NCBI GenBank assembly: GCA_034687125.1
Contig: JAQGBZ010000458.1
Span: 1 to 45,715 of the forward strand
Length of the DNA: 45,715 nucleotides
Source: Neelides folsomi
Lineage: Eukaryota; Arthropoda; Collembola; Neelipleona; Neelidae
Direction of reading: 5' to 3'
The position numbers and the translations under genes are program-made. Shown here in pieces: positions 1 to 45,715 of this stretch (within the stretch, counting starts at the first letter, position 1; every line of letters begins with the position of its first letter). The notes under the pieces are model-generated. The model was not told the DNA's origin. It searched no databases and worked only from the letters and a program-made list of their open reading frames with translations.

Positions 1-75
1 GTGCCTCTTTTTGGGTTCAATGTGCCCGTTTTAGGGCACATGTACCCGTTTTTGTATCCAGGATCGAGACCCTGA
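1..75. repeat. GC-richer degenerate short repeat at window edge
   Basis: The first 75 bases repeat a loose phrase built on gtgcccgtttt / gtacccgttttt and then tatccaggat. They are much richer in G and C than the DNA that follows. A related phrase, including tatccaggat, recurs near 44700-44850. Nothing coding is visible. From 76 to about 240 I see only AT-rich sequence. Confidence 0.4.
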
Positions 76-239
76 CCCATTGTCGCTATTAGAGCTACTA
101 GATATTTTGTCTATTTAATTTAAACTTGCAATGCTAATTTTTTTAATTTGTAAACAAATAAAACTTAGAAATAAAATTTGAATGACTGAAATGCAAGTAT
201 TGAAATGGAAAGACTGTTTTAATATTTAGATACTCAATT

Positions 240-1000
240 CATTTTGCTTAACCGTTGAATTAAAAATAAAACACTAATCCTTAATCCATCCATTCAACTC
301 CAAAATCTTTTTACAATGGCAATGATACGGAAATAGCTATTTTGTATCTGTTGAATTATTATAACATTAATCCTACTATAAATTGCATAAAGGTTTAAAG
401 TAAATTCTCACCCTAAAAATAATAATGTAAGTCAAAACATGTATTCAGTTTTTAAGTATGTCAAAAATAAGGAAGAAATATTTAAGTTACATATATTCCT
501 TTTCAGAGTATTCTTTTCATAAAGAAGATTTAACTAAAAGTATTTTTTTCCTTTTAGTTAATTCCAATTACCTTATATTTTTGTATTCCCTTTTTGTAAG
601 CTCAGGGTTCATTTTATTTATTTATAATAACCTTTGTAAAATCTTAATTTTCTTATAAAAATAAAAGGAATTGCATATTTGAAGTTCACTTAATACTAAT
701 AATATTTAATGCGTGTTGACTCTGTAATGAAGTATTGACATATAAAGAAAAAAACTAATTTTACCTTTGAAGAATCCTTTTATGTAGTTCGTTGTAAATT
801 GGTTTTTTGAAAATATTTTTCTTTTTATTATCTGGCATAATTGATGTGGTAAAATTAAGAAATTAATATTAATTCAGTTCAATTGTTAATAAATAAATAG
901 TTTTGATGTTGATAAGAAACCCAAAGAGAAAAAGTAAATTCAAAAGATTATTTCCATTCAACCTTCCATGTAGGTTTTTATACTCACTTTTCTCTTCTTT
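240..1000. repeat. Segmental duplication, copy A (partner 2830-3560)
   Basis: This stretch matches 2830-3560 in the same order and orientation. Both contain the phrase aatccttaatccatccattc, the block ggaagaaatatttaagt, ggttcattttatttatt, tctggcataattga and caaccttccatgtaggttt. Identity is interrupted by many small indels, so the duplication is not recent. Copy A has lost the small open frame still present in copy B (its start is followed by ATG ATA CGG AAA TAG) but keeps the minus-strand 74-nt exon at 765-838. Confidence 0.75.
765..838 (-). CDS. Orphan first coding exon, duplicate of 3335-3408
   Basis: Read on the minus strand, an ATG opens 24 codons plus two bases (MPDNKKKNIFKKPIYNELHK then RILQ) and ends at a good donor, AG|GTAAAA. 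The copy at 3335-3408 has exactly the same length, start and donor, with no indel although the flanks are full of them. Several differences are synonymous or conservative. That pattern suggests both were under coding constraint. No downstream exon is recognisable between 1 and 765, so this copy is either a stranded duplicate or the first exon of a gene leaving the window to the left. Confidence 0.4.
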
Positions 1001-1450
1001 CCTCAAAAAGTGCTTTTTATCAATTATCTCCCAAAAACCTTTCCCCATTGAAACCCATTATTATTTCACTCCCTTTTTTATGCCACTTCGGGGAAATTAG
1101 AAGACAAAAACGAAGGAATGGTAAATCACTCAAAAATCCAACCGACAATTTTTAAGTTTTATATAAAACTCAATAGATTCAAAATGATGCATTAACTATC
1201 TATATATACTATGTATTATGGCCCACACTGTATGCAAATATAAAATACTCGACGAGTACATGTAAAAGCATTATTGTGTTTTGGTATTAAATGTATAAAG
1301 ATGCTTTGATATTTATTTAATAAAAGTTTTATTGTTCATTTTTGATTCGTTACATTTGTTTGGAGTATTGTCGAATAATAATAAAAATTACACACACGAT
1401 ATTTTCTCTTTCGATCTCGGAGATAAATGATTGAATAAAATATATCTTTA
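1000..1450. repeat. Segmental duplication, copy A (partner 6318-6990)
   Basis: It begins at aaaaagtgctttttatcaat and runs to gattgaataaaatatatctt. Almost every word recurs at 6318-6990, including tatgccacttcggggaaatt. Length differences are mostly explained by two small inverted-repeat elements inserted in the other copy. At 1254-1259 this copy keeps the uninterrupted sequence gagtacatg that is split by a MITE in copy B. No gene is visible from 1000 to 1906. Confidence 0.85.
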
Positions 1451-1906
1451 AGAGTATTATTAGCATATGAAATTAAAATATTGCAATTAAAGAAAAAAGT
1501 AAAAATCATATCTTAAGAATATGGTAAGAATTATTTAGAATTAAACATTGGTTATTATAGTAAAATTAGAATATGGAATTATTGGTTATCCAATAGAAAG
1601 TTATAAAACATGGTTTGAAAATTGTCTAAAACTTGTTTTACAGTAGGTCTATATTTTTCAGTAAATCCCAGACATTGAGATACCATTCAAATAAAATAAA
1701 TTTTGTACAAGAAAATTTATCTTATTACAAAAATTGAATTTAATTTTACATTTATGTGGATTAAATTATTGAAAAAGATTTACTCAAAAGTCTATTTGAA
1801 CACCATGAGGCTTTAAGTCACTGAGGAGATGAATTGGGTCGTGAAGCGGAGAAGGATAAATAGTTAATGATTGCAAAACCAGTTAGAATAATTGCCATTA
1901 AATGCC

Positions 1907-2704
1907 TTAATTTTCTTCCTCTCCCTCCTCTGTTGAAGCGGGAGTAAGGGGTAGGGGAGAATGGAAGAACTCGGGAAGATTATTGATAATTTGGTTCAAT
2001 TGCAGATCCATTTCGATTCCTTGGACTCCTAATGGACCGTTTCCTCCTCCAATGTTACCCAAAACTTCTCCTTCGGCATTCCCTCCAACACCAACACTGA
2101 AACATTTTGAATTAAAATTTGAATTTTGAACACTTTAACCATTCACCATGAATATTTTATGATGATTATTCCTAATTAGCAATTATTTATGAAAAACAAA
2201 TAAAAATAATTTACTCTCGAAATATTGGTTCTCCGGAGCTCCATTTTGAGATCTCAAGCTTCTTTTTCCTTCCCATGTGGTCTTCTAGAAGTTCAATTTT
2301 TTTCGATTGAGCAAGAACCGTCTCTGACATTATTTTAAATTGAGCCTTCAGCTGTTTGATCTCCTCTGCTTGAGCACGGATTTCTTTAGTTTGATTCGTA
2401 ATAATTCCTGTCAGGGTCCTGTTAAATTAAATAAGAGAAAAAATTTAAAATTTTATTGAATCAAGTAATATTATATTTAACTTTGAGTTTTATTTACCAC
2501 CTATACATTAGTAAATATATTAAATTTAAAATTTATTTTGTTAAAAATAAATTATAAATTAAATTAAAGTATTTGTTCGCACGTTGAAGATTCAATGGAT
2601 CCTTCAACGAGAACCAATGGATCTTTGTCGAGTTCAATCTCTTCGAGACGAATTTCTTTGCTTTCTGTTGAAATATCGGAAAATTGTTCATTATTATCCG
2701 ACAT
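1907..2704 (-). CDS. Small coiled-coil protein, unknown function (3 exons)
   Basis: Three exons join in phase: complement of 2583-2704, 2215-2418 and 1907-2096, giving 171 residues. The N-terminus is acidic (MSDNNEQFSDISTESKEIRL). The middle exon has a heptad-like, charged helix (EIRAQAEEIKQLKAQF, then ETVLAQSKKIELLEDH) typical of a short coiled coil, followed by a basic patch (GRKKK). The C-terminal exon is Gly-rich, then has a predicted helix (EMDLQLNQIINNLPEFF) and an acidic end (TEEGEEEN). Donors are GTGCGA and GTAAAT, acceptors are good CAG sites, and all junctions are phase 2. I do not recognise the family. No signal peptide or membrane segment is seen. The exon at 3335-3408 could serve as an alternative start because it has the same phase. 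Confidence 0.65.
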
Positions 2705-2916
2705 TATCCTGATGTTTGATAAAACGTGGAAATTAAAATTTTTTAAATAAAAAAGTTATTGATACGATATACAACTTGAAATGTTTATCAGGAATGCCTT
2801 AATGTTATGGCAGATTCAGTCTTAACATTTATTTGGTTCAACTTTTGAATTAAAAATAAAACAGTAATCCTTAATCCATCCATTCAACTTTAAATTCTTT
2901 TAACAATGCAAAGGCA

Positions 2917-3114
2917 ATGAGACAAAAATCGATATTAAATATATGGGTGTTTTTATTAGTTTTATTATATATCGCATATAGGTTTAAAGTAGAAACTCAT
3001 CCAGATAATAATACATGTTATTCAAAACATATATTCTCTAATTTGGTATGTCAATATAAGGAAGAAATATTTAAGTACATATTCCTCTTTGGAATACTCA
3101 TAATAAGGATTTAA
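2917..3114 (+). CDS. Possible 65-residue hydrophobic peptide
   Basis: The frame encodes a basic start (MRQKS), a hydrophobic stretch of about 15 residues (ILNIWVFLLVLLYIAY), a middle with two cysteines about 12 apart (CYSKHIFSNLVC) and a hydrophobic C-terminus. It could be a small secreted or membrane peptide. In the duplicate at 240-1000 the equivalent start is closed by a stop within a few codons and the rest is not preserved, which argues against strong constraint. AT-rich DNA readily produces such hydrophobic frames by chance. Confidence 0.15.
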   Translation: MRQKSILNIWVFLLVLLYIAYRFKVETHPDNNTCYSKHIFSNLVCQYKEEIFKYIFLFGILIIRI

Positions 3115-3334
3115 ATTTTTATTGCCTTTAGTTTAATTCCAATAGTTTTTTATTCCCTTTTGTAAGCTTGGGGTTCATTTTATTTATTATTGAACAACAG
3201 GATCAATATAAAATTTAGTTAATTTTACATGTAAGGATTAAATTCTTAAATTACACATTTAAAATTCACCTTTAATACCTATAATGTAAGTATTGGCATA
3301 TTTATGTAAAAATAAAAAATATATAATTGGGTAC

Positions 3335-3408
3335 CTTGCCAGAATCCTTTTTTGAATTTCCTTATGTATTGGCCCTTTGAAAATATTATTCTTTTTATTG
3401 TCTGGCAT
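3335..3408 (-). CDS. Probable alternative first exon of the coiled-coil gene
   Basis: The minus-strand ATG opens MPDNKKNNIFKGPIHKEIQK RILA and ends in AG|GTACCC, phase 2. The acceptor of the middle exon of the coiled-coil gene (2418) also takes phase 2, so joining them keeps the frame open (reading on as RTLTGIITNQ). The duplicate at 765-838 preserves length, start and donor. The normal first exon of the gene (2583-2704) also begins with M-x-D-N. Whether it is used is unknown. Confidence 0.45.
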
Positions 3409-4320
3409 AATTGAACTTGTTATTATTTTCAATTTAATGTTAATTCAACCAATTCAATTTTTATGAATAAATTGATAAGAAAACCAAAGAGAGATTCAAA
3501 GAGGATTTCCACTCAACCTTCCATGTAGGTTTTCACACTCACTTTTCTCTTATTCCCTCACGGTCGTTCTCTTTAAATATAAATTCAATACCAATATGAT
3601 TACATTTATTGACTTTCAGGATTATTTCGTATTTTTAATATTTGTATTGGGTGTTCTTAATTATAATTGAGTAAGTATGAAGTTTTTTTAATCCATCAAT
3701 TGTCAACTTGCATAAAATTGTAAATTGAGTAGTTTGTAAATGTAATAAAGAATTGTTTTAAGGTGGTTTGTAAATTTGTAAATTTCCTCTAAAAATGAAA
3801 AGGAATTTCTTAATATTCTTTTTTTCTCTCGTAAACTCGTAATAGTAAAATGAATGAAATTGTCGAAATTTTATTGAATGTACTTTTAAAAATTCCCATG
3901 TTTTTTTAACTGGTAAGCTTAACAGCAGCAGTTTGTAAATCAATCAAATTGTATGGATATTAATTTAAAATATTTATTCAATATGAATAGGTACATGTTT
4001 ATTGTTTATGGTATATAAAAATTAAAATATAAATTTCATATTTTATAGTTTTAAATTACCGGTTTTAAACATTTTATTAATACAACGACCATAGTATTTA
4101 AAATATTGTTAAATTTAAAGATTTTATTGAATTTCAAATTAGGGGCATTTAAATTGAAACCTAATTTTTTATGATTAAATATTTTTTATTTACATACACA
4201 AAATAGCCAATTGAGTAAGAAATGAAATTATTTAATAGCAAATATACATGGCGAATACAAAATTGAAAATCCCACAATTATTTACAAATTTAAATAAATT
4301 CTGAATCTTATCAAATCCTT

Positions 4321-5445
<1,125 letters not shown>

Positions 5446-5639
5446 CCTAGCAATTCCCAATGGACAAAAAGGACTCAATTTGTCCCTCTGTCAAACTTTC
5501 ATTTTTATTGCTCCTTTAATCCATCCCAACTTCACAACACAAATGTCACAAAAATAAAATTTTACATCGTCAATAAAATTTGTCTCAGCAGTTCAACAAC
5601 ACTTAAACAAGGAAAGTTTAATTTTAACATCCAAATTCT

Positions 5640-5970
5640 AAGTTAAGTTAAATTAAGTCAGAAGAATAAAATAAATTTTAGTTCAGTTCAATTCAGTTCA
5701 GTTTAATTCAGTTCAGTATAGTTTGGTTAAGTTAAGTTAAGTTCGGTTAAGTTAAGTCAAGTCATGTAATGTTTAGTTCAGTATAGTTAGGCTCGATCAA
5801 AATTCTAAGTTCAGTTAAGTCAGAAGAATAAAATAAATTTTAGTTTAGTTCACTCAAGTCAAGTCAAAAGAATTATACTAAAATTGAGTAATGTTAAGTT
5901 CAGTTCAATTCAGTTATGTTCAGTTAGGTTAGGTTAAGTTAGGTTAGGAAAAGTTAGGTTCAGTTAAGTT
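5640..5970. repeat. Degenerate pentamer minisatellite with TTAGG-like words
   Basis: A run of variants of AGTTC, AGTTA and AGTTT fills about 330 bases upstream of the lowfat start, for example cagttcaattcagttcagtt. Near 5920-5965 it becomes ttaggttaggttaagttagg. That is the arthropod telomere pentamer, but only a few copies in an obviously drifting pentamer array. Confidence 0.7.
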
Positions 5971-5999
5971 CAGGTTAATATTTGTAAAAGTTAAGCAAA

Positions 6000-6310
6000 T
6001 TTGGAGTTAATGTCAAATGGAGGATTTGTATTTAGTAATTGAAGAGTTTGAAGACTGTGGGTTGGATGAGGTGGAATGCGGTTTCTCTGTCTCGACCTTA
6101 ATTGCAGGTGCGGTGTGTGTGCGTGGAGGAGCAATGGGGGTTTAAAGTTCTCACATTTGCTACGGGTACATTGAATCCATTCCACTACCTTTGGGAGTTC
6201 CCTATGGATTTCTTGGATGGAAAGTCTTCATTGGAAACATTGAGGGGAAGTTGGGAGGTTTTGGGGCCTCGGGGCCTTCACCTTTACCAACCCTCTGGAA
6301 TATGACAAGA
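6000..6310. other. GC-richer region upstream of lowfat, no gene recognised
   Basis: Base composition rises well above the flanks. An open plus-strand frame of 67 codons (6102-6305) exists but matches nothing I know. It could hold a 5' untranslated exon or the promoter of lowfat. I cannot separate these possibilities. Confidence 0.25.
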
Positions 6311-6546
6311 CACGAAAAAGTGCTTTTTATCAATTATCTCCCAAATACCTTTCCCCATTGAAACCCATTATTATTTCACTCCCTTTTTTATGCCACTTCG
6401 GGGAAATTAGAAGACAAAAAACGAAGGAATGGTAAATCACTCAAAAGCCCAACCGACAATTTCTAAGTTTTATATAAAAAAAGTTTATAAAACTCAATAG
6501 ATTCAAAAATGATGTATTAACTTGATATATTTTATGTACCATGCAC

Positions 6547-6627
6547 AGGGTGGGCCATAAATTGCTTTCTTTTTATATGATTGTTTATTTAAAAAAAGGA
6601 AGCTACTTATGACCATGACCAAACCCT
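6547..6627. mobile_element. MITE, Tc1/mariner-like ends, diverged
   Basis: The element starts cagggtgggccataaattgc and ends ggtcatgaccaaaccctg when the end is read toward the outside on either strand. The ends are imperfect inverted repeats, flanked by TA on the right. The corresponding place in copy A retains only ggcccacactg, so it was probably present before the duplication and later deleted there. Confidence 0.55.
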
Positions 6628-6651
6628 GTATGCAAATATAAAATACGAGTA

Positions 6652-6727
6652 CAGGATGGGCCATAAGTATCTTTCCTTTTTAAATAAAAAATTGTATAAA
6701 AAAGAAAGATACTTATGGCCCACCCTG
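6652..6727. mobile_element. 76-bp palindromic MITE with TA target duplication
   Basis: The left end caggatgggccataagtatc and the reverse complement of the right end, cagggtgggccataagtatc, differ at one base. The match continues for about 24 bases, so the whole element is nearly a hairpin. TA flanks both sides (6650-6651 and 6728-6729). The paralogous site at 1254-1259 is intact with a single TA, showing precise insertion. There is no coding capacity, so it must have been moved by a Tc1/mariner-type transposase supplied elsewhere. Confidence 0.9.
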
Positions 6728-7409
6728 TACATGTAAAAGCATTATTGTGTTTTGGTATAAAATGTAATTAAGTAATTATTGTATGTTTTGGAAAGTATTT
6801 GCTATGCTTTTTATATTCTATTTTTTATATTGATATGTAAAATTAATAAAACTTGTTTTTATATTTATTTAATAAAAGTTTTATTGTTCATTTTTGATTC
6901 GTTACATTTGTTTGGAGTATTGTCGAATAATAATAAAAAATACACACGATATTTTCTCTTTCGATCTCGGAGGTAAATGATTGAATAAAATATATCTTTA
7001 AATATTATTCCTTAATTATGTTACATATTGTAATTTCTTAATTAAACATTAATTAATTATACGAGTAAGATAAAAAATATTTTAAGTGAATCTCTTAGGT
7101 ATCGTCTCTGTGGGATTGAAAATGCTTTTGATTAAACATAATTAATATTAATATTAACATAAATATAATTCTTCATAAAATATAGTTGCTGATTGATTAA
7201 AAATTAATTATAAATCTTATACATAAACTAATTGTAATTATGTGTAAATTGGTGTAAGTGACGTTAAATAATACAAATTGTAATATAATAATACTTTAAA
7301 ACTGAGGCGTTTTTTAAATTATACACGAAAACTTTTTACTAAACTTTGCGAAATATTTTAAAATATTTTTAAAGATATTTTGTTAAATATTAAAATATTT
7401 TGTAAAATA

Positions 7410-10400
7410 TTAAGAAATTATACATTCGCGGTCATTTTTCACATAAATATTTGGGGCTTCTCGTTTGGGCACGGAATAGTCGAATTCATCCGACGATGAA
7501 GAAGAACAACTCGAGCAATCTTCATCTTCCTCACCTGAACTTTCCTTAAACCTTACTTTAACAGGTGGACGGGGCATCGGAACGTTTTTTCTCGGTTCGG
7601 ATGAATTCCGCTCTTCCGAATTTCTCCGTTCCCGCCCTTCGCTCCCAGTCGATAGTCTCACTTCTCTTTTTCTCGTTCCTTTCAAGCTCGACCTCGGAGC
7701 TCCTTTCCGCATCCCGTCCTGTCTTTTGACCTCACTCGGAGATTTAGGAGATTTGTTGTTCGAAAACAAAGGAGTTCCTTCATTTAGTCGCTCTGACCCT
7801 TCAGAAGACATTGACGCATTGTTTAATCTTTCTTCGGATATCAACGAGGTTGGGCTTAAAAGTTCCGATGTAACTCCGGAAGACGGAGAATTCAACGGAG
7901 AATTCAACGAAGAATTTAATTTGGATGAAGAGGAAATTGAAGACGAAGCGGGGGAATGAAGTTTGGGTGAGGATTTAGTCTCCTGGGTGACGATTGTTAC
8001 ACTTTTCCGCTTTTTTCGACCGGAAGATGTCACGGAGGAATTTACTGAGGAATTTACTGAAGTTTTCAAAGGAGACGGCGGAAGATTCAAAGGAGACCGG
8101 GAAATTTTGTTTTCTTGTGAAGGACTCACTTTGGGGGATTTGACCTTAGAAATAATAATACTATTCATTGGTGGGGGAGTTTGGCTTTCTTCCCTTGAAG
8201 GCTCAGGAGATTTGTTTTCATTTTCAGTTACGATTTCAGTTGTCGGAAGGACAAACAATTTTTTTGCCGATTCTTCGCAGTCTTTTAAATCTTCAAATTC
8301 AAATTCTTCCGCGGATTCTTCATTGGTTAAAATGGATGACTCAAGGCGGGAATTTAAATGGTGGGATGATTCAAGGCCCGATTCATAGTGTGAAATTTCA
8401 CGATGTGTAGATTCACGATCTGGTGATTCATAATGTGAAGATTCGAGGCGCGAAGATTCACGATGCGAAGATTCAAGGCCCGGAGACCCATAATGTGAAA
8501 TTTCACGATGTGAAGATTCACGATGTGGTGATTCATAATGTGAAGGTTCAAGCCGCGAAGATTCAAAATTCGATGATTTTTGAATATTTTGAAAGGAAGA
8601 AACATTTAATCGATCAATTTGATCCTCAAATTCATCTTTGGGCCGACTTGAATTTGAATTCATACTTGGCGCTCGAAAGGGTGGGGACGAAGAGGGGGAG
8701 CTCACTGAAGGGGTAATTGCAGGTGACTCGTCTTCTTCTCCTGACTCTAAACCTTGCGATGAATTTAAAAGAGCGGGACGCGGGATGTTCCCAACGTCCT
8801 CGATCTCTTCGCTATCTTCTGCATGGACAATCGGCGGTGGCGGAGGTTTGTCGTTTGAAATCACTGTGAGCTTCATGTTGCCTAAAGGAAGATTCAAAGA
8901 ATCCACAACAACATTATTGGAATTTTCATAAAATCCACTGGAAATTCCGTAACCATTGGCAACTTCATCTTTAAATTCATTTTTAAATCCTTCTTTAAAT
9001 TCATTCTTAAATCCTTCCTTAAATTCAGTCGCACGATTTTGACTTCCTGATCTTTTGGCTTTTAAATTTTTAAAATCATTTCTGAAATCAGGCGTTTGGA
9101 GGGAAACCGATCTTTTTGAATTTCTTGGAAAATTCACCGGGGGAAGCAAAGGAAGGCCAATGGGAGCTTCAGAAGCGGTAAAACTCGGAACGGCGTATTC
9201 CGGCTGACCTTTTGACACTAAAGGGGAAGTGGGCGGGAGCGGAAAAATATTAAAGTTTAATTTCTTATTCGAAATTGCGTTGTAGGAATGGGCCGACGAT
9301 CTAAAATTTGCGTTTCGGTTTGGTATGGCGTAAGTAGGGCTTTTGTATCCTTCGCCTTCGGACGCATAGCCAGGAATTCGGGGGGATTTTAAAAGTGGAG
9401 ATCGCGGGAATTTATTTTCGTAGATTTTCTCTTCCCTTTCCGTCAAATTGGAAGTTTCGGGGAAGGAGGAAGAAAAGGAGTTTTCTGTCCCGTGGACGAC
9501 TTTGGTTCTCAAAGGCGACATTTCAATGTCGGAGGAGCCGAGGAGTTCCGGATGGTCAATTGACTTTGAGCAGAGAATTGAACAGAAGATTCGACTGCGA
9601 CGAGGAAGGAAAGGTTTACCAAGAAGAGATTCACCACAAGAACCACAAGAGAAACAAGTTTCAGATGCATGCCAATGTTGACCCTCGTGGCTCATTTGAC
9701 CTTTAATAGAAAAAATAAATAGTTTAATTTCACTTCAATAAGATAAAATATTTATTTAGGATAAAATATTTTTATTTATTTTTATTTAAATATTTCTATT
9801 TAGGATTTTAGATTTATTAATAATATTTGATTTCTTATTTAATTTAACCACAATTATTATTCTATTAAAATATTTATATGAAGCATATAAATATTTTCTC
9901 TTATAATTTTCATTGTTTTTTCTTACCTTGATCGACACCAATTGGTTCTCCACATGAATCGCAAAATTCGGCAAATATTGAATCGAAACATTGTAAACAA
10001 TAAGGTTTCAAATTCTTCATGATGTATCTTTGACCTCCAAGAACGATGTCACATTCTACACAGGCAAAATGTTTCATGTGCCATGCTCGATTCTCTGCTT
10101 CGGTACATTCATCAGAGAATATGATCTGAAAGAATTTATTTTAATAATTAAACAATCAGTTATCAACATACCATTCGATCAACTAAACTAGAAAATAATA
10201 TTTTGTATTTAATTTATAATTACACCATTAATATTTTAATTATTTGGCGCATAAAGATTTATAAAGAAATATATTTTTATTAAGTAACCTCATCACAGGC
10301 TGAACATCTTGGCTTGAGAAGCTCTGCATGGTGTCTTCCACAATAAATTCTTCCTTCCGCGAAGAAGTAAATTAAATCCACGAGGAGTTCACCGCATTGG

Positions 10401-11746
10401 AAACATTCAAAACACCGCGGGTGCCAGTAACTCTGGGGGGATCTTGCGGCTGTAATTCCCATACTTCCGCCTTCAATTCCTTCTCCACACTGAAAATATA
10501 ATTTAAATAAGAAATTTAATATAAACTTCATTAAAATTAAATAAACAATTTAATAAACGAGTCGATTTATAATTTTTATAAACCCCGCCAAATTTCAAAT
10601 ATAATTTTTCTCACCCCGTGACATAAAACGGTTCTTTGTATTGATTTGACTGATCCGCGTCCAAGAGCTTCGCGCTTTCGCTGATTGGAAAAAATCTCCA
10701 ACTCTTTTTTCTCATCGAGCGAGAGTGACTTGCAATATCGGGCTTCGTTGTCGTGTGGCGGGAGTTGATTCAGCAATTGGGAAATTCGGTATTTCTCTCC
10801 AACCGAATTCACATAGGGAACTTTTTCCTCGGGGAGGGCGGAAAAGAAAAGATGGACTTGTTCAGGTCGCAGTCCCGGGGGAACCCAACTGAATTCCTCC
10901 AAAGAACATCCGCTGTCGTCGTCGGAGGCTCGCGATGCGCCAACGCCACCGCCACCGCCAACTCCAACAACTTCCTCCATTGGTGAAGGGCTATGGAACA
11001 AATATAATTGTAATTCAAATATTCAATATTTAAATAAATATGCTTTTAAAATTATTTAAATAAACATCATTTAAATTTATTAGCTTTCATATTAAAATTA
11101 TTAAAATTCCACTTTAAAATTAAATAATCTTTAAAGAAAATAGTAAATTGTGAAATTAAACAATAACAAATGCAACTCTAAATTATTTTTCGTATGGTAA
11201 TTCTTATTTTAAACAATTTAAAATAATATAAATTGACATTATTTTAATTAAATTAAATTTTAAATAAATAGTTTGCTTATTGTTGTCTAATAACAATTAA
11301 TCAACTTACGAACTTCAAATATTCTACAGTTTTGAATCAACTGTTTCGTGTTATTAAATTCTGAATATATTTCTTTACTTTAACCGTTAATGTTTAACCA
11401 AATAGTTCCAATGATGTTTAAACGTAACTTAAATAAAACTACGCGTTTACTAATGACAATACTAACTCGAGATAATGCAAAGTATGTTATTTAATTATTT
11501 AAATGGTATTTGTGAGAGCGTTGGAGTTATTAAAAATGAGGAGTTGGGGGGGAATAGCGGAGTTTTGAGGGTGTGGGTCTGAGGGGCGGACCTTTTTCTC
11601 TCCCTCTCCTTCGGGTCGTTTTCGGGTATTTGGGTTCTGTGGTGCGGGGATGAATACAATGCCCGGTAGTTCCCCGCCTGGTCCCCGTGGAACAAACACA
11701 CTTTCCACCACTGGCGGGTGGGGACGATGGAGGACTGCTGGCTCAT
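7410..11746 (-). CDS. pk: Prickle (PET + three LIM domains, prenylated)
   Basis: Exons on the minus strand are 11592-11746 (tentative), 10615-10990, 10289-10489, 9927-10125 and 7410-9700, about 1073 residues, in phase throughout. The PET exon holds [30 protein letters not shown] and [15 protein letters not shown]1 holds [23 protein letters not shown]2 [18 protein letters not shown], and LIM3 opens the last exon ([16 protein letters not shown]). A long Ser-rich, low-complexity tail follows, and the last four residues, CIIS, form a CaaX prenylation box as in Prickle proteins. Prickle is a cytoplasmic planar-cell-polarity protein that binds Van Gogh/Vangl at the membrane and antagonises Dishevelled. 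The first exon ([20 protein letters not shown]) is inferred. Its phase-2 donor AAAAG|GTCCGC fits the PET exon acceptor, but the donor is weak. Other 5' exons may lie further right. Confidence 0.93.
8345..8560 (-). repeat. 12-nt tandem repeat inside prickle
   Basis: The prickle tail contains repeats of a four-residue motif of the form ES(S/P)H followed by R, Y or L, for example [18 protein letters not shown]. At DNA level the 12-base word gattcacgatgt and variants repeat about 18 times. It is in frame throughout, so length changes in multiples of 12 would be tolerated. Confidence 0.85.
8960..9045 (-). repeat. 24-nt tandem repeat inside prickle
   Basis: Three near-copies of an eight-residue unit (EFKEGFKN) occur in tandem, encoded by a 24-base repeat. 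They lie in the disordered tail between the LIM domains and the Ser-rich region. Confidence 0.8.
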
Positions 11747-11749
11747 CCC

Positions 11750-13300
11750 GCAGTTCCCACGGTGACAACGCCAAGGTGTTCTATCTCTCTCTCGCTCGCT
11801 TCCCTCAACAGGAGAATTCCCCCAAAGGCTACCAACAACCCTTCTTCACTTATAACATCCATCCCATCCTTATAACGACTCACCTGTTTCTACCTGTTCG
11901 AACGCTTATGCTAAATGATAACCCTCATGTTTTCGGAAACTTCCTATACATACAACTTCATATACATCCTATACACAAATATTAAATATCTCTCCCTTTA
12001 TGTCTACCTATATTACCTACATATCTTTATGAGTCTATGACTCTCCCTTCCCAATGGTGAATCCTCATACGGTAATTCCTATGGTATTACTCATATTAGA
12101 ATATCTTCCTTTACAGATACAATTCTTTAGATATTCATACGCCTATACAGTTTATAATACTCTTTTGACTCTTATGCATATATGGTATATTGTATTTTAT
12201 TAGATATGATGAAGTTATGATTTTATGATGGTAGATAAACCAGTCGTATTACTTATTAATTAAAATACCTGTAGAGCCTTACCTAAAATTCATCTTATAG
12301 GAATGTTTACATACTTTATATGAATTACCAATATATACTATATACATATTATCTGTAAATACAAAGTTAGATGTAAAGTAGTATATGTATTTGATTATGT
12401 GTTTGATATTGGTAGTTGTATTACATGGTCCGTTTCGATTCATGGATTTTCTCACCCCTTTCCAGGATATGGGAGATGAAAGATTTCCATGGCTTCCTCC
12501 ACTTAAATCCCCAACCTAATGGAAAGAGATAGGGCGAGGAGATAGGAGTTTATGGAGATGGTCTGGAATTGGTTAAATGGATATATGGAAACATCTCTTT
12601 GGGAGTTCTAACTACCTCCATACATACACATACCTTTACATACATAAATATCTAATATCTAGTCTAGGATACATACAGAATGTTTATTCATATGTTAGAT
12701 ATATGGAGAAATGGAGAAATGGAGATATTTGGAATTGGTCCGAAGATGTGAAGAGATATTTAGATAGTTAAGAGATATTCAGGTATGGAGATAGTTAAGA
12801 GATATATAATATGTACTGTGTATATGGCAAGGTAATGTACATTACATATTTACGTATATGATATGTCTGTATATGGTATATTATGATATATGGTATATTT
12901 TGTATGGAGAAATGTTTTCTGTGTGTTAAGGGAGGGTCGGTTTTTGAGCAGGGTGAAATTCCCCCTTTAGGGAATGAATGTTGAACTCGGAGCTCACCCC
13001 CATTGAGATTTGCAGCGTGTGGTGAGATAGGGTTCACATTCCCACACTTCCCATTTCCTCTCTCAATGAAATTATACGGACGTTTAGATGCACAGAGCCA
13101 ACCACACAACTCAGAGACTCATCAAGAACACTCATTCGGGAAACGAGTCTTTTTCAATTCAACTTCCTCAAACCTACAATTCTCACCTCCCTTTATTGTG
13201 AAAAAACGGGGAACAATGAGGGAAATTAAACGGCTCATGTCAACCAATGTCATCTGATGCGATTCGTTAAGAGACAAATCTTACTTTAGCAAATTTACAC
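11750..13300. other. Intergenic or prickle 5' region, no gene recognised
   Basis: A short GC-rich block (to about 11830) adjoins the tentative first prickle exon. After that the sequence is rich in tatat, tacata and atatgg microsatellite-like words. A second mildly GC-rich block lies at 12930-13250. Frames through it match nothing I know. Noncoding first exons or enhancers of prickle are possible. Confidence 0.2.
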
Positions 13301-13314
13301 CATTTTGAATTAAT

Positions 13315-13370
13315 TATTTTTGCACATGTACTAATACTAATACTAAATATGTATTGCATGTGCAAAAATA
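13315..13370. repeat. Perfect 14-bp inverted repeat
   Basis: tatttttgcacatg at 13315-13328 is the exact reverse complement of 13357-13370, separated by 28 bases containing ctaatactaatactaa. It could be a tiny MITE or a regulatory hairpin. No clear target duplication is seen. From 13370 to 16000 I see only AT-rich DNA with no supported gene. Confidence 0.5.
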
Positions 13371-16029
13371 TTATTTTTGCAATTACTACACAATATATTA
13401 TGTATGTAAATTTTGTAATTTATAAGTTTTACATATAAGTTCATGTATAAGTGTTTTTTATGAATTGATATTAATGTATTTAGTTGAATTTACAGTAATT
13501 TTAATAATGTTATCTTGTCAGCTTAAAGACATTGATATATTTTGTTTACTTGCAAAAAGAGATAAATGTTGTAATGGAAGACATTATATGGAAACTGATA
13601 GGGATCCAGATAGACGTGTGATAGGGATTACATGTAGCGGATAGGGAATATCAAAAGTGTCATGTCATGTTTCCATAAAGTGCATGTAAGTGAGAGATTT
13701 ATCTAATAAAGCCAAGAAGCTAATAAGGTGAAAACACGAACACGATTCCTAATAACGTTGAATATCATCTTAATGAATTCATTATTACTTTTTATGCAAC
13801 TGTGCTCGCTAATTGGTCATCACTCACAAATGTTAAATATTACATAATTACATCAATTTCTTGTCAAAATTAATCAATATACAATTTCCACATGTTAAAT
13901 ACAAAACAATTATATAATTAAAATTAAAATTACAAATACAACTCACAATCAGTTAAAAATTTAAAATTGTTAATATTGTGCTTTAACTGTGCTTTATTGT
14001 AAACAATAAGGAAATGCAGACACTTTAATTTTTTAAAGTTGTATTCAAAAAGTTAAAGAATTTAAATAGTTAAAAAATTTAAAAATTTGAAGAATTTAAA
14101 TAGTTAAAGAATAGTTAAAAAGTAGAACTTGAAAAATCATTGTAATAAAGTTGAATTGTTTATAAAAACAAGTAATTTGTACACGGATTGATTTCAATAG
14201 ACTTTGAAGGAATTTTACGGGATCTTCTTGATAGTTGGAATAAAATGGGCAAAGGAAAATAAAGCACCGTGTAAATTGGAATGAAAGTGGAGCAGGAAAT
14301 TGCATTTTTTCCACTCCTTAATGATAATGATGGATTTCTACAAGTTAAATGGTCTCGCAGTAAATCAAGTGAAAAATACCTCAATGTGACGTAAAATAAA
14401 TGAAATAAATACAAAGTGAACTGAATTTATGTACAATTTATATAACTACAATTTATGTATAGCCAAGTGGTTTAAATAAATGTAAAGTAAATGGAGTGAA
14501 GTAAATAGATGCCGTAAGTCAATTGAATGTAAAATGTAATGTAAAATTTCCGAGTTTGCATAAGCCGAGATAGCAAATGTCTTTTCATTCGCGTCGGTTT
14601 GATAAGTGAGAATTCCCATGAGCCGAAGTTGAACTATTAAAGAACTTCCTCCTTTTATCACAGAGATCTCAAGGGAGTTCCATTACGCAATCGAGATATT
14701 CAATCTGGGCGACACAAAGACAACAAATCCACTTTATAATGCAACGAATACTCTCCCTATTAAGACCCTTAACATTTCCATATAAATACATTTAAATATT
14801 CTCATATGAGATTCCCATATATTTTCATTATCTAAACCTATACGTAAATATTCTCTTATATTTTCCTAATAAGTACTTAAGGTAGATTCATTTTAACTAT
14901 TAGGAATTTTCTGAAGTATTAGTTATACCAAGATTTATGCATTTACATGCACACATAATAATATGTATACAGATACCTAATATGTAATATAGGTTTGCAT
15001 GTTTATATAAGAATGTATGTTTTGCATTGTCTTATATGTAGCTGGAACAAGTGTGAGATATATAGTTTTTGATATCAAAGATTTTTAACACATATTTGCT
15101 GTGTCTCCTCATTAGAATTCCTCGTTAGAATGAGACCACGGGTTTTATCTCTTCATACATTTCTCATTTCTTTTCAAGTCTTCTCACACATTTGAATGAT
15201 TTCAAACTCAACTCTCACAACTCTACGATTCAAAGTAATTCAAACACACTTCAAAATTCCTAATGATTTCAACAATTCTAAGGGAGAAAAGAGGGAGAAA
15301 ATATCATTAAATGCTTTAATTGAACTCCACCAAGTTTGCAATTAAAATCGACCCTTATCGTTCTAATTAACCTAACGAAGACAAGACCGACCAAACTGCT
15401 AAATCCTAACTAAAACCAATATACATTTTACTATGTGGCAATACAATAATTAACAATATGTAAATTTAAAGGGATATTACAAGACTTACATATACTGTCA
15501 TATACACCTGTATATTTGAATAGAAATAAAATAGATATGTTATTTGAAAGATATAGAAAAAAGATGTAGAAAATATATAAAAATATAGTTAACAAGTAAA
15601 ATATGACAAGCCAAATATCCTCAGGTATCTTTAACTTGCTAAAATATAACAGGTGCAGAATGAAAATGTATACCAGCCGGTTATCATTCAAGTTTAAATT
15701 TTTTTAAGTTCTTTTGCAACAGCTTTTAATTTTTTTGTAAAAATACATCAAAACCCCTATATTTAAATTCTACATAAATTAGATAATTTTTATTAACTAA
15801 ATAATTCTAGATTAAGTAAATCTTAATTAAATAAATAATCCTTAATTTTTAATTAATATTGGCACTCTTAGCTTAAATAACTTCTTGATTAAAAAACTAC
15901 TTTAAATTTTTCAGTTACTATTTTAGTTTAAGCTCGACCCAAATGTTTACAATTTAACCTTAAATTGAGTTTATTTAAGTAATTAATTTAAAAAAAGCAG
16001 TTGGATAAAATTTGAAGTAAAAAGATAAA

Positions 16030-16400
16030 ATTTTTGTTCACCTTTTTGATGGTTCCTGAAGGGAAGCTGAAGGTGAATGAACAGGAATTTGTTTGGATGT
16101 TGAATCCTTATGGTTCTCCTCACATTTTGGCAGAGCGAGACGTCCTTTGTCTCTCTCAATGTATAAATACCCAACACCACCACGGTTCTTTTATAAAAAT
16201 AAGCAAAGCGTCTGCTGCATTCAACGCCCAAACAGCTTTTGGTGTTTCTTCGCACGTTGGATGGTAAAAATAGTTGGGGACTCCTCCTCAGTTCCCTCAA
16301 CACTCAAACTCCTTCTCTCACATTCAGACTTCGAACTTCTACAGTTAAACGTGTTGGAGCTAGAAAAGAAAATGCAAGGAAATGGAAGAAAGAAAAACAC
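16030..16400. other. Mildly GC-rich island, no gene recognised
   Basis: Composition rises here relative to the flanks and both strands have frames of 75-125 codons, but none has a motif I recognise or a convincing splice structure. It may be a noncoding exon or a promoter. I cannot decide. Confidence 0.2.
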
Positions 16401-16758
16401 ACAAATGAAAGAAAACTCATTCAACCAAACCAAGTCTTTTCCCATTCAATTAAGCTTAAACTTACTTTAACTATTACTTTACCATTCTTTTACCTATACT
16501 TACATTAAGATACACTTAACCATTCTTTTAACTTTAAAAACTTTAAACCACAAACAATAAGAACTTTATTCTCCTATATACCAATGCCATTGCCATACAG
16601 ATACAGTATGTACCATATACTCTACTATACTTAATATTTATTATATTTTATATTTGGTATGGTTTGTATTTAAAACGATAGTTTAAATATGTGCACACTC
16701 TGTACACGTACACTGTACAATTATTATTTAATTATAATTTTATTTAATATCTGATATA

Positions 16759-16814
16759 CAGGGTGAGCCTTAATTTACGCATTTTATAATTATTCAATAT
16801 TTTGGCTCACTCTG
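16759..16814. mobile_element. Short MITE with TA flanks
   Basis: Begins cagggtgagccttaatttac and ends aatattttggctcactctg. The ends are inverted repeats of about 14 bases with mismatches, and TA flanks both sides. The terminal CAGGGTG/CACTCTG ends place it with the other Tc1/mariner-like miniature elements in this window. From 16815 to 17900 no gene is seen. Confidence 0.75.
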
Positions 16815-17909
16815 TATATAAGTAAATATCAAAAACATTGTATCACTGTATAGAGAGATTGTATATGTGTATTTGTATTAAATGTGTGCAAGTTAATAAT
16901 ATTTTATGGGTTGTTGTACAATGTGTTAAATAGTTCTATGATCACTAACGCTAATGTCAAATGTAATTAGAGCTGATTGAAATGAATGTAATTGAATGAG
17001 ATGAAAAGGGAAAAAAAGAGAATTGAAATGTTAAGCCAAGAAAACTTGAATATAAAAATGTATTTTTGTTTCTTCAAACTCGTTATAATGAAATAAATAA
17101 ATAGTTTCCACTCTTTTCATCCAAAGGCATTTGAAAAAGCGTGTGGAGGATTCTTTCCCTCCTTTTGAACTTGCCGCTTTTATTGTATTGCTTTTTTCCA
17201 TTGTTAGTTTTGTTGTTCAGAAGTTGTTCGGAATCTCCTTTATCTGGATGTGAAGATCGGAATTGCAATTTCTATTTACTTGTGTGATGTGATGTGATGG
17301 AAGGAAGTTGTTAAAGGCCTTTGGCTTACAACAAACGAGATGTTTCATTTACATCAAAATCCGCCTTCACTTCCACACCTTAGCAGGTTTTTGTTATTTG
17401 AACCTCTTATTGGCATATATGAATTAATAAAGGTGAGTGGCCAACAAATCACGCATTAATTATTCCTTGGATGCAAAGTATGTTAAAGATATAATGGATA
17501 ACATTATGTTATAAAAGAATAATGAGTCTTTAATATTAATCCTAACAATAAAAACGAGTTTTGGTATTAATGATGTTCATAATGTAAATCTAAATAGGAG
17601 ACTGAAATTTTAATGTAAGATGTTATTGCTTCAAATGTACGGTTTTATTTGAATTGTTTTTTTATTTAAAAATGTTAAATTTCTCAAGCTTTTATGATAT
17701 AATTATAAATCTACTCGCAAATTTTTCAAAATCTTTTCAATTTAAATAATCGTTTGGTGTAATAAATATCGCTATATGTATACAATATATATTGTAATTT
17801 TATTATACTCGTACATGTATATATGGAGGTAAGAAACGGTGTCTCACTTTAATTGCGATTTCTAAATAAATCATTAAAAAACGCATCGATTTTAGACACA
17901 TCCGGTAAA

Positions 17910-17932
17910 CCCCCCCCCCCCCCCCCCCCCCC
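17910..17932 (+). repeat. Run of 23 cytosines
   Basis: A pure C run in very AT-rich surroundings, next to the 3' end of a decayed gene. Runs like this may be genuine homopolymers, but they are also a common site of length error in assemblies. Confidence 0.95.
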
Positions 17933-17955
17933 GACACATTTGAATTCGGGTTAAC

Positions 17956-19323
17956 TTAATCTGGTGTCTGGAACTCCCGGGACTTCATCGGCCAAACATC
18001 CAGGTTGTTTCTAGTCCGCACACATCCCCCCATAATTCCAGTTCCGACGATGTGTTAATTGCTTCGCACAAGAGATCAAAATCTTCGGAAATCGAAGGAA
18101 CATCCAAAAAGAGTTGCCCGATTACATTCACAGCAACATAACCCTCGTTGTTCATTCTCGTAGGCGAATGAAACAATCTTTTTCTAATACTCCTCACTAA
18201 AATAAAATTCTCTGTAAAGGAGAAAAATATTAATTAAATAATTACAATTACCAAATTAACAATAGTAAGAAATACAGGGTGGGCCATAAGTTGAATTTTT
18301 ACAAGATTGTTTATTCAATAAAATCACTATTAAGATTACACTACCAATAAAACAATAATAATTAATACAATAATCAATAAATTGACATTTAAACTTAAAC
18401 TTAGATGTGTTCGCGAATGGCTTTGATGAGACTTTCCTTGAACGGCACTGGCAATGGCATTGGCTCTGTCTCTGGCTGATTGAACACATTTGTGTCATTG
18501 TTGAACGGCTGGCGGGGTTGAGATTGAGAATAAGTAGGATTATTAATTTGACCATTCGGCGGGATGTAATCCGGCAAAGCCCATTTTGGAATTCGGCGAC
18601 CATTTTCATTGTAAGGACGTTGATCGATTCTCCAGCGACCATTTACTAGTCTTCTTCGTCCAGTTCTTCGTACGTATTCTGGAATTTAAATAATGAAAAA
18701 AGAAAATTTAAGAATTGTTGAAGAATTTTTAATTAATTAATTAAATTGATTAAATAAAATAATTAAATAGATTAAATTAAATAAATAAATTAATTGATAA
18801 AATTCATTGATTAAATAAAATTCATTAATTCCGAATCATCCTCTTTTTCACCTCCTTCGACAAATGAACCGCGACCCAAAGTGATGGAAGTTTGAACCTC
18901 AGCCTCTTAGGTCGTCTTCGTCTCGACAACGTTTTTCTTCTTTCCAAAATACTTCTCGTAGACCGAAATTCTCGCAGTGTTCTTTTTGTAACACTCGCGC
19001 TTCATCCCATCACTTTCAACAATGTGAGGTTCCGAGTTATCCTTCTCATCTCTCCCATTGTTAAACTTTGCCACTTGAAGTTACTTCCAAGGAACCGGGG
19101 CCGGAAAGTCATCGTCAAAAATCTTGAGTTCTTCCAGCATTTGATCAATTTCAGATTTCTTCTCTTTCTTTGCAGTTTCTGCCATTTTTCTCTCTTTTTC
19201 TCTTCTCTCGAGAAATTGTTTAAACTTATTTCTTACAAGATTAAACTCTTTGGCTTCTTTTTAGTTCTCGTTGGGTCTCGGGTTTAAGTCGGTCTCCTCA
19301 ATCTTCGTTTCGTTTTTATTCAT
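17956..19323 (-). pseudogene. LARP1-like (La-related protein) pseudogene
   Basis: Three minus-strand pieces read as one protein. Exon A, 18852-19323, starts at an ATG and is open apart from in-frame TAA stops at 19263-19261, 19083-19081 and 18909-18907. Exon B, 18401-18678, joins in phase (VRRTGRRRLVNGRWRIDQRP, then ESLIKAIREHI) and ends in TAA. Exon C, 17956-18196, carries the second half of a La motif (MNNEGYVAVNVIGQLFLDVP, then LLCEAINTSSELEL). After a frameshift at the six-base G run near 18026-18031 comes VRTRNNLDVWPM, which resembles the (V/I)R-x-R-x-P-x-x-WP segment following the La motif in LARP1-type proteins. The middle of the La motif is missing, and a half MITE lies there. Introns are kept, so it is not a processed copy. 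LARP1 proteins bind the 5' ends of mRNAs. The assignment to LARP1 within the LARPs is tentative. Confidence 0.7.
18275..18330. mobile_element. Half of a Tc1/mariner-like MITE
   Basis: Starts TA|cagggtgggccataagttg, the same end as the elements at 6652 and 22846. No matching right end is found within several hundred bases. It sits between exons B and C of the LARP-like pseudogene, where the middle of the La motif should be. Confidence 0.6.
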
Positions 19324-19329
19324 CTTGGT

Positions 19330-20480
19330 AATCAAACACTGAATTTGAATTCCTGTAAACCAAATGAATGATTAGTTCAAATAAATAATTAAATTGGGAA
19401 GGTCAATAATGGGGTTTAAAGGGAGGACAAGAGGTCATCAATTTAAACCCTGCTGAGGTCAAACTATTCAAATTGCAACTAAAGGGTTTATTCACATGCG
19501 AGGAATTCCAGAAAAGCAGAAAAAATTGGCCTCAGTTTTTTGATCAACCCAGGTAGAATGAAAAACCATGAAGCGTGAATAGTGAGGTGAAGGATGGGGG
19601 TTTCAGAAACGGGGAATCTGACTACTCTCAAGGGTCACCTCGGGTCGTGGCGGGTCGTGGGTGAGCGACGCTGCAACCCCGAAATGTGTAGATTGAAGAA
19701 CTGCAGATGCAGATGAGATGCAACCACGAGTATTTTTGCCAATAACCAAACCAAGTTCGCCCCAAACTCTTCGCTCAAAAGTAAGAATCTAGTCAGAATA
19801 TATCTCGGAAAATTCATTTTAAAACTCAGCGTTTGTAACGGTTAGCGTTAGCGGTTAAATTACATTGTTTTCATAATATTAATAAAATGCAATGTTATAC
19901 GAATAATCAGTCTTAAATTTAAATTTTAAATTGAATTTTTCTCTAACTTTAACATATTAATTAACAAATTATATTAATTCGAATAGAATTAAATTAATTA
20001 TTAAACGTGTTATTTAATCCCGGGTCTTTAAAAACTATTAAACTACTTAATGGTTCGTAAATTTTAAAACTTTTCTCTAGAAATAAGGAACAAAGGAATT
20101 CGCAATATAATATTTTTTGTAAATAATCATACTTCTTACTAATAGATTAAAAGCTCAGTATATGTTATGTATGAACAAATTGGATTTATAAACGTAATAA
20201 ATATTTAATTGAGCTGCTAAACCTAAATGATACTGGAAAACCCCAAATTAACGTCCTTGATTTTCTGACGTTGAAATAATACGAGTACTCCTATATAGAG
20301 TATTAGAGTACACAATGTCTCGGACTTACTGGGATTATTATTAAAGAAAAAATTCTGCCAGAAAAACATTCAAATTACTTCCATTAAACTTAACGCATAT
20401 AATTTATTATGCATATGCATATAATTTAATTTCGAGTTTGATTCTTTTTGATCTCTTTGTTCTTAAGATTTCTAAAGCTC
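19330..20480. other. Intergenic, nothing recognised
   Basis: AT-rich with a moderately GC-rich block at 19430-19700. Frames there do not match anything known to me. The final 100 bases include the likely promoter of the acyltransferase pseudogene that follows. Confidence 0.3.
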
Positions 20481-20489
20481 GAAATCAAA

Positions 20490-21753
20490 ATGTATTCTGT
20501 AAGGAAGTTATTAGAATTTCGGAGAATTTTTGATAATTTTTCCACTTTCGCTATCTTCATTGTTTCATTATTTTTCATTCCCCTTTTAATTGTTGTTTTT
20601 ATATTAATTTCCCTTTATCGTTGGATTATGGGAAAGATCGTTTTATATTACAGAAATGATTTATATCGAATTGTGCCACTTCGAAGTACTTTCATGATTA
20701 CGGAAAATATCGAAAAATCAATGAAATTCTGTGAGAGTATTTCAAGTCTCCTCAGAGGAAAAATGGACAAGAAAATATTGGCTGAATTTATAAATGAAAA
20801 AATGATCGAAATGAAGAATCCAAAAACAGGGGAAAATTGCAATCCAGAATTGAAGTCCAAACTTGTTAAATCTGCTGGTTTATATTTTTGGAGTAAAGAT
20901 CAAGATTTTGATATTTTGAACCATATAAGTGAATTTAAACCAAAAGTAATTAAAGAATTTTATGGAATCGACGATCTCATTGAAGTTCAAAAAACTCAAA
21001 TGAATACTTCATTGGATTTGAATCGCCCTTTCTTCGTTTTATCTTTTGTTCAGTTTATGAGGGAATTTATGAAGTTATGTACAGCTTTGATTTCAATGAT
21101 CTTCACCCATCGCTTACAAGAAAAAGAGGAGAGAAAATTGTTAAAAGTGTGACGCATCCTAATAAACGTTTATTAATCAAAGATCTGAAAGAAATCGCTT
21201 ATTCGAATAATGTTGGAGTTACAAGTGTCATAATAGCTGGACTTATCGGAGGAATTAGAAAATTCATGTTGGAAGAAGAAATGAAAATTCCAACTAAAAT
21301 GCAAATTGGTTTTCCTATGCCTTTTCCCGGTCATCCTGATTTTAAATTAAGAAATCACTTGTAAGAATTATATATAAATCATATAAATTAATTAAATTAA
21401 ATTATTAAAATAATTTTTATGATTTTATTTTATTGAGAAAAATTTTATTTAGTTGAGGAATTTATTTTAGTTCGTTTGGGAGCCTTTCTCTTCCAATTGG
21501 AATGATCGACTCGCTAAAAAGATTGAAAAAAATCGAACATCGAATGGAAAGATTTAAAAATTCTTCGTTGCCGCTTTCTAATTTTTTCATTTTAGCTCCT
21601 TTTTTGGCAACACTTCCAATTTTGAATCGATTTTTTAATAATAATATTTATACCTTAGTTGATATTTTGTTTTATTTAAAGTATTGTAAGAAAAATGTAC
21701 AAATTAAAATTTATACATCTAATATTGAAGTTGATAATTTATGCAATTTGTAG
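20490..21753 (+). pseudogene. WS/DGAT-type acyltransferase, catalytic motif deleted
   Basis: The 5' part parallels the intact copy at 24568 (MYSVRKLLEFRR, two membrane segments, then the shared block ending NTSLDLNRP). At 21029 the sequence jumps to material corresponding to about 25410 in the intact copy. The jump removes about 300 bases: the end of exon 1 with the HHAVADG active site, the first intron and the start of exon 2. The frame shifts at the join and ends at 21152. The remaining exon 2 frame (FDFNDLHPSLTRKR to FKLRNH) is still open, splices in phase to 21476 and reads SFGSLSLPIGMIDSLKRLKK. After NNNIYT homology stops. The frame runs into the antisense of the convergent neighbour and ends at 21753, so the last exon is missing. 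It cannot make an active enzyme. Confidence 0.88.
20816..21028 (+). repeat. 213-nt tract identical to 24894-25106
   Basis: Between the words gaatccaaaaacagg and ttgaatcgccc I find no mismatch with 24894-25106, while the sequence on both sides differs at many positions. The tract stops exactly where the deletion in this copy begins. Confidence 0.9.
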
Positions 21754-23830
21754 AATTCCTCATCAATGAGCTTGTTGAGTCGATTTATTTTTTCCCTAGA
21801 TGAACAAATTGCCGAATTTAATCCACAAGATTGGTTAACTTCCCCATTGTAGCTCACTGATGTAAAAGCAATTCCTGGTAGGAATAAGGACAAAATAAAA
21901 TGACGTTTCTTAATTCTAATTAAACAATAAAAAAATTACAAACTTTGAGTTCCCCATCCAATTCCAACGTTAAAAGCCATGTTATCAACCTCAGAACCAA
22001 ACATTGAGATTTGAATTGAGGAAAGGGGAAAGGAAGAAATTGCTCCAATGCATTTTGCTTGTGTCAATATTTTCGTTATACATGTTGGAAATCCTATTAA
22101 AATGAATGAAGTTCCTTAATAATGAAAATAATGATATAAAATCCATATTTTTAGTTGAATTTATTATTGAAACTATTATTACGTAAATCTTAATGCAATT
22201 AAGTTTTTAACTAACCTCCGATAACTGGAATTATAAAAAATAAGTAAGAAGGTAAAACCGATTTTTTAACGGATTTTAATTCAACTTCAGCCTTTTTTAA
22301 CCTTTCCAAAGAATCTGCTATTCCGACTATTTTAAAAAGTATTATATTAATTTAAATGTGAATATATCTCAATTCAAATCAATTCAACCTAAATATTTTC
22401 ATATTATTAGCATCATAGCTGTTTTATATTATCTGTAGATTGTTTGTTTAAATATTTACAAAGTAAAGCATTCACTATAAAGCATAATAAAAGTATATTA
22501 ATGAATATTATATTTCCTAACTTGGGATATTGATAAATCCAGAAGCACTGAAAGTAAATCATTAAAAAATATATTCCCAATAATTCACATTTAAAAGTAA
22601 CATTATTAGAATTTTAGAATACATACAAATAATTTCTCATTTTATCAGGATGATTTTTAGCTGGGATTGGAGCAGCAAATTGAATACTTCCTGGAACTTC
22701 CAAACCTTCTTCAATTATAAAATTTCTAATTCCTCCACTTAATCCTAAAATATAAATTAATATAAAATATATATCATAATTCGTAATTAAATGTACATTA
22801 ATGAGAAGTTATAAATAATATACAGATACATGTATGTGTATTATACAGGGTGGGTCATACGTTGCCTTCTTTTTTAAATAAACATTCCTATAAAATAAAG
22901 CAACCATTGGCCCACCCTGTAGATTATATGTATAGCAACTTTACCCGCTAATATAACTGCTAAATACGAAACATCAAAATTCATCTTAATAGCTTTCACA
23001 ATAGATATTTTCATCGGAGGATTCGTAGCAAGAATGTGTTTATTGGTCAATTTGCTTTTGTTAATTTCCCATAATCTGTCTTTGTTAAAATATAATTTAA
23101 TCATTTCATTACTCCCAAGAATAAAAAATCCCAAACTGTTGAAAAATCTTGTCAAAAATAATTTTTGTCCATAGTTTGCAAAATTTGGTTTGACAACTGA
23201 AACTTCAATGTTTTTATCAGCCATTTCTTCAATGAATTTTAAAATTGAATATCCATCACAAATTGAATGGTGAATTCTGAGAAAGCACAAATCCCCTTTA
23301 TTCCAACTTTGCTTTGGTAAAAAAATTATTTCCCATGGGCTTTTTAATGATTTAAATCCTTTGCTAAGAAGTTCTTCAACGTATTCATTAAAATCATCTT
23401 CACACTTAAAAATCTTATTATCGAAATATACATGTTCGTTAATATCAAACAAATCCTCTGACTTCCAAAATAAATATCCACAAAATAGCTCTAAATACTG
23501 CGTTAGTTCTTTGAATTTTTCCAATTTCGCGGTAAATTCAATAACTTTTTTGGCATCATTGATTTTAACTTTATCAACAAATTTCATGCATGTATTAATT
23601 GTAAACTTTGGTTTGTTTAAGTTGTCAACGGCAAAAATCATACTCCGTGTCGTTACCATTTTATCGAGATCTGGGCGAAACAAGGGAGCTAAAACCCGCT
23701 TCACAACCCAGCGGAAAATATAAAATGGGGGAAGACAAATAATTAAAATCGCGTTAAAAATCAGGCTCAACAATGTGATTATAATAATTTTAAAGACAGT
23801 TAGCAATTTATTAAAAATTAAATAAACCAT
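21711..23830 (-). CDS. WS/DGAT-type O-acyltransferase (6 exons, intact)
   Basis: Exons on the minus strand are 22945-23830, 22627-22744, 22522-22547, 22216-22326, 21944-22093 and 21711-21874, giving 484 residues in phase. The N-terminus has two hydrophobic segments (ITLLSLIFNAILIICLPPFY), followed by the catalytic HHxxxDG motif as HHSICDG near residue 180-190. The C-terminal domain has SGGIRNFIIEEGLEVPG, GFINIPIGIADSLERLKK and SVSYNGEVNQ, as in the second domain of wax-ester synthase/diacylglycerol acyltransferases. These enzymes join acyl-CoA to fatty alcohols or diacylglycerol at membranes, producing wax esters or storage lipid. Exon 3 is only 26 nt. Donors GTTAGG and GTTTGT are weak but all phases agree. 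It is diverged from its plus-strand neighbours, so the duplication is older. Substrate is unknown. Confidence 0.88.
22846..22919. mobile_element. 74-bp MITE in acyltransferase intron 1
   Basis: Ends are cagggtgggtcatacgttgc and, inverted, cagggtgggccaatggttgc. TA flanks both sides (22844-22845 and 22920-22921). It is the same family as the element at 6652-6727. It lies wholly inside the first intron of the minus-strand acyltransferase and does not disturb splice sites. Confidence 0.88.
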
Positions 23831-24567
23831 TGTGAAATTCTACTATAAATTTTGCTATATATTTAATATTGGGAATAAATAGGTAATCTAATTAAAACAT
23901 TGTACTACAGATATTATAACACGTGCACTTGATTAACTTACTAAACTAATTCCAAGAATAAAATATTAGTACATTGTGGCTATTTAATATGTAATTAGGT
24001 AATTACTTTAATGAAGAGTTCTTTTAGAGGAAATGGAATTACCTAAATATAATGGTATATTATTTAAAAGCATTTTACGATTTTTTAATATTTATAAGTA
24101 CATCAATATACAACTGTACTGTATGAATTATTTATGTAGTATGTTATGTATATAATATTGAGCTCCTACATATTAGGCATATTATGAAATGAACAAATTG
24201 GATATATTGTAATTAAGTACTTAATTAACTTACTAAAAAAAAGTATGCAATAAAGTGTGGAAAGAGAAAATTACAAATGACCCTGAACTTAAACTTATGT
24301 ACAAAGAAGTTTTACTATTGTTGATCATGACCTCTTTGACATACCCCGATAATTAAATTGTTGTAAAAAAAAATGTGCGAAAATATTTTGAAAATTACTT
24401 TAATAATCCATATACATTTAATATATAATAAATTGCATAAATTATCATATTACTCATCTTATATAAAACATGATAGAGTGCATGTTAGAGTAGAGTTCAT
24501 TTATTTCCTAAAAATCTCAATATAAATTTGATCACTTTATTCGTATTTTATTTTGCTAAAAATCAAA
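23831..24567. other. Divergent intergenic region between two acyltransferases
   Basis: About 740 AT-rich bases separate the start of the minus-strand copy from that of the plus-strand copy. It should hold both promoters. I see no conserved box. The words aaatcaaaatg around the start recur at 20490. Confidence 0.4.
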
Positions 24568-26430
24568 ATGTATTCTCCAAGAAAGTTATTGGAAATTCGG
24601 AGAGTTGTTGACAATATTTCAACATTAATTTTCTTCATTTTTGTAGTGTTTGTCAGCCCTGTGTTAATTGTTGTTTTTATATTAATTTCCATTTATCGTT
24701 TGGTTATGGGGAAGATTGTTTTATATTTTAGAAAAGATTTATATCGAATTTTGCCTCTGCGAAGTAATTTTGTCATTACGGAAGACATTCAAAAATCAAT
24801 AAAATTTTGTGAGGGGATTTCTGGTCTCCTTAAGGGAAAAATGGACAAAAAATTATTAGCTAACTTTTTCACAGAGAAAATGATCGAAATGATGAATCCA
24901 AAAACAGGGGAAAATTGCAATCCAGAATTGAAGTCCAAACTTGTTAAATCTGCTGGTTTATATTTTTGGAGTAAAGATCAAGATTTTGATATTTTGAACC
25001 ATATAAGTGAATTTAAACCAAAAGTAATTAAAGAATTTTATGGAATCGACGATCTCATTGAAGTTCAAAAAACTCAAATGAATACTTCATTGGATTTGAA
25101 TCGCCCGCCTTGGGATGTAGTTTTCCTAAATAATTTTAAATTTGAAAGTTCTGATGAAGTTTTAAGTTTATTTTTATTGAGATGGCACCACGCGGTTGCA
25201 GACGGTAAATTATTTATATTATCACAATTAATTATAATTATACCATGGTAATAATTTCATTGAAATTATTTGAGTCCATTGCAGATTTTAATTAAAGTAA
25301 TTTAATATAGGATTTTCTACAGCAAAACTCTTTTGCAATTTTGAACCCGAGAACATAGCAAAATATAATTATGTAAGAAATTTCCAGAAAAAATCTCTCT
25401 CTTCGCAAATTGCTCGAGTTTTACGATTAATTTTTTGTTCAATCTACGAAGGAAATTATAACATTGTGTCGGCATTTGATTTCAATGAACTTCACCCGTC
25501 ACTTACAAGAAAAAGAAGCAACAAAATTGTTAAAAGTGTGACGCATCCACAACAACGTATTTTTGTTAAAGATCTTAAAGAAATTTCTCGTTCGAATAAT
25601 GTTGGAGTTACAAGTGTCATAATGGCTGGACTTATCGGAGGAATTAGAAAATTCATGTTGGAAGAAGGAATGAAAATTCCAACTAAAATGCAAATTGGTT
25701 TTCCTTTGCCTATCCACGGTCATCCTGATTTCAAATTAAGAAACCATTTGTAAAATACTAACCAATTTAAATTACTAATTATTACTTTTATATTTAAACA
25801 TTATAAAATTAACTTACAATTACTTATAAATTTAATTTATTGCTAGTTCGGTTGGGAGCATTTCTCTTCCCATTGGAATGGTCGACCCTTTAAAAAGATT
25901 GCAAAAAATTGAGCGGCGAATGGAAAATTTGAAAAGGGCCTCATTTCCGGAAATATATTTTTTTGTTTTAATTCCATTTTTATCAACTCTGCCCATTTTG
26001 AATCGAATAATAAATAAAAATATTATTTCAACCGCCGTCGTTTCGTCTTTTCCGTGGTTTAAAGAAGAAATTAATTTTGCTCAAACACCCGTTGAAAACT
26101 ATTTCATTGATCTTTCCTTTTTCACTGGAAATTATCGTAATTATAACTTTGAAATTACTCGAACATTTACCATTTAATTTATATGTTAATTATTATTATA
26201 TATAAATATATTAAAATATAAGATTATATAGTATTTATTTAATGATTATTTGATATTTAATAATTTTATTATTATTACCAGCAATTAGCATCACTACTTT
26301 GTCTTATAATGGAAAACTGACAATTGTTTTGACTGGAGATGAACAAGTTTTTAAAACTGATGAAAAAATGAAAAGAATTAATGAAAATATCCAAGATGAA
26401 ATAAAATTATTAACTTCATACAATGTTTAA
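24568..26430 (+). CDS. WS/DGAT-type O-acyltransferase (4 exons, intact)
   Basis: Exons 24568-25204, 25311-25749, 25847-26136 and 26282-26430 join in phase to give 504 residues. Residues 15-50 are hydrophobic (two membrane segments). The catalytic motif HHAVADG ends exon 1, and the intron splits its glycine codon. The second domain contains SVTHPQQRIFVKDLKEI, GGIRKFMLEEGMKIPTKM, SVGSISLPIGMVDPLKRLQK, VVSSFPWFKEEINFA and SITTLSYNGKL, the order seen in wax-ester synthase/DGAT proteins. The start MYSPRKLLEIRR was chosen over an in-frame ATG five codons upstream because the same context, aaatcaaaATG, is shared with the damaged copy. The enzyme probably esterifies fatty alcohol or diacylglycerol at the endoplasmic reticulum. 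The exact substrate cannot be told. Confidence 0.9.
24894..25106 (+). repeat. 213-nt tract identical to 20816-21028
   Basis: Second copy of the identical tract, lying in exon 1 of the intact plus-strand acyltransferase just before the PWDVVF segment that leads to the active site. Confidence 0.9.
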
Positions 26431-26517
26431 TATTTGAAATTTTATTTTTTGAAAAGATTGACAATTAAAACTGCTTTGAATAAATGAGAAATAAATGAGA
26501 AATGTATTGTATGTATA

Positions 26518-26919
26518 TAAAGTTACCACCCACCACACAATTTTGCCTATGTTAATACACTAGATTTGGTAATCGCGATTTTACAGTGTTCCCTACGGCT
26601 TTAGAACTTGGGACTTGGCAGACATATTGAAAAGACCTTTCTAAACAATATGTCAAAGTTTGGTGGGGGGGGCAATTCCGCCAAACTCAATTAAACTTTA
26701 AAAAAAATCGTGTAATGTACTGCTTGCCGCCATTTTAAAAAGGATTTTTAAAGTTTAATTGAGTTTGGTGGAATTGCCCCTCACCAAAATTTGGCATATT
26801 GTTTAGAAAGGTCTTTTCAATATGTCTGCCAAGTCCCAAGTTCTAAAGCCGTGGGGAACACTGAATTCCAAATCTAGTGTATTAACATAGTCAAAATTGT
26901 GTGGTGAGTGGTAACTTTA
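26518..26919. mobile_element. 402-bp foldback (long inverted repeat) element
   Basis: The two halves are reverse complements over about 185 bases each. Both arms contain, from the outside in, taaagttaccac, caccacacaatttt, atgttaatacactagatttg, cagtgttcccnacggcttta, gggacttggcagacatattg and ccaaactcaattaaacttta. They flank a loop of about 30 bases that includes the phrase cttgccgccatttta. The outer flanks are tata and cgta, so a target duplication is unclear. There is no coding capacity. A single decayed arm is found at 40020-40180. Confidence 0.9.
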
Positions 26920-29326
26920 CGTACACTGTATTATGTTTATTGATTAATTATATAGAAATATTCGCATTTACTTTTAGCTACGTGAGTAACGTAAATTGAA
27001 TTTAAATACATACAGATATATATATATATATAGTGATAATTACCTAAGTGAATAATTAAGAAATTTGAATATTTAATGAATGAATAGATTCGGAATAGCC
27101 CGTTTGAGTTAAATTAATTTGTGCTGTTGCTTCATTCGACATTCCTTAATCTCTTTCACTTCTGCGATGAATGTTCTGATAACGACTAAGATATAAATTC
27201 GATAAATGAATATTAAAATAAAGATTGGCCGCTCTTTTAAATTTACAATTTTAACAATATCAGAATTAACAATATCCAAAATTTCTAAGGTTAAATATAT
27301 AAATAAGATTATAACGAAAATTAAATTTGAATAGAAGTACAATTCACATTTAACACTTTTTTCTGAAAAAATTTAAATATGTAGTTTGAATAAAGTCCCC
27401 ATTTAGTAAATCATAGATTAAAATATATTTTTCTCACTTTAAATGTTCCTTGTATTAGAATCACAGAAAAAAGAATGACAAATGTTGATGGCATCAATAG
27501 AACGAAATAACGAAGAATAAATAGTAAGAATGATGCAATATCGCTTTAGGATAGTCATCTATAAAAGGAATATTTTTCAAATTAATTGATTTTTTAATTA
27601 GAAAGATTTATAAAGTATTTGGACATATAATTTGAATATTATTTCAGCTTTAAATACCAAATTTTACTCCTGTTGGATATTTAATTATTTCTATTATCAA
27701 TATAAATGTTGTTGCCATAAGCTATATTCCAAATATCTATTAATGTATAGTAAAATTTAGATTTTATACTTCAATGTTTCTAAATTACGAATTTTGCAAG
27801 GATAGTATAAAAACGGTAATTGATTTAAAGTAATTAATACATTTTAGTATCTTAGGATACTTGTCTTACAAAATCAAGAATAGCGATTATCTTTGCACCT
27901 GTTTGAATTATTGAATATTTGAATTAATAATGTTAATTGGATTATAAACCAATTTCTTATTAAGGTCACATAAATAACAATACAACGCTACTTGATTGAT
28001 ATTGTGCAAAATGTAAAATAATTTTATGTTCATTTTGATAAATAAAATATCGGTTTGTTGAAGATTCTGAACAGGAATTGGATTTGTAAAACTATTCTTT
28101 AAATAATATTTATCGTGCAAAAAAAACAAAGTAAAATTTCGAAATGTAAATCTTATATAAAAATACAAGATCTAATAAAAAAGCTATTCCGATTTGTGTG
28201 GTAGATTTGAGAAATATTGGACTTGACAAAAATTATATTTATTGGTTAGGTTAAATAAACGAGTTTTGTCAATAACATTTCTAATATTTTTGCTTATTTC
28301 TGTTTTGCCTTTACTGGGAAATAGCGATAAAACTGATAATGAATAGGAGAATTTCAATTTAATTGGACAAATTGAGCCAAATTGTCATAAATATATCATG
28401 AATTGGAAAATATTTAATCAATACAATATTACAATTGCTAACGTTTGGGGAAAGGAAATTTTCAATTGAATTCAAATTGATTAAATCAGATTTCGAACAA
28501 TTAATTAAAAATAATAGACTAAATATTTTGCAAATTCTTAAATAAAACATTTCCTATAAATATTTAAAATGAATTGTTTGTAGTAATCCCTGTTTTTATT
28601 AATTATTAATATTTTTAAAACACCATAAATTTATACAAGTTTCAAAATTTCTTTCAGTTAATTCAGAATAAAATTAAATAAATTGACGATTATAACTACA
28701 ATTTAGATTATGTAAATAGTATTAAGTATGCATAAAAAACTAATTTTTAATTAATTTTTAAAAGTTTCAAGGTTTCTTATATTAAACAAGAGCATTAATT
28801 GATTAAAATGAAGGCAAATGCATAAGCCAATCTCCATCTAATATTTAAAGGTCTTTGTGTAAATAAACCTAATCTAACAACACGAATATCCTTTTTGCTT
28901 CAATCCAAATTAAGAGAACTTGAATTATCATATCGATTTTGTTTTATTTAACATTGTTTAATATAATGATACATATTTAGGATAATCACATATATTATAT
29001 ATTTTCATAATGAAAAATAAAATATTCTACTTTAATTAAATTGGATGAATCGATGTTATTTTCGTTATTAATTAATTAATGATTATACTTTATGTTTAAA
29101 TGATAACTATAAATTATATCCCGCATCGTTTCAGGTACACAGCAGGTAAACTTTTTAGAAGCTCTGTCATACGATATGGAATATTGGGAATAAAAGACTC
29201 ATACTCGTATATGAGTAAAAGAAGAAAATAAAGTCGATAAAATTCCTATGATAGTTTTCACAAAATAAATGAATAAATTTATTAAAATTAAAATCAATTT
29301 CAAAGAAAAAGATATAAAATAGATAC
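26920..29326. other. Gene-poor region; possible remnant of a multipass membrane gene
   Basis: On the minus strand, 27109-27361 reads from KCELYFYSNLIFVIILFIYL through two further hydrophobic stretches to a charged end, EVKEIKECRMKQQ. A second hydrophobic piece (LLFILRYFVLLMPSTFVILF) lies at 27436-27530 with a donor. This looks like the end of a small four-pass membrane protein, but the donor is phase 0 and the acceptor needs another phase, so the two pieces do not join cleanly. The rest, 27540-29326, shows no supported gene. Confidence 0.3.
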
Positions 29327-31560
29327 TTATTTTTTCTTTCTCGGTTCTTTCTTCTTCTCTTTCTTTTCTGGTTTCTTTGACGTTTTCTTCTTTTCTTCTT
29401 TCACTTCCAATTTTTGTTTTTTCTTTCCTGGCTGCTTCTTTTTAGATTTTTTGAAATCGTCGTCGTCGTCTTCATCATCATCCGAATCTCTTCGCTGCCT
29501 CCTTGAACTCATCCCACGTAAAAGATTTCGAGTTTCAATTGGAATTGACAATTTCTTCATGTATTTTCCTCTCTTCGCGAATTCAAGAACATCATTTTTC
29601 CCAGATTTTTGCCAGAACACCAAATGGCGACCTTAATATAAAAATTAATTATAATTAATTATTAACTAATTACAGTAACTAATAAATTAGTAACAGATTA
29701 ATGTGAAAAAAACCATATTTACTTTTAATAAAATATTATCAATTCTTCAGTTATACTTTTTTCAAAATAAAATTGTTTAGAAAATGAATTTTTTGAATTA
29801 CCTTTACCAGCGGCCAAAATATTCCCTGCACAATTGAAGCTAACGAGAGAAATAATTGTATTTGATGGATGATTCAATTCGGCAATTTTGTCCCCCGAGT
29901 TGGCATCAAAGAACTCGATGGGTTTTTCCATTTGCTGGAAGGCTTTGTTTGAAATTGGAAAGGATTTCCCGTCTTTCCGGACTTTCAATTTAATCTCGAC
30001 CACTGGATAAGTCCCAATGAGAATGACATCGGAAAGCGGATGCCAAGCAGCCTATAAATAAAATAACCATTTTAGTAATGGCAATTAAAAAAAGTACTTT
30101 CAAATACTTTAAAATTTTAACGCAGTGAAATATATTAAATACAAATTCAGAATTGGAAATATATTAGTATTGAAATAAAGAAAGAAATTGTATTTTTACT
30201 TTAATTGGAGTCAAATGTTGGAATTGCCGATGCGGATGAGAAATTGTTACAGTTTTATTCCAATTGGGACCTTGATAAACATGAATTCCATCCTTTTGAT
30301 CGCTTGTCATCAATTTGCTCCCATCGACATAACTGCGATAAATTAAAAACAATCAATTGATGTCAATGTCAGTTAAAGTTATCCTTTAATTACAGTTACA
30401 AAATATTGTATGTATATTGTGTTGTGTGTTAATATTGCATTACAATTCAAAATACATCTTTAATAATTAATAATGAAAGGAAAGAACTTACTTAAACGAA
30501 GCAATGTTAATTCCTTTTTCTTCATTAAATGAACACAAAGGCTCTTGGTTTTTGATTTTCCGAACATCCCAAATCTTTATGGATTGATCCAAAGAACTTG
30601 TGACGAGAAGTGAAGGAACTCTGAGCAATTATAATTAAAATTGATACTATTAAATTGTATTCTAAAATGACAATGATTATAATTTTATATTGTATGTTAC
30701 TTAAATTATTTAAATCGCATTGAAATTACTTTGTGTTAAATTCACAATAAAGAACTTTGCTTTTGTGAAGTTTCTCTTCAAATATTTTTTCTCCATGAAG
30801 AGTTGAAATTCTGACTTGACCTTTATTTTTTCCTCCAGCGATGAGATTCGTCCCAGTTGAAATATCCATCGCTGTGTACCAAATGTGCCAATCGTCTGTG
30901 TTATCGTAAACGATGTTTTTCTCCTGGTCCAGCAAATTAAGTTGGACCAAATTCCCTTGAAGAGAAGCTTTGTACAAAATGTGCTTTTCTGAAGGATGGA
31001 ATTTCATCGAATAAATCGATCCTTCTGCTGATCCAACCTTTTAACAAAAATGTGAATTCGATGTAGATTAATAATTACAATAAAATTCAGTTCAATTAGC
31101 TAATTAAATTAAACTTACGCCTTCGACTGTGGTGAGAACGCGTGGTTGGAATGAAGAAGATTCGAACGAATTTTCCATGACGACGATGTCACCGCTTTTG
31201 TCGGCTGCAGCAAAATGATAAGGACAATTTGGATGCCACGAAAGAGAGAAAATTCTCTTTTGGAACATGACAGAATCTTCGTGTTCGTAATATTCCAAGT
31301 CGGAAACAATTCCCAATTTGCTCAACTAAAAAACAATGATAATTATTATAGGTATGAAATAGAAATTCAAATGTTCATATTTACACCATTTTTAATTAAT
31401 TAACAAAAGGTGAAATAATTCAATTACTGGTATTATTTATTAAAGATAAACTTACGTTGTTAACATGTAGGATTTTCTCTTTTGTTCTTCCGTAAATAAT
31501 ATTGTCCAAAGATTGGAGAATTCCGAACTTTTGACCATTAATGGTCCCCATGGTTCCCAT
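29327..31560 (-). CDS. DDB2: DDB2, damage-specific DNA-binding WD40 protein (7 exons)
   Basis: The minus-strand exons are 31456-31560, 31119-31325, 30730-31037, 30492-30620, 30200-30332, 29802-30051 and 29327-29631. They give 478 residues with every join in phase. The diagnostic DDB2 segment is SHPHRQFQHLTPIKAAWHP, preceded by KLMTSDQKDGIHVYQG and followed by FFDANSGDKIAELNHPSN. Earlier blades include IFSLSWHPNCPYHFAAADKS, SIYSMKFHPSEKH and SSLDQSIKIWDVRKI. DDB2 binds ultraviolet photolesions in chromatin and recruits the DDB1-CUL4 ubiquitin ligase to begin global nucleotide-excision repair. After the propeller there is an unusual tail of about 60 residues, acidic (DSDDDEDDDDD) and then almost pure lysine/glutamate, not found in human DDB2 (427 residues). 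The N-terminal arm that contacts DDB1 is short. METTL26 starts about 800 bases away in the opposite direction. Confidence 0.94.
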
Positions 31561-32361
31561 TGTTAAAATGGGAATGAAATCACTTTATTCCCAATTGTTT
31601 AATGATCAAATTGAATAGCGGATTTAATTAAATTAAAGAGTTTGAAATGTAAGGAGGGAATTAACCGAATTCACGACCTTGTTTATTATTTATATTTTTC
31701 ACATGAAAGTTCATGAAACGTATTTACAGCTGGAAAGCTGTAAATAGTAAACAAGTAAAACGTAAAATATAAAAGAATACTTAAGTTAAAACGTAAAAGT
31801 CAAAGAGATCGAAAATGATATTTTATTATTATCAATTCCATGTGCCGAGGGATTTGAATGCGGTCGTTTTCTTGTTATTGATTCTTATTAAAGTTACTTC
31901 CTGCCCCATCACTTTTTAACGTTTATTAAAGTTAGAATTAAAATAAATCCTCAAAATTGCATTTGATTTTTAAAGTTTTTATTGAATTTATACAGCTTAT
32001 ATTAATTATTAATTAACTTCATAAATACAATTTTAAATAGAGGTTAGTTATTGAGATTTTCTTTTAAAAGTCTCATTAAACCCTTCATAGAATTACAATT
32101 GGGAATTTAATGCGCCAACGAGCGGGAAGAGTCTTAAATATTGCAATTTACCATTGCACAATTTCATTTTTATATTTTCAATTAATTTACAATTAATTAA
32201 TTCATTTCATTTGAATTGAAATAGAAAAATTGATCAAAGATTTAGAATTTATTGTTCATTAATTTAAACTGATAGTTTTATCGTATTTAACTTTATCCAA
32301 CTTTAATTAATTACTCAATTTAAATCCTTTATAAAATTTGCATTTTCCATTCTTCTCCAAG
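31561..32361. promoter_or_regulatory. Divergent intergenic region, DDB2 / METTL26
   Basis: About 800 bases separate two divergently transcribed housekeeping-type genes, so both promoters must lie here. I recognise no specific element. The words acgtaaaat and acgtaaaag repeat near 31758-31800. Confidence 0.4.
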
Positions 32362-35300
32362 ATGTTTAGAGCCGCAGCATCAGAAAGAAACAAAGGGCCT
32401 ATTTTAAACGTTCTTAAAGGATTAATTCCGAAAGAAACCATTTTTAATGCTCTTGAAATTGCATCGGGTTATGGTGAGAAATATTCAATTTTACCTTATT
32501 TTAAATATTTATAATATTAGCTAAAAAATTATTTTACATTTATTAAAATTAAATTAAATTTAAGGAAAAAATGAAGAACTTGTAATAATTATTAAAATTA
32601 TAATCCAAATGATTAAAAAACTTAAAGAGTTTTCATTCCAGATTTAAAATAATTGCTCCGATAATTAAAAACAAAGAATAACCCATTTTCATTCCTTGAT
32701 TATATTCCAACAAGTAATTTTGAGGTTCAGCATGTTTAGGAAAATCATTATTGATCAATTTCTCTCTTGAGACGATTAACTGAGTTCCGTTACATTCATT
32801 TAAGGATATTTGATTTATTTTTTGGCACTTATTTGCAGAAATTTGATAATTTTCCACTTCAAAAAGATTCGTCAGAATTTCTTGGCCTTTTCTATGTTCA
32901 TTAACATGACTTATCAAATTAGCACTTATAACCGATTCGTGAACCCAAGAATCCTTAACAAAAAAATTAATTGATCCAACTTCCTCATGAGTTCCCAAAC
33001 AACCCGGGTCATTGTGGAAAACCACAACATTTTGTGCATCGCTTGGGTCAAGTCGTTCTGCTTTAGAAATATTTAAAATTACATAAATATAATTTAATTT
33101 CAAATCGTACCTGATGACTTTTCCAAAGAGACATTTTGATTAAAAGTTAATTAATGAAAACTTATTCAACTCTTAAATCCTTGTAAGATTTTAATACTTC
33201 GTTGTCTATACAGTTCTACAGTAGAACAGTTAAAATAAGGAACAATACTTTTGACTCTACTATGATTAAATGTCAAAATAAGAAGAGAATAACAGATCCA
33301 TTTCCCCTTTATATACCATCATGTGACTGTTGACACATTAAAGGATATCCCGCCAACTCACCATGTAAAGTTGGTCGTTAAAATCTCAGAGGACAAGGGT
33401 CAGTAACAAATGAAATGATAAAACACACCTATGAGTAAGCATAAGATAAATCTCCAATTTCTTAAACGCTTAAACTCTTTTGATGGGCTTTCATAAAGAT
33501 GTCAAATTTTAATTCGTGAAATATTTTCATACTATATATACATACTATAGGTATGGTATATATATATATATATATACCATACGTATATGTGTTTACTATT
33601 GATATTTATTGATATGTATGTTAGTACAAGACATTTGAATACTAGAATCCTAAATAAACATTATTACCAGGGCTGTGAAGTTTAGGTGTGAAAATCGAGA
33701 AAATATGTATGTAAATATGTATGAAAAATGAGACAAATGTATGGAAATATGTGTGAGATTTTTCGAGAATTTTAGTAGTTTATATCAATTATACATATTT
33801 TTGGGACAATTCATAATGACAAACAACCCACATCATAATGACAAGTTTTCAGTAGTAAAAGACATAAGAGCTAGAACAGATTTATGCATAGAGAAACTCC
33901 ATTCAACATCGACAGATGTTAATAGGGCAAACTTAAAATGGCAAATATGATTCGGATCAGACAAATTACATTGAGAATTAACTCCAGACAATATTTTAGA
34001 ATATTTGCGTATTATTTCCAAATCAGAATTCTTTTGAAAAACCATATTAAATTTCTCCAATACAGCAAACCCAAAGGCAATACATATGACATGAAGCGGA
34101 TAGTTTTCAAATTTTTACATAAAGTGAGCACCACCAGAGAGAAAAAGTAGAAATCGATCACTTTTTGTTTTTTGAGAACATCAAATATTACATATAAATT
34201 AATATTTATTATAATTCTTCTACAAAGGGTGAAAATAGAAAAAAACGCTTTCAAAATCTCCACAATCTCTCTCTGACTATAAGAAGATTTGTGAAAAGCC
34301 ACTACCATCCCTTCCACTTTGGGATCAATCTTTTTACGCCCCATTTGGCAAATTAATTAATAAATTTGTCTGATAGAGTTATACGCAATAATCCCGCCCA
34401 AAAATTCCCACTATAAAGATTATACATATTAATTAACATTAAGACCACCAGCGTTTTTTTCTCTTTTCACCCTGTATAATTTAATTAAATAAACTATATA
34501 TCATTCCTAAAAGTTGGAAAATGTGTATGAATACATATTTTTATGTGCGAATATGTACGAATATGTAAAATATGTACAGATTCCAAAATATGTATGAAAA
34601 ACTATGCGTTTTTGAGGTCTATGAGGCATAGAACGCGTACAGCCAAAACCTTCGCCTTCGATTTTAAGGAATAAAAAATGTATGTATGCACCTAAACTTC
34701 ACAGCCCTGATTATTACGTACATAATAAATAATAAATACTACGTGTATGCGGAAGGAGTCTGTAGATAAATAATTTGTTCAATCTCAGCTTCTCTTTTTA
34801 TTTCTTTCCAATTTCCCATACATTAAATATTTACTTTTAATGTGGATGATCCTCTCCTCTTAAATCTCAGGATTTTCATTCCATTTTGATTTCCCCATAT
34901 ATATATTTGTAAATTATGCGTTTTAATTAAATATGATTGAATATATTTATGTTAATACTCTTCTAATTACCTTATTTAATTAAATTATCTTTTTAATAAG
35001 TATTTACAATTTTCAAAATAATTGGCCCGATAATTAAAAGAAAAGAATAACTCAATTTCATTCCATTATTATGATAATCTAACTTGTAGTTTTGAGGTTC
35101 AGCATGTTCAGGAAAATCATTATTGATCAAATTCTCTCTCGAGACAATTAGCTTATTATTAATATCGCAGTCACGTAAGGAATTTTCAGTTAATGTATTG
35201 CATTTACTTGCAGAAATTTGATAATTTTCTCTTTCAAAAAGTTTTGTTAGGATTTCTTGGCCGATGCTATGCTCAATAGTATGATTTTTATAATTAGGAT

Positions 35301-38300
35301 TTATAACAGGTGTGTGAACCCAAGAATCCTTAAGGAAAATATTAATTGACCCAACTTCCTCGTGAGTTCCTAAGCAACCCGGGTCAGTGTGGAAAACCAC
35401 AACGTTTTGAGCATCGCTTGGGTCAATTCGTTCCGCTTTAGAAATATTTAAAAAATATGGTCCAGCTGGATCCAAACCTACAATTAGCGGAATTGTTTTA
35501 TTATAATCACATCGGAGCATTTGCCCTGTTTTCCCGCTCAAGTGTGCTCCTAAAGAATGACCAATCAAAGTTAAACGATCGAATGATAAAATATTTTCAG
35601 TCACTAATTCGTTTATAAATTCAGATAGCCGTTCTGCCACAAATGGAATATTGGCTTTAGTTGGTCCGTAACAAAATCCGCCAAAGGATGTTGATTTCCA
35701 ATCCACAATAGCTATGAAATCATAAGTTGATGCCTGAAAAATATTATCATTTTAAACAAGTTAATTGATAGTTTTTAATTTATAATTAATAAAATATTTT
35801 ATAAAATATTATTAATTTTATTTACATTTTTCAAACTTTTAACCAACGGAGTGATCCAATCAGAATCAGAATTTGATTTCAGCCCATGTGTTATAAAAAC
35901 TCCTCATTTATAATTTGCATTATTTCCAAATCGAGAAACCCAATATTGATCTTCTTTTAATTCAATCTGGATATTGGCACTGTAATTTTGAAAAAGTTTC
36001 AAATCGTGATCGTTTATTTTATTAATTATTATAATTATTATTATTAAAATGAAAGTATTATAATTAGTTATAATTAAATATGTATACTACACTTATGGTT
36101 AGCTTATAGTTAATATATTTTAAATATATATATAATTTTTATGTATTTTCTAATTGTAAGTATCTGTACTTGTTTTCCAAAATCCAATTTTCCGTCGTCA
36201 TTGAGTCTCGAGTGTGAATCTTGACAAATGGATTTAGTCCAACATAATGTCGATCCCTGTTAATTAGCTAAATTAGTTAACTTATATCCATATTCAAAAT
36301 TTTATTTTATTAATTTTATTTCATATAAAATGAATCCATACGAGGTATAATAGCAATGAGAAATCCAATGACCAACAACTGATATTGTTACCACGGCTGC
36401 CAAAATTGAAATCCAGATAATAGAACAGCAACATTTCTGAAAATATAATTATGAATAATTTAATTAATATATAAAATTTCATATTTCAACATTATTGCAA
36501 AGTTAACTTTACATAAAAATAATTAAATTTTAAATAATACCGGGCAATCTTTCAAATAAGATATCTTTATTTAATTAAGTAAAAGTTAAATAACGAAAAC
36601 TTATTCAGCTCTTACTTGAAGGATTTTAACTCCTCGTTTGTGAGTTTAAAAAGATATAATAAAATTATATTTATCTCAAACTTTAATGTCAGCGAGAATA
36701 AACTTTTTCATATTCACATATATTATGTATTTAATTGTACATGCAACATATTGATATATGATCTAGTCCAATATATGTAATAACAGGTTAAGAAAGACAA
36801 TACTTTCGACTCTTATAACTAAATGTGATTAATTGTCAAAAATAGGTAGAGAATAATAACAGTAACAGATCCATTTTCCCTTAATCTTCCATCGTGTGAC
36901 CGTTGACACATTCTAACAATAAGGGAGATCCCGCCAACTCAGCATGTAAAGCAGATCGTTAAAATCTCAGACGACAAGGGTCACTAACAAATGAAGCGAA
37001 ATGATAAAACAAAAGCATGAGAAAAATGTCAAATTTCTGATCAATAAGCTTAAACTCTTTCAAGAACGTCAAGTTTTAAATAGGTGAAAAATTTCATGCT
37101 ACACTATACATTATGCTACACTATATTTAAATAATCATGCATAAATTGTACCACCATACATAATATGTATTACATGTATTAGGAACATACCGTAAAGTAT
37201 GTATTTTTGTCCCGGGATATCTTTCAAAATTCTACACCTTACCCCAGGATATATATCGATACCGGATATAATTCGATACCCGGATATCTTTAAATGAATG
37301 TTCGAATATAAACATAATTATTTAAAATTTTATTTAAAATTCTATGATTTATTCATATTCTGAACTTGAACCTTCTTAAGTTAAGATGAATTAAAGATTT
37401 ATTCAGAATTTAAAGCATTTTAAGTTAGGATGAATTAAAGAATTACTCACAATTGCTTTAAAATGTTGAAAATTAACGCAATTCTATATAAGACCCGGAC
37501 ATAATTTAATACCCGGATATATTTTAAAATCTCATGCCTCACCCCCGGACATAATTCGATACCGGATATAATTCGATACCCGGACAAAAATACATGCTTT
37601 ACGGTATGTAGACTATGTATATAGACTGTTTACTATATAACGTAGATTGTGTTAACTTTAAAACAACATGTCAATGGTGTTTTATATTGTAAGCAAATTG
37701 ATATTTTCTGATATGTGCCATATATTTGTATACAAGACATTATGGGTACTTATAAGCCTAAATAAACACTTACATAATAATTTAATAATAATAAATTATG
37801 AATACTACGTGTTTAATGTGGAATTTGCAGATAAACAATTTTTTCAATCTCAGCTTCCTTTTTTATTTTCTTCCCTTTTCCCATACATTAAATATTTACT
37901 TTTAATGTGGATGATCCTCTCCTCTTAAATCTCAGGATTTTCATTCCATTTTGAATTCCCCATATATGAATCATGACAATCATGAGTTTTAATTAAATAT
38001 GATATGAAAATATTTATGCCATTACTCTTTGTACATTAACATTATCTTACTTATTTAAGTCATCTTTTTACATAATAAATATTTACAATTTTCAAATAAA
38101 TTAACTATAAATCCTTATGGTTAATATAATGAAATGTGCATTTGCCATTTTTTGCAATTAATGTTCCTTTGTTCAGCAATTTAATTGAGGTTTTTTAATT
38201 TCAGGTGTTCACGTGTCTCATTTTGCTGATTATTTCCGTAACGGAGTTTGGCAGCCTTCGGATGTGGAGAATGAGTCTTTTGCAAGCATCATGGCCTGCA

Positions 38301-38719
38301 GGGGCGAATACGGAGTGGAAAATGTCAAAGATCCAATTCTCATTGACGTCGCCACTCCGATAGACCAATGGCCAAATGAAGGGAAAAGCTTAGAAGGAAA
38401 TTTGGATTTGCTCCTTTGCATTAACATGATTCACATCAGCGAATTTGAAGCAACGATCGGATTGTTCAAAGCAGCGAGAAAACTCCTCAAACCAACCACG
38501 GGGATTTTGGTCACTTATGGCCCATATTCACAAAATGGGTTCATTTCCCCTCAGTCGAATCTTCTTTTCCATCAGAGTCTCCAAATGAAGAATCCAAATT
38601 GGGGATTGAAGGATTTGAAGGAAATTGAAGATCTTGGGGTTCAAAATGGGCTTACATTAAATTCTGTAATTCCAATGCCTGCAAACAACTTTACTCTCAT
38701 TTTTAAGCGAAATCCATAA
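32362..38719 (+). CDS. METTL26: METTL26-like methyltransferase (2 exons, 5.7-kb intron)
   Basis: Exons 32362-32473 and 38205-38719 join with the glycine codon split (TAT G | GT GTT), giving 208 residues, the family length. Exon 1 reads ASERNKGPILNVLKG and ALEIASGYG, the usual S-adenosylmethionine-binding loop (E-x-A-S-G-x-G). Exon 2 continues VHVSHFADYF, WQPSDVENESF, LDLLLCINMIHIS, KLLKPTTGILVTYGPY, PQSNLLFHQSLQMKNPNWGL and MPANNFTLIFKRN, matching METTL26 (UPF0585) to its end. The fold is a class I methyltransferase. Its substrate is not established to my knowledge. The single intron of 5731 bases is extreme beside the 60-200-base introns elsewhere. It contains two opposite-strand lipase copies and several transposable elements. 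Confidence 0.94.
32633..33090 (-). pseudogene. 5'-truncated pancreatic-lipase-like copy
   Basis: From NISKAERLDPSDAQNVVVFH to the hydrophobic C-terminus (SLFLIIGAIILNL) it parallels the last exon of the copy at 34993-35733, with many substitutions. Homology stops just upstream of NISKAER. There is no GHSLG nucleophile, no GLDPAGP and no upstream exon. Immediately beyond 33105 the sequence resumes similarity to 36560 onward, which is upstream of the other copy's exons. A single internal deletion of about 1.1 kb therefore explains the truncation. The frame itself is open, so decay may be recent, or the piece may be expressed as a fragment. Confidence 0.8.
33110..33430. repeat. Upstream flank of lipase duplication, copy A (partner 36560-37030)
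   Basis: Shares with 36560-37030 the words gaaaacttattca, ataacagatccattt, gttgacacatt, cccgccaactca, catgtaaag, gttaaaatctcaga and gacaagggtca in the same order. It shows the tandem duplication carried lipase upstream DNA as well as exons. A second shared block is 34790-34890 with 37855-37960 (gtggatgatcctctcctctt). Confidence 0.8.
33551..33582. repeat. 32-bp perfect palindrome with TA core
   Basis: gtatggtatatat continues as alternating TA and closes atatataccatac, so the whole is its own reverse complement. A TA microsatellite with palindromic flanks is the simplest reading. Confidence 0.85.
33668..34709 (-). mobile_element. Decayed hAT transposon with perfect 8-bp target duplication
   Basis: The ends are perfect inverted repeats of 21 bases beginning cagggctgtgaagtttaggt. 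The 8-base word attattac lies immediately outside both ends (33660-33667 and 34710-34717), the hAT signature. On the minus strand, 33833-34060 encodes a relic of the hAT C-terminal dimerisation domain: FKFALLTSVDVEWSFSMHKS, then FTTENLSL, where intact transposases have SVDVERSFS. The catalytic part is absent, so the copy is non-autonomous. A Tc1-like element is inserted within it at 34223-34474. Confidence 0.92.
34223..34474 (-). mobile_element. Tc1-like miniature element keeping a transposase N-terminus
   Basis: Ends are caaagggtgaaaatagaaaa and, inverted from the right, cagggtgaaaagagaaaaaa. Both then continue to acgct, and TA flanks each side. From 34344 on the minus strand it encodes MGRKKIDPKVEGMVVAFHKS and SYSQREIVEILKA, the first helix-turn-helix of Tc1 transposases. 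The frame then runs straight into the terminal repeat. It is therefore an internal-deletion derivative that keeps about 33 transposase codons. It is nested inside the hAT element. Confidence 0.88.
34993..36436 (-). pseudogene. Pancreatic-lipase-like gene with in-frame TGA
   Basis: Minus-strand exons are 36342-36436, 36170-36256, 35826-35979 and 34993-35733, in phase throughout; the first coding exon is not found. The first piece is a membrane anchor or signal (CCCSIIWISILAAVVTISVV). Then come YVGLNPFVKIHTRDSMTTEN, ELKEDQYWVSRFGNNANYK, GVFITHGLKSNSDSDWI, the nucleophile GHSLGAH, the acid in GLDPAGP, PGCLGTHEEVG and a candidate histidine in IEHSIG. A hydrophobic C-terminus could be a second anchor. 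A TGA at 35906-35904 interrupts the frame just before GVFITHG, in the best conserved part of the exon. Otherwise the gene looks healthy, so a recent pseudogene, a polymorphism or a sequencing error are all possible. Members of this family hydrolyse triacylglycerols or phospholipids. The gene lies entirely within METTL26 intron 1. Confidence 0.8.
36560..37030. repeat. Upstream flank of lipase duplication, copy B
   Basis: Partner of 33110-33430. It sits directly upstream of the four-exon lipase copy and probably includes its promoter and missing first exon. Block 37855-37960, near METTL26 exon 2, matches 34790-34890 and marks the far end of the duplicated unit. Confidence 0.8.
37190..37604. mobile_element. 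415-bp MITE with subterminal tandem repeats
   Basis: The left end ccgtaaagtatgtatttttg and the inverted right end ccgtaaagcatgtatttttg differ at one base, and TA flanks each side (37188-37189, 37605-37606). Just inside each end is a cluster of gatacccggatat / ccggatataattcgatac variants, present on both sides. No coding sequence is visible. Subterminal repeats of this kind are typical transposase-binding arrays. The ends differ from the CAGGGTG family, so it is a separate element type. Confidence 0.85.
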
Positions 38720-38911
38720 AGGATATAATTGAAATTTGTTTGATTGATATTAATTATGTACCTATATAATTATTTAATTATTTGATATATAATAAAATTT
38801 GAAATTACAATTTAAAACGTGGAAAATCTTTTTACATATTTCATTGATTAATATAATTATATTTAGTTAAGTATAATAACTAAATATGTATTGTTATATG
38901 ATGATAAGTAT

Positions 38912-39180
38912 GTGACGAGTAAGAGGATACGTGGATGATAGGTTAATTGAATAGAGAGGGAATTAAAAAGAACTGTCTAATTTATTCAGAGTTTAGTGAA
39001 AGATTTTTAGGGCTGACACGGGCGTAACTTAATACGCACTGTGAAAGTGAGACGACAGTACCCGGGGTCCTAGTATCGATGAGTCTTGTTGCAGCGGTTC
39101 CTCCTCCTGCTTGATAGCCGGTCCTTTGCTCCTTCAGTCACTGTCCCGATTCGTACAATTTCGGGCATTTTTATACTTTT
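38912..39180 (-). repeat. GC-rich block, possibly part of a solo LTR
   Basis: The block is conspicuously GC-rich (for example cagtacccggggtcctagta) in very AT-rich DNA. Read on the minus strand it contains aataaa (39 to 90 bases from the end) and finishes gtatcctcttactcgtcaca. That resembles the 3' end of a Ty3-type long terminal repeat. I could not find the other end or a target duplication. The remaining sequence from 38720 to 40612 holds the small items listed separately and otherwise nothing. Confidence 0.3.
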
Positions 39181-39414
39181 TTTTCACAATTATTTTTAGC
39201 AAAGTTACAATTGTTTGCGTGTACAATAGAAGGTCATGAACTTTCACTTTCATTAAGATGTGTATTAAATAGATATTTTTGGGTTGTTGATTATGTACAT
39301 GAAGGTCTCCTTTTACCGTAATTTATGAAGGGTGCCTATTTCTAATTGAGGTTAAAAGGGGTTGTTTATAAGTAATAAAACTATACTTATATTAGGTATC
39401 TTTAAATATATTCT

Positions 39415-39450
39415 AATATTACCTATGTATATACATACATAGGTAATATT
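39415..39450. repeat. Perfect 16-bp inverted repeat, 4-base loop
   Basis: aatattacctatgtat, then atac, then the exact reverse complement atacataggtaatatt. It could form a stable hairpin or cruciform. No terminal motif or target duplication links it to a transposon. Confidence 0.9.
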
Positions 39451-39817
39451 ATTTATTTATTATTTATTTTATATTTATTATTTATTTCTTTTATATCCTT
39501 TATATACATAAATACATAAATTCTGTAACATGTATCACAATTGAGTTACGAATTTATTCCCCAGTTTACATTTAAATGGCATTCGGTCGCCAAAAAATTC
39601 AAATTATGAACAGAATATAGTTGATTATAAAATTAATTTCTCATTTCGAACTAAATATTCCAATTAAAATGTTTATTCTTTTAATCTCTTTATCATTCAA
39701 TTTTTTCTTTATATTTGACAGAAAATAATCATTTATTTAATTAAATAATAACTAAATAAGTTTAAGAACTTTAAAAATAATCACAGAAGTCGTACGTAAA
39801 ATTTAATTAAAGCTAAT

Positions 39818-39940
39818 TCTTTTTACTACTTTCTTCGTTTGTTTGATAATGAAGAAATTCCTCTTCACTATCGGTACCAGACTCTAACTCAACTTCATTT
39901 TTGCTATCTTCATCATCATTATCAAATTTAATGATTACTG
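39818..39940 (-). pseudogene. Orphan acidic C-terminal coding piece
   Basis: On the minus strand the frame reads VIIKFDNDDEDSKNEVELES, then GTDSEEEFLHYQTNEESSKKN and a TAG. The composition is unlike random AT-rich sequence. It resembles the acidic, Ser-rich end of a nuclear or transposase-like protein. A possible acceptor (ATCAG) precedes it, but no partner exon is recognisable to the right, where an imperfect palindrome (39945-39995) and a decayed element follow. It is probably a relic. Confidence 0.3.
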
Positions 39941-40019
39941 GGCTGATTCATATGTATTTAAATGCGTGAAAATCTTTACACTCATTTAAATACATATTTT
40001 AAAATTCACTGAACTGCCC

Positions 40020-40180
40020 GTAACCATACTTTTACATATTGTTTAGAAATGGTGTATAAAGATGTCTGCCAAATTTGTTGGGATCTTGTTCCAAATTTGT
40101 GGGGAACACTAAAAAAACCGCGAGTTTTAAATTGTAATGTATTAGGATAGGCTGAAATAGTGCGCGGGGTGGCAAATTTA
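40020..40180. mobile_element. Decayed single arm of the 402-bp foldback element
   Basis: Shares with the right arm of 26518-26919 the words catattgtttagaaa, atgtctgcca, gtggggaacact and gtgtattaggatag-like sequence in the same order, ending at ggtggcaaattta. There is no opposite arm. Confidence 0.75.
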
Positions 40181-40612
40181 TGTACATGATTCTTTTAATG
40201 TGTAAATTTCAAGCCGTTAGAATTTTTAGTTGTTGAACATTATCAAAATTTTATTATTTATTAGCACTCGAAATCGTACTTTATACATATTGTGAAATTG
40301 TGATATCAAACGCTATCAAGACAGCGGAAACGAATATCCAGATAACAAATATTAAATTCCACGATAAAACTTCAGTCTTTTATATATTCAAATTTGAAAT
40401 AATGGGTGGTTGTAACTGGTTTTTATATTATCAATCAAAGTACTTGTTTTAGATAAATTCTAAAATGATAAAACACTTATGGTATTTTATATTTCAATTC
40501 CTTGGACGAATTTATTTCATTTCTCTCAGAGTTTCCAGTTATTCCTCATATAAAAATTAACTCCATTTCAACTAGTTTTTTTTAAATTGCAATAATTTAT
40601 TTATTATTTCAA

Positions 40613-43600
40613 ATGGACACTTCAAATCAAGGTAATTTTTTATATATATACATGTTATTATTATTAATATATTAATATTCTAACCTAGTTATAAGTAAAT
40701 TACAATAGTATTAACTATTTTTTGGTATATTGCTAAATTTGCTTAATCTTTAGAACTTATCCTTAATTGGGCCACGATTATTGCCAATGTCCACTATAAA
40801 CAAAACGAGGTGGAAACATTTTTTATAAATTTAAATTTACCACACCTTTATGAAGATAACAAAAATAAAAATAGAGTTGTCGCCTATAACAATGCCATTA
40901 ATGCATGGTACAAAAGCAAACCTCTAAACCATACAAAAAATCTGAAAATGAATTTAATTACAATTTTGATAAAAATGGGATGGAATCACGTGTCTGGCAA
41001 AATTTCTGGAATTTCAATAAATGACCAAATAAGCGAGAATCTGTGGAATGTTCCTCCAAAATTGGCGAATTTCACAGGAAGAGAAAAATATTTAAAGAAA
41101 ATTGATGAAATATTTGAGCAAGAAAGGCCGTTTGCTCTTATTTCTGCGTTTGTTGGAATGGGAGGAATTGGAAAATCTTCTCTGATTTCTGAATACATTT
41201 GGAGAAACGTACAAAATTATAAAAGGATTGTTTGGTTTAATGCGGATCCAAATGATAAATCGGTTGACAAAGAATTCCTTAAATTCGGAAAAGAACTTCA
41301 TATCATTGATGAGGTAAATAAAGATATTTTAAATGCAACAAAGAAAGATGAAGATATTTGTGAAATTGTCAAATGGTTTGAAAATACGGAAACTGATTGG
41401 CTGATTGTATTTGACAATGTTGAAAGATCAGAATCAATTAAAAAATTAATACCAAGAAAGAAGGGTAAAGTTTTAGTAAGTTCAAGAAATCTCTTGTTTG
41501 AAGTTGAAAATAGAATAGAAATAAATCAATTTGGACTTGAAGATGTGATTAATTATTTAAAGTCAAAAAAACTCGTTCACCAAGAGATTAAAAATGAAAA
41601 AGAAATTGTTGAAAAATTCGCAACTCGGCTTGATTTTCATCCACATGCAATATCAGCAGCTATGACATATATCGATATAATGAAAATCGACTTAAATAAA
41701 TATGTCGAAACTTATGATCTGAATTTAAATTTAATCGAAAAATCAATTTCATATTTAAAGAAAAATTATTTTATTGAATCTCTCAAACATACATTTACTA
41801 ATATTTTAATTTCTGTTAGAGAAATTCATGACAATAATAAACAAGCTTTTGATGTGTTGAATCAATGTGCGTTTTTATTGCCGAATAAAATCCCTAGAAT
41901 TATATTTGAAGATGACGTTTTCGAAATACTTCTAAAATATTCAATGATTTCATTGGAAGATCAAAACTTTATTTTTATTAATCGTCTTGTACGGCAAACA
42001 TTATTATTTAAAATATATGGAAAGTATACAAAGGATGAAGATTTAGAAATGTAATAAATATATCAAATTATTATTATTAGATTACCATATATATTATATT
42101 AAATTAATATATGAAATATATAAAATAGTTAATTTTATATAATTTTTCTTAGGTATCCTGAAAACAAATCAAAAGAAGTCCTTGATAAAGCATATGAAAT
42201 GATTGACAAACATTATCCTTTGGAAAGAATAACTGAAAGTAGTTTGATTTTAAAATCAAATTTATTGCCACACTATGAATCCTTGAATATTTACAATAGT
42301 AAAATTAACGGCATTAGTTTACAGATCGTTGTTTTGCCCGAACGTTTTCAAATAAAAAACTATAAATTTAGACAACTAGACAAATTTCTAAGAATTCTCC
42401 AAAATGAACAAACGAAAATTAAAAAAATTGAAACTCAAAATTCTACAGAAAATCGAATTATTGACGGTCTTAAATATTTTGAATTATCTTGCCAATGTGA
42501 TAAGGAAGATTTCGAAAGTGTGGTTAAGAATTTACAAAAAAGTTTAAATATATTCCAAAATATTTTGAATGAAGATCATGAATTAATTATGGAAATTAAT
42601 TATCTTCTTTCTTTTCAATACCGAAGAAATTGGATAGTTCATAACGACAATAATTCTAAATTAAAAGCAGAATATCACGAAAGTTTATTTGAATTTAGTT
42701 TGTTTACAAGATACAATCTTGCACGTGCGTATTATTTTGAAACAAGAAGAAATCCCGATGATTTTAACAAGCGAAATGAAATCTTATTTAATTATTCTCA
42801 AGTATTAAATATACAGAAAAACATGTTAAGAAAAGGTATTATTATTAACCTAATAAATTTTTTCTTTAATATAAATATTTGTCTTTTAACATTTTCGTTT
42901 GATTTCCAGAATGGATTTTAATTATTGGTGATCTTTTGTCAATAAAGCATAATAATATTGAAGACTTTTGTTTGTTATACTCAAAATTGTTTGGATTTGA
43001 ATTAAACAAAAATATTATTAAACAAGAGAATATGATCTATTTGGATTTATATTATAATTTACTTCTCAAGTGGGCCAATGAAAGAGAAACTGGAATCTCA
43101 ATACATTTTATATTAATTGAAATATTGCGACATGATTTAAAATGGACAAATTTCGTAGAATCAATTCCAGTAATAAATAATTTTATACTAATTCAAATAT
43201 ATAAAATATAACTATTAATATTACATACATAAATAAATTTAACATATAAATATTTTAGAATAAATGGATACCTAAGAAAAATCCCAACGTTCAATTGAGA
43301 AACAAAATGATAAGCAAAGTGTTCAGCAAAAGTGAAGGATTAGAATTGGAATTTATAAACGAAATGAAATTCGACCAAAAGAAGTTTGTTAAAATAATGA
43401 GCCAAAATGACATTATATTAAATGATAAAGACTTAATTAATTATATTCTAAACATTGCAGCTGAATTAGAATTATTTGAACTTGTTAAATATTTTATTGA
43501 AAATGGAACAAAATATTTATTTGAAAGTAATTTTAAACCACTAGAAATTGCAATAAAAAATGATTCAATAGAGTTGATAAACTATATCTTAGGAAGTGGG

Positions 43601-44017
43601 GCAATGATTGAGATTATAAATATGGATAAAACCCTTTTAAGCGAATCATTATATAATGCCTGTCAAAACGGAAATTTAGAAATTGTAAGGTTATTAATAG
43701 AAAAACTTAACGAAGTCAACGTAGTTGTTGATAAAGAATGTTCATTACATGTAGTTTCAAAGTTGGGTTATGAAGATATTGTGGAGTTACTTTTGGAATA
43801 TGGAGCGAATTTTGAATATCAACAAGATAATTCTAGACCTTTACATTTTGCGTCAAAATATGGACATTCAGAAGTTGTAAAAATACTTTTAGAAAAAGGA
43901 GCAAAAATTGATGTTTTAAGTAAAGATAATTGGACTTGTTTACATTTTGCGTCAAGATATGGACATTCAGAAGTTGTAAAAATACTTTTAGAAAAAGGAG
44001 CAAAAATTAAGTTGTAA
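40613..44017 (+). CDS. Death-like / NB-ARC / TPR-like / death-like / ankyrin STAND protein
   Basis: Exons 40613-40631, 40754-42050, 42153-42835, 42910-43169 and 43259-44017 join in phase, 1005 residues. Residues 7-95 are all-helical with a death-domain-like end (AYNNAINAWYKSK, LKMNLITILIKMGWNHVSGK). Residues about 105-400 are an NB-ARC NTPase: entry motif NFTGREKYLKKI, P-loop GMGGIGKSS (141-149), Walker B WLIVFDNV (222-229), sensor KVLVSSRN (245-252), and HPHAISAA where plant and animal relatives have GLPLA. Residues 440-665 are helical and TPR-like (NLQKSLNIFQNILNEDHELI). Residues 667-753 form a second death-like fold (YYNLLLKWANERETG, FILIEILRHDLKWTNFVES). The rest is ankyrin repeats, the last two encoded by a perfect 99-nt period. 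APAF1- and NLR-type STAND proteins use this plan to sense a ligand, oligomerise and recruit death-fold partners. Ankyrins in place of WD40 or LRR are the likely sensor. Death-fold calls are by eye. Confidence 0.85.
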
Positions 44018-44211
44018 TTAATGATAATTGGACTCCTTTACATTATGCGTCGAAATATAGACATTTAGATGTTTTTAAAATACTTTTAGAAAAAGAAGAA
44101 AAAATTGATGTTTTAGATAAAGATAATTGAACTCCTTTACATAATGGTTTATATTTTGCCACGAAAAATGAACATTCAGAAATTCTAAAATTACTTTCAC
44201 AAAACAAATAA
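43841..44211 (+). repeat. Tandem 99-nt ankyrin-coding repeats
   Basis: Units begin at 43841, 43940, 44038 and 44137, each at the codons for LH(F/Y)A or equivalent. Spacing is 99, 98 and 99. The first two are nearly identical over their whole length (tatggacattcagaagttgt in both). The 98 shows a one-base loss in the second unit. Confidence 0.95.
44018..44211 (+). pseudogene. Decayed continuation of the ankyrin array
   Basis: After the stop at 44017 a shifted frame continues the ankyrin pattern: DNWTPLHYASKYRHLDVFKI, then LLEKEEKIDVLDKDN. It is then broken by a TGA at 44128-44130 where the other units have TGG, and resumes TPLH, FATKNEHSEILKLLSQNK to a TAA at 44211. One base lost around 44008 (ATT AAG for ATT GAT G) causes the shift. 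The gene once had at least two more repeats. From 44212 to 44690 I see nothing. Confidence 0.85.
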
Positions 44212-44694
44212 ATAAAAAGTGATAATTTAAATAATACATATGAATTTTATTTTGCAATATTTCAGGATTGATATTTTGAAGTTATTATGGTTTAATTTAT
44301 TGAGTTTTTAATTGCTGTTTTTGCCAATTACTAGTCAAACTTAATTTTTTATTTATATATTTAAATATCCATTATTTTATTAAATTAAAGATTATATTTA
44401 AGTATTAAAGTAATTAATTAAATTTTGTTTTAAATGGAATTATTTATAACGTTTTTTAATAATTTAATTAAATATTTAATTCTTTAAATAACGTTAGATG
44501 GTAAAATCATGTAAATCACACTATTAGAAAATCGGTAAAATAAAGATTTTATATTATTAGAAATTGTAAATTATTGATTTTCACATTGATTCCCTGTATA
44601 AATTAATTATAAACGGGTGATTATAAAACTATTTAAAAAATGGCATTGCCAACATAAACAAGTTATCGGCTACATTTTATAATTGGGAAATTTT

Positions 44695-44850
44695 AGCCAT
44701 TTTCTGGCTATCCAGGATACCAAAGCCCGTTTTCGGGCTATCATAGCCCGTTTTCTGACTATTGTTGCCCGAATTCAGGCTACCATAGCCTGTTTCGGGC
44801 TACCCGAAACCGTATTTTACCCATCATCTGGACCTTGACCTTTATTTGGC
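44695..44850. repeat. GC-rich degenerate tandem repeat, about 21 bp
   Basis: Units such as gggctatcatagcccgtttt, gactattgttgcccgaattc and aggctaccatagcctgtttc repeat about six times. Each contains a small inverted repeat (gggcta...tagccc). A related phrase occurs at 1-75. Confidence 0.8.
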
Positions 44851-44925
44851 AATAAAAATAAATAAATCTCGAATAATTATAACTGATATGAAAGAAATAT
44901 TGTAATTATAGACATAGTTTTAACA

Positions 44926-45500
44926 ATGGTTGTAGATCTTAAAATGCTAGAAAATTTAGATTATTTTATAAATTTGTTAAGAAGATATTACGTAATTCCT
45001 TGCAATTGGAATCCAGAAACTTTAGAATGGGCTCGAACTATTATTATACTCGAATTAAAACTCACCGAACACGCGTGAGTCGAATTATTTAAAATGCTTA
45101 AGCTGTAACGTGCACAAGCGTTACCTTTGCCCCACATATGCAAATTTAAGCGATTAGTTCAAACTCACGCGTGTTGGGATCTCGAATCTACTATAAATAC
45201 ATTTATTGTTGTATTACTAATAAACCATATTCTGAATATTTCATTTTTAACATTGCAGGGCAAATAATTAGAAATCAAATTTAACTAACGAAGAAATTGA
45301 ATTACTAAAATTGGAGTCATTGACCAAATTTGTTTCAATTCAATTGAAAAGAGTCGATCAACTCAGTTTCAGAAGAATTGAAAGGTTTATTAAATCTTCC
45401 CAAAAAGAGAAAATTTTTGTTCACAAAAAAGGAGCCTTCGTGTCGGGTGTAATTGTCGCGTCTAGAGTATGTCGGGTCGTCGGGAGTAGAGTATGTTAGA
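44926..45500 (+). pseudogene. Orphan two-exon gene, probably broken
   Basis: Exon 44926-45074 reads MVVDLKMLENLDYFINLLRR, then NWNPETLEWARTIIILELKL, and ends in a good donor GC|GTGAGT. The acceptor at 45257-45258 continues in phase but meets a TAG at 45269-45271. Beyond that the same frame is open and protein-like (LTNEEIELLKLESLTKFVS, QLSFRRIERFIKSSQKEK) until GC-rich repeats at 45430. I do not recognise the family. The helical, leucine-rich look would suit a death-fold or TPR-associated piece related to its neighbour, but this is a guess. Confidence 0.3.
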
Positions 45501-45590
45501 TAGGTCTTTTAATGTAAATATCAGGTATCGGGTCTGGTGTATGTCGGGTCGTCGGGAATTGGACTTGTCGGGTGTCGGGTCTGGTGTACG
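45425..45590. repeat. GC-rich tandem repeat (gtcgggtcgtcggg)
   Basis: The words gtcgggtcgtcggga, gggtctggtgta and gtgtcgggt repeat irregularly across about 165 bases, then composition returns to AT-rich up to the window end, where no gene is seen. Confidence 0.8.
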
Positions 45591-45715
45591 CACCATTAGT
45601 GTTTATACTTTTTATATGAAATAATAAATATTAAAATTAATGTGATAATTTTATGAGCGAACTTTATTCCTCATTGCATTTTAACAAGTTTAATTAAAGT
45701 TAATTAGAATTAATG

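Follow-up and report, generated by a model that had tools for sequence, protein, structure and literature searches.

A multi-copy gene family of the collembolan Neelides folsomi joins an NB-ARC-type STAND core to two related death-like domains and ankyrin repeats

The gene on the forward strand at positions 40613-44017 of the analysed DNA, a stretch of 45,715 nucleotides from Neelides folsomi that is referred to as the window in the following, codes for a protein in which a STAND NTPase core stands between two helical domains that are homologous to each other and in which ankyrin repeats form the C-terminus. A sequence-only reading of the window had claimed a single STAND gene with this composition, and the NB-ARC core, the two related helical domains and the C-terminal ankyrins were all recovered where it had placed them. 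Beyond that reading, the gene turned out to be one member of a multi-copy family. On balance, we lean towards the view that it belongs to an expanded arthropod family of NLR-like intracellular STAND switches that would sense through their ankyrin repeats and signal via death-like domains. To our knowledge, the order death-like domain, NB-ARC, death-like domain, ankyrin repeats matches no known protein, with its individual parts being known.

Gene structure and gene family

The gene model consists of five exons:

40613-40631, forward strand: exon 1, 19 bases, codes for MDTSNQ plus one base
40754-42050, forward strand: exon 2, death-like domain 1, NB-ARC and winged-helix region
42153-42835, forward strand: exon 3, helical linker with at most a TPR-like character
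42910-43169, forward strand: exon 4, identical with death-like domain 2 (residues 668-753)
43259-44017, forward strand: exon 5, linker and ankyrin repeats (Pfam Ank_2, 6.4e-35), ends at the stop codon

Spliced together, these exons give one open frame and a single protein of 1005 aa, and the four introns that had been proposed beforehand are borne out, as each of them runs from GT to AG with the frame staying open throughout. The ATG, the codons and the GT donor of the very short exon 1 are kept in both paralogs that were aligned there (C305 and C517).

Exon 2 served as the query for a six-frame search of the N. folsomi genome, which comprises 75.1 Mb on 840 contigs. The search, whose counts are lower bounds, resulted in 29 matches, from which NB-ARC sequence of the family was manually counted at about 19 places including the window gene, with six further places matching the N-terminal module only. 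Together with the 11 places at which exon 4 was found, this rules out that the gene is a single-copy curiosity. The core is free of stops in 11 of the 19 places; the others are fragmentary, sit at the end of a contig or contain stops, the latter being the case at several places of the family such as C449 and C369. Exon 2 is 44-88% identical across the paralogs.

Eight paralogous loci were examined, and five of them (C305, C517, C824, C235 and C662) carry exons 2, 3, 4 and 5 in this order and on one strand, the other three being partial: C341 shows just exons 2 and 3, C448 just exon 4 preceded by the last part of exon 3, and C641 no more than exon 2. The latter locus (L023, 667-3075, forward strand) is a single frame of 803 residues with a long, NDYANMAN-like insert of low complexity after the P-loop. 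In the window gene and the five full paralogs, a manual reading found the acceptor AG at the positions of exon 3 and exon 4 in 6/6 genes, the donor GT of exon 4 in 6/6 and that of exon 3 in 5/6, and a common position of the exon 5 acceptor in 4/6. For C235, whose exon 2 is 50% identical to that of the window gene, the sole open GT-AG combination near the junctions of exons 2-4 has the same phases as the window gene. Since four spliceosomal introns are present and their splice sites recur in the paralogs, bacterial contamination was rejected as the source of the sequence.

A further locus combines two of the modules in a different manner:

L030 (G000:C365:34872-38135), 1441-3264, forward strand: N-terminal death-like module fused to many ankyrin repeats

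In this gene the module is directly joined to the ankyrin array within one open frame and without NB-ARC, which indicates that the two modules are used together. The fusion could represent an adaptor or a decoy of the family. It also bears on the question whether the ankyrin exon of the window gene might be part of another gene and be joined to the rest on paper only. The distance between exon 4 and exon 5, which amounts to 1.8 kb in one paralog (C235), and the fact that the junction of the two exons was read from genomic DNA only would agree with such a separation; we nevertheless regard it as very improbable, given that exons 2-5 keep their order and strand in the five loci named above, that the exon 5 acceptor position is common to four of six genes and that in C365 a single frame unites domain 1 with ankyrins.

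The NTPase core and its relatives

The core and its motifs are located as follows:

41050-41949, forward strand: STAND core (NB-ARC and winged helix), FxsT-like, residues 106-405; NCBIfam NF040586 4.8e-37, 127.9 bits with the spliced protein
41155-41178, forward strand: P-loop GMGGIGKS, residues 141-148
41398-41418, forward strand: Walker B region WLIVFDN, residues 222-228
41464-41490, forward strand: sensor GKVLVSSRN, residues 244-252
41977-41997, forward strand: INRLVRQ, counterpart of HRLVQ in paralogs and bacterial relatives

Judged by its motifs and profile matches, the core belongs to the STAND NTPases with NB-ARC: P-loop, Walker B, sensor and winged-helix region follow one another in the expected order, and the NB-ARC motifs that had been described as directly readable were indeed found. 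The G-G-GK columns of the P-loop are invariant in 10/10 family rows, and the sensor is one that we take to be RNBS-B-like. Pfam NB-ARC reaches 23.2 bits on exon 2 of the window gene at a cut-off of 23.5, and it matches all ten aligned paralogs (best 5.3e-10), seven of which are also matched by DUF7779. The histidine of HRLVQ, a motif that presumably corresponds to MHD of plants, is found in eight of the ten family rows and is replaced by Asn in the window gene and in C305; the motif is likewise present in the bacterial relatives L066 and L067.

The core has its strongest match in the bacterial family FxSxx_TPR (FxsT, NF040586), with E-values from 9.6e-45 to 3.7e-34 in 10/10 rows. As the scores of 118-153 bits stay far below the equivalog cut-off of 300, the core can be assigned to the same class, and not to the FxsT family itself. 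The family shares with FxsT and related bacterial NB-ARC/TPR STAND proteins (NB-ARC, DUF7779 and TPR) a core of about 300 residues and HRLVQ, whereas its death-like domains and ankyrins lie outside the profile match, which ends at about residue 405, short of the TPR part. Plasmid-borne relatives occur in 21 records; ten of them, those listed, are 22-26% identical, eight of these ten start to match at exon 2 residue 95-106, and three of the ten carry the annotation fxsT. A viral contig and three places in bacteria likewise gave identities of 22-26%. In a tree confined to ten family rows and four microbial rows, the family falls on one side (100/99). The nearest solved structures by profile are two plant resistance proteins, namely RPP13-like protein 4 (4.8e-8) and Roq1 (6e-7), and bacterial AfsR (6.9e-4) is likewise among the nearest. 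The class extends beyond bacteria, since a fungal genome paper lists genes named after FxsT (PMC12734244).

The sequence-only reading had chosen APAF1 as its comparison. With the core matching the class of bacterial FxsT, closer comparisons than APAF1 exist, and a profile search with the core returned no APAF1 chain among the 38 PDB sequences matched at E-values up to 1. Common to the window protein and the apoptosome proteins APAF1, CED-4 and Dark are an NB-ARC ATPase, an N-terminal domain that possibly belongs to the death superfamily and C-terminal repeats; unlike them, the window protein ends in ankyrins and bears another death-like domain behind the core, and a Pfam scan of its 1005 aa gave no WD40 match. 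Orthology to APAF1 was rejected on account of the ankyrins without a WD40 match and of the absence of APAF1 chains from these PDB matches. A separate APAF1-like NB-ARC gene seems to be present at C267, a candidate by reading of the sequence; two pieces of it show no match to the FxsT profile, a weak control as they are short (169 and 75 residues).

Between the core and the second death-like domain lies exon 3, for which the earlier description as TPR-like helices has proved a weak label. TPR_12 matches three of six exon 3 rows with a best E-value of 0.013 (0.089 for the row of the window gene), and the exon 3 profile does not single out bacterial TPRs, as its scores against three bacterial NB-ARC/TPR relatives are no better than those against their shuffles. 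Ordinary TPRs in exon 3 are tentative at most.

The two flanking domains

The helical domains on either side of the core occupy the following positions:

40756-41025, forward strand: death-like domain 1, about residues 8-97, homologous to exon 4
42910-43169, forward strand: death-like domain 2, without a Pfam Death match of its own

For their comparison, profiles of 19 rows (domain 1) and 10 rows (domain 2) were used, which align with an hhalign score of 40.1 over 80 columns. The controls yielded 12.5 for the reversed profile and 20.7 for the best of 100 column shuffles, and exon 3, taken as a helical control, scored 10.2 and 13.1. The two domains are thus homologous to each other as judged by profile comparison, and one module is therefore present twice, flanking the switch.

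The sequence-only reading had described both of them as death-like, with the pattern of death domains; of this, the two homologous helical domains at their proposed places stood, together with a leaning of the first one towards Death; all matches are below the Pfam cut-off. In the Pfam scan, the window protein itself has no match to Death. Among the 19 members of domain 1, three are matched by Death (0.0078, 0.012 and 0.032) and two by Death_3, and the two families recur in separate members with matching register. With the consensus of the domain 1 family, no Pfam family scores better than Death, which reaches 3.1e-4 and 21.2 bits (gathering threshold of PF00531, 22.6 bits), a value to be read with the consensus being an optimistic query and, Death having been named beforehand, with the single-model E-value being smaller by the library size of 24,736; Death_3 reaches 0.019. 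A match to a Death family occurred in 0/8 shuffled or reversed consensus controls. The consensus of exon 4 has no Pfam match.

From our point of view, these patterns make it likely that the flanking modules are true death domains. It could alternatively be imagined that they have a different fold and form a lineage-specific module with no more than a resemblance to death domains, in which case the protein would still be a STAND sensor. Several results are in line with this alternative: the domain 1 consensus stays below the Death cut-off, and single members are matched about as well by unrelated Pfam families (DSRM_DHX29 0.0032, SNAPC3 0.0069). When compared by profile with four death domains taken from this genome, the modules do not score above chance, neither for domain 1 (16.5 over 11 columns, best shuffle 15.4) nor for exon 4 (12.3, best shuffle 20.3), and PDB profile searches with the two domains retrieved no death-domain chain. 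Single-sequence structure models were too poor to tell the folds apart, with a pLDDT of 47.4 and mixed strands and helices for one domain and a pLDDT of 63.8 and five helices for the other, and gave no fold match. We still consider another fold unlikely, as Death, the family named in advance, tops all Pfam families for the consensus, as Death and Death_3 recur in register in separate members, and as none of the eight controls produced a Death match.

Clear Pfam Death matches are found elsewhere in the genome, at C765:3753-3971 on the reverse strand (34.0 bits) and at C536:1257-1466 on the forward strand (32.9 bits). C765 also carries a fragment of the window gene's family, 2.5 kb from the Death match.

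Ankyrin array, proposed function and further observations

The C-terminal ankyrins that had been claimed for the protein are certain by Pfam, with an E-value of 1.3e-32 for the ankyrins and matches over the cut-off for Ank_2 (112.7 bits) and Ank (89.5 bits). Leucine-rich repeat families are absent from the Pfam scan, which places the protein outside the NLRs sensu stricto, defined by NACHT or NB-ARC plus LRR. The open ankyrin frames differ in length, with 252 aa in the window gene, 291 in C305, 516 in C517 and 258 in C824, and with at least 439 aa in C235 and at least 737 aa in C662, where the fetched stretch ends. Likeness among the repeats of one array is 52-76% in five of seven arrays; the window gene has the lowest value of all seven (13%) and C305 has 26%, with few repeats being anchored in both.

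Ratios of dN/dS were calculated by the Nei-Gojobori method for eight pairs out of the 15 that six genes allow, without a significance test, and are below 1 for every domain compared, as under selection against changes of the protein. The ranges are 0.26-0.66 in domain 1 and 0.25-0.57 in domain 2, 0.26-0.50 in the core, 0.26-0.45 in exon 3 and 0.21-0.54 in the first half of exon 5, and the ratios rise to 0.47-0.88 in the ankyrin half, where dS may be lowered by exchange between repeats. It follows that both death-like domains are kept as protein and that the ankyrins change most. As such, the part of the gene with the highest dN/dS is also the one with the most variable length, as would be expected of the variable sensor that the sequence-only reading had suggested.

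In the window gene, the array is followed by a further piece of ankyrin sequence:

44018-44212, forward strand: ankyrin remnant past the stop, in another frame, with one stop inside

Given that the HRLVQ histidine is Asn and that the ankyrin array is cut short, the window copy may be constitutively active, specialised or decaying. If it were a decaying or truncated duplicate, the function would be carried by intact relatives, and the end of the array at 44017 with the remnant behind it, the loss of the histidine in both the window gene and C305, and the stops at C449, C369 and other places of the family would fit such a fate. Set against this are the 1005 stop-free codons, the four intact introns and the dN/dS ratios towards the nearest copy C305, which are 0.21-0.50 outside the ankyrin stretch and 0.78 inside, so that we judge decay to be somewhat unlikely.

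STAND proteins rest as closed, ADP-bound monomers that are opened by a ligand at their C-terminal repeats, upon which nucleotide exchange and assembly unite their signalling domains. Transferred to the window protein, the ankyrin array would bind a microbial or damage-related protein, and ligand binding would free the NB-ARC/winged-helix core from the closed ADP form. Exchange for ATP could then let several molecules assemble, and the two death-like domains, united in a ring, might recruit partners with death-like domains to elicit a defence or cell-death response. Of these two domains, the one that follows the core may serve to hold the protein closed, or it may enlarge the surface available for signalling. 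We infer the death fold, the ATP switching, the oligomerisation, the ligand and the immune role from the anatomy of the protein.

Two further known groups come close to this architecture. Fungal NLR-like proteins (effector, NACHT or NB-ARC, and ANK, TPR or WD), as far as the accessible part of their description goes, have ANK and TPR parts of variable length with homogeneous repeats (PMC4986451); the STAND core and homogeneous ankyrin arrays of variable number are shared with them, whereas their N-terminal domains are different and the family described here has an animal-type death-like domain twice. Placozoan NB-ARC proteins, according to the available portion of their description, carry CARD, death-like or death domains together with repeats that are always WD40 or TPR (PMC6321704). 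In placozoans as in N. folsomi, an animal has an enlarged set of NB-ARC proteins whose N-termini are death-like, and the family of the window gene differs by its ankyrins and its second death-like domain. In a paper on HGT fusions, ankyrin repeats were removed from the screen and, in the part of the text accessible to us, NB-ARC is nowhere mentioned (PMC13389597). A survey of titles and the beginnings of abstracts, drawn mostly from outside the subscription literature, found no recognisable description of the architecture in arthropods.

Arthropods are usually said to lack internal alarm proteins of the NLR kind. The about 19 NB-ARC places with their flanking death-like domains and variable ankyrins would represent a candidate intracellular recognition system in this group. 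One could speculate further, as something possible rather than probable, that we are dealing with an arthropod-built NLR-like repertoire in an animal group described as devoid of NLRs: an FxsT-like switch, possibly acquired by gene transfer, would be framed by two diverged death domains, and recognition would fall to the surface of ankyrin arrays that gain repeats, lose them and become homogenised, in a family evolving by birth and death. The family would allow asking whether pathogens drive the change in the ankyrins and whether a bacterial-type switch is coupled to animal death signalling.

Some observations concern the remainder of the window and of the genome. Two adjoining stretches of open frames at 20442-26177 are near-copies of each other and apparently acyltransferase-like, with a related frame on the opposite strand at 22874-23839, and two similar adjoining lipase-like open frames on the reverse strand at 32633-35751 are probably a tandem duplicate. 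Within very AT-rich surroundings, the regions 44700-44810 and 45440-45590 hold short, GC-richer repeated motifs that are GGGCTATCATAGCCCG-like and GTCGGG-like, one of which scored as a terminator-like hairpin. One contig of the genome carries a COX1 with a frame that stays open under the invertebrate mitochondrial code, within a gene order that we read as nad2-cox1-cox2-atp6 and that is arthropod-like; a search for Blo-t-5, run with no working control, gave no match. Lastly, the genome contains several copies of squalene/phytoene synthase-like genes (Pfam SQS_PSY), namely at L057 (C468), C112, C649 and C283, which are unexpected in an arthropod.
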